From positions 682,001 through 746,000 of the forward strand of contig NZ_JABBWV010000002.1 of the NCBI RefSeq assembly GCF_012999535.1: DNA of 64,000 bases, read 5' to 3'. Both the position numbers and the translations under genes were made by a program. Each line of letters opens with the position of its first letter. Positions within the stretch are counted from its first letter, which is position 1. Origin of the DNA: Microbispora sp. H11081. GTDB lineage: Bacteria; Actinomycetota; Actinomycetes; Streptosporangiales; Streptosporangiaceae. The notes under the pieces are model-generated. The model made no database searches, was not told the origin of the DNA, and worked only from the letters and a program-made list of their open reading frames with translations. This document shows, one piece after another, positions 1-64,000 of this stretch.

Positions 1-260
1 CTGGTGAGCCCGTTGCGCAGCGCGGCCCGCACGTGCATGGCCAGCTCCTCCAGGTGCCCGCCGGCGACCAGGGCGGTGAGCGTGACGCAACTGCGGGTCC
101 TGCGGTCCAGCCCGGGCCGGGTCCAGATCTCCCCCCAGGCGTACCGGGTGATCAGGCTCTGGAAGTCGGCGGTGAAATCAGTGGTCCCCTCCTGCGCCCG
201 GTCCACGTGGGCGTCGCCCAGCACCTCGCGGCGCACGCGCATGCCGTCGTCGTAGCTCAA
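1..260 (-). CDS. pcaC: 4-carboxymuconolactone decarboxylase, 3'-truncated by window edge
   Basis: Decarboxylates 4-carboxymuconolactone to beta-ketoadipate enol-lactone in the protocatechuate branch. The visible N-terminal 86 residues carry the family features: SYDDGMRVRREVLGDAHVDR at the start, a YAWGEIWTRPGL segment and the RRTRSCVTLTALVAGGHLEE core that lines the active site. The probable start is TTG at 260, which overlaps the pcaD stop (TTGA); an in-frame ATG lies at 242. In several actinomycetes pcaD and pcaC are fused as pcaL; here a stop codon separates them. The C-terminus lies outside the window. Confidence 0.9.
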   Translation of the reverse strand, partial: MSYDDGMRVRREVLGDAHVDRAQEGTTDFTADFQSLITRYAWGEIWTRPGLDRRTRSCVTLTALVAGGHLEELAMHVRAALRNGLT

Positions 261-1024
261 GCGATCCTCCAGCGGGTGGTCAGGTGGCGCGTTATCGCCT
301 CGTTCACGACGTCCGGGCGTTCGGCGGTGGCCAGGTGGGCGGCCCCCGGCACCACCAGCAGTTCCGCGCCGGGGATGCCCCGGGCCAGGACCTCGGCGTG
401 CGCGGGCGGGGTGGCCGGGTCCTCGGCCCCCGCGACGACCAGCGCGGGCGCGCGGACCTCGCCGAGCCGGTCGCGGACGTCGAACGCGGCGAGGGCGTCG
501 CAGCAGGCGGCGTATCCCTCGGGGTCCGCGCCGGCCAGCATGTCCAGGTAGCGCCCCGCGCCGGGGAAGCCAGGGGTGAACCAGCGCCCCTTGGTCGCCT
601 CGCGCAGGGGCCGCGTGCCCTGGGCCCGGACCAGCGCGGCGCGTTCGCGCCAGCTCTCGGGGTCGCCGAACCGGGCCGAGGTGCAGCACAGGACCAGGCT
701 CGCGACGCGGTCCGGCGCGCGCAGCGCCAGCGTGGTTCCGACGGCCCCGCCCAGCGACACCCCCGCGTACGCCGCGGTGTCCACGTCATGACGGTCGAGC
801 AGGGCGAGCACCCCCGCGGCGAGGTCGTCCACCGTCAGATCACGCGGGACGCCGGTCGTGGACGGCGACCCGCCGTGGCCCGGCAGGTCGTAGCGGAGCA
901 CCCGCCAGGTACGCGTGAGCGCGGGAAGCTGGGGTTCCCACAGGTCGAGCGTCGTGCCCAGCGAGGGCCCGAGCACGACGACCGGGGCATCGGGGGGCCC
1001 GTCGAATCGGTGGTGCGTGATCAC
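257..1024 (-). CDS. pcaD: 3-oxoadipate enol-lactonase
   Basis: Hydrolyses beta-ketoadipate enol-lactone to beta-ketoadipate in the cytoplasm. It is an alpha/beta-hydrolase of 255 residues with the usual length, an oxyanion region GPSLGT near residue 20, a nucleophile elbow GVSLGG with Ser90, and a late catalytic His in GAAHL. GTG at 1024 was chosen because it overlaps the pcaB stop (GTGA) and follows a GGAGGG ribosome site. Position between pcaB and pcaC fits the pathway order. Family assignment is firm; the substrate is inferred from context. Confidence 0.93.
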   Translation of the reverse strand: MITHHRFDGPPDAPVVVLGPSLGTTLDLWEPQLPALTRTWRVLRYDLPGHGGSPSTTGVPRDLTVDDLAAGVLALLDRHDVDTAAYAGVSLGGAVGTTLALRAPDRVASLVLCCTSARFGDPESWRERAALVRAQGTRPLREATKGRWFTPGFPGAGRYLDMLAGADPEGYAACCDALAAFDVRDRLGEVRAPALVVAGAEDPATPPAHAEVLARGIPGAELLVVPGAAHLATAERPDVVNEAITRHLTTRWRIA

Positions 1025-2202
1025 GCGCCCTCCCTCCGGTGGTGCCGCAGGGCCCGGTCGACGAGGGCGGGCGCTGATCCGATTCCGGGGTCCTCCCCGT
1101 GCTCGTGTAGCACGCCGAGCAGATGATCGAGGTTGCGCCGCATGCGCTCGGGGAACACCTCCAGCCCTTCGGCCAGTTCGGCGGCCGTCGCGGCCGCCCC
1201 GCCCGCCAGGCGCAGGCACTCGCGCAGCGGCTCCCACTCGGAGTGCCAGCTCCCGGCGGGCCGCTCGTGCTCGGCCGCCAGCGCGGCCAGCAGGATCCCC
1301 GCCTGCGCGGGGGCCCGCAGCGCCGCGGACCTGATCATGGTGGCGAGCACCGGGTTGCGCTTGTGCGCCATCGCCGACGAGCCGCCCCGGCCCGGCGCGG
1401 CCGGCTCGGCGACCTCGCCCACCTCGCTCTGCGCCAGCAGGATCACGTCGGCGGCGAGCTTGCCGAGCGCGCCCGTCACCCCGGCGAGCGCGCAGGCCAG
1501 GCCGGTCACGGGGGCGCGCAGCGCGTGCCAGGGCAGCACCGGCTCGGCCAGCCCGGTCTCCGCCGCGAACAGCGACAGCAGGTCGAGCGCCCTCTCGCCG
1601 TACCCGGCCATGGTCCCGGCCGCGCCGCCGAGCTGGACCGGCAGGCGCGCCTCCGCCAGGCGGTCGCGGGCGTCCTGGCAGCCGACGAGCCACCCGGCGG
1701 CCTTGAGCCCGAACGTGACGGGCACGGCCTGCTGCCCGAGCGTGCGGCCCGCCATCGGCGTGTCGCGGTGCCGGGCGGCCAGCCGCGCCAGCGCGGCGAG
1801 CACCCGGTCGAGGTCGCCCAGGATCACTTCGCGGGCCCGCGCGGCCACCAGCATCGACGCGGTGTCGAGGATGTCCTGGCTGGTGGCGCCGTGATGCACC
1901 CAGGAGCCCGCCTCGCCCGCCGCGGTACGCAGATCCTCCACCAGCGGCACGACGGGGTTGCCCGCGTCCCTGGCGCGGCGGGCCAGATCGGTCGCGTGGA
2001 ACCGATCAGGACGGGCCGCCTCGGCGATCGCGGCGGCGGCGGGCCCGGGGACGACGCCGAGGCGGGCCTGTGCCCGCGCCAGGCACACCTCCGCCTCCAG
2101 CATCGCCCGCAGCCAGGCGTCGTCGTCCGTGACCTCCGCCACTTCGGTGCCCGCCCACACCGGGGAGAGCAGCCCGCGATCAACGCCTCCGTCAGAACTC
2201 AA
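1021..2202 (-). CDS. pcaB: 3-carboxy-cis,cis-muconate cycloisomerase
   Basis: Converts 3-carboxy-cis,cis-muconate, the PcaHG product, to 4-carboxymuconolactone. It belongs to the fumarase/aspartase superfamily: N-terminal GLLSPVWAGTEVAEV typical of PcaB, GATSQDILDTA in the first half and the superfamily signature SSAMAHKRNP in the second. The start is ambiguous: TTG at 2202 overlaps the pcaG stop by 11 nt and gives 393 residues, while GTG at 2223 would add seven residues. TTG is preferred because it gives the usual family N-terminus and has GGAGACGG upstream. Confidence 0.92.
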   Translation of the reverse strand: MSSDGGVDRGLLSPVWAGTEVAEVTDDDAWLRAMLEAEVCLARAQARLGVVPGPAAAAIAEAARPDRFHATDLARRARDAGNPVVPLVEDLRTAAGEAGSWVHHGATSQDILDTASMLVAARAREVILGDLDRVLAALARLAARHRDTPMAGRTLGQQAVPVTFGLKAAGWLVGCQDARDRLAEARLPVQLGGAAGTMAGYGERALDLLSLFAAETGLAEPVLPWHALRAPVTGLACALAGVTGALGKLAADVILLAQSEVGEVAEPAAPGRGGSSAMAHKRNPVLATMIRSAALRAPAQAGILLAALAAEHERPAGSWHSEWEPLRECLRLAGGAAATAAELAEGLEVFPERMRRNLDHLLGVLHEHGEDPGIGSAPALVDRALRHHRREGA

Positions 2203-2683
2203 GGAAGACCGTCTCCCCCTCACCCTGCAGCCGTACGTCGAACCGGTAGGCGTCCTGCCCGTCAGGGCGGGCGAGCAACGTCGCGCGGCCGGCCGGGTCC
2301 AGCGAGCCGAGCAGCGGGTCGGGTACGTCGGCGAGGTAGACGCGGGTCCGCACCGGCTTGAGCAGGCCGCGCGCGAAGACCAGCAGCGCCAGGTAAGGCC
2401 GGGTGGGCGGCACGAGGCGGAACCGGTAGGAGCCGTCGGCCGCGGTGCCGCACCGGCCGAAGCCGCAGGCCCCGGTCCCGGCGCGGTCCAGGGCGCCCCG
2501 GGCGCCCGCCTCGCCCGTCCAGACTTCGAGCAGTGCGTCGGGGACCGGATCGCCCGCGCCGTCCAGCACCCGGCCGGTGATCGTCACCGCGCCCGGATGG
2601 CCCTCGGGGGCGAGTTCCCAGTCGGCGGCGTACGGCAGGGCGAACCCGTAGAACGGCCCGACGGTCTGCGAAGGGGTGGTCAC
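2192..2683 (-). CDS. pcaG: protocatechuate 3,4-dioxygenase alpha subunit
   Basis: Non-catalytic alpha chain of the Fe(III) intradiol dioxygenase that cleaves protocatechuate to 3-carboxy-cis,cis-muconate. The 163-residue protein opens with the family signature TPSQTVGPFYGFALPY and contains the intradiol beta-sandwich segment ITGRVLDGAGDPVPDALLEVW. It lacks the iron-ligand Tyr/His set found in PcaH, as expected for alpha chains. GTG at 2683 overlaps the pcaH stop as GTGA, which implies coupled translation of the two subunits. Confidence 0.95.
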   Translation of the reverse strand: MTTPSQTVGPFYGFALPYAADWELAPEGHPGAVTITGRVLDGAGDPVPDALLEVWTGEAGARGALDRAGTGACGFGRCGTAADGSYRFRLVPPTRPYLALLVFARGLLKPVRTRVYLADVPDPLLGSLDPAGRATLLARPDGQDAYRFDVRLQGEGETVFLEF

Positions 2684-3345
2684 GCGTCCTCCATGGGGGT
2701 ACCGCCGAGCACCACGTCCCATCGGTAGCCGAGCGCCCACTCCGGCTCGGTGACGTCGAGGTCGAACGCGCAGACGAGCCGCTCACGGGTGGGGCCGGGG
2801 ACGGACCGGAAGATCGGGTCGAAGGCGAACAGCGGGTCGCCGGGGAAGTACATCTGCGTCACCAGGCGCTGGGTGAAGGCCGTGCCGAACACCGAGAAGT
2901 GGATGTGGGCGGGCCGCCAGGCGTTGGGGTGGTTGCGCCAGGGGTAGGCCCCGGGCTTGATCGTCACGAACCGGTAGCGTCCCTCGCCGTCCGTCAGGCA
3001 CCGTCCTGCGCCGGTGAAGTTGGGGTCGAGCGGGGCCGGATGCCGGTCGCGCTGGTGCGCGTACCGCCCGGCGGAGTTGGCCTGCCAGATCTCCACCAGC
3101 GTGTCAGGGACCGGCCGGCCCGAGGCGTCGAGGACGCGCCCGGTGACGATGATCCGCTCCCCGAGCGGTTCGCCCGCGTGCCCGGCGGTCAGGTCGGCGT
3201 CGAGCGGGTCCACCTCGCCGCGGCCGAAGACCGGGCCGGTCAGCTCGGCCGCCTCCGGGTCGTCCTTCATCGGCAGCGGCGGCCTGGACGGCGCCCGCAG
3301 CACGGTGCTGGCGTAGTCCGGATACAGGTAGGGAGGGTGTGTCAC
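2680..3345 (-). CDS. pcaH: protocatechuate 3,4-dioxygenase beta subunit
   Basis: Catalytic, iron-binding subunit of protocatechuate 3,4-dioxygenase, 221 residues. Iron ligands known for the family can be placed by eye: the first Tyr in NSAGRYAHQRD, the second in GAYPWRNHPN, and the two His in RPAHIHFSVFG. The intradiol core IIVTGRVLDASGRPVPDTL precedes them. GTG at 3345 overlaps the pobA stop (GTGA) and gives the expected N-terminus THPPYLYPDYASTVLRAPSR. Second gene of the six-gene overlapping operon. Confidence 0.96.
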   Translation of the reverse strand: MTHPPYLYPDYASTVLRAPSRPPLPMKDDPEAAELTGPVFGRGEVDPLDADLTAGHAGEPLGERIIVTGRVLDASGRPVPDTLVEIWQANSAGRYAHQRDRHPAPLDPNFTGAGRCLTDGEGRYRFVTIKPGAYPWRNHPNAWRPAHIHFSVFGTAFTQRLVTQMYFPGDPLFAFDPIFRSVPGPTRERLVCAFDLDVTEPEWALGYRWDVVLGGTPMEDA

Positions 3346-4517
3346 GATGTCTCCTCTTCGTAGGGCAGGCCCACGTAGTTCTCCGCCAGCGTCGTCGCGG
3401 CGGCCTCGGAGGACGTCACGTAGTCGAGGTAGGAGGTCTGCAGCCGCCGGGCGTAGGCGTCGTCGGACTCGAACGTGTGCAGCAGCGTCGTCATCCACCA
3501 CGAGAAGTGCTGGGCCCGCCACACCCGGGGCAGGCAGGCCCGCGAGTAGGCGTCCAGCGCCTCGGACGAGCCGTCGGCGTAGAAGCGCGCCAGCGCCTCG
3601 GTCAGCACCCGCACGTCGGCGACCGCCAGGTTGAGCCCCTTCGCGCCGGTCGGCGGCACGATGTGCGCCGCGTCCCCGGCGAGGAACAGCCTGCCGTGCT
3701 GCATGGGCTCGGCCACGAAGCCGCGCATCGGGGTGATGCCCTTCTCGACGATGTCGCCGGTCGCCAGGGCGAAGCCGGGCACGGTCTCCAGCCGGGCCCG
3801 CAGTTCGGCCCAGATCCGCTCGTCTGGCCACGCGGCGAGGTCCTCGTCGGGCGCGACCTGGAGATAGAAGCGGCTGATCTCCGGGGAGCGCATGCTGTGC
3901 AGCGCGAAGCCGCGCTCGGTCCGCGCGTAGATCAGCTCCTCCGACGACGGCTTCACCCTGGCCAGGACGCCCAGCCAGGCGAACGGGTAGTCGCGGCGGT
4001 ACTCGGTCAGCACGCCTTCCGGGATCGAGGCCCGGGACACGCCGTGGAAGCCGTCGCAGCCCGCGATCACGTCGCAGTCCAGCCGCTCGCCCCCGAAGGT
4101 GAGGTACGGCCGGTCGGTGCCGATGTCGTGCACGGCCACGTCGTCCACCTCGAAGCGGACGTCGCCCCCGGCCGCCAGCCGGGCGGCGATGAGGTCCTTG
4201 ACGACCTCCTGCTGGCCGTACACGGTGATCGCCCGGCCGGGCACCAGCCGCTCGAAGGCGATCCGGTGGCCCGCCCCGCCGTACCGCAGTTCGATGCCGT
4301 GGTGGGGCAGCCCCTCCCGGCTGAGCCGCTCGCCCACGCCCGCCTCGACGAGCGTGTCCACCGTGCCCTGTTCGAGCACCCCCGCCCGCACCCGCCGCTC
4401 GACGTACTCCCTGCTGCGGCGTTCGAGCACCACGGACTCGATGCCGCGCAGATGGAGGAGATGGGAGAGCAGCAGGCCGGCGGGTCCCGCTCCGATGATC
4501 CCGACCTTGGTTCGCAT
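3342..4517 (-). CDS. pobA: 4-hydroxybenzoate 3-monooxygenase
   Basis: FAD-dependent hydroxylase that turns 4-hydroxybenzoate into protocatechuate and so feeds the downstream pca genes. The 391-residue length matches the family. Visible are the Rossmann motif GIIGAGPAG (residues 6-14) with acidic E32 ending beta-2, the substrate/flavin segment RRVRAGVLE (41-49), the active-site stretch DYPFAWLGVLA followed by EELIYARTERGFAL, and the second FAD motif LFLAGDAAHIVPPTGAKGLN. It is first in the operon, starts with ATG, and is divergent from the IclR gene with 68 nt between them. Confidence 0.96.
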   Translation of the reverse strand: MRTKVGIIGAGPAGLLLSHLLHLRGIESVVLERRSREYVERRVRAGVLEQGTVDTLVEAGVGERLSREGLPHHGIELRYGGAGHRIAFERLVPGRAITVYGQQEVVKDLIAARLAAGGDVRFEVDDVAVHDIGTDRPYLTFGGERLDCDVIAGCDGFHGVSRASIPEGVLTEYRRDYPFAWLGVLARVKPSSEELIYARTERGFALHSMRSPEISRFYLQVAPDEDLAAWPDERIWAELRARLETVPGFALATGDIVEKGITPMRGFVAEPMQHGRLFLAGDAAHIVPPTGAKGLNLAVADVRVLTEALARFYADGSSEALDAYSRACLPRVWRAQHFSWWMTTLLHTFESDDAYARRLQTSYLDYVTSSEAAATTLAENYVGLPYEEETS

Positions 4518-4585
4518 GCCATAGAGGATCAGGAGGACGGGCCGCCCCGCGTAGGCTTGGCTTCCGCCCAGTGGAAGAGGGAATC
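4518..4585. promoter_or_regulatory. divergent pobA / IclR-gene control region
   Basis: Only 68 nt separate the two starts, so both promoters and any operator must lie here. One imperfectly placed inverted repeat is visible, CTTCC-N7-GGAAG at 4561-4577, overlapping the ribosome site of the IclR gene. IclR-family PobR/PcaR proteins are known to act from such divergent regions; assigning this repeat as the operator is inference. Confidence 0.4.
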
Positions 4586-5350
4586 ATGTCCGGCGGCGCG
4601 CGCGACCCGGGACGTACGGTCACCTCCCGGACCCTGGCCATCCTCGGCGCCTTCGACCTCCACCATCCCCGGCTCACGCTGACGGAGATCGCCGCGAGGA
4701 CCGGCCTGGCGCTGAGCACCGTCCACCGGCTCGTGGGCGAGCTGGAGGAGTGGCGCGCCGTGCACCGAGGCGCCGACGGGCGCTACCAGATCGGCCGCCG
4801 CGTGTGGGAGCTCGGCCAGCTCGCCCCCGACCCGCTGCAGGAGGTGGCCCACCCCTGGCTGCAGGAGCTGTTCGGCGGCACCGGCGAGAACGTCCACCTG
4901 GCGGTGCGCGACGGGGTCGAGGTGCTGTTCGTGGACAAGGTGTACGGCAAACGGGCGGTGCCGATCGTGTCGCGGACCGGCTCCCGGCTGCCCATGCATC
5001 CGACCGGGGTCGGCAAGGCGCTGCTCGCCTACGAGCCGGGCTGGTTCGTCACGGACTACCTGTCCCGGCCGCTGGAGCGGCCCACCCCGCACACCGTCAT
5101 CGAGCCGGGCCGGCTGGCCCGCGAGCTGGCCCAGGTGCGCGCTCAGGGGTACGCGTTGACGCACGAGGAGATGACGCTCGGCTCCTGCTCGGCGGCCGCG
5201 CCGGTGCTGGTCGGGGACCGGCCCGTCGCGGCCGTCGGCATCGTGGTGTCCTCGCGGCGGGTGCGCGAGCTGCCCCGCCTGGTCGACCCCCTGCGGGCCG
5301 TCGCGGCCGGCATCGCCCGCGACTACCGGGCCGCCGTCACGCGGGGCTGA
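4586..5350 (+). CDS. IclR-family transcriptional regulator of the pob/pca operon
   Basis: Likely aromatic-acid sensing regulator of the divergent pobA-pca operon. The 254-residue protein has an N-terminal winged helix-turn-helix (about residues 14-70; LTLTEIAARTGLALSTVHRL is the recognition region) and a C-terminal effector domain with the family segments GENVHLAVRDG, RTGSRLPMHPTGVGKALLA and a late APVLVGDRPVAAVGI. ATG at 4586 is preferred over GTG at 4571 because GGAAGAGGG lies just upstream. PobR- or PcaR-like function is inferred from position; activator or repressor mode cannot be told. Confidence 0.88.
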   Translation: MSGGARDPGRTVTSRTLAILGAFDLHHPRLTLTEIAARTGLALSTVHRLVGELEEWRAVHRGADGRYQIGRRVWELGQLAPDPLQEVAHPWLQELFGGTGENVHLAVRDGVEVLFVDKVYGKRAVPIVSRTGSRLPMHPTGVGKALLAYEPGWFVTDYLSRPLERPTPHTVIEPGRLARELAQVRAQGYALTHEEMTLGSCSAAAPVLVGDRPVAAVGIVVSSRRVRELPRLVDPLRAVAAGIARDYRAAVTRG

Positions 5351-5356
5351 GGCGTC

Positions 5357-5788
5357 TCACAGAGGAGTGCAGGTCAGGCCGGTCAGGCCGAACGCGCCGC
5401 CCGTGGAGTTGCCGACCGCGGTGATGGGGACGCTCCCTCCCGGGGCGATGGTGCCGTTCCAGGACACGTTCGTGGCGGTGACGCTCCGCCCGGTCTGCGT
5501 CCACTTGGTGGTCAGCAGGGAGAAGAGCTTCTCGTCGCCTGTGAACGTCCAGGAGATCCGCCATCCATTCAGGGGGGTCGTCCCGGTGTTCACCAGCTGT
5601 CCTTCTCCCGTGAACCCGACGCCGTAGTGGTGGACCGTCGGGAACGAGATCGAGCAGGACGCCGTGTCCGCGTGTGCGGCCGGAGCGCCGACCGCCGTGG
5701 TGGCGGCCAGCGCGGCCGCGGCGATCCAGGCCGCCCGCCGGTGCCTGAAACCGGTTTCATGAGCGCCCGAAAAAAAGAGCCCTGCCAT
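5357..5788 (-). CDS. secreted stand-alone CBM2 carbohydrate-binding protein
   Basis: Predicted extracellular protein of 143 residues made of a Sec signal peptide (RHRR then a hydrophobic AAWIAAAALAATTAVGAPAAHA ending at an AHA-like cleavage site) and a single family 2 carbohydrate-binding module. CBM2 traits are the Cys near each end (TASCSISF and LTGLTCTPL, a likely disulfide), GFTGEGQLVNTGTTPLNGW, ISWTF and NVSWNGTIAPGGSV with surface aromatic residues. No catalytic domain follows or precedes. ATG at 5788 has AGAGGACAGG upstream. It ends 6 nt after the IclR gene in convergent orientation. Confidence 0.8.
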   Translation of the reverse strand: MAGLFFSGAHETGFRHRRAAWIAAAALAATTAVGAPAAHADTASCSISFPTVHHYGVGFTGEGQLVNTGTTPLNGWRISWTFTGDEKLFSLLTTKWTQTGRSVTATNVSWNGTIAPGGSVPITAVGNSTGGAFGLTGLTCTPL

Positions 5789-5930
5789 TGCCTGTCCTCT
5801 CGTCCTGCCGGGGTCTCCGGCGGCCGATTCGACGAACCTCGCTCCAGGAATGTCACCATGATCACGGGCGGATGTCATGGATACCGGCCCGGTGCGGTCC
5901 GTCGTACCGGCACGGGCGTGAAAGTTTCAT

Positions 5931-5944
5931 GGGACCTTCGTCCC
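5931..5944. promoter_or_regulatory. DosR/DevR-type palindrome upstream of hydrogenase operon
   Basis: The sequence GGGAC-CTTC-GTCCC has the same half-sites and 4-nt spacing as the core of the mycobacterial DosR box (GGGAC-TNNA-GTCCC). It is a perfect 5+5 inverted repeat located 67 nt before the hydB start. DosR control of a group 3b hydrogenase is established in Mycobacterium smegmatis; its operation here is inference supported by the DosS-like kinase gene at 11.1 kb. Confidence 0.7.
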
Positions 5945-6010
5945 TGCTGAGCGCCCGCGGGCCGCCGTACTGTGGGCGGGAGGGGTGTGTTTGCGGGCGA
6001 GGGGGACGCC

Positions 6011-7081
6011 GTGGACGCGGTCGTGATCGAATCCCTGGAACCACTGGTGGCCGGGCTGCGGGCCGAGGGCTACGCCGTCGTGGGCCCGGTGGTGCGCGAG
6101 CGCGTCATCCGCTTCGAGGAGGTCGAGTCCGCCGACCGGCTGGCCCGGGGCTGGACCGACGTCCAGGAGCCGGGACGCTACCGCCTGGCCGAGGGCGACG
6201 CCGAGATGGTCTTCTCGTTCGCGGCGAGCCCCGACTCCGCCAAGCCGTACACGCAGCCGCCGCGGCAGACGCTGCTGCGGATGCGCGGCGAGCACATCGA
6301 GGAGGCCGGGCAGGACGCCCCGCGGGTCGCGCTGCTCGGCCTGCGGGCCTGCGACCTGGCCGCCATCGCCGTGCAGGACCGGGTCTTCCTCGGCGGCAGG
6401 CATCCCGACCCGGCGTACCTGCGGCGGCGGCGGGCCCTGCTGCTGATCGCCGTCAACTGCGCCGTGCCGGGCGGCACCTGCTTCTGCGTCTCCATGCACA
6501 CAGGCCCCAAGGCCACCACCGGGTTCGACCTCGCCCTCACGGAACTGGCCGCGCCGCACCGCTTCGTCGTCGAGACCGGCGGCGAGCGGGGCGAGCGGAT
6601 CGTCGCGGCGCTGCCGCACCGGCCCGCCACGGCCGGCGACCTGGACGCCGCCGCGGAGGTGTCCAGGGGGGCGGCCGAGCGGATGGGCCGCCACGTGGAC
6701 ACCGAGGGGATCCAGGAACGGCTGTCCGCGCACGACTCGCCGCGCTGGGCGCAGGTCGGCGCCCGCTGCCTCACCTGCGCCAACTGCACGATGGTCTGCC
6801 CCACCTGCTTCTGCAGCACGGTCGAGGACACCACGTCGTTCACCGACGGCACGGCGGAGCGGATCGAGCGCTGGGACTCCTGCTTCACGCTGGGCTTCTC
6901 CGAGGTCGGCGGGGCGCCGGTGCGCGGCTCCAACGCCGGCCGCTACCGCCAGTGGCTCACCCACAAGTTCTCGACCTGGATCGACCAGTTCGGCATGTCC
7001 GGCTGCGTCGGCTGCGGGCGCTGCATCACCTGGTGTCCCGTCGGCATCGACGTCACAGAGGAGCTGGCGAACCTGCCATGA
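6011..7081 (+). CDS. hydB: group 3b-type [NiFe]-hydrogenase iron-sulfur beta subunit
   Basis: Electron-transfer subunit of a cytoplasmic NAD(P)-coupled hydrogenase (sulfhydrogenase type). The 356-residue protein ends in a 4Fe-4S dicluster domain with two ligand sets, CLTCANCTMVCPTC and CVGCGRCITWCPVG, typical of HydB/HyhB. An additional cysteine-bearing stretch GTCFCVSMH lies mid-protein. GTG at 6011 follows GAGGGGGA; GTG at 5987 is an alternative that would add eight residues. It is first in a five-gene run with 4-nt or similar overlaps and lies behind a DosR-type box. Confidence 0.9.
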   Translation: MDAVVIESLEPLVAGLRAEGYAVVGPVVRERVIRFEEVESADRLARGWTDVQEPGRYRLAEGDAEMVFSFAASPDSAKPYTQPPRQTLLRMRGEHIEEAGQDAPRVALLGLRACDLAAIAVQDRVFLGGRHPDPAYLRRRRALLLIAVNCAVPGGTCFCVSMHTGPKATTGFDLALTELAAPHRFVVETGGERGERIVAALPHRPATAGDLDAAAEVSRGAAERMGRHVDTEGIQERLSAHDSPRWAQVGARCLTCANCTMVCPTCFCSTVEDTTSFTDGTAERIERWDSCFTLGFSEVGGAPVRGSNAGRYRQWLTHKFSTWIDQFGMSGCVGCGRCITWCPVGIDVTEELANLP

Positions 7082-7905
7082 TCGGCGGCCCGCACCCCAT
7101 GACGCCGGCGCCGTACCGGGTGCGCTCCCGCCGCCCGGACCGGGCCGACACCGTGACCCTGACGCTGGAGCCGGTACGCGGAGCCTGCCCGCCGTTCGAG
7201 CCCGGCCAGTTCACCATGCTGTACGCCCCTGGCGTGGGGGAGATCCCGGTCTCGATCAGCGGGCGGGCCGGCTCGGGCGGCTACACCCAGACGATCAGGG
7301 CCGTCGGCGCGGTCAGCGCCGCCCTGTGCGGCAAGCGCCCCGGCGACGTCGTCGGCCTGCGCGGGCCGTACGGCCAGGGCTGGAGCCTGCACGCCGCCGC
7401 GGGCCTCGACGTGGTGGTGGCCGCGGGCGGGCTGGGCCTCGCCCCGCTGCGCCCGGTCGTGCGGGCGCTGCTGCGGCACCGGCCCGGCTACGGCAGGATC
7501 AGCGTGATCGCGGGCAGCCGGGCTCCCGGCCTGCTGCTGTACTCCGCGGACCTGGCGTGCTGGGCCGGGCAGGGCGCCGACGTCCGGGTGACCGTGGACC
7601 ACCCCGACCACGCCTGGCGCGGGCCGGTGGGGCTGGTCACCGACCTGATCGACCGGATCGTCTTCGAGCCGCGCCGCACGTGCGCGTTCGTCTGCGGGCC
7701 CGAGGCCATGATGTGCAGGACGGCGGCGGAGCTGGTGCGGCGCGGCGTCGCCCCCGGCCGGGTGGAGCTGTCGCTGGAGCGGAACATGAAGTGCGCGGTG
7801 GCCCGCTGCGGCCACTGCCAGCTCGGCCCGCTGTTCGTGTGCGAGGACGGGCCCGTGCTGCGGTACGACCGCGCGGCGCCGATGCTCGCCGTCCCGGAGT
7901 TGTAG
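7078..7905 (+). CDS. hydG: group 3b-type hydrogenase FAD/NAD(P)-binding gamma subunit
   Basis: Diaphorase-like subunit that passes electrons between the hydrogenase and NAD(P). It is related to dihydroorotate dehydrogenase electron-transfer and ferredoxin-NADP reductase proteins: FAD part with [20 protein letters not shown], pyridine-nucleotide part with [17 protein letters not shown] and [11 protein letters not shown], and a C-terminal [2Fe-2S] cysteine set [17 protein letters not shown]. It has 275 residues. ATG at 7078 overlaps the hydB stop (ATGA); an ATG at 7099 is possible. Its last codons lie inside a 14-nt tandem triplication. Confidence 0.9.
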
Positions 7906-7934
7906 ACCCGGAGTTGTAGACCCGGAGTTGTGGA
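7893..7934 (+). repeat. 14-nt tandem repeat, three copies, at the hydG/hydD junction
   Basis: The unit CCCGGAGTTGTAGA occurs at 7893-7906 and 7907-7920, and a one-base variant CCCGGAGTTGTGGA follows at 7921-7934. The first copy encodes the last hydG residues and its TAG stop; the later copies form a spacer up to the hydD ribosome site GAGAGGAG. It looks like a replication-slippage expansion. Confidence 0.95.
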
Positions 7935-7945
7935 GAGGAGCGGCG

Positions 7946-8740
7946 ATGCCCAAGCTGGCCGTGTGGAAGTTCGCCTCGTGCGACGGGTGCCAGCTCACGT
8001 TCCTGGACTGCGAGGACGAACTGCTGGCCGTCGCGGCCCGGGTCGAGATCGCCTGCTTCCTGGAGGCGTCCAGCGCCCCGGGCCCTGGCCCGTACGACCT
8101 GTCGCTGGTGGAGGGGTCGATCACCACCCCGGAGGACCTGGAGCGGATCAGGCACGTGCGCCGGGTGTCGGAGCGGCTGGTCACGATCGGCGCGTGCGCC
8201 ACCGCGGGCGGCATCCAGGCGCTGCGCGACTTCGCCGACGTCAAGGAGTTCGCCGCGGTCGTCTACGCCCGGCCCGACTACATCGCCACCCTGGACCGCT
8301 CGACCCCGATCGCCGCACATGTGCCGGTCGACTTCGAGCTGCGCGGCTGCCCGCCCGACAGGCGCCAGTTGCTCGAAGTGATCTCGGCGTTCCTCGCCGG
8401 GCGGCGGCCGGAGGTGCCCGCGCACAGCGTGTGCGTGGAGTGCAAGGCCAGGGGCAACGCCTGCGTGATGGTCGCGCACGGCACCCCCTGCCTCGGGCCG
8501 GTCACCCAGGCGGGCTGCGGGGCGCTGTGCCCGGCGTTCAACCGGGGCTGCTACGGCTGCTTCGGGCCGATGGAGAGCCCCAACCACGCGTCGCTGAACC
8601 ACTGGATGCGCGGCCTCGGGATGAGCACCCCCGAGCTGGTGCGGATCTACCGGACCTACCACGCCACGACGGAGCCGTTCCGGCGGGCGGCCGAGGAGGC
8701 GCAGAGGTCCGGCGAGGAGTTCGGCGAGGAGGAGGAGTGA
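7946..8740 (+). CDS. hydD: group 3b-type [NiFe]-hydrogenase small subunit
   Basis: Iron-sulfur small subunit that wires the NiFe site to the diaphorase module. The 264-residue protein lacks a Tat signal, consistent with a cytoplasmic group 3 enzyme. Proximal cluster ligands start at [15 protein letters not shown] (residues about 9-23); the Cys in GACATAGG and in LRGCPPD are further ligands; medial/distal cluster cysteines lie in [30 protein letters not shown] and [12 protein letters not shown] at 7946 follows GGAGAGGAG. Acidic tail EEFGEEEE. The hydA start overlaps its stop. Confidence 0.93.
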
Positions 8741-10038
8741 CGCACAAGACGGTGCGGATCGGCGCCCTGACCCGGGTGGAGGGCGAGGGCGCGCTGGTGG
8801 TGCACGCCCGCGACGGCCTGATCACCACGCTGGAGCTGCGGATCTACGAGCCGCCCAGGTTCTTCGAGGCGATGCTGCGGGGCCGGGCCCACACCGAGCC
8901 GCCCGACATCACCGCCCGCGTCTGCGGCATCTGCCCCGTCGCCTACCAGATGAGCGCCTGCCAGGCGATCGAGGCGGCCTGCGGGGCCGAGGTCACCGGC
9001 CCGCTGCGCGACCTGCGGCTGCTGCTCTACTACGGCGAGTGGATCGAGTCGCACGCGCTGCACGTCTACCTGCTGCACGCGCCCGACTTCCTCGGCTACG
9101 ACAGCGGTGTCGCGATGGCCGCCGACCACCGCGACCTGGTGGAGCGCGGGCTCGAACTGAAGAAGGCGGGCAACGAACTGGTCGCGGCGATCGGCGGGCG
9201 GCCCATCCACCCGGTCAACGTCAGGGTGGGCGGCTTCTACCGGGTGCCGTCCCGGCGCGAGCTCGCCCCCGCCGCCGAGAGGCTGCGCCGCGCCCGCGAC
9301 CACGCGCTCGCCACCGTCGCCTGGGTCGCCGGGTTCGACTTCCCCGACGTCGAGCACGACTACCGGTTCCTGGCCCTGCGCCACCCCGGCGAGTACGCCA
9401 TCCTGTCGGGCTCGATCGGCTCCGGCGACGGGCGCGCGGATCCGGCGGGCTTCGCGGTCGCCGACTGGCCGGACCACGTGACCGAGGAGCAGGTGCCGCA
9501 CTCGACGGCGCTGCACGCCAGGCTCGACGGCGAGACCGGCTATCTCACCGGCCCGCTGGCCCGCTACGCGCTAAACGCGGCGCGGCTGTCCCCGCTGGCG
9601 CGGGAGGCGGCCGCCGCCGCCGGTCTCGGCCCGGTCTGCCGCAACCCCTACCGCGCCATCGTGGTGCGGGCCGTGGAGATCGTGCACGCCTGCGACGAGG
9701 CGCTGCGCCTCCTCGGCGGGTACGCGGAACCGGATCGGCCGTGGGTGCCGGTCGAGCCGCGGCCGGGTGTCGGCCACGGCGCGTCGGAGGCCCCGCGCGG
9801 CACGCTCTACCACCGCTACCGGCTCGACGAGGGCGGGCTGGTCGCCGAGGCCGACATCGTGCCGCCCACCGCGCAGAACCAGGCGCGCATCGAGGCGGAC
9901 CTGCGCGACCTGCTGGCCCCGCGGCTCGGCCTGCCGGAGGACGAGCTGGCGCTCCTGTCCGAGAAGGCGATACGCAACCACGATCCCTGCATCTCCTGCT
10001 CGGCCCACTTCCTCGACTTCAGGGTGAGCCGTGGGTGA
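8737..10038 (+). CDS. hydA: group 3b-type [NiFe]-hydrogenase large (catalytic) subunit
   Basis: Carries the NiFe(CN)2CO site for reversible H2 oxidation coupled to NAD(P). The two Ni-binding motifs are intact: L1 RVCGICP in the N-terminal quarter and L2 DPCISCSAH at the C-terminus. Residues RVEGEG near the N-terminus and [10 protein letters not shown] in the middle are also family features. After L2 only FLDFRVSRG follows, the short tail expected to be removed by the maturation protease encoded next. GTG at 8737 overlaps the hydD stop (GTGA). 433 residues, normal for group 3b. Confidence 0.95.
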
Positions 10039-10498
10039 CAGGGTGGTCATCGGCCTCGGGAGCGATCTGCGCGGCGACGACTCGGCGGGTCTTGAGGTCG
10101 CGCGGCGGCTGCGGGGCGCGCTGCCGCCGTCCGTCGCGGTCGTGGAGAGCTCCGGTGACCCGGCGGCGCTGGTCGAGGCGTGGTCGGGCGCGGCGCTCGC
10201 GATCGTGGTCGACGCCGTCCGCTCCGGCGCTCCGCCCGGCACGGTCCACCTGGCCGCCGAACCGCCGGCGCCGTCTCGTCAGCCGAGCGGCTCGCACGCG
10301 CTCGGGCTGGCCGACGCCGTCGAGCTGGGGCGGGCGCTCGGCCGGCTGCCGGGCGAGCTGGTCGTGGTCGGGATCGAGGGCGGCGACTTCACCCCGGGTG
10401 CCCCGATGACCCCGCCTGTCCTGGCGGCGGTTCGCCGTACGGCGCGTGGGCTGCGGGAACGGCTGTCCCGGGAACGGCCTGCCGGACCTCCAGGGTGA
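10031..10498 (+). CDS. hydrogenase maturation endopeptidase (HyaD/HycI family)
   Basis: Predicted to cleave the C-terminal tail of HydA after nickel insertion. The 155-residue protein has the family start [20 protein letters not shown], whose acidic residue is a nickel-sensing ligand in HybD/HycI, a second motif [16 protein letters not shown], the histidine in [15 protein letters not shown] and [17 protein letters not shown] near the end. GTG at 10031 overlaps hydA by 8 nt. Its 3' end overlaps the convergent OsmC gene by 110 nt. No hypA-F genes are in the window, so the rest of maturation must be encoded elsewhere. Confidence 0.9.
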
Positions 10499-10880
10499 CC
10501 TGCGGAGGCACCCGCAACGTGGTGCGGAGCGCGCAGTGCTCCAGGACCGACAGGAGCGAGGCGCGCAGCCCGGCGGGCAGGCTGGGGGCGTCGACGGACA
10601 GCTCGATGTGGTCGATCCGGCCGGGACACACGCCGAAGTCGTACCGCGCGGTCACCCCGACCCCGGCGGGCAACTGGCGCTGGCGCAGGTAGCGTTCCGC
10701 GCAGCAGGCGACGCCGGCGGCCACGCTGCCCACGAACAGCTCGGCCGGCGTGGGCCCTGTGTCGCTCCCGCCGGCGTCCGCGGGCTGGTCGGCCCGGATC
10801 GCGTGGCGCCGGATCCGGATGTCGAACCGGTCGGCTCCGTGCCAGGCGACCCGGATGACGCCGTCACGCGGCTCTCTCAT
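10389..10880 (-). CDS. OsmC/Ohr-family redox protein
   Basis: Probable thiol peroxidase-type protein that detoxifies organic hydroperoxides. The 163-residue protein shows the two redox cysteines in their usual settings, SVAAGVACCAERYL in the middle and [18 protein letters not shown] near the end, plus the DTGPTPAELFVGS substrate loop. ATG at 10880 has a GGGGGTGGG ribosome region. The last about 35 residues, beyond the OsmC fold, are encoded in the overlap with the hydrogenase protease gene, so this tail may be dispensable. It is divergent from the DosS-like kinase gene; OsmC proteins often belong to hypoxia/stress regulons. Confidence 0.8.
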   Translation of the reverse strand: MREPRDGVIRVAWHGADRFDIRIRRHAIRADQPADAGGSDTGPTPAELFVGSVAAGVACCAERYLRQRQLPAGVGVTARYDFGVCPGRIDHIELSVDAPSLPAGLRASLLSVLEHCALRTTLRVPPQVTLEVRQAVPGTAVPAAHAPYGEPPPGQAGSSGHPG

Positions 10881-11080
10881 GGCCCACCCCCGCCCGTCAG
10901 TCCAGCTCATTTCCGAGTATGTCTGCGTATATCCCGGATGGCGGGCGGCTGGGCGTACACGGACCGTAAGAAGCCGGTAGCGACCTGGCAAAGGGGTGGA
11001 GCCGGAGGTGCCCTGGTTTGCGACACTTCATCTGTAGCGCACATAGCGGACAACGCGTGGCCCCGACAGGGGAGGCGGCC

Positions 11081-12781
11081 ATGATCCCGCAGACGCACCT
11101 CGAAGGGTTGCTGACCGAGCTGCACACCAGGCTGCAGGCGGTCCTGCCGACGCGAGACCGGGTCCACGCGCTGCTCGAGGCGGTCGTCTCGGTCGGCGGG
11201 GACCTCGACCTGGATACCGTGCTGCGCCGCGTCGCCGAGAGCGCGGCGACGCTGGCCGGCGCCCGATACGCCGCGCTCGGCCTGATCGGCGAGGACCACA
11301 CGCTGGCCAGGTTCCTCCCGGTGGGCCTGACCGAGAGCGAGATCGCGCGGATCGAGCACTGGCCGCACGGCCTCGGCCTGCTCGGGCTGCTGGTCGAAGA
11401 CCCCCGGCCGCTGCGGCTCGCGCGCATCTCCGACCACCCCGCGTCGTACGGCTTCCCGCCCGGCCACCCCCCGATGACCGGTTTCCTCGGCGTGCCCGTA
11501 CGGGTGCGGGGGGAGCCGTTCTGCGTCCTCTACCTGACGGACAAGCGCGGGGGAGGGGCGTTCGACGATGACGACGAGGCGATCCTCGTCGCCTTCGCCG
11601 CCGCGGCCGGGGTGGCGATCGAGAACGCCCGCCTGTACGAGGACACCCGCCGCAGGGAGACCTGGCTGCGGGCGTCGGCGGAGATCACCACGAGCCTGCT
11701 GTCCGGCGCGGAGACGCCCAGGGTGCTGACCATGATCGCCGGCCACGCCCTGCGGATGGCCGCCGCCGACGCGGTGGCCATCCTCCTGCCCGAGGAGGGC
11801 GGGCGGACGCTGCGGGTCGCGATCACGGACGGTGAGATCGTCGGGGCCGCGGCGCGGGAGCGGCCGCTGCCCGTCGAGGGCTCGCTGGCCGGGCAGGCGT
11901 TCGTCCACGCGGAGCCCCGCGCGGTCGCCGACCTGGGCGGCACCGGCCTGCTCACCGTCGCGGGAGAGGCGGGCGGAACCGGTGCGGTGTGCGCGGTGCC
12001 GCTGGGCGCGCCGGGATCGGTGCGGGGGGTGCTGTCGCTCAGCAGGCGGCCGGGGCGCGTCCCGTTCAGCCCCGGGGAGGTGCGCATGCTGCACTCGTTC
12101 GCCGGCCACGCCGCCGTCGCGCTCGAACTGGACGAGGCCCGCAGGGACGCGGAACGGCTCGGCCTGCTGGAGGACCGCGACCGCATCGCCAAGGACCTGC
12201 ACGACGTGGTCATCCAGCGGCTGTTCGCGGTCGCGATGACGCTGACCGGCGCCGCCCGGCTGGAGGAGCGCCCGGAGACGGCCGCGCGCCTGCTGACCGC
12301 GATCGACGAGCTCGACGGCACGATCAGGCAGATCCGCACCACGATCTTCGCCCTGCGGTCCACGGCCGGCGTCCGGGGGCTGCGCGCCCGGCTCGTCGAG
12401 CTGGTGGAGGGCGCGCGAGAGCCCCTCGGCTTCCTGCCGGCCCTGCGCCTGGAGGGCCAGCTCGACACCCGCGTGCCCGCGGGCGTCGGGGACCACCTGC
12501 TGGCCGTCGCGCGGGAGGCGATATCCAACGTGGTGCGGCACGCCCACGCCGGCCGGGCCTCCGTGACCGTGCGCCTGGAGCAGGACCGGCTGACCCTGGT
12601 GGTCGAGGACGACGGGGTGGGCATCCCCGCCACGGGACGCCGCAGCGGCCTGCGCAATCTGTGCGACCGCGCCGAGAGCCTGGGCGGTTCCTGCGCCGTG
12701 GAGACGCTCGCGACCGGGGGCACCCGCCTGTGCTGGAGTGTCCCGCTGCCGCCGACGTCGCAAGGAGGCGCCGCGCCATGA
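11081..12781 (+). CDS. DosS/DosT-type heme GAF sensor histidine kinase
   Basis: Predicted oxygen/redox/NO-sensing kinase of the dormancy regulon type, 566 residues, soluble. Order: GAF-A (about 25-165), GAF-B (about 190-335), HisKA_3 dimerisation helix with phospho-acceptor His374 in AKDLHDVVIQRL, and a HATPase with AREAISNVVRHAHA and VEDDGVGIP. In GAF-A, His129 of HPPM and Tyr151 of LYLTDK are 22 residues apart, exactly as heme ligand His149 and distal Tyr171 of Mycobacterium tuberculosis DosS, and the surrounding FLGVPVRVR...DDDE...AAAAGVAIENARLY is closely similar. ATG at 11081 follows GGGAGG. No response regulator lies beside it. Confidence 0.9.
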   Translation: MIPQTHLEGLLTELHTRLQAVLPTRDRVHALLEAVVSVGGDLDLDTVLRRVAESAATLAGARYAALGLIGEDHTLARFLPVGLTESEIARIEHWPHGLGLLGLLVEDPRPLRLARISDHPASYGFPPGHPPMTGFLGVPVRVRGEPFCVLYLTDKRGGGAFDDDDEAILVAFAAAAGVAIENARLYEDTRRRETWLRASAEITTSLLSGAETPRVLTMIAGHALRMAAADAVAILLPEEGGRTLRVAITDGEIVGAAARERPLPVEGSLAGQAFVHAEPRAVADLGGTGLLTVAGEAGGTGAVCAVPLGAPGSVRGVLSLSRRPGRVPFSPGEVRMLHSFAGHAAVALELDEARRDAERLGLLEDRDRIAKDLHDVVIQRLFAVAMTLTGAARLEERPETAARLLTAIDELDGTIRQIRTTIFALRSTAGVRGLRARLVELVEGAREPLGFLPALRLEGQLDTRVPAGVGDHLLAVAREAISNVVRHAHAGRASVTVRLEQDRLTLVVEDDGVGIPATGRRSGLRNLCDRAESLGGSCAVETLATGGTRLCWSVPLPPTSQGGAAP

Positions 12782-13650
12782 CCCCGTTCAACCATCCGGT
12801 CGTCGCGGGCACCGACGGATCCCCCGGGGCGGTCGCGGCGGCGGAGTGGGCGGCCGACCATGCCGCCCTGCGGGGCGCGTCCCTGCGGGTGGTCCACGCC
12901 GTCGACCGCCTGCTGTACGACGGCCCGCGCTATCCGATCCCCGACTGCTTCGACAAGATGACGCCCTCCGGGCGGCAGATCCTCGACCGCACGGCGCGGA
13001 TCGTCAGGGAGCGGCGGCCCGGTCTCGACGTCACCACCGAGCTGGTCGAGGGGCGTCCCGGCCGCGTCCTGCGTGAGCAGGCCTCCGTCGCGGCCGAGCT
13101 GGTGATCGGCAGCCACGGCTCGGGCGGCTTCCCCGGCATGCTGCTCGGGTCGATAGGCAACCAGGTGGCCGGGCACGTCGCCGTGCCGGTCGTCGTCGTA
13201 CGCCAGACGCCCCTGGGCGTGGCGGAGGCGGCGGACGTCGTGGCGGGCTTCGACTGCGCGGAGACCTCCGGGCCCGCCCTGGCCTACGCGTTCGAGGAGG
13301 CGCGGCTGCGGCGCCGGCGGCTGCGGATCGTGTGCGCCTGGGACCCGCCGGTGCCGTACGGGCGGATGATCACCACGGATCTGGACGAGATGGGGCGCGC
13401 CGCCGGGGAACACGCGCGCGAGGAGCTGCGGTCGTGGCAGAGCGCGTACGCCGACGTGGACAGCGAGCTGGTCATGGTCCGCGGCCATCCGGTCGCCGCG
13501 CTCATCCAGGCGTCGTCGCTGGCCGTCCTGCTCGTCGTCGGCTCCCACGGCCGCAACGCCCTCACCGCCGCCGTGCTCGGCTCGGTGAGCCGCGCCCTGC
13601 TCGCCCACGCCCACTGCCCGGTCGCCGTGGTGAGAGGGCCGCACCTATGA
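12778..13650 (+). CDS. tandem universal stress protein
   Basis: Two UspA domains in 290 residues (about 1-142 and 150-288). Each has the nucleotide-binding motif: GSHGSGGFPGMLLGSIGNQV in the first and GSHGRNALTAAVLGSVSR in the second, following the G-2X-G-9X-GS pattern of ATP-binding USPs. ATG at 12778 overlaps the kinase stop (ATGA), so it is translated with the DosS-like kinase. Tandem USPs are hallmark members of the DosR regulon in mycobacteria; the shared role here is inference. It ends 6 nt inside the convergent CBS-BON gene. Confidence 0.92.
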   Translation: MTPFNHPVVAGTDGSPGAVAAAEWAADHAALRGASLRVVHAVDRLLYDGPRYPIPDCFDKMTPSGRQILDRTARIVRERRPGLDVTTELVEGRPGRVLREQASVAAELVIGSHGSGGFPGMLLGSIGNQVAGHVAVPVVVVRQTPLGVAEAADVVAGFDCAETSGPALAYAFEEARLRRRRLRIVCAWDPPVPYGRMITTDLDEMGRAAGEHAREELRSWQSAYADVDSELVMVRGHPVAALIQASSLAVLLVVGSHGRNALTAAVLGSVSRALLAHAHCPVAVVRGPHL

Positions 13651-14202
13651 CAGACGGGCCGGACGGACCCCGGGGACCGTCCGCGCGAGCAGGTCGGCCA
13701 CGTGCTCCGGGCCCTGGCCGCCGGGGCCGTGCAGGTCGATCTCGCCGTCGCGCACGGTCACCTCCCACGACGTCTCCGAGGGGTAGCGCTCGCGCAGCGC
13801 GGCCAGGACGGCGTCGCGCAGTTCCTCGTCCGACCTGGCCAGCAGCGCCATGAGGTCGCGCCGGCTCACCATCCCGACGACCCGCTCGTCGCGCAGCACA
13901 GGCACGCTCTTGATCCTCCTCGCGATCATGAGGTCCGTCAGCACCCGCGCGTCCGTGGTGTCCTCGACCGTGCTCACCTGGCGCGACATGACGTCCGCCA
14001 CCGTCCGCGGCGCCGGGCCGCCCGGCCCGAAGGCGGCGCACAGCAGGTCGATCTCGCTGACCATCCCGACCAGTTCGCCGTGCTCCCCGAGCACGGGGGC
14101 CGCCGTGATGTCGTGGTCGTACAGCACCCGGATCGCCCTCCGCACGGAGTCGTCCCGCCGCAGCGTGATCGCCGGGCTGGTCATGACCTCACCGGCCAGC
14201 AT
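13645..14202 (-). CDS. CBS-pair protein with C-terminal BON domain
   Basis: The 185-residue protein has two CBS motifs (about residues 1-60 and 68-125) that in this family bind adenosyl nucleotides, seen as VMTSPAITLRRDDSVRRAIR and VMSRQVSTVEDTTDARVLTD with GMVS(E/R)xDL ends. A BON-like segment (about 130-180; ELRDAVLAALRERYPSETSW, VTVRDGEIDLHG) follows. Mycobacterial DosR-regulon proteins such as hypoxic response protein 1 are CBS proteins, which fits the location. ATG at 14202 has GGGAGGTGGG upstream. Confidence 0.88.
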   Translation of the reverse strand: MLAGEVMTSPAITLRRDDSVRRAIRVLYDHDITAAPVLGEHGELVGMVSEIDLLCAAFGPGGPAPRTVADVMSRQVSTVEDTTDARVLTDLMIARRIKSVPVLRDERVVGMVSRRDLMALLARSDEELRDAVLAALRERYPSETSWEVTVRDGEIDLHGPGGQGPEHVADLLARTVPGVRPARLS

Positions 14203-14372
14203 CGCCCACCTCCCGCGTCATCCCCGCCTCTGCCCCGACGTGGTCATTCCATCGCCCCGGGGGGTCGTACGGGCAGGTGCCGGAGGTCCCCGGTCGTAGG
14301 GTCGTTCGGCACTGCGCGGGGGATGCCCGCGGTGGTCGGATGGAGTTGGCCGGTGCGCCGCGGGAGGAAACG

Positions 14373-14879
14373 ATGAGTGTGGAAGACATGACCGCCGCCG
14401 ACGTGATGAGCAGGGTGCTCGTGACCGTGAAACCGGACGAGTCGCCGCTCATGGCCTGGGAACTGATGCGCCGGGGGTCGATGCACCATCTGCCCGTGGT
14501 GGACGCGCATTCGCGCATCCTCGGGGTGCTCACCAGGGAGGACATCGCGGCCCACTGGTCCGGCGGACCGGCCGAGCAGTCGAGGAGCCAGGTGCGGGCG
14601 TTGCTGGCCGGGCGCAGGTGCCCGTACGTGCCGCCCGACGCGTCGCTGCCGTCCGTGGCGGCCGTCATGCTGGAGTCGGGAGTGGACGTCGTCCCGGTGA
14701 TGGGGGCCTCAGGCGCCCTCCAGGGGCTCGTCACCGTGACCGACGTGCTGGTGGCGGTCGCGGGCAGGCGCGGGACCCCGCCCCGCGACGACGAGATGAC
14801 CTCCGGGATGTTCCGCCTTGAGCCCGTTCTGCCGCCCAAGCCCTCCAGGACCGCCGAGGACCAGCGGCAGGGACCGTGA
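14373..14879 (+). CDS. CBS-pair protein
   Basis: A 168-residue protein with two CBS motifs: DVMSRVLVTVKPDESPLMAW with LPVVDAHSRILGVLTREDI, and CPYVPPDASLPSVAAVML with VVPVMGASGALQGLVTVTDV. It lacks the BON extension of its divergent neighbour. Adenosyl-ligand sensing is the usual function of such pairs; its partner is unknown. ATG at 14373 follows GGGAGGAAA. A weak DosR-like site (GGGTC-GTTC-GGCAC at 14299-14312) lies about 60 nt upstream. Confidence 0.85.
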   Translation: MSVEDMTAADVMSRVLVTVKPDESPLMAWELMRRGSMHHLPVVDAHSRILGVLTREDIAAHWSGGPAEQSRSQVRALLAGRRCPYVPPDASLPSVAAVMLESGVDVVPVMGASGALQGLVTVTDVLVAVAGRRGTPPRDDEMTSGMFRLEPVLPPKPSRTAEDQRQGP

Positions 14880-14960
14880 TCCGGGTCCCGGACCCCGGTC
14901 GCGTACGCGCGTGGAGCCCGTGCAGAATAAGGGCATGTTCCGCTCGGTGGTGATCTTCCC

Positions 14961-15590
14961 GTGAGTGCCCGTATCGACCATGCCGTCACATCCGGCACCT
15001 TCAGCCTGGACGGCCAGACCTTCGACGTCGACAACAACGTGTGGGTGCTCGGCGACGACGACGAGTGCGTGGTGTTCGACGCGCCCCACGATGTCAAGGC
15101 GATCACCGACGTGATCGCGGGGCGGCGCGTGCTGGCCATCCTCGCGACCCACGCCCACGACGACCACGTCAGGGTCGCGCCGGAACTGTCGGATGCCACC
15201 GGGGCGCCCGTCCTGCTGCACCCCGCGGACCTGCCGGTCTGGCGGCTCACCCACCCCGATCGCGAACCCGGCGGCACGCTGTCGGACGGGCAGGTCGTCG
15301 AGGTCGCGGGAACCCGCCTCGAAGTGCTCCACACCCCCGGCCACGCTCCGGGCGCCTGCTGCTTCCACGCGCCGGAACTGGGCGTCGTCTTCACCGGTGA
15401 CACCCTGTTCCAGGGCGGGCCCGGAGCGACCGGCCGCTCGTTCTCCGACTTCGGCGTGATCGTCGACTCGATCCGCGACCGCCTGCTCGTCCTGCCGCCC
15501 GAGACCGTCGTCCACACCGGCCACGGCGACAGCACGACGATCGGGGCCGAGTCGCCGCACCTCGACGAGTGGATCCGCCGGGGGCACTGA
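14961..15590 (+). CDS. metallo-beta-lactamase-fold hydrolase (glyoxalase II-like)
   Basis: Soluble 209-residue MBL-fold hydrolase. Metal ligands are visible as THAHDDHV (HxHxDH), the His in LHTPGHAPGACC, the Asp in FTGDTLFQGGPGAT and the final His in HTGHGDST. Such proteins in actinobacteria are often thioester or mycothiol-conjugate hydrolases; the substrate here is not evident. GTG at 14961 follows GGTGGTGA. Just upstream, ATG at 14935 opens a nine-codon frame ending in a stop that overlaps this GTG; its translation is unproven. Confidence 0.85.
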   Translation: MSARIDHAVTSGTFSLDGQTFDVDNNVWVLGDDDECVVFDAPHDVKAITDVIAGRRVLAILATHAHDDHVRVAPELSDATGAPVLLHPADLPVWRLTHPDREPGGTLSDGQVVEVAGTRLEVLHTPGHAPGACCFHAPELGVVFTGDTLFQGGPGATGRSFSDFGVIVDSIRDRLLVLPPETVVHTGHGDSTTIGAESPHLDEWIRRGH

Positions 15591-15611
15591 GCTCAGGGGC
15601 TCCCGACCACC

Positions 15612-16469
15612 TCACGACGCGACCCGGACCCCGGTGACCGCGAAGCGTTCGACCTCGGCCACGTGGCCGCCGGTGCTCGCGACGATCGTGAGCGTCCGGC
15701 CCGGGGCGGCGCGGAAGGTCACGGTGGCCGACCAGGGGGCGCCGTCCCCTCCGGCGGAGACGCAGCAGCGCTCTCCGAGGGGTTGCGCGCTCCCGGTTCC
15801 GCGCACCCGCACCCGGATGCTCTCGTCCACTCCCGTGATCCTGCCGCCCACCTTGACGGGCGAGGAGACGACGGCGCCGTACCGCGGGGTGGTGAGGGAG
15901 AAGGTGGTGTCGTCGGTGCCCACGACCTCCCACGGCGCGTCCGTCCCGGTGCCGAACCTGACCAGGTGGATGACGGCGGCGATGCCCGGCCGCCCGCCGC
16001 CCTCCCCCCGGATGCCGACGGAGACGCGGGCGTGCGCGCCCGTCACCGTACGCTCGACCACCTGGTCGACGCCTTCGAAGCCGAGGAATCCCTGGGTGAA
16101 GGAGAGCGCGGTCTGCTCCGGGTCCAGGTGCCAGGGCTGGTGGCCGCCGGAACGGTAGCTCTCCTGCCAGTCCCGCGCCTGCTTCTCGTCCGCGAACGGC
16201 CACAGCGGCTGGTAACGGCCCGCCACGAGCGAGCCCGCCGGCAGCGAGGGGGACACGGAGGGAGACAGGGAGGGAGACACAGCGGGGGACAGGGAACCGG
16301 GCGCGGAGGGGGCCGGCGACGCGCTAGCCCCGACGCTGTCCCGGCCGTTCCCGCACGCGCCCGTCAGCAGCCCGGACACGGCAAGCACGACGGCCGGCAC
16401 GACGGCCGCCCACCGGGGTCCCGCGCGCCGGGCCAGGCCGGCCCCGCTGATCGTCACTCCGCCAGTCAC
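15612..16469 (-). CDS. secreted lipoprotein with Ser/Pro linker and Ig-like germination domain
   Basis: The 285-residue protein has a membrane-targeting N-terminus with a lipobox-like LLTGAC ending at Cys39. A low-complexity SPAVSPSLSPSVSPSLP linker (about 55-75) follows. The C-terminal region SPVKVGGRITGVDESIRVRV...FRAAPGRTLTIVAST resembles bacterial spore germination immunoglobulin-like (Gmad2) domains; this assignment is by pattern and moderate. GTG at 16469 has GGGAGCG upstream. It is convergent with the MBL gene and divergent from the arabinofuranosidase gene. Confidence 0.65.
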   Translation of the reverse strand: MTGGVTISGAGLARRAGPRWAAVVPAVVLAVSGLLTGACGNGRDSVGASASPAPSAPGSLSPAVSPSLSPSVSPSLPAGSLVAGRYQPLWPFADEKQARDWQESYRSGGHQPWHLDPEQTALSFTQGFLGFEGVDQVVERTVTGAHARVSVGIRGEGGGRPGIAAVIHLVRFGTGTDAPWEVVGTDDTTFSLTTPRYGAVVSSPVKVGGRITGVDESIRVRVRGTGSAQPLGERCCVSAGGDGAPWSATVTFRAAPGRTLTIVASTGGHVAEVERFAVTGVRVAS

Positions 16470-16555
16470 AATGCTCGCTCCCGCCCCGGACGGTTCCTTG
16501 ACGGGAACATGCCCGGAGAGGGGCTACTCGATCCATGGACCGGCGTGATCACCTC

Positions 16556-16585
16556 TTGACCGTGGTGCTTGATAGCGCTAACAAT
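16556..16585 (+). promoter_or_regulatory. promoter with LacI-type operator over the -10 box
   Basis: A -35 box TTGACC (16556-16561) and a -10 box TAACAA (16579-16584) are spaced by 17 nt. Covering the -10 is the near-perfect palindrome TTGATAGCGCTAACAA (16569-16584), with the central AGCGCT core typical of LacI/GalR-family operators in actinomycetes. Binding there would block RNA polymerase, giving sugar-inducible control of the arabinofuranosidase gene. No LacI gene is in the window. Confidence 0.8.
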
Positions 16586-16624
16586 CGCCCCCGAGAGCCG
16601 TCGCCCCCTCGAAGGAGACCCCTC

Positions 16625-18145
16625 GTGCTCCAAGCACAGCTGACCATCGATCCCGCCCGGCGGGTGGCCCCCGTGCGGCGCCGTACGTTCGGCACCTTCG
16701 TCGAGCACCTCGGCCGCTGCGTCTACACGGGCATCTACGAACCCGGTCACCCCACGGCGGACGAGGAGGGCTTCCGCGGCGATGTTCTCGCGCTCACCCG
16801 GGAGCTCGGCGTGACCACGGTGCGCTACCCCGGCGGCAACTTCGTCTCCGGCTACCGCTGGGAGGACGGCGTCGGCCCGCGCGGGCGGCGTCCCCGGCGG
16901 CTCGACCTGGCCTGGCACAGCACGGAGACCAACGAGATCGGGGTCGACGAGTTCGTCCGGTGGACCCGCCTGGCCGGCCTGGAGCCGATGATGGCGGTCA
17001 ACCTCGGCACGCGCGGCGTCCAGGAAGCCGTCGACCTGCTCGAATACTGCAACATCCCGTCGGGCACCGCGCTGTCCGACCTGCGGATCGCCAACGGCGC
17101 CAAGGAGCCGCACGACATCCGCATGTGGTGCCTGGGCAACGAGATGGACGGCCCCTGGCAGATCGGGCACAAGACGGCCCGCGAGTACGGCAGGCTCGCC
17201 GCCGAGACCGCGCGGGCCATGCGCATGGTCGACCCCGGTCTCGAACTGGTCGCCTGCGGCAGTTCCGGCTCCGGGATGCCGACCTTCGGCGCCTGGGAGG
17301 AGACCGTCCTGGAGGAGACCTACGACCTGGTCGACCACATCTCCTGCCACGCCTACTACGAGGAGAAGGACGGCGACCTCGGCGGCTTCCTGGCCTGCGC
17401 CACCGACATGGAACACTTCATCACCACGGTGGCGTCCACGGCCGACCGGGTGGGGGCCAGGCTCGGGTCGTCGAAGAAGATCTCCGTCTCCTTCGACGAG
17501 TGGAACATCTGGTACCTCAGCCGCCACCAGGCGGCGCCGCCTCCGCCGGACTGGCCGGTCGCGCCGCCGCTGCTGGAGGACCACTACCACCTCGCCGACG
17601 CCGTGGCCCTCGGCAGCCTGATCATCACCCTGCTGCGGCACAGCGACCGGGTGGCGGCGGCCTGCCTGGCCCAGCTAGTGAACGTGATCGCGCCCATCAT
17701 GACCGAGCCCGGGGGCCGCGCCTGGCGGCAGACGACGTTCCACCCGTTCGCGCAGGCGGCGCGGCACGCCAGGGGAGAGGTCGTCCGGGTGGAGCCCGCC
17801 TGCCCGTCGTACGAGACCGCCGAGTTCGGCGAGGTGCCCGTGCTCCACGCCGTCGCCACCGTCGACGGGGACGACACGACGCTGTTCGCGGTGAACAGGT
17901 CCGAGCACGAACCCCTGGAGCTGGAGCTCGACGCGCGGGCGCTGGGCGCGGGCGCCGGCACGGGGAGTGGTACGGTGCGGATCGCCGAGGCGACGACGCT
18001 CACCCACGAGGACGTGTACGCCCGCAACACGGCCGACGACCCGGGGAGAGTGGCGCCACGCCCCAACACCGATCACCGGAGCGACCCATTGCGGATCGTG
18101 CTGCCCCCGGTCTCCTGGAACGTGATCAGGCTGACGAGGGACTGA
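16625..18145 (+). CDS. abfA: GH51 alpha-L-arabinofuranosidase
   Basis: Intracellular retaining glycosidase that releases L-arabinose from arabino-oligosaccharides. The 506-residue length and segments fit GH51: FGTFVEHLGRCVYTGIYEPG near the start, VRYPGGNFVSGYRWEDGVGP, the acid/base Glu in WCLGNEMDGPWQIGHK, and the nucleophile Glu in SVSFDEWNIWY. No signal peptide is present. GTG at 16625 follows GAAGGAGA. It is monocistronic behind a LacI-type operator. Confidence 0.94.
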   Translation: MLQAQLTIDPARRVAPVRRRTFGTFVEHLGRCVYTGIYEPGHPTADEEGFRGDVLALTRELGVTTVRYPGGNFVSGYRWEDGVGPRGRRPRRLDLAWHSTETNEIGVDEFVRWTRLAGLEPMMAVNLGTRGVQEAVDLLEYCNIPSGTALSDLRIANGAKEPHDIRMWCLGNEMDGPWQIGHKTAREYGRLAAETARAMRMVDPGLELVACGSSGSGMPTFGAWEETVLEETYDLVDHISCHAYYEEKDGDLGGFLACATDMEHFITTVASTADRVGARLGSSKKISVSFDEWNIWYLSRHQAAPPPPDWPVAPPLLEDHYHLADAVALGSLIITLLRHSDRVAAACLAQLVNVIAPIMTEPGGRAWRQTTFHPFAQAARHARGEVVRVEPACPSYETAEFGEVPVLHAVATVDGDDTTLFAVNRSEHEPLELELDARALGAGAGTGSGTVRIAEATTLTHEDVYARNTADDPGRVAPRPNTDHRSDPLRIVLPPVSWNVIRLTRD

Positions 18146-18196
18146 GACGCGCGGCGTGCGCCACCGGGCCGCGGCGGGCGGAAGTCCCGGCGCCTG

Positions 18197-18210
18197 AGGA
18201 CTTTGGTCTG
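18197..18210. promoter_or_regulatory. possible degenerate DosR-like site
   Basis: AGGAC-TTTG-GTCTG keeps seven of ten half-site bases and the 4-nt spacing of a DosR core, and lies about 90 nt before the second universal stress protein gene. The match is weak and could be chance in GC-rich DNA. Confidence 0.3.
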
Positions 18211-18301
18211 CTGCGCCAGGGGTAGCGGACGCGGTGCGATGGTGGCCGGAGCACCGATCTATGGGCGCCGGGGTAGCGCTTTAGCACAGGAGGAAACGCA
18301 T

Positions 18302-19171
18302 ATGGCCGGACAGATCGTCGTCGCCGTCGACGGATCTTCGCCCGCGACGGCGGCGCTGGAGTGGGCGGCGGACGACGCGCGGCGCCGTGGAGCCGCGTTG
18401 AAGATCGTCCATGTGCGCGAACCCTGGGCCCACGATTACCCGTTCCACGCGGTCGAGGGCTTCGCCCAGTCCTACAGCGAGTTCTGCGAGGGTGTGCTCG
18501 CCGCGGCCGCCGCCCGGGCCCAGGAGATCGCCCCCGGCCTCGAGGTGACCACGGAACTCGCGGAGGGGACGGTCATCGAGACGCTGCGCGCCGGGTCGTC
18601 GGGGGCCGGGGCCCTCGTGGTCGGCAGCCGGGGACTGGGCGGATTCTCCGGGCTGGTCCTCGGGTCGGTCGGCCTCGGCCTGGCCGGTCACGCGGAGGCT
18701 CCCGTCGTGGTCGTGCGCAAGCCGCACCGCGACGAGTACCACGAGGTCGTCGTCGGCTTCGACGGGTCGCCTCACTCCGAGGCGGCCCTGGAGTTCGCCT
18801 TCGAGGAGGCGCGGGCGCGGCACGGCAGGGTGCACGCGGTGTACGCCTGGGAGATGCCGACGTTCTCGCCCTTCGCCGTCGGATACGGCCCGGTGCTCGA
18901 GGAGATGTACGAGAACGAGTCGCGCGCGGCGCGGCTGCGGCTCGCGCCGTGGCGCGACAAGCACCCGGACGTCCCCCTCGTCGAGTCGTCGGTCTGCGGC
19001 CACCCGGTCCCGGCGCTGGCCGACGCCTCGCTCGTGGCCGACCTCGTGGTCGTCGGCTCCCGCGGGCTGGGCGGCGTGCGCGGCGCGCTGATCGGCTCCG
19101 TGAGCCACGCGGTGCTGCACCGCGCGCACTGCCCCGTCGCGGTCGTACGGCCCCGCGAGGACGGGCACTGA
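18302..19171 (+). CDS. tandem universal stress protein
   Basis: Second two-domain USP of the window, 289 residues. Domain ends carry GSRGLGGFSGLVLGSVGLGL and GSRGLGGVRGALIGSVSHAV, the ATP-binding G-2X-G-9X-GS pattern, each followed by a VVVV(V)R-type strand. Start ATG at 18302 has a strong AGGAGGAAA site. It is monocistronic, with a terminator-like hairpin after it. Likely a stress or dormancy effector; direct function is unknown. Confidence 0.92.
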   Translation: MAGQIVVAVDGSSPATAALEWAADDARRRGAALKIVHVREPWAHDYPFHAVEGFAQSYSEFCEGVLAAAAARAQEIAPGLEVTTELAEGTVIETLRAGSSGAGALVVGSRGLGGFSGLVLGSVGLGLAGHAEAPVVVVRKPHRDEYHEVVVGFDGSPHSEAALEFAFEEARARHGRVHAVYAWEMPTFSPFAVGYGPVLEEMYENESRAARLRLAPWRDKHPDVPLVESSVCGHPVPALADASLVADLVVVGSRGLGGVRGALIGSVSHAVLHRAHCPVAVVRPREDGH

Positions 19172-19199
19172 GTGTCCGGGAACTGAGGCTCGGGCGCCG

Positions 19200-19230
19200 G
19201 GCGTCCCCCGGGTGAAGGCCCGGGGGCGCC
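19200..19230. terminator. GC-rich hairpin between convergent genes
   Basis: CCCCCGGG (19205-19212) and CCCGGGGG (19219-19226) pair around a TGAAGG loop, and GGCG/CGCC extend the stem past a one-base bulge. It sits between the ends of the USP gene and the convergent secreted-protein gene. No T-run follows, as is common in high-GC actinomycetes. Confidence 0.65.
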
Positions 19231-19235
19231 GCTGA

Positions 19236-19982
19236 TCAGCTCGGCTGGTAGGTCTTCTCGCCGGCCGGGACGGTGAGCCGTACCTTGGCTCCCCACGACG
19301 AGAAGCGCATGTCGGTGCGGGCGCTCATCGCTCCGGTGGGGTAGTCCGGGTCGGCGAAGGTGGTGGAGAACCGGGCCGGCAGGCCCTTCCTGTCGATCCA
19401 CAACCGCCAGTGGACCTTCAGCGCGGCCTCACGCCGGCTGGGCTTCATGTCGGGCTGCGCACGCAGGGACGGCGAGGCCTTGTACAGCGCTCCCAGGCTG
19501 ATGGCGCCCTGGCGAACCCCACCGGTGCGCTTGGTCGTGCTGGCCAGCAGCGCCTTGTAGGTGGCCGGCTCGAAAATCGGCGGAACCGAGTAGAACGGGT
19601 TGCGGTCCTCGGCCGTGAACCGCGACTTCCACCAGGTCTTGCCCTCCGGCAGCCCTCCCTGTACCGGCTTGCCCGACGCGTACGTGTACCCACCCAGCGC
19701 GATCAACCGCATCCGCCCCTTGAGCTGCTTGCCCTTGATGGTGAGGTCGTACGCGGTCAACCCCTGCGGCCCTAGCCGCACGGGACCACGGATGTCGGAC
19801 TTCTCGAAGAGTTCCTTCCGTATGCGGACCTGGTGCGTCTCGCTCACCTTCACCCACCGCGTGGCCGTGGCCTGTGCTTTGAACGCGTCCAGGGGGTCGG
19901 CCGCCCGCGCCTCGGCCGGGCCCGCCGGCCAGGAGACGAGTAACGCCGCGACCGTGCCCGCGTGGATCACCAGGCGCCTCAT
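19236..19982 (-). CDS. secreted protein of unknown function
   Basis: A 248-residue protein with a Sec signal peptide (MRRLVIHAGTVAALLVSW..., probable cleavage after AEARA). The mature part has TATRWVKVSETHQVRIRK, a central VSEThqVR-to-beta-strand pattern and a repeated LxxDxxGLPxRF-type strand (WRLWIDRKGLPARFSTTF). That overall pattern recalls outer-layer lipid-carrier proteins such as LppX/LprG, but there is no lipobox and the match is only by eye. No recognised motif otherwise. It is divergent from the ECF sigma gene with 201 nt between, and may be a target of that sigma factor. Confidence 0.6.
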   Translation of the reverse strand: MRRLVIHAGTVAALLVSWPAGPAEARAADPLDAFKAQATATRWVKVSETHQVRIRKELFEKSDIRGPVRLGPQGLTAYDLTIKGKQLKGRMRLIALGGYTYASGKPVQGGLPEGKTWWKSRFTAEDRNPFYSVPPIFEPATYKALLASTTKRTGGVRQGAISLGALYKASPSLRAQPDMKPSRREAALKVHWRLWIDRKGLPARFSTTFADPDYPTGAMSARTDMRFSSWGAKVRLTVPAGEKTYQPS

Positions 19983-20140
19983 GTGTTCACTCCCCGATGC
20001 CGCCGCCCTGAGGGCCGGTGTGCTGATTGACTCAGGACGAGTGAGCCTATCGATTGCCGATCAATGCCGTACGAGCCGCCGCCCCGGCCGTGTTCCTTGC
20101 CGGGCCTGGGCTGTCGACAGTGCCCGGGAACCGTGAACCT

Positions 20141-20184
20141 TCTCGTCCTCCCGCCCGACTGTGCGTGGTGACGGGAGGACGAGA
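20141..20184 (+). promoter_or_regulatory. perfect hairpin sequestering the ribosome site of the ECF sigma gene
   Basis: TCTCGTCCTCCCG (20141-20153) is exactly complementary to CGGGAGGACGAGA (20172-20184) across an 18-nt loop. The right arm contains the Shine-Dalgarno GGGAGGA and ends in the A of the ATG at 20184. In mRNA the stem would bury both ribosome site and start, so translation would depend on opening it. It could instead be a DNA operator; both readings are inference from the sequence. Confidence 0.75.
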
Positions 20185-20762
20185 TGACCGATGAGCTGTT
20201 GGTGATCCGCGCTCAGCTGGGCGAGCGCGGGGCGCTGCCCGAGTTGCTCGCAGGGTGGCGGATGCCGGTGTGGACGTACGTGCGGCGCATGCTGGACGCC
20301 GACAGGGCCGACGACGTGAGCCAGGAGGTGTGGCTGGCCGTGGTCCGCGGCCTGCCCCGGCTCAGGGAACCCGGCCGGTTCGCGCCGTGGCTGTTCACGA
20401 TCGCCCGGCGGTCGGTCACCGACCGGCTGCGTGACGAGTACGCCCGGGCCGTGGAGACCACGGGATACGGCGACATCGCGGGCGCGGGGGTCACAGAGGG
20501 GATCACGGAGGACCCGGTCGAGACCATGGTGGACCGTGCCGCGTTGGTGAGCGTGCTGTCGGCGCTGCCGGTGCTGGAGCGGGAGATCCTCGTCCTGTTC
20601 TACCTGGAGGACCTGCCGGTCGAGGAATGCGCGTACGTCTGCCGGATTCCGGCCGGGACGGTCAAGTCCCGGCTCAACCGCGCCCGTCGCCTGCTGCGTG
20701 AGCACCTGCTGCCTGAGCACCTGCTGCCTGAGCACCTGGGGGAGAAGGGACACATGAGATGA
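20184..20762 (+). CDS. ECF-family RNA polymerase sigma factor
   Basis: Alternative sigma factor of 192 residues with region 2 (about 10-90; VWTYVRRMLDADRADDVSQEVWLAVVRGL, then FAPWLFTIARRSVTDRLR) and region 4 (about 120-175; LPVLEREILVLFYLEDLPVEE and GTVKSRLNRARRLLREHL). No anti-sigma zinc-binding motif (HxxxCxxC) is seen next to it. The C-terminus holds a tandem EHLLP repeat. Its start codon is at the end of a perfect hairpin. The following membrane-protein gene overlaps by ATGA and may be its membrane partner. Confidence 0.9.
   Translation: MTDELLVIRAQLGERGALPELLAGWRMPVWTYVRRMLDADRADDVSQEVWLAVVRGLPRLREPGRFAPWLFTIARRSVTDRLRDEYARAVETTGYGDIAGAGVTEGITEDPVETMVDRAALVSVLSALPVLEREILVLFYLEDLPVEECAYVCRIPAGTVKSRLNRARRLLREHLLPEHLLPEHLGEKGHMR
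20700..20738 (+). repeat. 15-nt in-frame tandem repeat
   Basis: The unit GAGCACCTGCTGCCT occurs at 20700-20714 and 20715-20729 with a partial third copy at 20730-20738. It encodes repeated EHLLP in the sigma-factor tail and keeps the reading frame. Confidence 0.9.
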
Positions 20763-21241
20763 CGGAAGAGCCGCGCCGGCCGGCGGGGGACATGATCGAG
20801 CACCTGGCGCCGGTGCTGTCGCTCGGAACGCGGATCCGGGCGGTGACGGCGCTGCTGGCCGGTGCGGCCGGCCTGGTGTTCGTGAGCGCGTTGTGGTGGT
20901 CGGAGCCCGGCCCGCTGCCCGGGCGAACCCATCTGGGGTTCGCGTTGTTCACCGTGTTCTGCCTGGCCTGGGCCGTCTACGGCGGATGGCTGCTGACCCG
21001 CCGGGTTCCGCTGTTCGCCACCGACCGGGTGATCGCCGCCTGGATCGGGCTGGCCGCCTCGCTGGCCACCACGGCCCTGGTGGCCGTGGTGGCGGTGCGA
21101 CGTGGCACGGGGGCGGAGCTCGCGCTGGCGGCCGGGGGGCTGTTCGTCGCGGTGGCACTGGTGCCGGTGGTGCGCGCGCACCGCAGGCGGGCGGCGCTGC
21201 TGCGGCGCATGCGCGAGCTGACCGGCGGGGAAGACCGGTGA
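20759..21241 (+). CDS. four-helix membrane protein, putative sigma-factor partner
   Basis: A 160-residue integral membrane protein with four hydrophobic segments (about 26-46, 58-78, 90-112, 118-138) and a basic cytoplasmic tail RAHRRRAALLRRMREL. ATG at 20759 overlaps the sigma-factor stop (ATGA), so the two are coupled. A membrane gene in this position often controls or serves its ECF sigma factor, but no anti-sigma domain is recognisable. Function unknown. Confidence 0.75.
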   Translation: MTEEPRRPAGDMIEHLAPVLSLGTRIRAVTALLAGAAGLVFVSALWWSEPGPLPGRTHLGFALFTVFCLAWAVYGGWLLTRRVPLFATDRVIAAWIGLAASLATTALVAVVAVRRGTGAELALAAGGLFVAVALVPVVRAHRRRAALLRRMRELTGGEDR

Positions 21242-21281
21242 ACGCGTACGGAATCTACAATGTAAAGGCAGTCGGTGGTGA

Positions 21282-21629
21282 TCAAGCGGGTGAGTAGAAG
21301 ACGACGTCCCAGCCACTGGGTCCACGGACCACGCACCTGCGCTCGTGCGGGCCCTCCTCGATCTCGCCGACCGTGAGGCCGAGTGCGGCGGCGCGCTCCC
21401 TGGCGTGCTCGACGCCGGCCACCTTCACCATGACGGACGGCGCGGCCGTCGCCTGGTCGGTGCCGGCCAGCGCCAGGCGCCCCGACGGCAGGTCGAACTG
21501 GGCCCAGCGGTCGCCGTCGACGAACGTAGGGGTCGTTCCCAGCAGGGCCGACCATGCCTCGACCGCCGCGCCGAGGTCCGCGCAGGGCACGACGGGTGCC
21601 AGGGAGAGCGCCTTGTCGTCCTGATCCAC
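21282..21629 (-). CDS. VOC-family (glyoxalase/bleomycin-resistance fold) protein
   Basis: A 115-residue single VOC domain with the paired beta-alpha-beta-beta-beta pattern: SLAPVVPCADLGAAVEAWSA at the start, MVKVAGVEHARERAAALGL in the second half and a terminal VVRGPSGWDVVFYSPA. Metal ligands of glyoxalase I are not clearly all present, so enzyme activity is uncertain. GTG at 21629 follows AAAGGCGGAA. It is divergent from the YceI gene. Confidence 0.8.
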   Translation of the reverse strand: MDQDDKALSLAPVVPCADLGAAVEAWSALLGTTPTFVDGDRWAQFDLPSGRLALAGTDQATAAPSVMVKVAGVEHARERAAALGLTVGEIEEGPHERRCVVRGPSGWDVVFYSPA

Positions 21630-21746
21630 GGTGCTTCCGCCTTTCGTCAGGGGATGTGGCTCCGAGCACGCTAAACCAGGCGGAGGATCACCGCCAGGGT
21701 GTCCAGTGCTGACATCTCCGGCCCGTTTGCCGGGAATGTCGGTGAA

Positions 21747-22304
21747 ATGGACGTCGAGGCGGGCACGTACGCACTGGGGCCGAGATCGGGCAGGCTCCTG
21801 ATCCTCACCACCCGTGCCGGGCTGGGCGCCAAGGCCGGGCACGACCTGACGATCGAGGTCACGCGGTGGCGCGGCGAGGCCGTGGTGCGGCCGGACGACC
21901 CGGCGGAATGCCGGGTGTCGCTGGAGGCCGAGGTGGCCTCGATGCGGGTCAGGGAGGGCACGGGCGGGATCAAGCCGCTCACCGACTCCGACCGGGTCGA
22001 GATCGAGAAGAACATGCGCGTCAAGGTCCTGAAGGCGGATCAGCACCCTCTGGTCACGTTCCGGTCGTCTCGGGTGACGGGCAGCCCCGAGGCGTTCCGG
22101 GTCGAGGGCGACCTGACGATCGCCGGCGTCTCCCGGCCGGTCGCCGTGGACGGCGCGTTCGCGGAGGGCCGGGTGCGCGGCCGGGCGACCGTCGTGCAGT
22201 CCCACTGGGGGATCCGCCCCTACTCCGCGCTCCTGGGCGCGCTCAAACTGCACGACGAGGTAGAGGTGATCTTCGACGTGCGGCTGGGGGAGGGCAGGGA
22301 CTGA
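21747..22304 (+). CDS. YceI-family lipid-binding protein
   Basis: A 185-residue lipocalin-like barrel protein that in the family binds polyisoprenoid or amide lipids. Typical elements are AGTYALGPRSGRLLILTTRAG, the SDRVEIEKNMRVKVLKADQHPLVTFRSS core and the C-terminal VVQSHWGIRPYSALLGALKLHDEVEV. No signal peptide is seen, so it is likely cytoplasmic. ATG at 21747 is chosen because MDVEAGTY is the family N-terminus; GTG at 21699 is in frame. The sirtuin gene follows after 3 nt. Confidence 0.87.
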   Translation: MDVEAGTYALGPRSGRLLILTTRAGLGAKAGHDLTIEVTRWRGEAVVRPDDPAECRVSLEAEVASMRVREGTGGIKPLTDSDRVEIEKNMRVKVLKADQHPLVTFRSSRVTGSPEAFRVEGDLTIAGVSRPVAVDGAFAEGRVRGRATVVQSHWGIRPYSALLGALKLHDEVEVIFDVRLGEGRD

Positions 22305-22307
22305 CCC

Positions 22308-23192
22308 GTGCGGCGCGTCGGGCACCATGGAAACGTGACTGTGGTGCGCGACGCGGGGACCGCCGAACGGTGGGGCATGCTGGCCGATCTCCTGGCGGAC
22401 GGCGAGGTGGTGGTCCTCAGCGGGGCCGGCCTGTCGACCGAGTCGGGGATTCCCGACTACCGGGGGGAGACCGGCCGCAGGCGCAGGGCCGAGCCGATGA
22501 CCTACCACACCTTCTGCAGCAGCGCCGCCGCCCGCAGGCGCTACTGGGCGCGGAGCCACCTGGGGTGGCGTCACATGGTGGACGCCACGCCCAACGCCGG
22601 TCACCGCGCGGTCGCGGAACTGCAGCGCCGCGGCCTGGTCGCCGGGATCATCACGCAGAACGTGGACGGCCTGCACCAGGCGGCGGGCGCGGACGGGGTC
22701 GTGGAGTTGCACGGCAGCCTGCACCGTGTGCGCTGCCTCACCTGCGGGCGGCGCACGCCGCGCCACACGCTCGACCGCCGGCTGCGGGCGGCCAACCCCG
22801 GCTGGCACGCCCGTACGGAGGTGGCCGACGCGGTGATCAACCCCGACGGCGACGCGGTGCTGGGCGCGGACGAGGTGGAGACGTTCCGCACGGTGGACTG
22901 CGACGGCTGCGGCGGCGTGCTCAAGCCCGACGTGGTGTTCTTCGGCGAGAACGTGCCGCCGTCGCGGGTCGAGGAGTGCTACGCGCTGACCGAGCGGGCC
23001 GGCCTGCTGCTCGTCCTCGGGTCGTCGCTGACCGTCATGTCCGGCTACCGGTTCGTCCGGCACGCCGCCGCCCGCTCGATCCCCGTCGCGATCATCAACC
23101 GGGGGCCGACCCGGGGCGACGGCGAGGCGCTGATGACCTTCGACGCCCCCCTCGGCAAGGCCCTCACCACGCTCGTGCGCGAGCTGGCCTGA
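22308..23192 (+). CDS. NAD-dependent protein deacylase, sirtuin family
   Basis: Sir2-type enzyme of 294 residues that removes acyl groups from lysines using NAD. Motifs: [19 protein letters not shown] for [16 protein letters not shown], the catalytic His in [13 protein letters not shown], zinc cysteines CLTCG and later [18 protein letters not shown], and [19 protein letters not shown] at 22308 has AGGGCAGGGA suitably placed; GTG at 22335 is an alternative. It is probably co-transcribed with the YceI gene. Confidence 0.93.
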
Positions 23193-23234
23193 CCAGCACC
23201 GGGCCGCCCCTCGGCCGAGTTCCCGAGGTGACCG

Positions 23235-24194
23235 TCAGGTCCAGGGGAGGGCGGCACGACGGGCCCAGTAGGTCTCGGCGTCCTCCGCCAGTCCGGCGAG
23301 GGTCTGCTCGGCCGCGTCGTCCCAGGCGACGGCGAGCGCCGTCAGATTCTCGGCGAGCTGAGCGGTCGTGGCCGCGCCGCTCAGCACGACCCCCGCCCAC
23401 GGGCGGGCGAGCACGGCGGCGAGAGCCAGGGCGTCGGGGGTGACGCCGCGTTCGCGTGCCGCGCGCGCCAGCGCCGGCGGCGCGCCGTGGGCGGTCAGCC
23501 TGCCGTTGGCCACGCCCTCCTTGACGATCACGCCCAGGCCGGCGGCGTGCGCCCGGGCCAGGGCCTCGCCCGCCGAGCGCTCCAGCAGGTTCCACGTCGA
23601 CTGGACGGTGTCGAAGAGCCCGGTCGCGACCGCCTTCTCGATGGTCGCGGCCTGGCGGGGGCCGGTGGTGGACAGGCCGACCGCGACGCCCTCCGCGCGC
23701 AGCGCCCGCAGCTCACCGAGGACCTCCTCGTCGTCGAGCACACCGCTCTCCACCGTGGCCGAATGAATCTGGTAGAGCGACAGATGGCCGCCGAGCATCT
23801 CCCGGGTCTCGCCGAGCTGACGGCGCAGCCGCTCGGCGGACAGGTCCTTCTCCTCGTGGCGGCCGGCGTCCATCTGCCAGCCGCCGACGTACTCGTAGCC
23901 CCACTTCGAGCCGACGGCGACCTCGCCGGGCAGGACGCCCCGATCGGCCAGCCAGCCCGCGAGGAACTCCTCCGCCAGGCCGTAGGAGCGGGCCGCGTCG
24001 ACGTACCGCACGCCGGCCGCCCACGCGGCGTCCAGCACCTCCCAGGTGCGCGCCCGCATCGCCGCCACGTCACGGTCGCCGCCGAGGTCGGCATCCCGTC
24101 CGAGCGTGATGTACGCGGGCCGGCCGAGCGCGGCGAGCCCGAGACCCATCGGTGTGACCTGAAGGCGGCCGCGGCCCAACGGCCGCAGGGCCAT
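23235..24194 (-). CDS. aldo/keto reductase
   Basis: NADPH-dependent oxidoreductase of the AKR fold, 319 residues. The catalytic tetrad can be followed: Asp in GVRYVDAARSYG and Tyr in the same motif, Lys in VAVGSKWGYEY, and His in LSLYQIHSAT. The C-terminal cofactor region AGVVLSGAATTAQLAENL is also typical. ATG at 24194 (MALRPLGRG) is chosen; GTG codons at 24203 and 24215 are in frame with poorer ribosome sites. Substrate unknown; monocistronic. Confidence 0.87.
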   Translation of the reverse strand: MALRPLGRGRLQVTPMGLGLAALGRPAYITLGRDADLGGDRDVAAMRARTWEVLDAAWAAGVRYVDAARSYGLAEEFLAGWLADRGVLPGEVAVGSKWGYEYVGGWQMDAGRHEEKDLSAERLRRQLGETREMLGGHLSLYQIHSATVESGVLDDEEVLGELRALRAEGVAVGLSTTGPRQAATIEKAVATGLFDTVQSTWNLLERSAGEALARAHAAGLGVIVKEGVANGRLTAHGAPPALARAARERGVTPDALALAAVLARPWAGVVLSGAATTAQLAENLTALAVAWDDAAEQTLAGLAEDAETYWARRAALPWT

Positions 24195-24363
24195 CTCCCG
24201 CACTCTCTCCTGCACGGGAAACACGTTAGTACGGCAGCCGCCATCTCCGGCCGGCCCCGGCGTGACCAGATGCCGAGGGGACGTGTCGTGAGGTGACGGC
24301 GGGGGTATGCCGACAAGTCCCAGCCGGCCTGTGGGTCCATTCGAGCCCCGAGGTGGTGGCAGC

Positions 24364-25389
24364 GTGACGGAACCGGTGGCAGCGGGAGTGCGTACCACGG
24401 CGGACGTGCTCGCCCGGACGCGCGACCTGGTCGAACCCGCCCTGCGCCATGCGGTCGGCTCGCTGCCTCCGTCGATGCGCCGGATGGCGGGATATCACTT
24501 CGGCTGGTGGGACGCGCGGGAGCGGCCGGTGCGGGCCAACTGGGGCAAGGCCCTGCGGCCCGCGTTCACGCTGCTGGCGGCGGAGGGCGCCGGGGGAGAC
24601 CCGGAGGCCGCGGTGCCGGCCGCGGTCGCGGTCGAGCTGGTGCACGACTTCTCCCTGGTCCACGACGACGTGATGGACGGCGACACGGTCCGCCGCCACC
24701 GCCCCACCGTCTGGAACGCCTTCGGCCGCGCCGAGGCGATCCTGGCCGGCGACTCCCTGCTGGCGCTTGCCTTCGCCGTGCTCGCCGGGGACGGCAGGGC
24801 GGCCGAGAGCGCCAGGACGCTGGCGCGCGGCGTCCAGTCACTGCTGGAGGGCCAGAGCGCAGACCTCGGCTTCGAGCGGCGCGCGGACGTGAGCGTGGGG
24901 GAGTGCGTTCGCATGGCGGAGGGCAAGACGGGCGCGCTGTTCGGCTGCGCGTGCGCGCTCGGCGGGCTGCACGGGGGCGCCACCGGCGAGCAGGTGGCCA
25001 CCCTGCGTGTCTTCGGCGAGCGGGTGGGCCTGGCGTTCCAGTTCGTCGACGACCTGCTCGGCATCTGGGGCGACCCGGCCGTAACCGGCAAACCCGTCCA
25101 TTCCGACCTGCGTAACCGCAAGAAGTCCCTGCCGGTCGTCGCGGCCCTGTCGTCGGGCACGCGCGCGGGCGGCGCGCTCGCCGTGCTGTACCGCCGTCCG
25201 CTCGCGCAGGCCGACCTGCCGCGGGCGGCACGGCTGGTGGAGGAGGCGGGCGGGCGCACATGGAGCCTCGCCAGGATCGACGACCTGCTGTCCGAGGCGC
25301 TTGAGGCGCTGCGGTCGGCGGAACTGGCGCCGGAGGCGGCGGCGGGCCTCGAGGCACTGGCCCGCCTGGCCGTCGACCGGGACCGCTAA
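24364..25389 (+). CDS. trans-polyprenyl diphosphate synthase
   Basis: Chain-elongating prenyltransferase of 341 residues. The first aspartate-rich motif is HDDVMDGDTVRRHRPTVW and the second is QFVDDLLGIWGD, each flanked by the usual helices; KALRPAFTLLAAEGAGG holds the allylic-substrate Lys/Arg region. The N-terminal MAGYHFGWWDARERP is shared with synthases that stand in actinomycete hopanoid clusters, so it may supply farnesyl diphosphate to hpnCDE at 44-46 kb; this link is inference. GTG at 24364 is preferred to ATG at 24307. Confidence 0.9.
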   Translation: MTEPVAAGVRTTADVLARTRDLVEPALRHAVGSLPPSMRRMAGYHFGWWDARERPVRANWGKALRPAFTLLAAEGAGGDPEAAVPAAVAVELVHDFSLVHDDVMDGDTVRRHRPTVWNAFGRAEAILAGDSLLALAFAVLAGDGRAAESARTLARGVQSLLEGQSADLGFERRADVSVGECVRMAEGKTGALFGCACALGGLHGGATGEQVATLRVFGERVGLAFQFVDDLLGIWGDPAVTGKPVHSDLRNRKKSLPVVAALSSGTRAGGALAVLYRRPLAQADLPRAARLVEEAGGRTWSLARIDDLLSEALEALRSAELAPEAAAGLEALARLAVDRDR

Positions 25390-25411
25390 ACCGTGACCGT
25401 CAGGGACGGCC

Positions 25412-27178
25412 TCACCACCCGAGCTGGGAGATCCTGTCCTTGAACAGCGTGGTGGCGATCGCCGCCTTGTGCGGCTGTCCCTTGAGGAACGCCTCGGCGA
25501 ACTTGACCGCCTGGTCCCGGGACACCTTGCCCGGCATGGGCGGCTCGTTCGGGTCGACGTCGACGTCCACCAGCGCGGGGCCGGGATGGGCGAGGGCCTG
25601 CCGTACGGCCTCGTCCACGTCGGCCGGGTCGGTGACCTTCCGGCCGTACCCGCCGCAGGAGCGGGCCCAGGCGGAGAAGTCCGAGGCCGGCGTGCCGAAC
25701 CTGACCCCGTGCTCGGGGAACCCCAGCACCATCTGCTCCCAGAGGATCTGGCCCAGCGAGTCGTTGTTGTTCACCACCACCGTGATCGGCAGGCCGAGCC
25801 GGGCCGCGGTGAGGAACTCGGCCATCAGCATCGCGAACCCGCCGTCGCCGATGAACGCGATCACCTGCCGGCCGGGGTGGGCGAGCTGCGCCGCGATCGC
25901 GTACGGCAGGCCGGGGGCCATCGAGGCGAGGTTGCCCGACAGGTAGAACTCGCGGTCGCCGCGGATCGTCCAGTGCCGCGCCGCCCAGGTCGCGATCGTG
26001 CCGGAGTCGCAGGTGAGGATGGCGTCGTCGGCGGCGGCCCGGTCCACGCAGCCGATCAGGTACTGCGGGGCGATCGGGGTGCGCCGGGGATCCTCCAGGG
26101 CCGTCATGTTGTCGCGCCACTTGGCCATGGCCTTCTGGTACTTCCCCAGGTGCGACCGGTCCTCGGCGCGGCGCAGCAGCGGCAGCAGGGCGGCCAGCCC
26201 TTCCTTGGCGTCCCCGACCATCGGCACCTCGGTCGGCACGCGCAGGCCGGCGCGGGCGGGGTCGGCGTCGATCTGCACGACGCGGGCCTTGCCAGGCGCG
26301 GGCAGGTGCTTGGTGTACGGGAAGTTGGTGCCGACCATCAGCAGCGTGTCGCAGTCCTCGACCAGCTCCTCACCCGGCCTGGTGCCGAGCAGGCCGATCC
26401 CGCCGACCGCGTACGGCGAGTCGTCGGGGATGACCGCCTTGCCGGGCAGCGTCTTGATCACGGGGGCGCCCAGCGTCTCGGCGACGGCCAGCACCTCCGC
26501 GCGGGCGTGCAGGGCGCCGGCCCCCGCGAGGATCGCGGGCCGCCTGGCCGCGTTCAGCACCTCGGCGGCGGCCGTCAGGTCCTGCTCGCGCGGCACGCCG
26601 GGCGGCGGCAGGTAGACGGGGGCGCTCGCGGGCGGGCGCGCGGGGGCGACGTGCTGGTAGGGGTCGGCGTCCGCCGGGGCCACCTGGACGTCGTTGGGCA
26701 GGCACAGGTGGGCGACGCCGCGCCGGGCGTAGGCCGTGCGGATCGCGATGTCCACCACGCCTGGCAGCTGCGCGGGGTTGTCCACCACCAGGTTGTACTC
26801 GGTCACGTCCTCGAACGCCCGGTCGAGGTGGACCTCCTGCTGGTAGCCGGTGCCGAGCACGCTGGTCTCCTGCATGCCCGTGATGGCCAGCACCGGCTGG
26901 TGGTCGAGCTTGGCGTCGTACAGGCCGTTGAGCAGGTGGATGCCGCCGGGGCCCGAGGTGGCCAGGCACACGCCGACGCGGCCGGTGGCCTTCGCGTGCG
27001 CCGCGGCCATGAACGCGGCCGCCTCCTCGTGGCGCACCAGCACGAACCGGACGCGGTCGGAATGGCGGCGCAGCCCCTCCATGATGCCGTTGATGCCGTC
27101 GCCGGGCATCCCGAAGACGGTGTCGACCCCCCAGTCGGAGAGCCGCCTGACGAGTACTTCGGAAGCGATTTCCGTCAT
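25412..27178 (-). CDS. thiamine-diphosphate enzyme, pyruvate oxidase/dehydrogenase type
   Basis: A 588-residue member of the acetolactate synthase/pyruvate oxidase superfamily: N-terminal Pyr domain with the catalytic Glu in VRHEEAAAFMAAAHAK, central domain with IKTLPGKAVIPDDSP, and C-terminal PP domain with the ThDP motif GDGGFAMLMAEFLTAA...NNND. The order and the DPxRAGLRVPTEVP linker resemble PoxB-like pyruvate:quinone oxidoreductases, which would make acetate and CO2 from pyruvate. Distinguishing it from other family members needs alignment. ATG at 27178; monocistronic. Confidence 0.85.
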   Translation of the reverse strand: MTEIASEVLVRRLSDWGVDTVFGMPGDGINGIMEGLRRHSDRVRFVLVRHEEAAAFMAAAHAKATGRVGVCLATSGPGGIHLLNGLYDAKLDHQPVLAITGMQETSVLGTGYQQEVHLDRAFEDVTEYNLVVDNPAQLPGVVDIAIRTAYARRGVAHLCLPNDVQVAPADADPYQHVAPARPPASAPVYLPPPGVPREQDLTAAAEVLNAARRPAILAGAGALHARAEVLAVAETLGAPVIKTLPGKAVIPDDSPYAVGGIGLLGTRPGEELVEDCDTLLMVGTNFPYTKHLPAPGKARVVQIDADPARAGLRVPTEVPMVGDAKEGLAALLPLLRRAEDRSHLGKYQKAMAKWRDNMTALEDPRRTPIAPQYLIGCVDRAAADDAILTCDSGTIATWAARHWTIRGDREFYLSGNLASMAPGLPYAIAAQLAHPGRQVIAFIGDGGFAMLMAEFLTAARLGLPITVVVNNNDSLGQILWEQMVLGFPEHGVRFGTPASDFSAWARSCGGYGRKVTDPADVDEAVRQALAHPGPALVDVDVDPNEPPMPGKVSRDQAVKFAEAFLKGQPHKAAIATTLFKDRISQLGW

Positions 27179-27231
27179 AGTGGCGGCGCTGCCCCCGCGA
27201 CGGGATGCCGAACACTCACCGCGGGGAAAAT

Positions 27232-27909
27232 TCAGTCGCCGAGCAGCCCGGCGTCGTGGACGAGCAGGGCGATCTGGACGCGGTTGTTGAGGCCGAGCTT
27301 GGCGAGGACGCTCGACACGTGCGTCTTGACGGTGGGGACGCTGAGGTGCAGCAGGGCGCCTATCTCGGCGTTCGTGCTGCCCCGGCCGACCGCCACCGCG
27401 ACCTGGCGCTCCCGGTCGTTCAGCCGCGCCAGGCGCTCCGCGGCCAGGGCCCGCCGCCGGTCGCGGCCGTCCTCCGCCACCCTGGCGATGAGCCGCCGGG
27501 TGACCGCAGGTGACAGGACGGGGTGACCGGCGGCCACCCGGCGGATGGAGTCGACGATCTCCCCTGGCGGGGTGTCCTTGAGCAGGAACCCGGCGGCGCC
27601 CGCGCGCAGGGCGCGCAGCACGTGCTCGTCGGCGTCGAAGGTGGTCAGCACGATCACCTCGGGCGCGCCGTCGCGGGCGCGCAGCGCCTCGGTGGCGGCC
27701 AGGCCGTCCATCACCGGCATCCGGATGTCCATCAGCACCACGTCGGGGCGGTGCCGGCCGGCCAGCGGCAGCACCTCGGCGCCGTCCCCGGCCTGGGCGA
27801 GGACGCGGATGTCCGGGGCGCCGCCGAGCATCATCACCAGCCCGGCCCGGACCAGGGGGTCGTCGTCGGCGATGAGAACGCCGATAGGCGCGGCTTCTGG
27901 CGCGATCAT
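27232..27909 (-). CDS. NarL/LuxR-type response regulator
   Basis: A 225-residue regulator with a receiver domain (acidic pocket IADDDPLVR, phospho-Asp in PDVVLMDIRMPVMDG, LTTF and LLKDTPP switch residues) and a LuxR helix-turn-helix (LNDRERQVAVAVGRGSTNAEIG, VPTVKTHVSSVLAKLGLNNR). ATG at 27909 overlaps the stop of the upstream kinase (ATGA). Cognate kinase is the adjacent gene; targets unknown, possibly the divergent membrane genes at 29.2 kb. Confidence 0.92.
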   Translation of the reverse strand: MIAPEAAPIGVLIADDDPLVRAGLVMMLGGAPDIRVLAQAGDGAEVLPLAGRHRPDVVLMDIRMPVMDGLAATEALRARDGAPEVIVLTTFDADEHVLRALRAGAAGFLLKDTPPGEIVDSIRRVAAGHPVLSPAVTRRLIARVAEDGRDRRRALAAERLARLNDRERQVAVAVGRGSTNAEIGALLHLSVPTVKTHVSSVLAKLGLNNRVQIALLVHDAGLLGD

Positions 27910-29084
27910 GCAGGCCACGGTAGCCAGGCCCGCACGCGCCAGCCACCCCGCCCTCCGTCCAGGCGCCCGTGCTCCAGCCGTCCCCCCGCAAGCGTGACGC
28001 GCTCGGCCAGGCCGGTCAGGCCGTGCCCGCCTCCGCTCCCCCCGCCGTGCCCGGCCGCCGCCGGGGCGTCGTCGACCACCTCGACCGTCAGGCCCTCGCC
28101 CGGCGCGCCCGTCAGCCGCAGGAGGACCCCCGCTCCCGGCGCGTGCTTGCGCGCGTTGGTCAGGGCCTCCTGGACGACGCGGTAGGCGGTGCGGCCCGTG
28201 CGGTCTGGGACGGTCTCGCGTGCGCGGAGTTCGTCGCGCAGCTCCAGCCGCATGCCCGCCTGGCCCGACTCCGCGACGAGCCGTTCCAGGTCGGCGAGGG
28301 AGGGCGGGCCGGGCACAACGTTCGGCGCGATGTCGGGCGCGGTGTCGGGCGCGGTGGGGGCGGCCGGCCCTCCGGTGGGGGCGCGCAGCACGCCGATCAC
28401 CTCGCGCAGGTCCTGCAGGGCCTGGTGGGCGCTCTCCCTGATCACCCGGGCCGCGCGTGCGACGTCGGCGGGGTCGGCGCCGGGGTTGAACTCCAGCGCC
28501 CCCGCGTGCACGCTCAGCAGCGACAGCCGATGGCCGAGCACGTCGTGGATGTCGCGGGCGATGGCCTCGCGGACCTGGTGCCGCGCCTGCTCGGCCCTGG
28601 CGAGCACCAGCCGCCGCCTGTGCTGGACGAGCAGGCCCCAGCCGAGCGCCGTGGCCTGCAGGGACAGACCGAGCGTCAACAGCGCGAGCGGCGGCATGTC
28701 CGGGTCGGGCCGCAGGCAGACGAAGACGATCGCGGCCAGGACGCTGAGCCCGAACACCGCCCCGGAGACCCTCGGGCGGCGGTGGATCGCGACGGAGAAC
28801 TGCGCGGCCAGCATCGCGCCCGCGATCAGCTCGAAGACGCACGACAGCGCGACGAGCGTCACCGCGATCCCGACCGGCCACCTGCGGCGGAGCCACAGCG
28901 CCGCGCAGCCGAGCATGCTCACGAGCTGGTCGGTGGTGAACAGCCACGCCGGGGGCAGTGGCGCGGTGTTCAGACGCTCCACCGACGTGTATAAGACGAA
29001 GACGACGGCGAGCGCGAAGATCGCCGTGTCCACGAGCCGGTCGCGCCTGCTACGCCGGTGCCCGGGGGCGTCGGAGGAGTCCAT
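27906..29084 (-). CDS. membrane sensor histidine kinase (HisKA_3)
   Basis: A 392-residue kinase with about five N-terminal membrane segments (residues 20-160), a HisKA_3 helix whose acceptor His is in AIARDIHDVLGHRLSLLSVH, and a HATPase with VVQEALTNARKHA and a late GHGLTGLAERV. An Ala/Pro-rich insert (PAAPTAPDTAPDIAPNVVP) lies between helix and ATPase domains. Little extracellular sequence is present, so it may sense membrane state. Partner is the overlapping response regulator. Confidence 0.9.
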   Translation of the reverse strand: MDSSDAPGHRRSRRDRLVDTAIFALAVVFVLYTSVERLNTAPLPPAWLFTTDQLVSMLGCAALWLRRRWPVGIAVTLVALSCVFELIAGAMLAAQFSVAIHRRPRVSGAVFGLSVLAAIVFVCLRPDPDMPPLALLTLGLSLQATALGWGLLVQHRRRLVLARAEQARHQVREAIARDIHDVLGHRLSLLSVHAGALEFNPGADPADVARAARVIRESAHQALQDLREVIGVLRAPTGGPAAPTAPDTAPDIAPNVVPGPPSLADLERLVAESGQAGMRLELRDELRARETVPDRTGRTAYRVVQEALTNARKHAPGAGVLLRLTGAPGEGLTVEVVDDAPAAAGHGGGSGGGHGLTGLAERVTLAGGRLEHGRLDGGRGGWRVRAWLPWPA

Positions 29085-29192
29085 GTCCCCGCAGGGTACG
29101 GTCCGCGGAGCGGCGGCGACCATACCAAAGTCGGGCGGGAGCATACCGACGCCCGATCCCCGCCGGTCCCGCCAATACCTAGCGTCGGTGGC

Positions 29193-29426
29193 ATGCGCAA
29201 GGTCATCCAACTCGCCGGGGCGTTCCTTGTGGTCGCCGGCCTCAGCGGGACCATCGACCACCTGGCCGTGCAGCCGTTCTGGGGCGTCGCCCTCAACGTC
29301 TTCAACCGGCAGGTCATCCCGCGTCTGCCCGCCCTGGCCGGGTACGAGGTCTACGCCAACCTTCTCGTGTCCGTCGTCGGCGTCGTCGTGTTCGCCGCCG
29401 CCGGGAGGCGTGATGACGCCGCCTGA
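29193..29426 (+). CDS. small two-helix membrane protein
   Basis: A 77-residue protein with two hydrophobic stretches, VIQLAGAFLVVAGLSG and YANLLVSVVGVVVFAAAG, at the ends, and a polar centre containing FNRQVIPRLPALAGYEVY. No family recognised. It is divergent from the kinase-regulator pair and overlaps the next membrane gene by 14 nt, so the pair is probably co-expressed and may be controlled by that two-component system. Confidence 0.6.
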   Translation: MRKVIQLAGAFLVVAGLSGTIDHLAVQPFWGVALNVFNRQVIPRLPALAGYEVYANLLVSVVGVVVFAAAGRRDDAA

Positions 29427-30423
29427 CCGGCGCCGTCTCGTCCCGGCGGCCGTGCTGCTGGTGCTCGCGCCGGTGTCCGCCGAGTACGTCACGGGGTACG
29501 ACGTCAGCACGGGCGACCCGCTCGCGCTCGCCGCCGGCCTGCTGATCTTCAGTCCGCTGTACGGCGCGCCCGCGCTGCTCATCCGTGAGACGGCCCGCCG
29601 CCTCGGCATGTCCTGGCCGGGCATCCTCGCCCTCGCGGCGGCCTTCGGCGTGCTGCAGGCCGGCGTGGTCGACCAGTCGCTGTTCAGCGAGGGATACCGG
29701 GACATCGCCTATTGGGAGGAGCTGATCCGCCCGACCTACGTCGCGCAGCTCGGCCTGGCGGCCCACACCACGCTGAACTTCGTCGCGGGCCACGCGGTCT
29801 GGAGCTTCGGGGTGCCGATCGCGCTGACGGAGGGGCTGAACCCGCGGCTGTCGCGCACGCCCTGGCTGCGGACGCCCGGACTGGTCACGGCCGCGGCGCT
29901 GTACGTCGCGGCGGCGGCGCTGGTCCTGCGCGAGCACCTGCGGACCGAGCACGACCACGCCTCGGCCGCCCAGATAGGGGGATCGCTGGCCGTCGTCGCG
30001 CTGCTCGTCCTCTTCGCGCTGAGCCGGCGATCACGGGACCCCACAGTGCCGGACGGTGCCGTGCGGGACGGTGCCGTGCGGGACGGTGCCGCGCCCCGGC
30101 CGATCGCCGTGGCGGCGGGCGGCCTGGCGGCGGGCCTCGTCTTCGACTTCCTGCCGCCGACCTGGGCCGGGGTGGGAGCCGGGCTCGCGGTGATCGCGCT
30201 GTGCGCCGCAACCGTCTGCCGCCTGGCCCGTTCGCCGGGGTGGACCGGCCGGCACGCCGCCGCGCTCGCCGCCGGAGCCCTGGCCGCGCGGGCGGCGGTC
30301 GGGTTCTTCGCGGTCCCGCTGGGTGAGGTCGCGCCGGTGGCGAAGTACGCGCACAACGTCGCGTTCCTCGCGGGCGCGGTGCTGCTGGGCGCTCTGGCGG
30401 CGCGACGCCGGGGGGCCGGGTGA
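29413..30423 (+). CDS. polytopic membrane protein of unknown function
   Basis: A 336-residue integral membrane protein with roughly nine hydrophobic segments. Conserved-looking loops are APVSAEYVTGYD near the start, GAPALLIRETARR, and LGLAAHTTLNFVAGHAVWSFGVPIALTE, in which charged and His residues lie within membrane spans. A cytoplasmic loop contains a repeated VRDGA sequence from a 15-nt tandem repeat. No family is recognised with certainty. Starts with ATG at 29413, inside the preceding gene. Confidence 0.65.
   Translation: MTPPDRRRLVPAAVLLVLAPVSAEYVTGYDVSTGDPLALAAGLLIFSPLYGAPALLIRETARRLGMSWPGILALAAAFGVLQAGVVDQSLFSEGYRDIAYWEELIRPTYVAQLGLAAHTTLNFVAGHAVWSFGVPIALTEGLNPRLSRTPWLRTPGLVTAAALYVAAAALVLREHLRTEHDHASAAQIGGSLAVVALLVLFALSRRSRDPTVPDGAVRDGAVRDGAAPRPIAVAAGGLAAGLVFDFLPPTWAGVGAGLAVIALCAATVCRLARSPGWTGRHAAALAAGALAARAAVGFFAVPLGEVAPVAKYAHNVAFLAGAVLLGALAARRRGAG
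30051..30090 (+). repeat. 15-nt in-frame tandem repeat
   Basis: GGACGGTGCCGTGCG is present at 30051-30065 and 30066-30080 with a partial third copy at 30081-30090. It encodes DGAVR repeats in a loop of the membrane protein and keeps frame. Confidence 0.9.
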
Positions 30424-30425
30424 AT

Positions 30426-31394
30426 TCATCCGTCCTCGCGGACGACCTCGCCGGGGTCCTTGTCGTCGCGCAGGCCCCGCCACGAGGGGTGGCGCAGCCG
30501 CCCCTCGCCGGTCCACTCGGCGAACCGCACCTCGCCGACCAGGACCGGGTCCACCCACCGGCCGCCTCTGGCCTCCTCCCGGGTGATGCCGTCGAAAGGT
30601 GGCGTGTCCCGGCGCAGCGGCGCCAGGCGCTCGCCGAGCCGCCGCAGCGCCTCGTCGGTGAACCCGGTACCGACGCTGCCGGCGTACCGCAGCCGTCCGC
30701 TGCCGTCGTTGACGCCCACGAGCAGCGATCCGACGGTGTTCGCGCGGCGGCCCTCCCCGGCCCGCCAGCCGCCGACGACGACCTCCTGCGTACGGAGGTT
30801 CTTGACCTTGACCCAGTCGGGGGAGCGGCGGCCGGGGCGGTAGGGCGAGGTGAGCCGCTTGGCCACGACGCCCTCCAGCCCCAGCCGCCGGGAGTCGGCC
30901 AGCGCGTGCTCGCCCCCGTCGGTGTAGTGGGGCGGGATGGCCCAGTGGCGTCCGGCGTGGACGAGGTCCTCCAGACGGCGGCGCCGCTCGGTGTAGGGCA
31001 TCGCGATCACGCTGTCGGGGCCGGCGTGCAGCACGTCGAACAGCAGGTAGGTCACGGGCGTGGTGACCACGAGCTGCCTGATCCTGAGCGGGTCGCGCTG
31101 GTGCATGCGCGGCTGCAGCGCCTCGAACGACGGCCTGCCCCGCGGGTCGAAGGCGACGATCTCCCCGTCGAGCACCGCCGCCCGCCCACCCGTCGCGCCG
31201 GCCAGGCCGGCGAGCTCGGGGTAGGCGGCGGTGATGTCCCTGCCGTTGCGGGAGACCAGCCGCAGGACGCCGTCGTCGACGTAGGCGAGGGCGCGAACCC
31301 CGTCCCACTTCATCTCGTGCGCGTAGTCGCCGTCGGGCTCGGGCAGCGGTCCGAGCCTGGCCATCATCGGCGTGTACGCCGGAAGGCCGGCCAT
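30426..31394 (-). CDS. ATP-dependent DNA ligase (LigC/LigD ligase-domain type)
   Basis: A 322-residue stand-alone ligase that seals nicks in double-stranded DNA. Adenylated Lys lies in motif I HEMKWDGVRALAY; other nucleotidyltransferase motifs are LVSRNGRDIT (III), LDGEIVAFD, YLLFDVLHA and EGVVAKRLTSPY...WVKVKN (IV-V). The C-terminal OB fold begins near VGGWRAGEGRRANTVGSLLVG. No polymerase or exonuclease domains of LigD are attached. Such ligases act in end joining or base excision repair; no Ku gene is nearby. Confidence 0.9.
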   Translation of the reverse strand: MAGLPAYTPMMARLGPLPEPDGDYAHEMKWDGVRALAYVDDGVLRLVSRNGRDITAAYPELAGLAGATGGRAAVLDGEIVAFDPRGRPSFEALQPRMHQRDPLRIRQLVVTTPVTYLLFDVLHAGPDSVIAMPYTERRRRLEDLVHAGRHWAIPPHYTDGGEHALADSRRLGLEGVVAKRLTSPYRPGRRSPDWVKVKNLRTQEVVVGGWRAGEGRRANTVGSLLVGVNDGSGRLRYAGSVGTGFTDEALRRLGERLAPLRRDTPPFDGITREEARGGRWVDPVLVGEVRFAEWTGEGRLRHPSWRGLRDDKDPGEVVREDG

Positions 31395-31530
31395 GCCCTG
31401 CTGGTACCCCGGCGAGCCGGGTGCGTACCTTCTGACCTGCGGTGACGCGCGCCACCATCCTCCGAAAGGGGGATGCCGGGCGACGTGCCGGGTGATGCCG
31501 CGTGATCGGCGCCGCCGCGAACCTTGAGGC

Positions 31531-32244
31531 ATGGAAGCCATCGAGGTCACAGACCTCCGCAAGTCGTACGGGGACACCGTCGCCGTGGACGGGGTGACGT
31601 TCACGGTCCGGGCCGGTGAGACGTTCGGGATCGTCGGCCACAACGGCGCCGGCAAGACCACGACCGTCGAGTGCCTGACCGGGCTCAGGCGCGCCGACGC
31701 GGGCAGCGTCCGGGTGCTCGGCGAGGATCCGGCGCGCAGGCGGCGCGCCCTGGCCCAGCGCCTGGGCGTGCAACTGCAGGACGGCTCCCTGCCCGAGCGG
31801 ATCAAGGTGGCCGAGGCGCTGCGCATGTTCGGCGCCTTCTACCGCGACCCGGCCGACTGGCGGCGGGTGATGGAACGCTGGGGCCTGGGGCCGCTGGCGA
31901 GGAAGGCTTACGGCGACCTGTCCGGCGGGCAGAGGCAGCGGCTGATGCTCGCGCTCGCCCTGGTCGGCGACCCCGAGGTCGTCGTGCTCGACGAGCTGAC
32001 CACGGGCCTGGACCCGATCGCGCGCCGCGATACGTGGCGGCTGGTCGGCGACCTGAAGACGGCGGGCACCACCGTGGTGCTGGTCAGCCACTACTTCGAC
32101 GAGATAGAGGCGCTCTGTGACAGGGTCGCCGTCCTCGCCCGCGGCCGGGTGGCGGCGACGGGCACCACGGGCGAGCTTGTCGCCAGGACCGGAACCGCCT
32201 CGCTCGAAGAGGCATACCTCGCCCTGGAGGGAACCGACCGATGA
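31531..32244 (+). CDS. ABC-2 exporter ATP-binding protein
   Basis: ATPase of a drug- or lipid-export type ABC transporter, 237 residues. Walker A is GHNGAGKTTT (about 36-45), signature LSGGQRQRL, Walker B VVVLDELTTGLDP, and the switch His in LVSHYFDE. ATG at 31531 opens a four-gene run with the permease (ATGA overlap), a kinase and a response regulator, an arrangement typical of self-regulated antibiotic or lipid stress exporters. Confidence 0.93.
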   Translation: MEAIEVTDLRKSYGDTVAVDGVTFTVRAGETFGIVGHNGAGKTTTVECLTGLRRADAGSVRVLGEDPARRRRALAQRLGVQLQDGSLPERIKVAEALRMFGAFYRDPADWRRVMERWGLGPLARKAYGDLSGGQRQRLMLALALVGDPEVVVLDELTTGLDPIARRDTWRLVGDLKTAGTTVVLVSHYFDEIEALCDRVAVLARGRVAATGTTGELVARTGTASLEEAYLALEGTDR

Positions 32245-32930
32245 AGGCGTTCACGGCTCTGGCGGCGGCCGAGCTCAGGCTGCTGGCGCGCGATCCCGCC
32301 TCGCTGTTCTTCATGGTGGCCTTCCCCCTCATGCTGCTGGTGCTCAAACGCGGCGACGGCGGGGCGGTCCCCGGCTATCTCGCGATGATCGCTGCCATCG
32401 GCGGGATGGGCGCGCTGCCGGGCCTGCTGGCCTCCTACCGCGAGCGCAAGGTGCTCAAGCGGCTGGCCGCCACGCCGATCTCGCCGGTTCTGCTGCTCGG
32501 AGCCCAGCTTGTGGCCCAGGTCGCCGCGGGACTGGCAGGCTCCGCGCTGCTGGTGGTCGTGACGATCGCGGTGTTCGGCGCGCGGCCCCCCGGGAACGTC
32601 GTCCTGCTGGCCGCCGCCTTCCTGCTCTGCTCGGTGATGGTCTGCGCGCTGGGCTTCGTGATCGCCGCGGTCGTGCGCAACACCAGGGGCGCGAGCCTGA
32701 TCGGCATGCTGGTCATGTTCCCCATGATCTTTCTGTCGGGCGCGGCCGTGCCCAGGAAGGCGCTACCCGGCTCGCTGCGCCAGATCGGTGACTTCCTGCC
32801 ACTGACCCCGGCCGTGGAGGCCCTGGGCGACGCCTGGTCCGGCACCGTCGCCGTCTTTCCCCTGCTGATCCTGGCCGGGATAATCGTGGCGGCCACGGCC
32901 GCCGGCGCCGCGCTGTTCCGATGGGAGTGA
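32241..32930 (+). CDS. ABC-2 type permease
   Basis: Membrane component of the exporter, 229 residues with six hydrophobic segments (first at SLFFMVAFPLMLLVLKRG, last at VFPLLILAGIIVAATAAG). The ABC-2 signature region GASLIGMLVMFPMIFLSGA, followed by FLPLTPAVEALGDAW, is characteristic of the family. Translation is coupled to the ATPase through ATGA. Substrate unknown. Confidence 0.9.
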   Translation: MKAFTALAAAELRLLARDPASLFFMVAFPLMLLVLKRGDGGAVPGYLAMIAAIGGMGALPGLLASYRERKVLKRLAATPISPVLLLGAQLVAQVAAGLAGSALLVVVTIAVFGARPPGNVVLLAAAFLLCSVMVCALGFVIAAVVRNTRGASLIGMLVMFPMIFLSGAAVPRKALPGSLRQIGDFLPLTPAVEALGDAWSGTVAVFPLLILAGIIVAATAAGAALFRWE

Positions 32931-32935
32931 GGACA

Positions 32936-34033
32936 GTGAACGTCTGGGAGGCGCGCTGGTTACGCGCCTTCCACCTGCTGTACTACGCCTGCCTGGCGCT
33001 CGGACTGGTCCTCTCGTCAGGCGAGGGCACGGGCGAGAGCAGGGTCCCAGGCCCGCTGACGCTGGGGATCGTCGCGCTCATGGCCGGCTGGCACGGCTTC
33101 TTCGTCGTACGCCGGCCGCGTCTGCTCGGGCGGCTGAACCCGATGGCGTTCCATCTGGCGGTCGTCTGCGCGCTCTACGTCGCGCTGGTGTCACTGGACC
33201 GGTCGTTCGACGTGGTCGTCTTCGGGCTGATGCCCCAGCCCTACCTGATGCTGCCGAGCCCCTGGTCGTACGTGGGGGCGGTGACGACGGTCCTCAGCAC
33301 GTTCGCCGCCAGGGGCTATCTGGACGACCCCGGCGCCTTGTGGCGGCTCGTCGGGAGTTCCGGCCTCGTCGTGGCGATCGGGCTGTTCGTCGACTACGTT
33401 TCCCGGCAGAGCGCGCAGAACCGGACGGTCGGGGTGCTGGAGGAGCGGGCGAGGCTGGCCAGGGAGATCCACGACACCCTCGCGCAGGGGCTGAGCGGGA
33501 TCATCACCCAGCTGGAGGCGGCCGAGCAGGCGATGCCCGACCTGGGCGCCGTACGGAAGAGGATCGCGCTGGCCAAGGAACTGGCGCGTGACAACCTGCG
33601 GGAGGCGCGGCGCTCGGTCGACGCGCTGCGGCCGGGCCCTCTCGCCGGCGCGGGCCCGGAGGCGGCGCTCGCGGAGGTGGCCGCCCGGTGGTCGCGGACG
33701 TCGGGGGTGACGGCGACCGTGTCGGTGGAGGGGACGCCCCGGCCACTGCCGGGTGAGGTGCAGACGACGCTGCTGCGGGCGGCGCAGGAAGGACTGTCGA
33801 ACGCGGCCAGGCACGCCCAGGCGGGCATGGTCGCGATCACGCTGACGTACATGAACGACGAGGTGACGCTGGACGTGTTCGACGACGGGCTGGGGTTCGA
33901 CCCTGACGCGCCCGGCGCGGGGTATGGGCTGGCGGCCATGCGGGAGCGGGCCGGCGGCGTCGGGGGAACGCTGACCGTGGAGTCCGCACCGGGAGAGGGG
34001 ACGGCGCTGTGCCTGCGGATCCCCTCAAACTGA
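32936..34033 (+). CDS. membrane sensor histidine kinase (HisKA_3) of the exporter locus
   Basis: A 365-residue kinase with five to six membrane segments (residues 10-145), HisKA_3 acceptor His in LAREIHDTLAQGLSGIITQL, and HATPase motifs AAQEGLSNAARHA and VFDDGLGFDPD. GTG at 32936 is chosen; ATG at 32921 is in frame and overlaps the permease gene. Almost no extracytoplasmic domain is present, consistent with sensing within the membrane. Likely controls the adjoining exporter through the next gene. Confidence 0.9.
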   Translation: MNVWEARWLRAFHLLYYACLALGLVLSSGEGTGESRVPGPLTLGIVALMAGWHGFFVVRRPRLLGRLNPMAFHLAVVCALYVALVSLDRSFDVVVFGLMPQPYLMLPSPWSYVGAVTTVLSTFAARGYLDDPGALWRLVGSSGLVVAIGLFVDYVSRQSAQNRTVGVLEERARLAREIHDTLAQGLSGIITQLEAAEQAMPDLGAVRKRIALAKELARDNLREARRSVDALRPGPLAGAGPEAALAEVAARWSRTSGVTATVSVEGTPRPLPGEVQTTLLRAAQEGLSNAARHAQAGMVAITLTYMNDEVTLDVFDDGLGFDPDAPGAGYGLAAMRERAGGVGGTLTVESAPGEGTALCLRIPSN

Positions 34034-34629
34034 TGATCGTCGACGACCACCCGGTGGTCCGCGACGGGCTGCGCGGGATGTTCGACCACGTGGCGGACAT
34101 CGAGGTGGTGGCGGAGGCGTCCGACGGGTTCGAGGCGCTGGCCATGGCCAGGAAGGCCCGGCCGCATGTGGTGCTGATGGACCTTCGCATGCCCGGCCTG
34201 GACGGCGTCGGGGCGATCCAGCGGCTCCGGGCCGACCAACCGGAGATCAAGGTGGTCGTGCTCACCACCTACGACACGGACGCCGACGTGGCCCGGGCCA
34301 TGGCCGCCGGGGTGGCGGGCTACCTCCTGAAGGACGCGCCGCGCGAGGAACTGCACAGAGCGGTCCGCACGGCCGCCGCCGGCGGAGCGGTCCTGGCGCC
34401 GTCGGTGGCGTCCGCGCTGATGAACAGGCCCGCGGCCCAGGAGCCGAGCCCGCGCGAGCTGGAGGTGCTGCGCCTGGTGGCGCGGGGCTCGGCGAACAAG
34501 GAGATCGCCAGGGCCCTGCTGATCAGCGAGACGACGGTGAAGACGCATCTCAAGCACGTCTTCGCCAAGCTCGGGGTCGACAGCAGGGCCGCGGCGGTCG
34601 TCGTCGCCATGGAACGAGGGCTCCTCTAG
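34009..34629 (+). CDS. NarL/LuxR-type response regulator of the exporter locus
   Basis: A 206-residue regulator: receiver with MIVDDHPVVRDG, phospho-Asp in PHVVLMDLRMPGLDG and LLKDAPREEL, then LuxR helix-turn-helix with SPRELEVLRLVARGSANKEIA and ETTVKTHLKHVFAKLGVDSR. GTG at 34009 overlaps the kinase gene by 25 nt. It lacks the distinctive C-terminal helix features of DosR and pairs naturally with the adjacent kinase. Its stop overlaps the convergent toxin gene by 4 nt. Confidence 0.92.
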   Translation: MPADPLKLMIVDDHPVVRDGLRGMFDHVADIEVVAEASDGFEALAMARKARPHVVLMDLRMPGLDGVGAIQRLRADQPEIKVVVLTTYDTDADVARAMAAGVAGYLLKDAPREELHRAVRTAAAGGAVLAPSVASALMNRPAAQEPSPRELEVLRLVARGSANKEIARALLISETTVKTHLKHVFAKLGVDSRAAAVVVAMERGLL

Positions 34630-35075
34630 GGGAGGATCTCCAGGCGGACGTCGAGGCCCTCGTACAGGTAGGGGGTGGCGGTGATGATCCGCCAGTTGCG
34701 GCGGGTGGCGTGGACGGCGGCGTGGGCGGCCACCAGGACGTCGGGCAGGTGCGCGTCGGCGGCGGCGGGCCGGTGGCGGCGCAGGCTCGTCATGATCGCC
34801 TGCGCGTACGGCCCGCCTTCGACGGCGTCGTCGGGGGACAGCGCGCCGGTGACCACCATGGACATGCGCAGGAAGCGTTCGAGCCGGGGCTGGACGGGGC
34901 CGAGGGACAGCACCTGGACGGCGAGGGCGGGGATGAGGAGGGTGACGCCGTGGGCCGAGGACTGGTGCACGACGGCCCTGCCGTACATGCTCTTGCCCTC
35001 GATCAGGTGGACGACGGCGTCGAGGTCCAGCACGTGGCCGGACAGGACGCCGGCCGGTGGGACGGGGTCGGTCAC
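34626..35075 (-). CDS. VapC-like PIN-domain toxin
   Basis: A 149-residue protein resembling PIN endoribonucleases: first acidic motif HVLDLDAVVHLIEG and a later LPDVLVAAHAAVHATRRNWRIITATP, where the fourth acidic residue normally seen after the TxD strand is replaced, so activity may be weakened. GTG at 35075 overlaps the antitoxin stop (GTGA). The arrangement, antitoxin first and small, fits a type II module. Confidence 0.7.
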   Translation of the reverse strand: MTDPVPPAGVLSGHVLDLDAVVHLIEGKSMYGRAVVHQSSAHGVTLLIPALAVQVLSLGPVQPRLERFLRMSMVVTGALSPDDAVEGGPYAQAIMTSLRRHRPAAADAHLPDVLVAAHAAVHATRRNWRIITATPYLYEGLDVRLEILP

Positions 35076-35305
35076 GCGGCGTCCGCCTTGGCGTCGCCCG
35101 TCATCAGGCGCGCCGCGCGGGCGCTGTCGTCATCGGTGATCCCGTCCTGCCAGCCCGGCCCCCATAAATCGGCCATGATGGCGAGGTCGCCCTGGATGCG
35201 CCGCCGCTCCCGCAGCGCCGCGGCGATGTAGGCCGAGGCGTTGCCCGACGCCTGCGCCTCGTCGGCCAGTTCGTCGGGCAAGGAGATCGTGATCTTCTTG
35301 GTCAT
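35072..35305 (-). CDS. ribbon-helix-helix antitoxin
   Basis: A 77-residue protein starting with KKITISLPDELADEAQ, the beta-strand and helix of a ribbon-helix-helix DNA-binding domain, then SAYIAAALRERRRIQG and an acidic C-terminus DDDSARAARLM that would wrap the toxin. ATG at 35305 overlaps the stop of the SGNH hydrolase gene (ATGA), so the module is translationally coupled to that gene instead of having an evident promoter of its own. Confidence 0.78.
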   Translation of the reverse strand: MTKKITISLPDELADEAQASGNASAYIAAALRERRRIQGDLAIMADLWGPGWQDGITDDDSARAARLMTGDAKADAA

Positions 35306-36363
35306 ACCTGGGAGGCTACCCAGTCATACTGCCGGTGGTCCACCGGTTCCCGGAAAAGCGCCGCGGACTCGCGCCCGGCCTCCAGGACGAACCGGACGGC
35401 CCTGGTCGGCCGGGTCTCCTGGTCGCCGCGGGCCGCGCTCACCCGCGCCTCGTACGTCCCCCCGCCGCGCAGCCGCAGGTCGCAGCCGCAGGCCCCGATC
35501 GGCAGCGGCGACCGCTCGAACCCCGATCCCGCGTCCACGTCGCGCAGGTCGAGCCAGTAGCCGCTCGCGCCGAAGACCCGAGACCAGGAGATCCGTGCCG
35601 TGGCGCCGCGTACCGCGACGGCGATCCCACCGGGCGCCCTGATCGGCAACGGCTCGGCGTCGGCGGGAACCGGCGTGGCGAAGTCCAGCCGCCCGCCCTG
35701 GAAGGCCCGGGAGTACGCGTCGGCGAACGCCTTGGCGATCTTGAACTCGCCGACGCTGTTGGGGTGCAGCCCGTCGTAGGTGTCGGCGTGCGGGTCGTAG
35801 ACGGCCGCGAGGCCGACATGGACGACGGGGGAGCAGGGCGTCGACAGCGCGGCCAGGACGCCGGGCAGGCGCGCGTTGTACGTCTCGACGATCTCCGGCA
35901 GGTGCGGCAGGTGGGGCAGCGGGGTGCGCCGGACGACGTCGGCCACGAGGAAACGCAGGTCGGGGCGCGCCTCGCGGGCCCTGCGCACGAACTCCCCGAC
36001 ATGGGTGAGCAGCCGCTCGGGGCCGCTCACCCCCCAGGCGAGGTCGTTGAACCCCAGCGCGACCATGAGGAGGCCGGGCCGGTGGGCGGCGACGGCGTCC
36101 GCGATCTCGCCCCTCGCCTCGTCCATCAGGCCGCCCCAGCGGGCGTGGTGCAGGTCATGGGGGAAGACGGTCCCCGGCCGGTAGCCGCCCGCGCGCGTCG
36201 CGGCGGCGCCCTCCCGCGGCGCCAGGTCGGGCAGGGCGCAGGTGCCCGACCACGGACCGGTGAAGCGCACGGGCGCGCCGCGGGCGGCGAAGTGGCGGGC
36301 CAGCCGGTACCGCCAGGTGTAGTCGCCCTCCAGTCCGTGGCTGATCGAGTCACCCACGATCAT
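35302..36363 (-). CDS. SGNH/GDSL hydrolase with C-terminal Ig/FnIII-like domain
   Basis: Esterase or lipase-type hydrolase of 353 residues. Block I with nucleophile Ser is MIVGDSISHG, block II has the Gly in GTVFPHD region, block III GFND carries the Asn, and block V DGLHPN the Asp and His. A beta-rich domain (about 255-345; GIAVAVRGATARISWSRVFGASGYWLDL) follows. No signal peptide is visible. ATG at 36363 lacks a ribosome site; an in-frame ATC at 36381 lies 5 nt after a perfect AGGAGG, giving IPHPT as extra residues, and may be the true rare start. Confidence 0.85.
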   Translation of the reverse strand: MIVGDSISHGLEGDYTWRYRLARHFAARGAPVRFTGPWSGTCALPDLAPREGAAATRAGGYRPGTVFPHDLHHARWGGLMDEARGEIADAVAAHRPGLLMVALGFNDLAWGVSGPERLLTHVGEFVRRAREARPDLRFLVADVVRRTPLPHLPHLPEIVETYNARLPGVLAALSTPCSPVVHVGLAAVYDPHADTYDGLHPNSVGEFKIAKAFADAYSRAFQGGRLDFATPVPADAEPLPIRAPGGIAVAVRGATARISWSRVFGASGYWLDLRDVDAGSGFERSPLPIGACGCDLRLRGGGTYEARVSAARGDQETRPTRAVRFVLEAGRESAALFREPVDHRQYDWVASQV

Positions 36364-36421
36364 GATCGTCGGATGTGGGATGGCCGCCTCCTGGGTGGAT
36401 CGCCCGGTCGACGACCGGCCG

Positions 36422-36892
36422 TCAACGATCTGCCGTGGCGGGGGTGCGGGCTCGGAGCAGGTAGCGCACCAGCCGGCTGTACGCGGCGTACAGGATGCCG
36501 AGCGCGGCCAGTAGCAGCACCGCGGTGAACACCCACTCCATCGAACCACCGGGGCCGTAGACCCGGTTCTCCCGCCCCACGTCCACGGCCGCGGTCACCT
36601 GCCCCTCGCGGAGCATCTCGCGGTCCGCGCCGTACAACGCGATGTCGGTCTTGCGTACCGCGCCGTCGGTGGACAGGAAGTCGCCCGACCAGGTGCAGGA
36701 CTCGTGCCCGGGATGCTCGACGCACTCCACCCGCTTGGCCGTGAAGGACCCGGGGACGCCGTCCGCCCGTGCGGCGCGCACGACGGTGCCGATGTTCGGC
36801 ACGGAGAGGAAGAGCAGGAAGGCCGCGAGGAACGTGAGCACGGCGGTGAAGAAGGCCGGGGAGCTTTGACGCTCCCCGTGCCCGGTGGTCAC
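36422..36892 (-). CDS. two-helix membrane protein (DUF3592-like)
   Basis: A 156-residue protein with transmembrane helices at about 13-32 and 117-138 and an extracytoplasmic loop containing three Cys (RVECVEHPGHESCTWSGDF) and a beta-rich segment. This two-helix plus loop plan resembles DUF3592 proteins, but the call is by layout. GTG at 36892. It lies 13 nt after the His-rich membrane gene and 40-58 nt before the SGNH gene, so a five-gene transcript from 37.5 to 34.6 kb is possible. Confidence 0.6.
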   Translation of the reverse strand: MTTGHGERQSSPAFFTAVLTFLAAFLLFLSVPNIGTVVRAARADGVPGSFTAKRVECVEHPGHESCTWSGDFLSTDGAVRKTDIALYGADREMLREGQVTAAVDVGRENRVYGPGGSMEWVFTAVLLLAALGILYAAYSRLVRYLLRARTPATADR

Positions 36893-36905
36893 GCCGTCAC
36901 CTCCG

Positions 36906-37478
36906 TCACCGCGCCGGCGCGAGGGCGGGGGCGCAGGTGCAGGCCATCAGCGCGCGCTCGGCGGCGCTGGGACGAAGGTGCATGATCATCGCGACGACCA
37001 TGGGGATCGTCACGAGGGTGTTGTAGAACAGGTGCAGCTCCATGCGCGGCACCAGCAGCTGGATGATGCTGGTCGGAGCCGGGCGGCCCGCCAGGTTCTG
37101 CCCGATCAGGGCCTGCATGAGCAGCAGGAAGTGCTCGAAGTGGTGCCAGACCTGGATGCCGAGCGAGACGTTCCACCAGACGCGCGCCCGTCCGGTGAAG
37201 CCGTGCCTGAGCATGATGAGCCCGACCAGCATCACCAGGGCGTAGCCGTAGTGCATCCACTCGGAGGTGACCAGCCACGGGAACGGCAGGCCGAGCACGC
37301 CGCGGGCCTCGGGCAGGCTCCAGCCGAGCACGTAGACCTGGACGGCCTGCGCGAGGTGTTCGGCCCAGTGGGCCACGACGATGAAGGCGAAGACGCCCAG
37401 AGCGGCACGGTGGTGCCGGCCGTTGAGCTCTCCTCCACGGTGGGAGGGGCGAGATGCGGAAACCGCTTCGGTCGCCAT
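36906..37478 (-). CDS. His-rich polytopic membrane protein with repeated HxxEH motifs
   Basis: A 190-residue integral membrane protein with about five helices. Two matching motifs, AHWAEHLAQA (near 37) and WHHFEHFLLL (near 112), place His, Glu and His on helix faces; further His/Glu occur in SEWMHYGYA, MELHLFYN and MIMHLRP. Such clusters suggest a metal or heme site in the membrane. I know similar actinobacterial proteins only as uncharacterised. ATG at 37478 overlies a short upstream region shared with the divergent SDR gene. Confidence 0.6.
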   Translation of the reverse strand: MATEAVSASRPSHRGGELNGRHHRAALGVFAFIVVAHWAEHLAQAVQVYVLGWSLPEARGVLGLPFPWLVTSEWMHYGYALVMLVGLIMLRHGFTGRARVWWNVSLGIQVWHHFEHFLLLMQALIGQNLAGRPAPTSIIQLLVPRMELHLFYNTLVTIPMVVAMIMHLRPSAAERALMACTCAPALAPAR

Positions 37479-37636
37479 ACGCAACCTCGATTCGGAGCTG
37501 AGGCCAGAAAGGGCCAGACGCGGATCATGGACCGTACGCTCATTATTCGGTCGCTTCGCCCTGAGTGTTTCTCCCGGCGTGCGAAGTCGCGTTCGAGCAG
37601 CGTGGAGGGGTACATCCCGGGGTACGGGGGTGGGCC

Positions 37637-38410
37637 ATGCGACTCGCGGGGGCACGGGCGCTCGTCACGGGAGCCTCGTCGGGCATCGGCGCGGCCACGG
37701 CGCTGGAGCTGTCGGCGCGCGGCGCCCGCCTGGTGCTGTCCGGGCGCGACGAGGAGGCGCTCGCCGGCGTGGCCGCCAGGACCGGCGGCGAGGCGCTGCC
37801 CGCCGACCTGTCCCCCGGCGCTCCTGAGGGCACCCCCGACGGGGTCGCCGACCTCGCCGCACGCGCCGGGCCGGTGGACCTGCTCGTGGCGTGCGCGGGC
37901 GAGGGCTGGAGCGGGCCGTTCACTCGGATGCCCTGCGGCACCGCCGACCGGCTGGTCGCGGTCAACCTCACCGCACACGTGCGGCTCACCCGGCTGCTGC
38001 TGCCCGGGATGGCCGAGCGCGGCCGGGGCCACCTCGTCTACGTGGCCTCGATCGCCGGTGTGGTCGGCGTGCGCGAGGAGGCGGTGTACGCCGCGACCAA
38101 GGCGGGCCTGCTGGCCTTCGCCGAGAGCCTGCGCTACGAACTGCCCCCGGTCAAGGGGAATGGGATCGGCGTGACGACCGTGGTGCCCGGGGTGGTCGAC
38201 ACGGCGTTCTTCGCCCGGCGCGGCAGGCCGTACACCCGCCGCAGGCCCGCGCCCGTCCCGCCGGAGCGGGTGGCCAGGGCCATCGCGGTCGCCGTCGAGC
38301 GCGGGCGCGCCGAGGTGTTCGTGCCGGCGTGGCTGCGGCTGCCGGCCCGCCTGCATGGGGCCGCGCCCAGCGCGTTCCGCATCCTCGCCCGCCGGTTCGG
38401 CCGCCCCTGA
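37637..38410 (+). CDS. short-chain dehydrogenase/reductase
   Basis: NAD(P)-dependent oxidoreductase of 257 residues. Cofactor motif is VTGASSGIGAATALELSARG, the NAG-type motif is replaced by LVACAGEGW, and the catalytic Ser-Tyr-Lys appears as YVASIAGVVG and EAVYAATKAGL. The C-terminal tail RLPARLHGAAPSAFRIL is amphipathic, as in membrane-associated SDRs. It converges on hpnH with a 2-nt gap. Substrate unknown. Confidence 0.88.
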   Translation: MRLAGARALVTGASSGIGAATALELSARGARLVLSGRDEEALAGVAARTGGEALPADLSPGAPEGTPDGVADLAARAGPVDLLVACAGEGWSGPFTRMPCGTADRLVAVNLTAHVRLTRLLLPGMAERGRGHLVYVASIAGVVGVREEAVYAATKAGLLAFAESLRYELPPVKGNGIGVTTVVPGVVDTAFFARRGRPYTRRRPAPVPPERVARAIAVAVERGRAEVFVPAWLRLPARLHGAAPSAFRILARRFGRP

Positions 38411-38412
38411 CC

Positions 38413-39417
38413 TCAGCCGCCGCGGAGCGCGCGCAGGGACTCGCGCAGCGAGCCGAGGGTGGCGAAGACCGCCGTCGGCTCGTAGCCGCAGTGCGCCATG
38501 CAGTTGGCGCAGCGCGCGTCCCGCCCCCGGCCGTAGGAGTCCCAGTCGGTCTCCTCGACCAGCTCCCGGTACGTCTTCGCGTACCCGTCGGCCATCAGGT
38601 AGCAGGGCCGCTGCCAGCCGAACAGGGAGTAGGAGGGGATCGCCCAGGCCGTGCAGGGGAAGTCGGTCCTCCCCTCCAGGAAGTCGAGGAACAGCGGCGA
38701 GTGGTTGAACCGCCAGCGCCTGCGGTTGCCGCCGGCGAACGCGGCGCGGAACAGCTCCCGCGTCTGCCGCACGCCCAGGAAGCAGTCCTGGTCGGGCGCC
38801 TTCTCGTAGGCGTACCCCGGCGAGATCGTCATCTGGTCGACGCGCAGTTCGTCGTTGAGGAAGTCGAGCACCTCCACGACCGTGCGCGGGCTGTCCCCGG
38901 CGAAGAACGTGGTGTTGGTGGTGACGCGGAAGCCGCGCCGCAGGCACTCGCGCACCGCCGCGACCGCCTCGTCGAACACGCCCGCCTTGCACACGGACGC
39001 GTCGTGCCGCTCGCGCAGGCCGTCGATGTGGACCGCCCAGGCGAAGTAGGGCGACGGCGCGAACCGGTCGATCTTGCGCGGGATCAGCAGCGCGTTGGTG
39101 CACAGGAAGACGTACTTCCTGCGCGCCACCAGCTCCTCGACCATCTCCCCGATCTGGGGGTGCATGAGCGGCTCCCCGCCCGCGATCGACACCATCGGCG
39201 CGCCGCACTCCTCTACGGCGGCAACCGCCTGCTCGACCGGCATGCGCTGTTTCAGCACTCCGGCCGGGTGCTGGATCTTCCCGCAGCCCGCGCACTTCAG
39301 GTTGCACGCGAACAGCGGTTCGAGTTCGAGCAGCAGCGGGAACCGTTCCCGCCCGCGCAGCCGCTGGCGCAGGATGTAGGCGCCGACGCGCAGGCTCTGG
39401 CGCAGGGGCATAGGCAT
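38413..39417 (-). CDS. hpnH: adenosyl-hopene transferase (radical SAM)
   Basis: Radical-SAM enzyme that attaches the 5'-deoxyadenosyl group to diploptene, the first side-chain step of extended hopanoids. The 334-residue protein has the cluster motif CNLKCAGCGK (Cys at about 38, 42 and 45), SIAGGEPLMHP and a C-terminal domain with RPCYLMADGYAKTYREL and RCANCMAHCGYEPTAV cysteines characteristic of HpnH. ATG at 39417 overlaps the stop of the upstream fusion gene (TGATG). Last gene of the hopanoid operon. Confidence 0.95.
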   Translation of the reverse strand: MPMPLRQSLRVGAYILRQRLRGRERFPLLLELEPLFACNLKCAGCGKIQHPAGVLKQRMPVEQAVAAVEECGAPMVSIAGGEPLMHPQIGEMVEELVARRKYVFLCTNALLIPRKIDRFAPSPYFAWAVHIDGLRERHDASVCKAGVFDEAVAAVRECLRRGFRVTTNTTFFAGDSPRTVVEVLDFLNDELRVDQMTISPGYAYEKAPDQDCFLGVRQTRELFRAAFAGGNRRRWRFNHSPLFLDFLEGRTDFPCTAWAIPSYSLFGWQRPCYLMADGYAKTYRELVEETDWDSYGRGRDARCANCMAHCGYEPTAVFATLGSLRESLRALRGG

Positions 39418-40931
39418 CAGGGCCGCACCTCCTTCGGCAATGTGAACTCGACGTTCTCCTCGGTCACCCGCCGCTCCTCCACCTCCAGCGGGCCGAGCCC
39501 GCCGAGGGCCGCCACGACGTCGTCGACCACCGAGCCGGGAGTCGACGCCCCGGCGGTAACCCCGACCGTCCGCGCCTCGCGCAGCCAGTCGAGCGCGACG
39601 TCGCCTGGGCCGTCGACCAGGCGGGCGAGCGGCGCCCCGTCGCGCCCGGAGCGCGCGGCGACCTCGGTGAGGCGCAGGGCGTTGGAGGAGTTCGCCGACC
39701 CGACCACCAGGACCAGGTCGGCCTCGTCCGCGACGGCGCGCACCGCCCGCTGCCGGTTGGTCGTCGCGTAGCAGATGTCGTCGCCGCGCGGTCCCTCGGC
39801 GTCCGGGAAGCGCCGCCGGATCGCCGCCGAGACCCGCCCCGCCTCGTCGGCCGCGAGCGTGGTCTGGGTGAGGTAGGCGACCCCGCGCCCCGGCCGCAGG
39901 CCCTCGATCTCGGCCTCGTCCTCGACCAGCACGCCCGCGCCCGGCACCTCCCCGAGCACGCCCTCGACCTCCTCGTGCCCGGCGTGGCCGATCAGCACCA
40001 CGAGGTCGCCCCGCGCGGCGAACCTGCGGGCCTCGGCGTGGACCTTCGCGACCAGCGGGCAGGTCGCGTCGACGACGCGCAGTCCGCGCCGCGCCGCCTC
40101 CTCCCGCACGGACGGCGCGACCCCGTGCGCGGAGAACACGGTCGCCGCGCCCTCCGGCACCTCGGCCAGTTCGTCGACGAACACCGCGCCGCGCCGCTCC
40201 AGATCCCGTACGACGTGGATGTTGTGCACGATCTGCTTGCGCACGTAAACGGGCGGGCCGAACCGGTCCAGGGCGAGTTCCACGATCTCGATGGCCCGCT
40301 CGACCCCGGCGCAGAACGAGCGGGGCGAGGCCAGCAGGACCCGGCGCGGGCCCACGGCCGCCGCCCACCGCGCCAGCACAGGGCCGATCCGGGTGAGCGT
40401 CCGGCGCGCGGGGACCGCGCCGCACAGGGTGGCGGGGTTCAGCAGGGGGGCGCCCGGGGCGTCCACGATGACCCGCACGGCCGCGAACGGCCGCCCGCCC
40501 GCGGCTTCCGCGAGAGGCGCGCTCTCCATGTCGACGGCGCACGCGCCCTCGCGGGCCAGCGCGAGCCTGGCGCGGCCCGTCACTATCCCCGGCGAGGTCA
40601 CGAGCGGGCCCAGGCGGGCGGGCAGCCCGGCCCTGAGGAGCTCACCGGCGAGCAGCGGCGCCGACGGGCACGGCCAGACCCGGTCGCCGGAGCGGACCTC
40701 GGTGGCGACGAGGACGTCCCCGGGGCGCAGCCCGTCGTGGAGCGCCCCGCCGAAGCCGGTCACGGCGAGGGCGGCGGCGGGCGGGAGCAGGGCCGCCGCG
40801 CGCGCCGCCCGGTCCGGGCCCATCCCGATTCTGACGACCCGGATGCCCGGCCGGCCGGGCGGGGGCCGCAGGCCACGGGCGACGGCCCGGGCCTCGAGCC
40901 CCAGCGCGGTGCACACGATCAGACCGGTCAT
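39417..40931 (-). CDS. HpnG-IspH fusion: hopanoid nucleosidase/phosphorylase plus HMBPP reductase
   Basis: One open frame of 504 residues joins two enzymes. Residues 1-190 are a nucleoside-phosphorylase fold like HpnG (ALAVTGFGGALHDGLRPGDV, catalytic-type VDMES at 133-137, VRVIVDAPG), which removes adenine from adenosylhopane. From about 194 on there is a complete IspH: cluster cysteines 207 (PRSFCAGV), 291 (VDATCPLV) and 386 (DDICYATTNRQ), His236, His269 and His318, Glu320 in GHEEVEG and GSANSSNALRL. IspH makes IPP and DMAPP from HMBPP. ATG at 40931 overlaps the shc stop (ATGA). Confidence 0.93.
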   Translation of the reverse strand: MTGLIVCTALGLEARAVARGLRPPPGRPGIRVVRIGMGPDRAARAAALLPPAAALAVTGFGGALHDGLRPGDVLVATEVRSGDRVWPCPSAPLLAGELLRAGLPARLGPLVTSPGIVTGRARLALAREGACAVDMESAPLAEAAGGRPFAAVRVIVDAPGAPLLNPATLCGAVPARRTLTRIGPVLARWAAAVGPRRVLLASPRSFCAGVERAIEIVELALDRFGPPVYVRKQIVHNIHVVRDLERRGAVFVDELAEVPEGAATVFSAHGVAPSVREEAARRGLRVVDATCPLVAKVHAEARRFAARGDLVVLIGHAGHEEVEGVLGEVPGAGVLVEDEAEIEGLRPGRGVAYLTQTTLAADEAGRVSAAIRRRFPDAEGPRGDDICYATTNRQRAVRAVADEADLVLVVGSANSSNALRLTEVAARSGRDGAPLARLVDGPGDVALDWLREARTVGVTAGASTPGSVVDDVVAALGGLGPLEVEERRVTEENVEFTLPKEVRP

Positions 40932-42808
40932 GGCGTCACCTCCGGGGCACGCAGGTAGCGGCCGAGCGCGCTGAGGGGGAAGACGAGGCGGTAGAGGTGG
41001 TAGTTGATGAAGAAGTCGCCGGGGAAGCCCGTCCCGGTGTAGTGTGGCTCGTCCCATGTGCCGTCGGAGCGCTGGCTGCCGGCCAGCCAGGCCGCGCCCC
41101 GGTCCACGGCCCGGCCACGCTCCCCGGCGGCGAGCAGGCCGATCATGGCCCAGGCCGTCTGCGAGGCGGTCGGCTCGCCCCGCCCGATCCAGGCGGGGTC
41201 GCGGTAGGAGCGCATGTCCTCGCCCCAGCCGCCGCAGGGCTGCTGGTGCGCCTCCAGCCAGGCCACGGCCCGCCGTACGCGGGGGTCGCCTGGCGGCACC
41301 CCGGCGGCCACGAGGGCCGGCAGCACCGCCCCGGTGCCGTACACGTGGTTGGCCCCCCACCTGCCGAACCACGAGCCGTCGCGCTCCTGCGCCCGCAGCA
41401 GCCACCCCACGGCCCGCCGTACGACGGGGGAGCGGGCCAGGCCCTCGGCCGCCAGCGCCTCGACCACGTGCGCGGTAACGTCGGCCGTCGGCGGGTCGAT
41501 GACCGCGCCGAAGTCGCAGAACGGCAGGCGCAGGCACAGCGTGCGGGTGTTGTCGGCGTCGAAGGCGGCGAACCCCCCGTCGCGGCAGGCCATCCCGGCC
41601 ATCCAGCGCAGCCCCCGCTCCAGCGCGGGACGAGCGTCGGGGCGGCCCCACCGGCCCAGCGCGATGACCACCTCGGCCGTGTCGTCGACGTCGGGGTAGC
41701 GGTCGTTGTCGAACTCGAACGCCCAGCCGCCCGGCGCGAGCCGGGGCCGCCGCACCGCCCAGTCGCCCGGCCCGCGCACCTCCTCGCGCAGCAGCCACTC
41801 GCCCGCCGCGGCCAGCGCGGGATGCTCGCGCGGCAGGCCGGCGTCGAGGAGGGCGGTAATCGCCAGCGCGGTGTCCCAGACCGGCGACTGGCACGCCTCC
41901 AGCCGGCGCGTGCCGTTCTCCCTGATGGTGAACCTGTCCAGCCCCGCCAGGCCGGCCCGGATGACGGGATGGTCCAGGCCGTACCCGCTCAGGCGGAGGG
42001 CGATCAGCGAGTAGACCCAGGGAGGCTGGATGCCGCCCCAGGAGCCGTCGGCCTCCTGGCGGGCCACAATCCACTCGGCGGCCCGCCGCAGCGCTGCGTC
42101 GCGGAGCCCCGCGAGCGGCCGCCGCTCGTACCGGTGCAGGGCGCGGTCGAGCGCCGCGAACGCCGCGTCCCACCCGGTGCGCGCGGCCCGCCGCGGCGGG
42201 CGCCCGGTCCGCAGTTCCGGCAGGGCGAACGGCAGCGGGCGGACCGGCCGGTGCGCGGTCACGATCGTGAGCGGCACGATGGTCTGCCGCGCCCAGCACG
42301 CCCAGTCGTACACGTTCAGCGGGCACCAAGGCGGCAGGAACATGATCTCCGGTGGGATTACCGGCAGGTCCTCCCACCGCCACTGGCCGAACAGGGCGAG
42401 CCAGATCCGGGTGAAGACCCGGGCGGACTCGACGCCGCCCGCCTCGCGTGCGCACGCCGCCGCGGCACGCATGTGCGGGGCGGAGGGCGGGTCGCCCGCG
42501 AGCCGCAGCGCCGTGTACGCCTCCACGGTGGTGGACAGGTCGGCGGGACCGCCGTGGAAGGTGGCCCAGCCGCCGTCGGCTCCCTGCCGCGACCTGATCC
42601 ACCGGGCGGTCTCGGCCGTCTCCCGCGCGGTCCGCACGCCGAGGAACTCGCGCAGCAGCAGGTCCTCCGCATCCATCGTCACGTTGGTCCGCAGCTCGCC
42701 CTTCCACCATCCCCCGGGCGACTGCAGGCCGAGCAGGTGGTCGCGGGCCGCGTTCAGGGCCGTCTCGGCGCGGGCGGCCCCGGTGGCGCCGGCGGCGACG
42801 GCGGTCAC
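40928..42808 (-). CDS. shc: squalene-hopene cyclase
   Basis: Membrane-associated cyclase forming hopene/hopanol from squalene, 626 residues. The protonating motif DVDDTA is at 373-378; QW-type repeats include QGADGGWATF, QEADGSWGG, RDGGFAAFD, QERDGSWFGRWG and QPCGGWGED. WEDLPVIPPEIMFLPPWCPLNVY is the usual inner segment. GTG at 42808 overlaps the hpnE stop. It is the central gene of the hopanoid operon (also called hpnF). Confidence 0.96.
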   Translation of the reverse strand: MTAVAAGATGAARAETALNAARDHLLGLQSPGGWWKGELRTNVTMDAEDLLLREFLGVRTARETAETARWIRSRQGADGGWATFHGGPADLSTTVEAYTALRLAGDPPSAPHMRAAAACAREAGGVESARVFTRIWLALFGQWRWEDLPVIPPEIMFLPPWCPLNVYDWACWARQTIVPLTIVTAHRPVRPLPFALPELRTGRPPRRAARTGWDAAFAALDRALHRYERRPLAGLRDAALRRAAEWIVARQEADGSWGGIQPPWVYSLIALRLSGYGLDHPVIRAGLAGLDRFTIRENGTRRLEACQSPVWDTALAITALLDAGLPREHPALAAAGEWLLREEVRGPGDWAVRRPRLAPGGWAFEFDNDRYPDVDDTAEVVIALGRWGRPDARPALERGLRWMAGMACRDGGFAAFDADNTRTLCLRLPFCDFGAVIDPPTADVTAHVVEALAAEGLARSPVVRRAVGWLLRAQERDGSWFGRWGANHVYGTGAVLPALVAAGVPPGDPRVRRAVAWLEAHQQPCGGWGEDMRSYRDPAWIGRGEPTASQTAWAMIGLLAAGERGRAVDRGAAWLAGSQRSDGTWDEPHYTGTGFPGDFFINYHLYRLVFPLSALGRYLRAPEVTP

Positions 42809-44187
42809 GGCGTCCGCTCCCGCCCGAGATGCCGCCGCACGAGGCGGGCCGCCCGGAGTCCACTGCGCACGGCGCCCTCCATCGTGTCGGGCCAGCCCGT
42901 GTCGGTCCACGCGCCGGCGAGGAAGAGACCGGGCCACCGGGTGGCCGCGCCGGGGCGCAGTCTCCCGCTGCCCGGGACCTGCCGGAAGGTCGCCCGCCGC
43001 TCCCTGGTGACGAACAGGTCCACGACCCGCGCCTCCCGCGCGGCAGGCAGCAGCCGCGCGAGCTCGTGCGGGAACACCTCCCGCATCACGGCCGTGGGCA
43101 CGTCGATCCACTGCCGGGCCGCCGACACCGAGACCGTCAGGTACTGGCCCCGGGCGAGCCCGCCCGCCTCGGTCCTGTCGAAGACCCACTGCACGGGTGA
43201 GCCGACGACGGCGGCGAACGGCAGCCGGGTGACCGGCCGGTCGTAGACCACGTGCACGTTGACGATCGGGCTCGCGCCGAGCCCCGCCCAGGCGTCCCGG
43301 TCCGGCGCCGCCTCCGCCGGCACGAGCCGCGCGGCCTGGCCGTGCGGGGCCGCGACGACCACGGCGGACGCGTCGACCCGCCGGCCGCCGACGAGGATCG
43401 ACGGCCCGGGCAGCACGCCGTCCACCTTCGCCCGCAGCCGCACCTCGCCGCCCAGCCGGGTGATGGCCGCGAGCGCGGCGCCGCCGTGCAGGTCGCCGAG
43501 CGGCACGGACGGCACGCCGATGTCGGCGGCGTCGGCGCGGCCGAGCAGGGCCGTCCTGAAGACCATCGCCGCCGGCCCGAGCGCCGCCTCGTCGGACGGC
43601 ACGTTCAGCGCCGCCACCGCGAACAGGTCCCACAGGGCCCGCCGTACGGCCTCCCGCTGGCCGTTGGCGGCCAGCCAGCCGCCGAGCGCGGACCGGTCGA
43701 GGGCGGGCGCCGCCGGGTCGAGCCCGCGCAGGGCGAGCGCGCCGCGCACCGCGCGCAGCCGGTCGGCGGGCGACAGCAGGCGGTAGCCCGCGAGCGCCGG
43801 GAGCAGGTGGAACGGCCCGGGCAGCGCGGACCTGCGCAGCCGTGCCCGCCCGCCCCCGGGGGTGAGCACGGGCACGTCGAAGCGCTCCTGCAGCCGCACC
43901 CGCCCGGTCCCGCCGAGCCGGTCGAGCAGGCCGAGGTAGGCCGTGCAGCAGCGCAGGAAAACGTGCTGCCCGTTGTCGGCGACCAGCCCGCCCCGCGAGA
44001 AGGAGGACGTGGCCCCGCCGAGGCGGGGCCTCGCCTCGTAGAGGGTCACCGCGCGGCCGGCCTCCGCGAGCGCGAGGGCCGCCGTGATGCCGGCGAGGCC
44101 GCCGCCGACCACCGCCACGGGCGGGACCCGGCCGCCCGCCGCCGTGTCGATCGCTCCGCCCGCCGCTCCGCTCATCGGGCCGCTCAT
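42805..44187 (-). CDS. hpnE: hydroxysqualene dehydroxylase
   Basis: FAD-dependent amine-oxidase-fold enzyme that reduces hydroxysqualene to squalene in the HpnCDE route. The 460-residue protein has the dinucleotide motif VVGGGLAGITAALALAEAG, the substrate-side NGQHVFLRCCTAYLGLLDRL typical of HpnE, LNVPSDEAALGPAA and the C-terminal FAD motif LFLAGAWTDTGWPDTMEGAV. ATG at 44187 overlaps the hpnD stop (ATGA); a second ATG lies 12 nt on. Confidence 0.95.
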   Translation of the reverse strand: MSGPMSGAAGGAIDTAAGGRVPPVAVVGGGLAGITAALALAEAGRAVTLYEARPRLGGATSSFSRGGLVADNGQHVFLRCCTAYLGLLDRLGGTGRVRLQERFDVPVLTPGGGRARLRRSALPGPFHLLPALAGYRLLSPADRLRAVRGALALRGLDPAAPALDRSALGGWLAANGQREAVRRALWDLFAVAALNVPSDEAALGPAAMVFRTALLGRADAADIGVPSVPLGDLHGGAALAAITRLGGEVRLRAKVDGVLPGPSILVGGRRVDASAVVVAAPHGQAARLVPAEAAPDRDAWAGLGASPIVNVHVVYDRPVTRLPFAAVVGSPVQWVFDRTEAGGLARGQYLTVSVSAARQWIDVPTAVMREVFPHELARLLPAAREARVVDLFVTRERRATFRQVPGSGRLRPGAATRWPGLFLAGAWTDTGWPDTMEGAVRSGLRAARLVRRHLGRERTP

Positions 44188-45218
44188 CGGGCCGCTCCCG
44201 CGATCGCCCGCGCCGCGACCATCGCCTTGGCCCAGGGTGGCAGCGACAGGCGCCCGGCCAGCGCCCTGGCCGGGTCGGTGGCGATGCGGTCGAGCAGGCG
44301 CCGGTAGATGCCGGCCATCGCCGCGGTGCAGGCCGCGCTGCGCCGGTCGAGCAGCGGGATCAGGCGGGTCCCCTCGGCGTACCAGTCGAGCGCCCGCCCC
44401 GCCTCGTACCGCACGAGCCTGGCGAGCCGCTCCGGCGGGTCGGTGAACGCCCCCGACGCGTCGAGGCCGAGCGTGCAGCCGAACTCGCGCAGGTCGTCGG
44501 CCGGCAGGTACACCCGCGCGGCGCACCGGTCCTCCCGCAGGTCCCTGAGCACGTTGGTGAGCTGGAGCGCCACCCCCAGGGAGTCGGCGAGCCGCGCCGC
44601 GCGCCGCAGCGCCCCGGCGTCGCGGCCCGCGCCGTCCGCCAGGCCGAAGACGCCGAGCGACAGCCGTCCGATCGACCCGGCGACGTCGCGGCAGTAGCCG
44701 ACGAGGTCCTCGTAGGACTGGTAGCGCGCGCCCGCGACGTCGGCGGCGCAGCCGTCGATCAGTTCCTCGAACGCCTCCAGCGGCACGGGGAAGCGCTCGG
44801 CGGTGTCGTGCAGCGCCACCAGCACGGGATCGGCGGGATCCGGCCGCGGCGAGCGGAGCCCCGCCCGTGCCTCCTCCAGCGCCGACAGTCGCGCGTCGAC
44901 GGGCCCGGCCGCGTCCCCGATGTCGTCGACCCGGCGGGCGAAGGCGTAGAGCGCGCTGAGCGCGCGGCGCTCGGGCGGGGCGAGCAGGCGGATCCCGTAG
45001 GCGAAGTTGCGTGCCTGGTCGCGCACGACACGCTCGCAGTGGCGGTAGGCGGCCGGCAGCGGCACGGGCGCGGGCGTGCGGATCGGCCCGGCGGCGACGG
45101 GGCGCAGCGCGGGGCCCGGCCGCCCGCCCGCGCCGGGAACGGCGTCGGGAACCGGACCGGGAACGGCGTCGGGAACGGGATCGGGAACGGGATCAGGGAT
45201 CGCGCCGGGAAGCGTCAC
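44184..45218 (-). CDS. hpnD: presqualene diphosphate synthase
   Basis: Condenses two farnesyl diphosphates to presqualene diphosphate. The 344-residue protein has the first Asp-rich motif FARRVDDIGD and the second QLTNVLRDLREDR, with YCRDVAGSIGRLSLGVFG between. The first about 45 residues are a Pro/Ala-rich repeat (PDPVPDPVPDAVPGPVPDAV) absent from typical HpnD and encoded by a 12-nt-like repeat; a downstream start would remove it. GTG at 45218 overlaps hpnC by 26 nt. Confidence 0.92.
   Translation of the reverse strand: MTLPGAIPDPVPDPVPDAVPGPVPDAVPGAGGRPGPALRPVAAGPIRTPAPVPLPAAYRHCERVVRDQARNFAYGIRLLAPPERRALSALYAFARRVDDIGDAAGPVDARLSALEEARAGLRSPRPDPADPVLVALHDTAERFPVPLEAFEELIDGCAADVAGARYQSYEDLVGYCRDVAGSIGRLSLGVFGLADGAGRDAGALRRAARLADSLGVALQLTNVLRDLREDRCAARVYLPADDLREFGCTLGLDASGAFTDPPERLARLVRYEAGRALDWYAEGTRLIPLLDRRSAACTAAMAGIYRRLLDRIATDPARALAGRLSLPPWAKAMVAARAIAGAAR
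45137..45200. repeat. degenerate 12-nt repeats at the start of hpnD
   Basis: On the plus strand units of the form GGGAAC-CGGACC, GGGAACGGCGTC and GGGAACGGGATC follow each other in phase. They encode the Pro-Val-Pro-Asp type N-terminal repeat of HpnD and partly overlap the hpnC 3' end. Confidence 0.8.
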
Positions 45219-46044
45219 CGTTCACCTCCCTCAGCACGCGTGCCCACTCGCCGAGCACCGCGCGGCGGCGTGCGCGGACCGTCCGGCCGAGCACGTCGTG
45301 CCGCCCGCGTTCCAGCGCCGCGAGCACGGCCCGCCCGCCCGCGACGTACCCGGCCACCGCGGTGCGCGCGAACCCGCTCAGCGTCTCCAGCAGCGGCATC
45401 CCCTCGTCCAGCAGCGTGGCGGCGCGGCGCGCCTGTAGCGCGACGGCCCTGCGCAGCCGCGGGGACGCGTGCGGGGCGGCCAGGTCGGCCTCGCGGCAGC
45501 CGAACCTGCGCAGGTCCTCGCCGGGGAGGTAGACCCGGCCGCGGGCGTGGTCCTCGCCCACGTCCTGGCAGTGCTCGATCACCTGCAGCGCCGAGCAGAT
45601 GCGGTCGGACAGCCGCGCCCGCTCCGGCGTGGCCGCGCCGAAGACGTGCAGGACGATCCGGCCGACCGGGTTGGCGGACAGTTCGCAGTAGGCCAGCAGT
45701 TGCGCGAACGTGTCGTAGCGCCGCACCACCTGGTCGCGCCGGTTGGCCTCCACGAGGTGCAGGAAGTGCGCCCGGGGCACGCCCCGCCCGGCGACCAGCG
45801 GCGTCAGCGCCCGCACGGCGGGCAGCCGGGGGCTCACCCCGGCGTAGAGGCGGCCGAGATCGGCCTCCACCGCGTCGAGCAGCGCGGGCCGCTCGGCGGG
45901 GTCGCCCTCGTCGCCGACGTCGTCCACGTATCGGGCGAAGCAGTACACCGCCATCAGGTCGCGGCGGTACGCGCGCGGCAGCAGACGGGCGGCCACCGGG
46001 AAGTTCTCCCGGCGCGCGGCATCGCGAACGTCCGCTGCGGACAT
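45193..46044 (-). CDS. hpnC: hydroxysqualene synthase
   Basis: Converts presqualene diphosphate to hydroxysqualene; first gene of the hopanoid operon. The 283-residue protein opens with ENFPVAARLLPRAYRRDLMAVYCFAR, has FARYVDDVGDEGD as first Asp motif and VIEHCQDVGEDHARGRVYLP as second, both typical of HpnC. ATG at 46044 has GGCGGAGA ten nt upstream. The 172 nt before it are comparatively A/T-rich and should hold the operon promoter. Confidence 0.94.
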   Translation of the reverse strand: MSAADVRDAARRENFPVAARLLPRAYRRDLMAVYCFARYVDDVGDEGDPAERPALLDAVEADLGRLYAGVSPRLPAVRALTPLVAGRGVPRAHFLHLVEANRRDQVVRRYDTFAQLLAYCELSANPVGRIVLHVFGAATPERARLSDRICSALQVIEHCQDVGEDHARGRVYLPGEDLRRFGCREADLAAPHASPRLRRAVALQARRAATLLDEGMPLLETLSGFARTAVAGYVAGGRAVLAALERGRHDVLGRTVRARRRAVLGEWARVLREVNGDASRRDP

Positions 46045-46216
46045 GCCTGAAGAATCTCCGCCGCAATTCACCACAAAACCCGACAAGGAGCGCCGGCGTT
46101 TTTACGCGCGTAACGCCCGGGGAAAAGCGGCGCACGCCCCAGCGCCGCCAATGGAAGAAGCGGTAAAAACGCGGCGGGAAACGGCCACGCCCCCAGAAGG
46201 GCTCATTCCCCTTTTC
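46045..46216. promoter_or_regulatory. intergenic region ahead of the hopanoid operon
   Basis: This 172-nt stretch lies between the deacetylase stop and hpnC and has several A/T-rich runs (GTTTTTAC near 46098, GGTAAAAACG near 46164, CCTTTTCTTACG near 46211) unusual for this DNA. GCGTTTTTAC and GGTAAAAACGC form a near inverted pair about 60 nt apart. No clear -35/-10 pair could be assigned. Confidence 0.35.
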
Positions 46217-46987
46217 TTACGCTTCCTGCCGCGGGTAAAAGCTCGTCGAGGCATGGAGCCGGTGGGCCGCCCCGCCGCCGGGTACACCCACGCCGTGGGC
46301 GCCCAGCGTGCCGACCCGCAGCCCGGCGGCGCGGCAGCGGCCCACCACGCCGGCGAGCGCGCCGAGCGCCGAGCGCCAGGAACCCGGGGCGGAGGTGTGG
46401 TCGCAGTCGTGCAGCAGCAGCGTCGCCCCGCCGCGCAGGCCGGGCTCCAGGGTGCGCAGCACCGATCCGGCCGTGGCCCATGCCGTCCAGTCGACGCCCC
46501 AGGCCGTCCACAGCACCGGCCGCAGGCCGTGCCGGCGGGCGGCGAACAGCGCCTCGGCGCTCAGCACGCCGTACGGCGGGCGGTACCACGAGGGCCGCGC
46601 ACCGGTGACGGCGGTGACGAGGCGCGCGGCCCTGCCGATCTCCGCGGTGACCCTGCCGGGCCGGGCGACCAGGGCGTTGCCGTGCCGCCAGCCGTGCACG
46701 GCCACCTCGTGGCCGGCCCGCGCGATGCTCCGCCCGACGTCGGGATGGCGATCGAGCAGTTCGCCGAGGAGGAAGAAGGTCGCCCGGCACCCGAGCCGGT
46801 CCAGTTCGTCGAGGAACAGCGGGGTCGACCGAGGATCCGGCCCGTCGTCGAAGGTCAGCGCCACGTGCCCGGGATCGCCCTCGCCCGCGAGGGACGGCAG
46901 CAGGCGGCGCACCGAAGGCAGCCAGGTCGCCCCCGGTCCCGCGTGGAGCAGGGCCAGGCCGGCGGCGGCGAACGCGTGAGGTCGCAT
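46217..46987 (-). CDS. polysaccharide deacetylase (NodB-fold)
   Basis: Carbohydrate esterase family 4 protein of 256 residues. Motif 1 is ALTFDDGPDPRST with the catalytic Asp, motif 2 is HEVAVHGWRHGN with the metal His pair, motif 3 RPPYGV, and a late LLLHDCDHTS. The N-terminus is only weakly hydrophobic, so secretion is uncertain. It shares a 47-nt divergent region with a galactolipid-synthase-like gene and lies directly upstream of the hopanoid operon, which suggests a glycolipid or envelope role (inference). Confidence 0.88.
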   Translation of the reverse strand: MRPHAFAAAGLALLHAGPGATWLPSVRRLLPSLAGEGDPGHVALTFDDGPDPRSTPLFLDELDRLGCRATFFLLGELLDRHPDVGRSIARAGHEVAVHGWRHGNALVARPGRVTAEIGRAARLVTAVTGARPSWYRPPYGVLSAEALFAARRHGLRPVLWTAWGVDWTAWATAGSVLRTLEPGLRGGATLLLHDCDHTSAPGSWRSALGALAGVVGRCRAAGLRVGTLGAHGVGVPGGGAAHRLHASTSFYPRQEA

Positions 46988-47034
46988 CGCATTCCAGTGT
47001 CCGCCACGCCGCCCGCCGGCCGGGAAGGAGGGCC

Positions 47035-48162
47035 ATGAGGGACAGGGCATTGATCGTCAGCGCCTCGATGGGCTCGGGCCACGACGCCGTCGCGGAGGAA
47101 CTGGCGCGCCGCCTTGACTCCGCCGGGGTCGCCACCGAGATCGTGGACGTGCTCGCCCTGCTGCCGCTGCGGCTGGGCGCGCTGCTGCGCTGGTGGTACC
47201 GCGTGGTGATGCTGCGGGCGCCATGGCTGTACGCGCTGGTCTACCGCGTCTTCTTCGTCTCACGCCGGGCCCCTTCCACCTCGCCGCTGACGGTGGCCGC
47301 CGCCGCCGGGCTGGCCAGGGCGGTGCGGCGTGTCCGGCCCTCGCTGGTCGTGCCGGTCTTCCATGTGGCAGCCCAGGCCGCGGGGCACCTGCGGGCGCGC
47401 GGGCGGCTCGCGGCGCCGAGCGTGGTCGTGCTCACCGACTTCGCCGTGCACCGCCTGTGGCTGCACCCCGGCAACGACCGCTACCTGTGCCCGGACGCGG
47501 CCACGGCCCTCGCGGTGCCCGCCGCCCTCGGGCGCCCGGCCTTCCGCTGCGCCCCGATCGTCGGCCCCGGGTTCGCGGCGTCCCGGGGCCGGGCCGGTGC
47601 GGCGGACGTACGGGCCCGGCTCCGCCTGCCGGACGACGGGCCGATCGTCCTCGTCTGCGCCGGATCCTGGGGGGTCGGCCGGGTGATGGAGACCGCGCGG
47701 ATCCTCGCCCGCTCGGGCCGTTACTCGCCCGTCGTGCTGTGCGGGCACAACGAGCGGCTTCGCCGCCGGCTCGGGCGGCTGCTCGGGCGCGCGGGAGCGG
47801 GCGCCGCGCTCGGCTGGCGCGACGACCTGGCGGACCTGCTCGCCTCCGCCTACGCGCTGGTCGACAACGCGGGCGGGCTGACCTGCAGGGAGGCGTTCGC
47901 CGCGGGAGTGCCCGTGGTGACATACCGGCCCATCGCGGGCCACGGCGGGGACGGCGTGCGCGCGATGGCCCGCGCCGGGGTGAGCGTCCACGCGCGCTGC
48001 CGCGCGGACCTGCTGCGGGCGCTGGACCGGCTCCAGCCAGGCCTGCCCGGGCAAGCCGCGCTCATCGCGCGGGCGGCGGCCCTGTTCGCCGCGGCGCCGG
48101 CGGAGTCCCTTCTCCTCCCGGACCGGCCCGCCGCGTCCCGAGCATGTGAGCCTGCTTCCTGA
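47035..48162 (+). CDS. MGDG synthase/MurG-like glycosyltransferase (GT28 type)
   Basis: A 375-residue GT-B glycosyltransferase. The N-terminal VSASMGSGHDAVAEELARRL matches monogalactosyldiacylglycerol synthases, and the donor-binding C-terminal half has LVCAGSWGVGRVMETAR, CGHNERLRRRL and the DNAGGLTCREAFAAGVPVVTYRPIAGHG loop. It probably transfers a sugar from UDP-sugar to a lipid acceptor. ATG at 47035 follows GGAAGGAGGGCC. The final about 33 residues overlap the convergent DMT gene. Confidence 0.85.
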   Translation: MRDRALIVSASMGSGHDAVAEELARRLDSAGVATEIVDVLALLPLRLGALLRWWYRVVMLRAPWLYALVYRVFFVSRRAPSTSPLTVAAAAGLARAVRRVRPSLVVPVFHVAAQAAGHLRARGRLAAPSVVVLTDFAVHRLWLHPGNDRYLCPDAATALAVPAALGRPAFRCAPIVGPGFAASRGRAGAADVRARLRLPDDGPIVLVCAGSWGVGRVMETARILARSGRYSPVVLCGHNERLRRRLGRLLGRAGAGAALGWRDDLADLLASAYALVDNAGGLTCREAFAAGVPVVTYRPIAGHGGDGVRAMARAGVSVHARCRADLLRALDRLQPGLPGQAALIARAAALFAAAPAESLLLPDRPAASRACEPAS

Positions 48163-48991
48163 GCGGCGCGTAGCGCGACAGCAGCACGCTGCCGTACAGG
48201 ATCAGGGCCATGCCCGTCAGTTCGGGCAGCACCCACGGGCCCGTGCGGATGTCCTCGCCGAACATCGCGACGCCGTACGCCGTGCTCGCCACGGGGTCGG
48301 TCACGGTCAGCGCGGGCTGCACCGCGACGAGCGGACCGCTCTGCAGGGCGTTCTGCAGCAGGAACAGGCTGCACAGGCCGGCGGCCACCATGGCCCACAG
48401 CGACCAGGACCCGGCGAGCGCCCATACGCCCCCGGGCAACTCCTCCACCGTGCGCTTCATGAGCACGGCGGTGTAGGCGAAGCCGAGGCCGGCGGCGACC
48501 CCGAGCAGCACCGCGCGGGCGAGCCCGCCGACGACGACTGCGGCGGCGACGCAGCCGGCGACCACCCCGGCGGTCGCGCCCGCCGAGATCACCCAGGCGG
48601 GCAGGCCGGGAATCCGCCGGCCGGGCGTGGGCGACGCCGCCACGAGGAACACGGCCAGGCCCGCGGTCAGCGCGCCCACGGCCAGCCACGTCCTGGCGGT
48701 GACGCGGGCGCGGAACATCCAGCCCACCAGGAGCATGGTGAACGGCAGTTCGGCGACGAGCAGGGGCTGGACGAGCGCGAGCCCTCCGCTCGTCAGGGCG
48801 GCCGCCTGCAGCAGGAAACCCGCGATGAGCGCGGCGATGCCGCCCAGCCAGGCGGGCCGCCGGACGAGGTCCCAGATCAGGCCGGGCCGGAACGCCTCGT
48901 CGGCGGGGGCGGCGCGCGCGGCCCGGCGCTGCAGCACGGACGCGACGGCGTTGGCCGCCGCGGCGAGCACCGCCAGGACAACAGCGATCAT
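48062..48991 (-). CDS. DMT-superfamily (EamA-like) membrane protein
   Basis: A 309-residue protein with about nine to ten membrane helices, from MIAVVLAVLAAAANAVASVL to GMALILYGSVLLSRYAPL. Loop motifs ALVQPLLVAELPFTMLLVGW and GPLVAVQPALTVTDPVASTAYGV are typical of actinobacterial DMT-type proteins. The charged tail beyond residue 280 is read from the 101-nt overlap with the glycosyltransferase gene. Transport substrate unknown. Confidence 0.82.
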   Translation of the reverse strand: MIAVVLAVLAAAANAVASVLQRRAARAAPADEAFRPGLIWDLVRRPAWLGGIAALIAGFLLQAAALTSGGLALVQPLLVAELPFTMLLVGWMFRARVTARTWLAVGALTAGLAVFLVAASPTPGRRIPGLPAWVISAGATAGVVAGCVAAAVVVGGLARAVLLGVAAGLGFAYTAVLMKRTVEELPGGVWALAGSWSLWAMVAAGLCSLFLLQNALQSGPLVAVQPALTVTDPVASTAYGVAMFGEDIRTGPWVLPELTGMALILYGSVLLSRYAPLRKQAHMLGTRRAGPGGEGTPPAPRRTGPPPAR

Positions 48992-49099
48992 GACCCCCCG
49001 CGCCCCGTCTCCGGCTTTTCCTCGCGGGCCCGCTGATCGGGGCCCTGCCAGTACCTCTCCCCGGCGATGGCCGCCGCATGTCGCCGAGGACACGCCGAA

Positions 49100-49176
49100 C
49101 GCTTTTATGCTCTTATCGGACAATAATGACGCGATTATTATTAGTAATCGAGAATTTCGGGATTTTTGGGGGTATG
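49100..49176. promoter_or_regulatory. AT-rich island with interlocked palindromes before the SPW gene
   Basis: A roughly 75-nt A/T-rich stretch in very GC-rich DNA. It holds AATAAT-GACGCG-ATTATT (49122-49139) and, overlapping it, CGATTA-TTATTAG-TAATCG (49132-49150), both exact inverted repeats. It lies between the divergent DMT and SPW genes and is likely a promoter plus operator or nucleoid-protein site. Confidence 0.6.
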
Positions 49177-49219
49177 GCCGTCTGGGCAAACGTACTCGGC
49201 AGGAAAGGCGGAATCAGAC

Positions 49220-49687
49220 ATGGCTGGACCCACCGGCCTCGAGCGTCATCCCGACGTCACCGAACTGCGACAGACGTACGATCGGGCCGGTTCGACGGCC
49301 CCCGCCCAGGTATTGGAGGGATTGGCCTTCCTGGCCGGGCTGTACCTGGCCCTCTCGCCGTGGATTGTCGGGTTCTTCGGATTCAGCGGCCTGACCGTCA
49401 GCAACCTCGTCACAGGCCTCGTGGTCTCCGCCCTCGCACTCGGGCTCGCGTCCGCCTACGGACGCACCTACGGGCTGGGGTGGTTGCTCCCGGTGCTCGG
49501 CGTGTGGGCGATCGTCTCGCCGTTCGTCGTGCGCGCGGGAAGCGAGGCCACGGCGACGACCATCTGGAACAACGTGGTGACCGGCATCGTGACCGTCGCG
49601 CTGGGAGCCGCCGCGCTGGCGATGGCACAGGCCTTCCGCAGGCACGAGCGCAGCGAGCGGGGCGCGCGCAGGCTGGGCAACTGGTGA
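49220..49687 (+). CDS. SPW-repeat membrane protein
   Basis: A 155-residue membrane protein with four helices. The SPW repeat is seen twice, LALSPWIVGFFGFSG and IVSPFVVRAG, each following a helix, with later TIWNNVVTGIVTVALG as the conserved Asn region. Function of the family is unknown. ATG at 49220 has AGGAAAGGCGG upstream. A strong terminator follows. Confidence 0.88.
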   Translation: MAGPTGLERHPDVTELRQTYDRAGSTAPAQVLEGLAFLAGLYLALSPWIVGFFGFSGLTVSNLVTGLVVSALALGLASAYGRTYGLGWLLPVLGVWAIVSPFVVRAGSEATATTIWNNVVTGIVTVALGAAALAMAQAFRRHERSERGARRLGNW

Positions 49688-49693
49688 GGGAAC

Positions 49694-49728
49694 CGGCGCC
49701 CGGCCCGTGCCAGGCGGGCCGGGCGCCG
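49694..49728. terminator. perfect GC hairpin between convergent SPW and LysR genes
   Basis: A 14-bp exact stem (49694-49707 with 49715-49728; arm CGGCGCCCGGCCCG) around a 7-nt loop, placed just after the SPW stop and before the convergent LysR stop. It can serve both directions. Confidence 0.8.
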
Positions 49729-49758
49729 TCCTGCTCGCTGGGGAGCGTCAGACACGAC

Positions 49759-50670
49759 CTAGCGGAGGGTGACGCTGAGACGGGCCGAGGCGTCCTTGAG
49801 GTAGTCGACGAAGGCCCGCAGGGCGGGGTTGGGGTTGGTCGGGCGGAGGGCGGCGCCGACCCGCCGGTAGAGCTTGGGCCCCTCCACCTGGCAGACCTGG
49901 ATCCCCGCCGCGCCCTGCGCGCCGAGACTCGGCACGAGGGCCACGCCGAGCCCGGCCCTGACCAGGCCGAGCGTCACCTCGTAGTGGTCGCTGCGGCAGC
50001 GGATGGTGGGCGTGAACCCCTCCAAGGCGCTGGCCCGCTCCAGCACCGACACCGGGGTCTCGGTGCCGAACGTGGTGATCCACGGCTCCTCGGCGAGGTC
50101 GGCCAGCCGCACCCGGGGCCGGTGTCCCACGGGGTGGCCGAGCGGCATGACGAGGAGTTGCGGCTCGTCGAACAGGTGGACGACCTCCACGCCCTTCGGC
50201 GCCTTCCAGGGATCCAGCGCGTGCTCGAACACGACCAGCACGTCCAGCTCGCCGCGTTCCACGTCGGTCAGCAACTCGTGCGGCTGCCCGAGCACCAGGT
50301 CGAGCACGACGCCCGGATGGCGTGCCGTGAAGGACGACAGCGCCATCGGCAGCAGCCGGTAGCCGGCCGAGGCGAAGAACCCGATGCGCAGCTGCCCGGC
50401 GTCCGCCCGAGCCTGCGCGAGCAGGTCCTTCTCGGCGGACTCGATGAGGTCGAGCACCTCCTGGGCCCGCCCGGCCAGGCGGTGGCCCGCCGCGGTCAGC
50501 CGCAGGCTGTGCGCGGCCCGCTCCACCAGCCCGACCCCGGCCTCCTCCTCCAGCCGGGCGAGCTGGTGGGAGACGGCTGAGGGCGACAGCCGCAGGGACT
50601 TGGCGGCTCCGGCGATGCTCCCGGTCCTGAAGACCTCCAGGAGCACCTTGAGGCGGTGGCTGCTGAGCAT
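49759..50670 (-). CDS. LysR-family transcriptional regulator
   Basis: A 303-residue regulator with an N-terminal winged helix (MLSSHRLKVLLEVFRTGSIA, SLRLSPSAVSHQLARLEEEAGV) and a two-lobed effector domain beginning LRIGFFASAGYRLLPMAL, with RAGLGVALVPSLGA near the hinge. It lies 51 nt after the D-aminoacylase/ABC operon on the same strand and is a candidate regulator of it. A palindrome with the LysR-like ATC-N9-GAT core lies ahead of that operon (55838-55860). Confidence 0.92.
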   Translation of the reverse strand: MLSSHRLKVLLEVFRTGSIAGAAKSLRLSPSAVSHQLARLEEEAGVGLVERAAHSLRLTAAGHRLAGRAQEVLDLIESAEKDLLAQARADAGQLRIGFFASAGYRLLPMALSSFTARHPGVVLDLVLGQPHELLTDVERGELDVLVVFEHALDPWKAPKGVEVVHLFDEPQLLVMPLGHPVGHRPRVRLADLAEEPWITTFGTETPVSVLERASALEGFTPTIRCRSDHYEVTLGLVRAGLGVALVPSLGAQGAAGIQVCQVEGPKLYRRVGAALRPTNPNPALRAFVDYLKDASARLSVTLR

Positions 50671-50721
50671 TCCCCAAGTATCGGCGACCCGGCGTCCGCG
50701 CTGGTCACAGCGGGGAGTGAG

Positions 50722-51549
50722 CTATCGGGGCGGCAGGACCGCGGCGCCGACGGCGAGGCCCGCCTGCCGGATCGACCGCACCAGGGCGTGCTCGCGGCCC
50801 ACCGGTCCGTGCGCGAGCACGGCGTAGCCCTCCCACCGCGCCCCGGCCATCACGCCCACGTCGGCCCGAGTGCCGGCGTCGGTGCCGGTCTTGTTCGCCA
50901 CCCACACCCCCGCGGCGTACGGCAGGGCCACCGGCGGGTCGCGGTCCTCGGGCTCGTGCGGGAGCAGCGCGGGCACCAGCGCGCGGTCGGTGTTGTGCGC
51001 CATCCAGCCGAGCAGCAGCCGCTGCCACGGCTCGCGTCCGTGCGCCAGCGACCGCATGAGCCCGGCCAGCTCGCGCGCCGTCCCGGTGGCGAAGGCCGGC
51101 GGATGCACCGGGAGCCTGGGCTCGCGGATCCTGTCGTGGATCCGCGTCCTGGCCAGCCCGAGCGCGGCGGCGGCCGCGTCCACGCGGCCGAGGCCGAGCC
51201 GCCGCAGCAGCGCGTTCGTCGCGGTGTTGTCGCTGACGGAGGCGGTGAGCAGCGCGAGGTCGCCGGCCGTCCAGACCCGGGCCGACAGGCCGGTGAGCAG
51301 GCCCGACCCGCCCGCGTAGTCCTCCTCCAGCAGCGTGACCTGCTCGCCCGGGTCCACGACGCCCGCCGCCACGTCCTGGGCGAGCGCCGCGAGCAGCAGC
51401 ACCTTGCCGGTGCTGGCCAGCGGCAGCACCACGTCCTCGTTCAGGGCGAGCAGGCCGGGGACGCAGACGGCCAGCGTGCCAGGACAGCCGGCCGCCGCCT
51501 CAGCCAGCCGCGCCGCCCCCGGCACGCCGCCGGCGTCCTTCCCGCTCAT
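50722..51549 (-). CDS. class A beta-lactamase-fold serine hydrolase without signal peptide
   Basis: A 275-residue penicilloyl-serine-transferase-fold protein with the three catalytic motifs: SxxK as LASTGK (Ser46, Lys49), SDN in TASVSDNTATN, and KTG in VANKTGTD. Unlike secreted beta-lactamases the N-terminus MSGKDAGGVPGAARLAEAA is not hydrophobic, so it should stay in the cytoplasm. ATG at 51549 with AAAGGGG upstream is chosen; GTG at 51567 is in frame. It closes the ABC-importer/D-aminoacylase operon, so it may act on imported D-amino-acid peptides or muropeptides. Confidence 0.8.
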   Translation of the reverse strand: MSGKDAGGVPGAARLAEAAAGCPGTLAVCVPGLLALNEDVVLPLASTGKVLLLAALAQDVAAGVVDPGEQVTLLEEDYAGGSGLLTGLSARVWTAGDLALLTASVSDNTATNALLRRLGLGRVDAAAAALGLARTRIHDRIREPRLPVHPPAFATGTARELAGLMRSLAHGREPWQRLLLGWMAHNTDRALVPALLPHEPEDRDPPVALPYAAGVWVANKTGTDAGTRADVGVMAGARWEGYAVLAHGPVGREHALVRSIRQAGLAVGAAVLPPR

Positions 51550-51563
51550 CACGTCATCCCCTT

Positions 51564-53201
51564 TCACAGAGCCAGCACCGTACCCGGGCGCGCGCCGGTC
51601 TCCCCGCCGTCGCGCACCACCACCCGGCCGCCCGCGACGACCACGTCGATCCCGGTGGGCGGCACCAGCGGCTCGGTGAACGTCGCCAGGTCGGTCACCG
51701 TCGCGGGGTCGAAGACCACCAGGTCGGCGTGCGCGCCGTCGCGGACCACCCCGCGCCCGGTCAGCCCGAAGCGCGCCGCGGCCATCCCGGTCATCTTGTG
51801 CACCGCCTCCTCCAGCCTGAGCAGCCCCAGCTCCCGGACGTAACGGCCGAGCACCCGGGGGAACGTCCCGGCCCAGCGCGGGTGCGGACGCCCGCCCGGT
51901 TTCGGCACGCCGTCGGAGCCGATCATCGTGTACGGCGCGGCCAGCACCCGCCGCACGTCCTCCTCGACCATCGAGTGGCTGATGATCGTCACCTCGCCCG
52001 CCTCGGCCACCAGCAGATCGGCGGCCACGTCGAGAGGGTCGGCGCCCGCCGAGGCCGCGAGGTCGGCGATGGTCCTGCCCTCGGCCTGAGGATGGCGGGG
52101 CGCGCAGGCGACCGAGATCCGATCCCAGCCGCCGTTGCCGACCGTGTTCTCCCAGCCGGGCACGCCCTCCGCGATGGCGCGGCGCATCCTGTCCCGCTCG
52201 GCGGGCCGGCCGAGCCGCGCCGTGAGCGCCACCAGGCCGCCGTCGTTCGCCCAGGGCGGCAGCATGGCGGCCAGCGCCGTGCTGCCCGCGGTGTAGGGGT
52301 AGACGTCACAGGTGACGTCCATCCCCTCGGCCCGCAGCGCCGCGATGCGCGGCAGGGTGCGCTCGGTGCGTCCCCAGGCGTACCGGCCCGCGGTCTTGTG
52401 GTGCGAGACGTGCAGCGCCGCGCCGCTGCGCCGGGAGATCTCGATCGCCTCCTCCAGCGCCTCCTCCACGCGCGACATCTCGTCCCGCAGGTGGGTGACG
52501 TACGGCTTGCCGTGCCGGGCGGCCACCGCGGCCAGCGCGACGACCTCGTCGGTCCCGGCGTACGAGCCGGGGGTGTAGATGAGGCCGGTGGACAGCCCGG
52601 CCGCGCCCTGCGACAGGGAGGCGTCGAGCAGCGCGCACATCGCGCGCAGCTCGTCGGGCCGGGCGGGCCGGTCGACCGGGCCGAGCACGCCCGCCCTGAG
52701 CGTGCCGTGGCCGACCAGCGAGGCCAGGTGGTTGGCCCGGGGCACCCGCGCGTGCGCGGCGGCGAAACCCGCGAAGTCGGCGTACATGCCGACGTCGCCG
52801 CCGAAGGTGATCCGCGCCTCGGCGCGCATGGCCGGCAGCCGCTCCGGCAGGGCCGGGAAGAGGCCGGACCCGCAGTTGCCGCAGATCTCGGTGGTGACGC
52901 CCTGCAGCACCGACGCCCGCACCAGCGCCCTGCCCGAGCCGCCGCCCGAGCCGTCGCCGCGGCCGTCGCCGGGCGGGCCGAGCAGCGCGACGCCGTCGGA
53001 GTGCGTGTGCACGTCGACGAAGCCGGGGGAGACGACGCGCCCGCGCGCGTCGATCACCTCCGCCGCACCGGTACGCGGGGCCTCGCCGGGGGCCAGCACG
53101 GTCAGCCGCCCGGCGGTCACGCCGACATCGGCGGGCCGCCCGGGGCGGCCCGTGCCGTCGACCAGGAGGCCGCCCCGGATGAGCAGGTCGAAGCCGGTCA
53201 C
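51564..53201 (-). CDS. N-acyl-D-amino-acid deacylase (D-aminoacylase)
   Basis: Amidohydrolase-superfamily enzyme of 545 residues that frees D-amino acids from N-acyl forms. Metal ligands: VDVHTHSD (HxH), the Cys in EICGNCGSG special to D-aminoacylases, [13 protein letters not shown] and MIGSDGVP with the catalytic Asp. The C-terminal beta-domain ends [16 protein letters not shown] at 53201 overlaps the ATPase stop (GTGA). Coupling to an amino-acid importer points to scavenging of D-amino acid derivatives. Confidence 0.92.
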
Positions 53202-53968
53202 CCGACCTGCCCGAGGAAGGTGCGCAGCCGCTCGTGTCGGGGCGCGGAGAGCACCTCGCGCGGGTCGCCGCGCTCGACGATGACGCCGTCGTCCATGAAC
53301 ACGAGCTGGTCGCCGACCTCGCGTGCGAAGTTCATCTCGTGGGTGACGACCATCATGGTCATGCCGGTCGCCGCGAGGTCCCGCATGACGGCCAGCACCT
53401 CCTGCACCAGCTCGGGGTCGAGCGCGCTGGTCGGCTCGTCGAACAGCATCAGGCTGGGCCGCATGGCGAGGCTGCGGGCGATGGCCACCCGCTGCTGCTG
53501 GCCGCCGGACAGCTGGGCCGGGTAGTGATGGGCGCGGTCGGCCAGGCCGACCCGCTCCAGCAGCTCCTCCGCCTGCCGTCGTGCCTGGGCGGCGGCCGTG
53601 CCCAGCACGGTGACCGGCCCCTCCATGACGTTCTCGATCGCGGTGCGGTGCGGGAACAGGTGGAAGCGCTGGAACACCATGCCGATGCCGCGCCGCTGCC
53701 GGGACAGCTCGGCCGGGCGCAGCGCGTGCAGCCGGCCGCCGCGCTCGGCGTAGCCCATCAGCTCGCCGTTCACCCAGATCCGGCCCGAGTCGATCGTCTC
53801 CAGCCGGTTGACGCAGCGCAGCAGGGTCGACTTGCCCGACCCCGACGGGCCGACGACGCACACCACCTCGCCGGCGGGGACGTCGAGGTCGATGCCCTTG
53901 AGCACCTCCAGCGCGCCGAACCGCTTGCGGACCGCGCGGACGCGCACCATCGGCTGGTCGCCGCTCAT
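53198..53968 (-). CDS. polar amino-acid ABC importer, ATP-binding protein
   Basis: GlnQ-like ATPase of 256 residues. Walker [15 protein letters not shown]-loop [15 protein letters not shown], signature [17 protein letters not shown], Walker [15 protein letters not shown] and switch [12 protein letters not shown]. The FxxFxLFPHxT region is diagnostic for polar amino-acid uptake ATPases. ATG at 53968 overlaps the permease stop (ATGA). Confidence 0.95.
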
Positions 53969-54873
53969 GACGGCTCCTTCCGCAGCGGCCGCAGGTTGCG
54001 GCGGACCCGGGAGGACAGCCGCACGTGGCCGCGCTCGTACCGCTTCTCCACGAAGTGCTGGCCGACGCTCGCGATCGTGGTGAGCACCAGGTACCAGACC
54101 GAGGCGACCACGAGCATCGCGATCACCTCGAAGTTGCCGAGGTAGATGCGCTGCGCCACGGTCAGCAGCTCGGCCCCGGCGATCACCGAGACCATCGACG
54201 TGGTCTTCAGCATCGAGATGAACTGGTTTCCGGTCGGCGGAATGATCACCCGCATGGCCTGCGGCAGCACCACGCGGCGCAGCACCTGCCGGTGCGACAT
54301 GCCGAGCGACTCTGCCGCCTCCCGCTGGCCGGGGTCGACCGAGCGGATGCCCGCGCGGACGATCTCCGCCATGTACGCGCCCTCGTTGATGGCCAGGCCG
54401 AGCAGCGCCGCGGTGAACGGCGTGATCACCTCGTTGGCCTGCCATTCGATCAGCTTGGGCCCGCCGAACGGGACGCCGATCCCGAAGGAGGGGAAGACCA
54501 GCCCGATGTTGAACCAGAAGATGAGCTGCACCAGCAGCGGCGTGCCGCGGAAGAACCACGTGTAGAGGGCGGAGGTGCCGCGCAGCACGGGGTTGTCCGA
54601 CAGCTGCATGACGGCGGCGAGCACCCCGAGGCCCAGGCCGATGGCCATGGACAGCACGGTGAGCTGGATCGTGACCCACAGACCGCCGAGGATCCTGCCG
54701 TCGGCGATGTGGGCGACGATGACGTCCCAGTGGAGGTTCTCGTTGACGATGACCGTGTAGGCGAGCCAGGCCAGGAAGAGGACGGCGGCGGCCGCGCCGA
54801 GCCACCGGCCGGGCCGCAAGGGCCGCACGGCCTCGACCGGCAGCTCGACGGCGGCCGTCCGCTCCCGGGTCAC
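53965..54873 (-). CDS. polar amino-acid ABC importer, permease
   Basis: HisM/GlnP-type permease of 302 residues with five to six membrane helices; the first lies at [20 protein letters not shown]. The EAA loop coupling it to the ATPase is [37 protein letters not shown] and [19 protein letters not shown] are family segments. GTG at 54873 overlaps the binding-protein stop (GTGA). Confidence 0.94.
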
Positions 54874-55754
54874 TTCCACGGCTGGGTGTTGACCAGCACA
54901 CCGTCGACGGCGTTGGCCGTCACGCCGTACTTGTCGAGGACGGACTTGTAGCCGCCGTCGGCCTGTAGCTCCTCCATCGCCTTGGCGACCGCGTCGCGCA
55001 GGGCCGTCTTGCGCTTGTCGATGGCGATGCCCCAGGGCCCGGCGTCGTACTGCTCGGGCAGCACGTCGTACTTTCCGGTGTCCTTGGCGTACATGACCGC
55101 GACGGGGTAGTCCACGATGGTGGCGACCGCGCGCCCGGAGTCGATCGAGAGCAGGCCGGTGGGCGCGTCCTCGCTCTGCATGATCGTTATCTTCGTGGCG
55201 CACTTCTCGTTCTGCTTCTCGCCGATGGCGAGGTTGGAGCTGCCCTTGGCCAGCACCACCGTGCGGCCGCACAGGTCTTCGAGGTTCTTGATGCCGTCCG
55301 GGTTGCCCTTCTTCACCATGATGGCGCCGCCCGCGTTGAAGTAGTCGACGAAGTCGACCGCCGCGCGCCGCTCCTCGGTGTCGCTCATCGAGGACATCAC
55401 GATGTCCCAGCGCCCGCCCTGGAGGCCGGGGATGAGCCCGTCGAAGGCCGCGTTGGTGATGGAGAACTTCAGCCCGAGCTTGGCCGCGATGGCCGCGCCG
55501 AGATCGGGGTCGACACCGGTCAGTTCCTGGGTGCCCTCCTTGTACATCTCCATAGGGGGGTAGCCCTCCGACGTGGCCACCCGCAGCGTGCCCGTCTTGC
55601 GAACGTCCTCGGGGACCAGGTCCTTGGCGGCCTTGCCCGTCGTCGTCGCCGCGTCCTCGCCCGCCGCGGTCCCGGACGACGAACGCCCGCAGCCGCCGGC
55701 GAGCGCCGACACCATCAGCGCGCCAACTATGGCCACATAAAGGCGCTTTGTCAT
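54870..55754 (-). CDS. ABC importer substrate-binding lipoprotein
   Basis: Family 3 extracellular solute-binding protein of 294 residues, anchored through a lipobox-like ALAGGC with Cys22. The mature domain shows [53 protein letters not shown] and [18 protein letters not shown], as in amino-acid binding proteins. It is the first gene of the operon with AGGAGG ahead of ATG at 55754. Ligand identity, L- or D-amino acid derivative, is inferred from the neighbours. Confidence 0.93.
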
Positions 55755-55837
55755 GGAACCTCCTGTTTTGCGAACGATTGAGCTTATGCTGGCGACAGGA
55801 GGTAACGCCCGTAACACTCGTGAACGCTTGCGGGCCT

Positions 55838-55860
55838 GAGCATCGAAGTTTTCGATGCTC
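55838..55860. promoter_or_regulatory. perfect 10-bp inverted repeat upstream of the importer operon
   Basis: GAGCATCGAA-GTT-TTCGATGCTC lies 84 nt before the binding-protein start. It contains ATC-N9-GAT, a LysR-type core. There is no T-run on either side, so an operator for the LysR regulator at 49.8 kb is favoured, but it could also terminate the upstream pentapeptide gene. Confidence 0.55.
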
Positions 55861-55905
55861 GCCGGCCGGTGGCGCCGCGGCAGCCCGCACGGAGCGCCTG
55901 TCCGG

Positions 55906-57444
55906 TCAGCCTCCGGCCCCGTGTGCCCAGCCCTCGGTTCCGTGCGCCGGGCGGGAGGCGGACGCCGCCGGCCGTACGACCGCGACCCGGGCACGCTGAA
56001 CGCCGTGCTTGCCCGAGGGCCGCGCCATGGCCGACCAGCACGCCGCGCCCACGGCGAGAGCCGCCACCAGCGTGGCCCATCCGAGGGCCCGGCCCGCGCG
56101 GAGGCCGTACCCGCAGGCGAGCCAGTACAGCGACAGCAGCAGTCTCGCCCCGCGGCGCGCGCTGCCCAGCCGCCGCATCTCCATCGCGCCGAACGCGAAG
56201 TCCGCGGCCACCCGCGCGTCGTCGACACCCGGCCGCAGCCGCTCGTACACGGCCGCCAGGCGCGCGGGGTCCGGAGCGGGCGCGGCGGCCTGGCCGCCCG
56301 TCTCGCGCGGCCAGCCCCGCCACAGGTGCTCGTCGGCGATTACCCTGCGGCGGCCCCACCACCGCACGGGCGGCCAGCCCAGGCGCAGCCGCAGGCCGCC
56401 CGGCGGCGCGGCGAACAGGCATTCCCGCAGGCGCAGGCCCTCCGGGCGGCGCAGCCCGCCGAGGCCGCATCCGCGCAGGTCGGCGCCGACCAGGGTGAGC
56501 GCGGCGGCGTCGAGACCGTCGAGCGAGGTCACCTCCAAGCGGCCGGCGCGGCGGGCAACGGCGGATGGCCCGCCGAGCGTCGCGTCCCGCAGGTCGAGCT
56601 CGGCGTCGGACAGTCGTGCGGTCAGCCGCCCCAGCACGGCCGCCGAGCGCAGCACCACCCGGCACCCGCCGGTGTCGAGGTGCACCGGCGCGTGGGCCCG
56701 CACGCCCGCCAGCGAGAGCCGCCGCCCGATCCGCATCGGGCCGAGGTAGGCCGCCCCGTCGAACCGGACGCCCCGGAAGTCGGCGCCCGCCACGCACCCG
56801 GAGCCGCGGAAGGATACGGCCCGGTGGAAGCGGGCGTCGCGGAAGCAGGCGTCCCCATGGAAGACGGCCGCGTCGAACGCGGCGAACCCGTGGAACCGCG
56901 CGCCCTGGAACGACGCCGCCCCCGCCCTCCCTGGCAGGGACCCGCCGAACAGCGCGCCCCCGAACAGGGCGTCGCCGCGCACCGCGACCCGGTCGAACGC
57001 GGCGTGGCCGCACACCCGCGCGTCGTGCAGGGACAGCTCGCGCAGGAACCGCGCCTCCCGCAGGGAGACGTTGCGCAGGAAACGGGCTCCGTAGAACGAG
57101 GCGAGACGCTCGAACCCCGCGTGGTCGAAGGTCGCGTCACCTGCGAAGACGACCTCGGCGAAACGGGCCGGTCCCGTGAAGACCGCGCGGTCGAACCTGG
57201 CCCGGCCGAGACGGCGCTCCACCCCGTCGAGAACCCGCGTGAGCAGGTCCTCGGGCAGGACGGTGCCGCGCAGGTCGAGGGACTGCCCCGGGGTCAGGCG
57301 CCGCAGGAAGGCGGCCGACTCGGCCGGCGTGAGGTGCCCCAGGCATCTGCCGTACGGCTCCTGGGCGACGCCCAGGCACTCGGGCACGGCGTCGCACGTG
57401 CTCCAGACCACGTCGAGCGGAACCATCCGCGACCGGGGTGTCAT
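55906..57444 (-). CDS. pentapeptide-repeat membrane protein
   Basis: A 512-residue protein whose residues about 80-320 are A(D/R)F-type pentapeptide repeats forming a right-handed beta-helix (for example ARFDRAVFTGPARFAEVVF and ARFHGFAAFDAAVFHGDACF). A linker with RLAAVYERLRPGVDDARVAADFAFGAMEMRR, a charged motif common in such proteins, leads to one or two C-terminal membrane helices (ALGWATLVAALAVGAACW). Function unknown; repeats are also found in gyrase-protecting proteins but those lack membrane spans. Confidence 0.85.
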   Translation of the reverse strand: MTPRSRMVPLDVVWSTCDAVPECLGVAQEPYGRCLGHLTPAESAAFLRRLTPGQSLDLRGTVLPEDLLTRVLDGVERRLGRARFDRAVFTGPARFAEVVFAGDATFDHAGFERLASFYGARFLRNVSLREARFLRELSLHDARVCGHAAFDRVAVRGDALFGGALFGGSLPGRAGAASFQGARFHGFAAFDAAVFHGDACFRDARFHRAVSFRGSGCVAGADFRGVRFDGAAYLGPMRIGRRLSLAGVRAHAPVHLDTGGCRVVLRSAAVLGRLTARLSDAELDLRDATLGGPSAVARRAGRLEVTSLDGLDAAALTLVGADLRGCGLGGLRRPEGLRLRECLFAAPPGGLRLRLGWPPVRWWGRRRVIADEHLWRGWPRETGGQAAAPAPDPARLAAVYERLRPGVDDARVAADFAFGAMEMRRLGSARRGARLLLSLYWLACGYGLRAGRALGWATLVAALAVGAACWSAMARPSGKHGVQRARVAVVRPAASASRPAHGTEGWAHGAGG

Positions 57445-57577
57445 GGCATCGTCATACCCGATGTCCCGCCTCGGGGCGTTAAAGCGTGATGGACAGGTAA
57501 CAGTGTGTATCGGTCGCGGCCGTACCGGGGCTCGTCACCGGCCGTTTGCCCTGACCGCGCAGGGGTAACCGACGTGC

Positions 57578-58441
57578 ATGTCTGAGCAGCAGAACTCCAC
57601 ACCGCCACCGCAGACGCAGCGGTATCCCGGCCGGACGGGCGAGATGACGCCCGAGCCCAGGGACGAGATGCGCGACTACACCGGACGCGACCTGCTGGCC
57701 GGCAAGCGCGCCCTCGTCACCGGAGGCGACTCCGGCATCGGCCGGGCCGTGGCCGTGGCGTTCGCCAAGGAGGGGGCGGACGTCGCGATCGCCTACCTGA
57801 GCGAGCACGAGGACGCCGAGCACACCAGGAAGCTGGTGGAGCAGGAGGGCCGCCGCTGCGTGCTCATCCCGGGCGACCTCGCCGATCCCCGCCACTGCGA
57901 GGACGTCGTCGAGAGGACGGTCCGCGAACTCGGCGGGATCGACGTGCTGGTGAACAACGTGGCCACCCAGACGCCCGTGCGGTCGCTGGAGGAACTCCCT
58001 GACGAACAGTGGGAACGGACCTTCGCCGTCAACATCCACAGCTACTTCCGCGTGACGAAGGCGGCGCTGCGGCACATGCCCGAGGGCGGCTCGATCGTGA
58101 ACACCTCGTCGATCAACGGCCTGCGCGGCAACAAGCAACTGATCGACTACTCCGCGACCAAGGGCGCGATCAACGCGTTCACCTACGCGATGGCCCAGGT
58201 GCTGGTCGAGCGCGGGATCAGGATCAACGCCGTGGCTCCCGGCCCGGTCTGGACGCCGCTCATCCCGGCCACCTTCCCGGAGGAGAAAGTGGAGAAGTTC
58301 GGTGAGCAGGTGCCGATGGGCCGGCCGGCCGACCCGGACGAGATCGCTCCCTCGTACGTGTTCTTCGCCGCCAACCGGCTGTCGTCGTACTACACGGGGG
58401 AGGTCCTCGCCCCGATCGGCGGTGAGACGCTGCCGGGGTGA
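57578..58441 (+). CDS. short-chain dehydrogenase (YhdF/YgiW-like glucose dehydrogenase type)
   Basis: A 287-residue SDR with an N-terminal extension RYPGRTGEMTPEPRDEMRDY typical of stress-associated SDRs that bind NAD(P). Cofactor motif VTGGDSGIGRAVAVAFAKEG, VNNVATQ, catalytic Ser in IVNTSSINGL, YSATKGA with Tyr and Lys, and PGPVWTPLIP. ATG at 57578. Substrate unknown; a perfect terminator follows. Confidence 0.9.
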   Translation: MSEQQNSTPPPQTQRYPGRTGEMTPEPRDEMRDYTGRDLLAGKRALVTGGDSGIGRAVAVAFAKEGADVAIAYLSEHEDAEHTRKLVEQEGRRCVLIPGDLADPRHCEDVVERTVRELGGIDVLVNNVATQTPVRSLEELPDEQWERTFAVNIHSYFRVTKAALRHMPEGGSIVNTSSINGLRGNKQLIDYSATKGAINAFTYAMAQVLVERGIRINAVAPGPVWTPLIPATFPEEKVEKFGEQVPMGRPADPDEIAPSYVFFAANRLSSYYTGEVLAPIGGETLPG

Positions 58442-58454
58442 CGGCCCGAGCCGG

Positions 58455-58495
58455 CCGGAGGGGCCGCCCGGGTCTTGCCCGGGCGGCCCCTCCGG
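58455..58495. terminator. 18-bp perfect hairpin between convergent genes
   Basis: CCGGAGGGGCCGCCCGGG (58455-58472) is exactly complementary to 58478-58495 around a 5-nt TCTTG loop, 13 nt after the SDR stop and 30 nt before the convergent membrane-protein stop. Confidence 0.9.
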
Positions 58496-58524
58496 TTCGG
58501 GTCCATGCGTGGTCGTGGCCCGGG

Positions 58525-59061
58525 TCAGCGCGCCGCGGGGTGGCGCAGGTAGCGGGCCTGGGTGAGCTCGGCCTCGCCGGAGTCCGGCCGCCGCCGCAGC
58601 ACCCGCGCGGCCAGCACGGCGCCCGTGGCGCAGCCCGCGGCCAGCGCCGCCGCCGCGGCGAACGCCGCGCCCGTGCGGGTGGTCGGGGGCTCCGGCCGTA
58701 CGGCACGGGCCCGCCAGGCGCGCAGCCACATCGCCTGGGCCGCCGCGTCGAGAAGATAGACGGGCCGGATGCGGCCGGTGGGCACGTACACCAGGTCGAC
58801 GGCGAGCAGCGTCGCCGCCGTGGACACGCCGAGACGGCGCGCGTGGCCGGCGCCGCCGGGAGCGGACGCGGCGCGGACCTGCGTCCAGCCGATTCCGACG
58901 AGCAGTCCGGCGACGGTGCGTTCCAGCCACCGGTCGGTCTTCGCGCCGAACACCTTCTCGAAACTCTGCAGATGCAACAGCGGCCACAGACCGCTCGCCA
59001 TCGTGAAAAGCCCGTGGGCGCGGGCCAAGGCCGTCGCGCCCCTGTCGTCCTGGGTCGTCAT
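58525..59061 (-). CDS. small polytopic membrane protein of unknown function
   Basis: A 178-residue protein with about four hydrophobic segments (near 40-62, 75-92, 100-118 and 130-150). The start ARAHGLFTMASGLWPLLHLQSFEKVFGAKTDRW is a recognisable actinobacterial pattern, but I know no function. ATG at 59061. It is divergent from the tiny membrane protein gene at 59158. Confidence 0.65.
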   Translation of the reverse strand: MTTQDDRGATALARAHGLFTMASGLWPLLHLQSFEKVFGAKTDRWLERTVAGLLVGIGWTQVRAASAPGGAGHARRLGVSTAATLLAVDLVYVPTGRIRPVYLLDAAAQAMWLRAWRARAVRPEPPTTRTGAAFAAAAALAAGCATGAVLAARVLRRRPDSGEAELTQARYLRHPAAR

Positions 59062-59157
59062 AGGCCGACGATGCCCGGCCACAAAACGGACAAACCGCAC
59101 TCGGTTTGTGCTGTGGGCCGTGGGTAGGCGCACATGAAGCAGCGCTGGGAGGACGTC

Positions 59158-59277
59158 ATGCCGGGGAATTTCAAGGTTCGGCCGATGGGGGGAGCGGCGG
59201 GCTGTCTCGTGATGATCGCCATCTCGATCGTCGTATCGCTCCTGCTCACGCTCCTGGCGAACGCCTTGATCCGCTGA
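59158..59277 (+). CDS. 39-residue single-pass membrane protein
   Basis: Short frame MPGNFKVRPMGGAAGCLVMI... with one strong transmembrane segment (about residues 15-36, IAISIVVSLLLTLLANAL). ATG at 59158 follows GGGAGGACGTC, a good ribosome site; an ATG at 59134 is in frame but less well placed. Similar tiny proteins occur in other actinomycetes as far as I recall. Function unknown. Confidence 0.65.
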   Translation: MPGNFKVRPMGGAAGCLVMIAISIVVSLLLTLLANALIR

Positions 59278-59401
59278 CACGGGGACGCGTCCCCCGGTGA
59301 TCCGGGTGGTAAGGGTATTGCCGGAAACTGTATTCCGGTTGGCATAATTCGGGTGTCGCACCCCTAATCGCGATGCGCCGCGGATAATGCGATTTCGTCC
59401 G

Positions 59402-59429
59402 ATGACAAATGAAACAATCCGCCTATATG
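59402..59429 (+). promoter_or_regulatory. candidate promoter of the GPP34 gene, possibly leaderless
   Basis: ATGACA (59402-59407) and TATATG (59424-59429) are separated by 16 nt in an A/T-rich stretch. The GTG start at 59440 lies about ten nt beyond the -10 box and has no Shine-Dalgarno, so transcription could begin at or very near the start codon. An inverted repeat CCGGAA-N6-TTCCGG is upstream at 59321-59338. Confidence 0.5.
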
Positions 59430-59439
59430 ATCGCCGACC

Positions 59440-60081
59440 GTGGCTGAAAGCGATCTTTCGAGCCCGTCTCTTGTCGATGATCTGTACTTTGTCCTGCACG
59501 ACAATGTGACGGGTCATCCGTTGCTCCATCCCCGGCTCACAGGGCTGACGCTGGCCGGTGCGATCCTCGCCGAGCTGATGCTCGCCGAGCGTGTCGCGCT
59601 CGACTTCGCCTCGAACCCCGAGCGCCTCCACGCGACGGTCCACGAGACCACCGGGGACCCGCTGACCCGCACGGTGCTCGCGCACATCATCGCCGAGCCG
59701 CATCACCCGGTCGGCACGTGGCTGCTCTTCTTCGCCCGGACGATCCACGCCGACGTCGCCGCCCGGATGATCGCGGCGAACCTGTTGAAGCCCCCGGTGC
59801 GGCACCTGCTGAAGCAGCAGCCCGCGGCCCCGGCGGACATGAACACGGCCGCGTGGCCGCTCGCCCGGCTGAACCTCGCCGTGCAGCGGCGCAAGCCGCC
59901 GGTGATCGGGGACTGCGTCCTCCTGGCGCTGCTGGCCGCGGCCGGCAGCGCGCAGCGGATCCTGTCCGAGCACGATGCCCGGTTCGTGACCGCCGCCACC
60001 GCGCTGCTCCCCGTGCCCGTGCAGCGGGTCGTCGCCCAGACCAAGGCCGCCGTCGGCGAGGCTGTCATCAGCCGCCGGTGA
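59440..60081 (+). CDS. GPP34 (GOLPH3/Vps74-fold) family protein
   Basis: A 213-residue alpha-helical protein of the GPP34 family. Conserved elements are LVDDLYFVLHD near the start, LTGLTLAGAILAELMLAERV, VGTWLLFFART and the late VIGDCVLLALLAAAG. In eukaryotes the fold binds phosphoinositides at the Golgi; its role in actinobacteria is not established to my knowledge. Start is GTG at 59440. The APC permease gene follows after 29 nt. Confidence 0.85.
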   Translation: MAESDLSSPSLVDDLYFVLHDNVTGHPLLHPRLTGLTLAGAILAELMLAERVALDFASNPERLHATVHETTGDPLTRTVLAHIIAEPHHPVGTWLLFFARTIHADVAARMIAANLLKPPVRHLLKQQPAAPADMNTAAWPLARLNLAVQRRKPPVIGDCVLLALLAAAGSAQRILSEHDARFVTAATALLPVPVQRVVAQTKAAVGEAVISRR

Positions 60082-60110
60082 CCTCCCACCCCCCTCACAC
60101 GGAGTTCCAG

Positions 60111-61586
60111 GTGTCCCTAACAGAACAACGGCCCAGCGTCGTCAACGCCGCGCTGGCCGCGGACCGGCTCGGCGTGCCGTCCATCGTGTTCTTCGTCGTC
60201 TCCGCGGCGGCGCCGCTGATGGTCGTCGCCGGTTCGGTTCCGACGGCGTACACGGTGACGGGCGTCATCGGCATCCCGTTCGCGTTCCTGCTGCTGGGCG
60301 CGATCTTCGCGCTGTTCGCCGTCGGCTACGTGACGATGGCCAGGCACGTGGTGAACGCGGGCGCCTTCTACGCCTACGCCGCCCAGGGGCTCGGCCGGAC
60401 CCAGGGAGTCGCCACCGCCTGGGTGGCGCTGCTGGCCTACAACGCGCTGCAACTCGGCCTCTACGGCATCATCGGATCGGCCGCTGAGCCGCTGCTGGTC
60501 GACTGGTTCGGCGCGTCGCCCCCGTGGTGGGTGATCGCGCTCGTGGCCTGGGCGCTGACCGGCGTGCTCGGACTGCTGCGGGTGGACGTCAACGGGAAGA
60601 TCCTGTCGGTGCTGCTGATCAGTGAGATCGCCATCGTGCTGCTGTTCGACCTCGGCGACGTGACGCACGCCGGCCCGGCCGGCCTCAGCTTCGAGGGCTT
60701 CAGCCCCGGCGCGCTGTTCGTGCCAGGAGTGGGCGCCGCGCTCGCCACCGTCGTCGCGGGCTTCGCCGGCATCGAGTCGTCGGTGGTCTTCGCCGAGGAG
60801 TCCAAGGACCGCCTCAAGACCGTGCCGATCGCCACCTACCTGGGCATCGCGATCATCGCCCTGCTGTACTCGTTCTCCGCCTGGGCGCAGACGGTGCCGA
60901 CCGGGCCTGACGGAATCGTCAAGGCATCCTCAGAGCAGGGGACCGAGCTCATCTTCAACCAGGCCGCCGACCACCTGGGCTCGGCCGTCTCCACGATCGG
61001 CGCCGTGCTGTTCGTGACGAGCAGCGTCGCCTGCATGATCGCCTTCCACAACACCACGGCCCGCTACATCTTCGCCCTGGGCCGGGAGAACGTCCTCCCC
61101 TCGGTCTTCGGCCGCACCTCGGCCCGCACCGCCGCCCCGATCGCCGGGTCGCTGCTGCAGACGGTGCTCGGGCTGATCGTGATCAGCGTGTACGCGATCT
61201 CCGGTCTCGACCCGGTCACCAAGATGTTCTTCATCTTCGGCACCTTCGGCGGCCTCGGGCTGCTGACCCTGCTCACCGTCACCTCGATCTCGGTGATCGT
61301 GTTCTTCTCCCGCGACCCGCGGGGGGAGACGACCTGGCGCACCCGCTTCGCCCCGGCCCTGGCGATCCTGGCGCTCTGCGTGATCATCGGGCTCACCCTG
61401 GTCAACTTCGACACGGTCCTCGGGGTCGAGCCCGACTCGGTCCTCCGCTGGATCCTGCCCGGCATCTTCGTCGTCGCGATCATCCTCGGCGTCATCTGGG
61501 CCCGGGTGCTGAAGTCGACCCGGCCCGAGGTGTACGCCAACATCGGGCTCGGCGCGCGGGCCGCCGGCGGAGGCGTCGGCAAATGA
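60111..61586 (+). CDS. APC-superfamily amino acid/amine permease
   Basis: A 491-residue permease with about twelve membrane helices. The first helix carries VFFVVSAAAPLMVVAGSVPTAYTVTG, the substrate-loop type region of APC carriers; ATVVAGFAGIESSVVFAEESKD (TM6) and CMIAFHNTTARYIFALGREN are also typical. GTG at 60111 follows GGAGTTCCAG. The acetyltransferase gene overlaps its stop (ATGA), hinting at import and acetylation of an amine substrate (inference). Confidence 0.9.
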   Translation: MSLTEQRPSVVNAALAADRLGVPSIVFFVVSAAAPLMVVAGSVPTAYTVTGVIGIPFAFLLLGAIFALFAVGYVTMARHVVNAGAFYAYAAQGLGRTQGVATAWVALLAYNALQLGLYGIIGSAAEPLLVDWFGASPPWWVIALVAWALTGVLGLLRVDVNGKILSVLLISEIAIVLLFDLGDVTHAGPAGLSFEGFSPGALFVPGVGAALATVVAGFAGIESSVVFAEESKDRLKTVPIATYLGIAIIALLYSFSAWAQTVPTGPDGIVKASSEQGTELIFNQAADHLGSAVSTIGAVLFVTSSVACMIAFHNTTARYIFALGRENVLPSVFGRTSARTAAPIAGSLLQTVLGLIVISVYAISGLDPVTKMFFIFGTFGGLGLLTLLTVTSISVIVFFSRDPRGETTWRTRFAPALAILALCVIIGLTLVNFDTVLGVEPDSVLRWILPGIFVVAIILGVIWARVLKSTRPEVYANIGLGARAAGGGVGK

Positions 61587-62173
61587 CGACCGAGATCACC
61601 CGGATCACGGACGCGGAGGCCGCGGGCGGGCTCATCGCCGACACGTTCCACGTCGACGAGATCACCAGGTGGCTCATCCCCCGGGCGGAGGACCGCCTGC
61701 CCATGCAGCGGCGGTTCTTCACGATGTGGGCCGGGCACGCGCTGGAGCACGGCGACGTGTACGGCATCCGCGAATCGGGCGAACTGGTGGGTGCGGCGGT
61801 CTGGTTCACCGCGCCGTTCCCCGAGATCCCCGGAGAGCAGGAGACAATCGAGTCGTTCGCGGGGGACAACGCCGGACGCTACCGCGTCCTCGGCGAGTTG
61901 ATGGGCAAGACCCACCCCCAGGAGCCGCACCACTACCTGGCGTTCATCGCCCTGGAGCGGGGGAGGACCGGCCGCGGCCTCGGCAGCCTGCTGCTGGAGG
62001 AGCACCACCGCAGGCTCGACGCCGAGAGAATCCCCGCCTACCTCGAAGCCAGCAGCGAGGCGAGCAGGCGGCTCTATCTCCGCCACGGTTACACCGACAT
62101 GCCGGAACCGCTCCGGATCCCCGGCGGCCCGCTCATGTTCCCGATGTGGCGCGAGCCCCGCTCGGCCGGATGA
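61583..62173 (+). CDS. GNAT-family N-acetyltransferase
   Basis: A 196-residue acetyltransferase. The acetyl-CoA binding motif A is HYLAFIALERGRTGRGLGSLLLEEH (R/Q-x-x-G-x-G/A type), followed by YLEASSEASRRLYLRHGYTD (motif B). ATG at 61583 overlaps the permease stop. Acceptor substrate unknown. Confidence 0.9.
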   Translation: MTTEITRITDAEAAGGLIADTFHVDEITRWLIPRAEDRLPMQRRFFTMWAGHALEHGDVYGIRESGELVGAAVWFTAPFPEIPGEQETIESFAGDNAGRYRVLGELMGKTHPQEPHHYLAFIALERGRTGRGLGSLLLEEHHRRLDAERIPAYLEASSEASRRLYLRHGYTDMPEPLRIPGGPLMFPMWREPRSAG

Positions 62174-62187
62174 CACCTCGCGGACGG

Positions 62188-62216
62188 GACGGGCGGCCGC
62201 TCAGCCGCCGCCCGTC
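62188..62216. terminator. hairpin between convergent GNAT and GntR genes
   Basis: GACGGGCGGC (62188-62197) pairs exactly with GCCGCCCGTC (62207-62216) around a 9-nt loop. The right arm lies in the last codons of the GntR gene. Confidence 0.65.
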
Positions 62217-62461
62217 TCCTCCGCCCGGGTGGACACGTACGCACCCCGGCCCTCGACCGTGTAGACGAGGCCCTCGCGGCTGAGGATCTCCACGGCGCGC
62301 CGCACGTCCTCGGGGGTGCATCCCTGCTCGCGCGCGAGGCGCTCCTCCGGCGGAAGGGGACAGTCGGGCTCGATCCGGCCCCGCACGATCTCCTCGCGGA
62401 GCATCGCCGCGAGCCGCCGGTGCGCCGGGACCGGCTCGTCCGTATCACTGGTGACGGCCAC
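62201..62461 (-). CDS. GntR-type winged-helix regulator, DNA-binding domain only
   Basis: An 86-residue protein consisting of a GntR winged helix: AHRRLAAMLREEIVRGRIEP, LPPEERLAREQGCTPEDVRRAVEIL and LVYTVEGRGAYVS. No effector domain follows, so it is a minimal regulator. GTG at 62461 is chosen on the family N-terminus and a preceding GGGCAGGGGTGGGG. It lies 74 nt after the MFS gene on the same strand and may regulate it. Confidence 0.82.
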   Translation of the reverse strand: MAVTSDTDEPVPAHRRLAAMLREEIVRGRIEPDCPLPPEERLAREQGCTPEDVRRAVEILSREGLVYTVEGRGAYVSTRAEETGGG

Positions 62462-62535
62462 GCCCCACCCCTGCCCGGCGTCATCGGCTCCAACCCTGGC
62501 CCGTGCCCACGTCGGGGCGACCCGGCACCGCCCGA

Positions 62536-63843
62536 TCACCGCTCCCGGGGCTCTGATCGGGTGGCCGCGGCTTCCGGGCCCGCGACAGGCTCCGGTACGG
62601 CTTCCGGCGCGGGCTCCGGCGCCGGTTCCGGCACTGGCCGCGGGCCGGGTTCCGGCCGGGGAGAGCGCAGCGCCGGCGCGGCGAGTGCCACGAACAACGC
62701 GAGCACGGCGGGCACCAGCAACGCGTGCGGAAGGGTGACGACCTCGGCCAGGCCGCCGATGACGACGGGGCCGGCGAGGAAGCCGGTGTAGCCGAGGCTC
62801 GCGACGGCGGCGAGCGCGCGGCCCGACTGGGCGGGGTCGCGGTGGCCGGCTGCCGAGAACACCTGGGGGACGATGCACGACAGGCCCGCGCCGAACAGCC
62901 CGAACCCCGCCACCCCTGCGACGGGATGAGCGATGAGGATCCCGGCGGCGAGGCCCACTCCGGCCAGCCCTCCGCACCAGCGGACCAGCATGACCGGCCC
63001 CAGCCGGGCGGCGAGGCGGTCCCCGGCGAACCGGCCGGCCGTCATCATGATCGAGAACGCGGCGTACGCGGCCGCGGCGAAGCCGGGGGAGGAGCCCAGG
63101 TCGTCGCGCAGGTAGACAGAACTCCAGTCGGCCGCGGCGCCTTCCCCGATCATGCAGCAGAAGCCGAGGACGCCGAGGAACAGCACGGCGCTGTTGACCC
63201 GCCGCCTCCTGCCCGCCAGGCCCGGGGCGGGGGACGCGCCCAGCCCGGCTTCACGGTGCGGGACGTCGCGGAGGGCCCAGCGGGCGCTCAGGAGGGCGAT
63301 GAGCAGGATCACCGCGCCCATCGCCGCGAAGGTCGCCTCCGGGCTCACCTCCGCGTGGGCGAACAGGCCGCCCGCGGACGCGCCCGCGAACCCGCCGACG
63401 CTGAACACCGCGTGGAAGGACGACATGATCGGCCTGCCGTAGGCCCGCTCGACCACGACGGCGTTGGCGTTCATGGCCACGTCGAGGGTGCCGTGCACCG
63501 CGCCGAACGCGAACAGGGAGAGCGCCAGCGCCGGCAGGTTCGGCATGTAGGCGGGGAACACCAGGACGAGGCCCTGGACGACGGCCATCGGCAGCATGGT
63601 CCGGTAGCTGCCGTAACGGTCGACCAGCCGGCCGACGACCTGCATGCCGGTGATGGCGCCGGCCGCGATGCCGAGCAGCCCCAGGCTGAGCGTGCCGTCG
63701 CTCAGCCCCAGATCGGCCTTGATGGCGGGGATCCTGCTGGTCCACGTGCCGATGGCCATGCCGGACAGCAGGAACAGTCCGTAGACGGCCACCCGGGCGC
63801 GCAGGAGCGCCTGGGAGGCGGGGGCGGACAGAGCGGTGGTCAT
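62536..63843 (-). CDS. MFS transporter
   Basis: A 435-residue major facilitator protein with twelve predicted helices. GMAIGTWTSRIPAIKADLGLSDG in TM1 and GRLVDRYGSYRTML (loop 2-3 motif A) resemble FucP/YbjJ-like carriers; SGRALAAVASLGYTGFLAGPVVIG is TM11. The tail after about 395 is a Pro/Glu-rich repeat (EPGPRPVPEPAPEPAPEA) with no membrane role. ATG at 63843. Substrate unknown. Confidence 0.9.
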   Translation of the reverse strand: MTTALSAPASQALLRARVAVYGLFLLSGMAIGTWTSRIPAIKADLGLSDGTLSLGLLGIAAGAITGMQVVGRLVDRYGSYRTMLPMAVVQGLVLVFPAYMPNLPALALSLFAFGAVHGTLDVAMNANAVVVERAYGRPIMSSFHAVFSVGGFAGASAGGLFAHAEVSPEATFAAMGAVILLIALLSARWALRDVPHREAGLGASPAPGLAGRRRRVNSAVLFLGVLGFCCMIGEGAAADWSSVYLRDDLGSSPGFAAAAYAAFSIMMTAGRFAGDRLAARLGPVMLVRWCGGLAGVGLAAGILIAHPVAGVAGFGLFGAGLSCIVPQVFSAAGHRDPAQSGRALAAVASLGYTGFLAGPVVIGGLAEVVTLPHALLVPAVLALFVALAAPALRSPRPEPGPRPVPEPAPEPAPEAVPEPVAGPEAAATRSEPRER

Positions 63844-63922
63844 GGCGTGCTCCTCGGGGGCACTTGAGGGTTAGGGCCCGAAGGTTCTTCTGTGTCGCCA
63901 CGCGCCCGCTCGCACTGTCCGC

Positions 63923-63946
63923 GTGGTGCTCACTGTGGTGCTCACT
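63923..63946. repeat. 12-nt tandem direct repeat
   Basis: GTGGTGCTCACT is present twice in direct tandem in the 157 nt before the MFS gene. No gene could be supported in the remaining sequence to the window end. Confidence 0.85.
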
Positions 63947-64000
63947 GTCGCGTACTCACCTGCGCACGCGGCGGGAGAGGTGGAAGAGGCGACGCTCAGG

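Follow-up and report, generated by a model that had tools for sequence, protein, structure and literature searches.

HpnG removes adenine from adenosylhopane, and the enzyme responsible for ribosylhopane reduction is described as not yet established in the passages of PMC12583986 considered here. In the SD1 Acidobacteria, the shc-hpnH cluster treated in the relevant sections of PMC5462960 carries an ispH that is linked to hopanoid genes, as in the locus reported in this study. There, however, ispH is a separate gene and hpnG clusters with hpnA. Fusions of IspH are likewise known with ribosomal protein S1 (NF000907), i.e., with another partner. A full-text literature search, which mostly covered sources other than subscription journals, returned no description of an HpnG-IspH fusion in the text it reached.

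Here, we observe an hpnG::ispH fusion gene within a hopanoid operon of Microbispora sp. H11081. The window, i.e., the whole stretch of DNA that was analysed, comprises 64,000 nucleotides. The operon lies on its minus strand, with hpnC, hpnD-like, hpnE and shc upstream of the fusion and hpnH downstream:

45193..46086, minus strand: hpnC (squalene synthase); TIGR03464 288.4 bits, cut-off 250.45
44184..45218, minus strand: hpnD-like presqualene diphosphate synthase; TIGR03465 263.5 bits, just below the cut-off of 278.6
42805..44187, minus strand: hpnE, start approximate; TIGR03467 413.1 bits, cut-off 283.05
40928..42820, minus strand: squalene-hopene cyclase (shc), start approximate; TIGR01507 745.8 bits, cut-off 431.1
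39417..40931, minus strand: hpnG::ispH fusion gene, 504 amino acids; from the reading frame, Pfam, NCBIfam and orthologues
40356..40931, minus strand: HpnG-type (MTAN/PNP fold) domain, residues 1-192, with E13, D134, E136 and D157
40320..40367, minus strand: junction from W189 to R204; from residue conservation and the structure model
39420..40352, minus strand: IspH domain, residues 194-504, with C207, C291 and C387
38413..39417, minus strand: hpnH; TIGR03470 533.9 bits, over the cut-off, at G000:C12:720464-721417

The cyclase stop overlaps the ATG of the fusion (ATGA), and the fusion stop overlaps the ATG of hpnH (TGATG). Directly upstream of hpnC lies a polysaccharide deacetylase gene (window 46217-47050, minus strand), which has the same place in the Microbispora, Microtetraspora, Nonomuraea cavernae and Actinomadura alba loci. 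The gene of a glycosyltransferase similar to MGDG/diglucosyl diacylglycerol synthase (window 47035-48162, plus strand) diverges from the operon.

The fusion frame extends from the ATG at 40931-40929 to the TGA at 39419-39417 over 504 codons without an internal stop. The open stretch around it spans 1148 codons; in GC-rich DNA, openness alone is weak evidence, and the case therefore rests on comparison. Pfam assigns PNP_UDP_1 to residues 30-158 (E 1.4e-12) and LYTB to residues 198-476 (E 3.5e-84). Among the NCBIfam models, TIGR00216 scores the IspH half with 279 bits, above its cut-off of 187.85, while the IspH-ribosomal protein S1 model NF000907 yields 202.2 of 624 for the fusion. The HpnG half reaches 82 bits with TIGR03468, which is below the curated cut-off of 187.1, and for this reason we call it HpnG-type and not a member of the TIGR03468 equivalog. 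An earlier sequence-only reading had proposed a single frame that joins a complete HpnG to a complete IspH inside a hopanoid operon. Frame, domains and orthologues confirm the HpnG-type domain and the full IspH.

The HpnG-type half exhibits the MTAN/PNP fold with a catalytic Glu, Glu and Asp, the roles of which are presumably those known from MTAN, and it is found in the context of a hopanoid operon with hpnH. Its VDMES motif is located at 133-137, just where it had been read. The IspH half has three cluster cysteines together with the substrate-site His, Glu, Thr, Ser and Asn residues, to which we assign the functions of their counterparts in E. coli IspH. Two of the cysteines, 207 and 291, had been placed correctly, and the third is residue 387 instead of 386. 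Conservation is strong among 69 distinct fused proteins: E13, D134 and E136 occur in all of them and D157 in 68, and the IspH half keeps C207, H236, H269, C291, H319, E321, T357, C387, S412, S415 and S463 in 69/69 and N414 in 68/69. The active-site His and Glu that had been claimed are thus among the conserved residues. Against 15 relatives, dN/dS ranges from 0.21 to 0.57 in the HpnG half and from 0.19 to 0.35 in the IspH half, values which are simple Nei-Gojobori estimates on GC-rich DNA.

Full-length, stop-free alignments, beginning at residue 19 at the latest and extending to at least residue 502, were obtained in 53 of the 297 genomes of the family draw, the own genome included, with E 4e-144 or better. 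The window's genus contributes 12 of its 15 genomes in this draw. Named relatives among the best 80 loci include Microbispora (84-90% identical), Microtetraspora, Actinomadura, Nonomuraea and Parafrankia, and further Speluncibacter, Prauserella and Thermoleophilia MAGs. The full fusion is found in 27 of these best 80 loci, and all 27 adjoin shc and/or hpnH. Where the contig reaches, their gene order is hpnC-hpnD-hpnE-shc-fusion-hpnH, except for L059, in which hpnE is present and shc is absent directly before the fusion, and L057, in which hpnH was not seen downstream of the fusion. A fusion with shc and hpnH also occurs in a MAG labelled Candidatus Melainabacteria (L061), where the cyclase match holds one TGA; this points either to mis-binning of a contig from an actinobacterium or to a transfer.

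In a class-wide actinomycete draw, 88 of 393 genomes hold an hpnH over the cut-off, and all 88 were classed, 81 in the class survey and seven from the family-draw comparison. One group, f16/g83, which we take to be Streptomyces, has a stand-alone hpnG without an adjacent ispH in 40/40 genomes of the class survey. Outside this group, 42 of the 48 hpnH genomes are fused, a count that includes G384 and G531, whose HpnG part is cut by the region edge. Another five have a separate hpnG (G005, G309, G327, G364 and G450), and in G496 hpnG was not seen in the two fetched regions. The loci L062, L194 and L197, truncated at the edge of a contig or region, were either counted as fused or omitted from the trees. 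Eight family codes comprise the fusion (f1, f12, f14, f15, f19, f24, f30 and f33). The fusion is common in actinobacteria and not peculiar to the Microbispora genome. The earlier expectation that the fusion departs from the usual separate hpnG is not supported, as the fusion is the commonest arrangement of the class survey outside the Streptomyces-like genus. Nine loci of the Frankia family f15 (L151, L152, L153, L155, L157, L158, L159, L160 and L163) show an extra hpnH besides the fusion-linked one; no other hopanoid gene was found in the ~11 kb fetched around it.

The gene probably encodes a bifunctional HpnG::IspH enzyme of the hopanoid operon, in which the IspH half adds C5-precursor capacity and the HpnG half performs the side-chain step. 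Its C-terminal half would be a hopanoid-dedicated IspH paralogue that converts HMBPP to IPP and DMAPP by means of a [4Fe-4S] cluster, and thereby would add precursor capacity whenever the operon is expressed. Removal of adenine from adenosylhopane, the product of the neighbouring HpnH, would fall to the N-terminal half. From the sequence comparisons we infer both catalytic activities and a single polypeptide in vivo. As to the presumed selective reason for the fusion, the gain would most likely be joint expression at 1:1 and not channelling, because the two reactions are not consecutive; channelling is unlikely since they are widely separated in the pathway and each half can disappear on its own.

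A second ispH, which the sequence-only reading had advised looking for, is found as a stand-alone gene in the own genome (C33:382233-383066; genome of 7.38 Mb, 99.99% complete). Two or more ispH genes are present in 48 of the 50 fusion-bearing genomes, and canonical IspH could meet the entire precursor need. Only the fused ispH was seen in G116, which is 92% complete, and in G200. This would have suggested that the fused ispH suffices, but in G200 it reflects an assembly gap: the own canonical ispH corresponds to query 4234-5067, and the G200 matches end at query 5292, which is base 8558 of 8651 of contig C66, and at query 3470, which is base 71 of C119.

The oxygen barrier of Frankia is held to consist of hopanoids. 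In nitrogen-fixing Frankia alni fed with propionate versus fumarate, FRAAL1433, listed as '4-hydroxy-3-methylbut-2-enyl diphosphate reductase', is 5.12-fold up, and FRAAL1432, a squalene-hopene cyclase, is 4.23-fold up (PMC10252897, Table 2b). The genome G328 shows at ~1.54 Mb a cyclase followed by a two-domain protein, PNP_UDP_1 plus LYTB. Its nifH starts at base 7,420,646, the number that this part of PMC10252897 gives for FRAAL6813, and a carbonic anhydrase covers the place given for FRAAL1222. Owing to this agreement of coordinates and to the two-domain protein after the cyclase, FRAAL1433 can very probably be equated with the fusion, its annotation naming the IspH half only. With this identity, an orthologue of the fusion has very probably been detected as a protein in the published proteome, as far as its Table 2b goes. 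It had been suggested that the fusion may couple precursor supply to hopanoid demand. The overlapping genes and the joint increase of FRAAL1433 and FRAAL1432 in that table agree with this idea solely in the sense of shared expression.

A physical or allosteric coupling would go further: a rigid junction would let the HpnG half, sensing adenosylhopane or adenine, set the IspH activity, or one assembly would hold both. We regard this as unlikely. Both halves belong to the same operon, W189 is invariant (69/69 fused proteins), and in the structure model of the fusion (pLDDT 92.0, pTM 0.89), which recovers both folds, the final HpnG helix (167-192) continues into the first IspH strand (196) without a flexible linker, i.e., a single helix leads into IspH. 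However, related operons contain HpnG without the fused-type IspH, and members of the IspH clade have either a decayed HpnG or no HpnG at all. Operons that keep hpnG without the fused-type ispH and IspH proteins with decayed HpnG speak against an obligatory coupling. The separate HpnG proteins of G005 (f1), G364 (f13) and G309 and G327 (both f14) fall among the fused ones in an HpnG tree of 40 rows, which is midpoint-rooted only; those of the Streptomyces-like genus and of L147 (G450) were not placed in it. Within the window's genus, G178 and G216 (L232 and L233) carry shc, then a stand-alone HpnG terminating just past the junction point, and hpnH, with no IspH in between, and they offer a natural within-genus comparison for the fusion. 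A further genome of this genus, G221 (92% complete, no fusion), had no cyclase over the cut-off. The fused IspH is dispensable, since the hopanoid operon runs without it in 40/40 genomes of f16/g83, in another five of the survey, and in G178 and G216.

The fusion may also be an accident, in which two neighbouring, coupled genes were joined by loss of the intervening stop and the result was kept neutrally, with nothing gained beyond co-transcription. The tightly overlapping genes and the losses of either half would fit, but the fusion was kept across eight family codes and in the Thermoleophilia MAGs. A neutral, reversible junction might also show some intermediates, and hpnG and ispH side by side yet unfused were found in none of the examined stretches of the 88 hpnH genomes. 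We consider an accident improbable, and the bifunctional enzyme is the preferred reading.

Further light on the history comes from terpene clusters of the encapsulin type. Fifteen IspH proteins carry an N-terminal stub of 89-132 residues, given the start codons chosen, in Nocardiopsis, Streptomonospora, Amycolatopsis, Actinokineospora, Crossiella and other genera (L063, L064, L065, L066, L067, L068, L071, L074, L075, L077, L078, L080, L082, L100 and L105). A profile of 16 stubs, including L096b, matches the HpnG profile with a probability of 98.3% (E 1.2e-13). At E <= 1e-3, the stub HMM recovers every one of the 69 HpnG domains except that of L103, i.e., 68, and none of 690 shuffled decoys; conversely, the HpnG HMM scores the 16 stubs with 16.7-33.8 bits. 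No VDMES-like motif was found in the stubs. We infer from these matches that the stub is a relic of the hopanoid fusion, a shortened HpnG without the active-site motif. In the model of one stub protein (L063), pLDDT is 91-97 at residues 21-60 and 62-95 at 61-110; as the stub is predicted to fold, it need not be mere debris. An encapsulin gene accompanies 10 of the 15 stub loci and a polyprenyl synthetase 14, while shc or hpnH was found in none; the stub-less relatives have encapsulin in 21/27 loci. These clusters resemble the Family 2B encapsulin terpene clusters described in PMC8346489. According to that paper, genes for precursors are frequent in prenyl-transferase systems; neither IspH nor LytB is mentioned in it. 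A second, very diverged IspH-like protein with an HpnG-like stub is seen in Streptosporangium minutum (L096:1219-2106, minus strand, and upstream). It appears to be without the usual IspH motifs and is perhaps a pseudo-enzyme.

In the second of two IspH trees, fused, stub-bearing and encapsulin-type proteins are located on one side and canonical ones on the other, with weak support (67/66); the canonical IspH stay together on their side in 62% of 200 bootstrap trees, from a bootstrap that had not settled. This second tree comprises 68 of 145 distinct IspH (29 fused, 15 with stub, 11 without, 13 canonical), with L096b left out for its long branch and L217 relabelled canonical. It requires 8 label changes, and the first tree (99 rows) 9. 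The fused MAG sequences L059 and L103 fall outside the other 53 sequences, a basal position that depends on one branch (97/83); by this placement, fusion probably preceded the origin of the encapsulin-type clade. On trees and stub, the most economical history would be a single ancient fusion event in Actinomycetota, after which some hopanoid operons lost the IspH half. The fused gene would also have been passed to the encapsulin terpene clusters, where its HpnG decayed.

The folded stub also enters a more specific proposal, a feedback device. The HpnG half, meeting adenosylhopane and freeing adenine, would control the IspH step via the rigid shared helix of the model, so that side-chain flux sets precursor supply, and in the encapsulin clusters HpnG would remain as a folded stub with a structural role only. 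We hold this to be quite unlikely. In PDB 9ql0, according to its title, E. coli IspH was crystallised with adenosine hemisulfate present, which is of interest since HpnG is thought to free adenine.

Still less can be said for a new substrate of the IspH half, e.g., in ribosylhopane reduction. It is attached to a domain thought to make ribosylhopane, and another ispH is found in 48/50 fusion-bearing genomes. Yet every substrate-site residue checked is kept, and the 40/40 operons of the Streptomyces-like genus are without a fused IspH, which makes a new substrate very improbable. A hidden stop, a frameshift or an internal start that yields two proteins is hardly credible: although the 1148-codon frame says little and 51/69 genes have an in-frame ATG or GTG within the last 25 codons before IspH (none in 18/69), the 69 distinct fused proteins come from many assemblies, and those codons almost never have a Shine-Dalgarno-like match. 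Such a match (>=5, i.e., at least five) accompanies a start near the junction in 1/69 genes versus 76/1018 control windows within the same genes, in a scan that used the IspH motif where it was located (52/69) and otherwise the domain start. Two separately translated products are therefore unlikely, and the fusion is genuine, free of the sequencing error near residue 190 that had been named as its possible undoing.

From a biological point of view, a second IspH, joined to a hopanoid enzyme, is retained in many actinobacteria, nitrogen-fixing Frankia among them. Annotation can hide the fusion, as is probably the case for FRAAL1433 in Frankia alni, listed as IspH only. As a bifunctional enzyme, the fusion would make it possible to test how the supply of precursors is bound to a single terpenoid product, might serve as a component in terpenoid engineering, and would connect the evolution of hopanoid operons with that of encapsulin terpene clusters.

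Compared with known systems, the fused IspH is a full domain with all checked residues, as in stand-alone IspH/LytB (E. coli 3f7t and the own C33 gene). It differs from these in its N-terminal HpnG and in its place apart from canonical actinobacterial IspH, a separation with weak support. The stand-alone HpnG of the shc-hpnH operons in f16/g83 has the same place in the operon, a similar length and the same motifs; it has no IspH attached, and the fused form is the one that falls below the TIGR03468 cut-off. The IspH of encapsulin clusters in Nocardiopsis, Amycolatopsis, Lentzea and others (Family 2B of PMC8346489) groups with the fused IspH, and 15 of these proteins have the HpnG-homologous stub. 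Unlike the HpnG half of the fusion, the stub is without VDMES, and neither shc nor hpnH was found in these loci.
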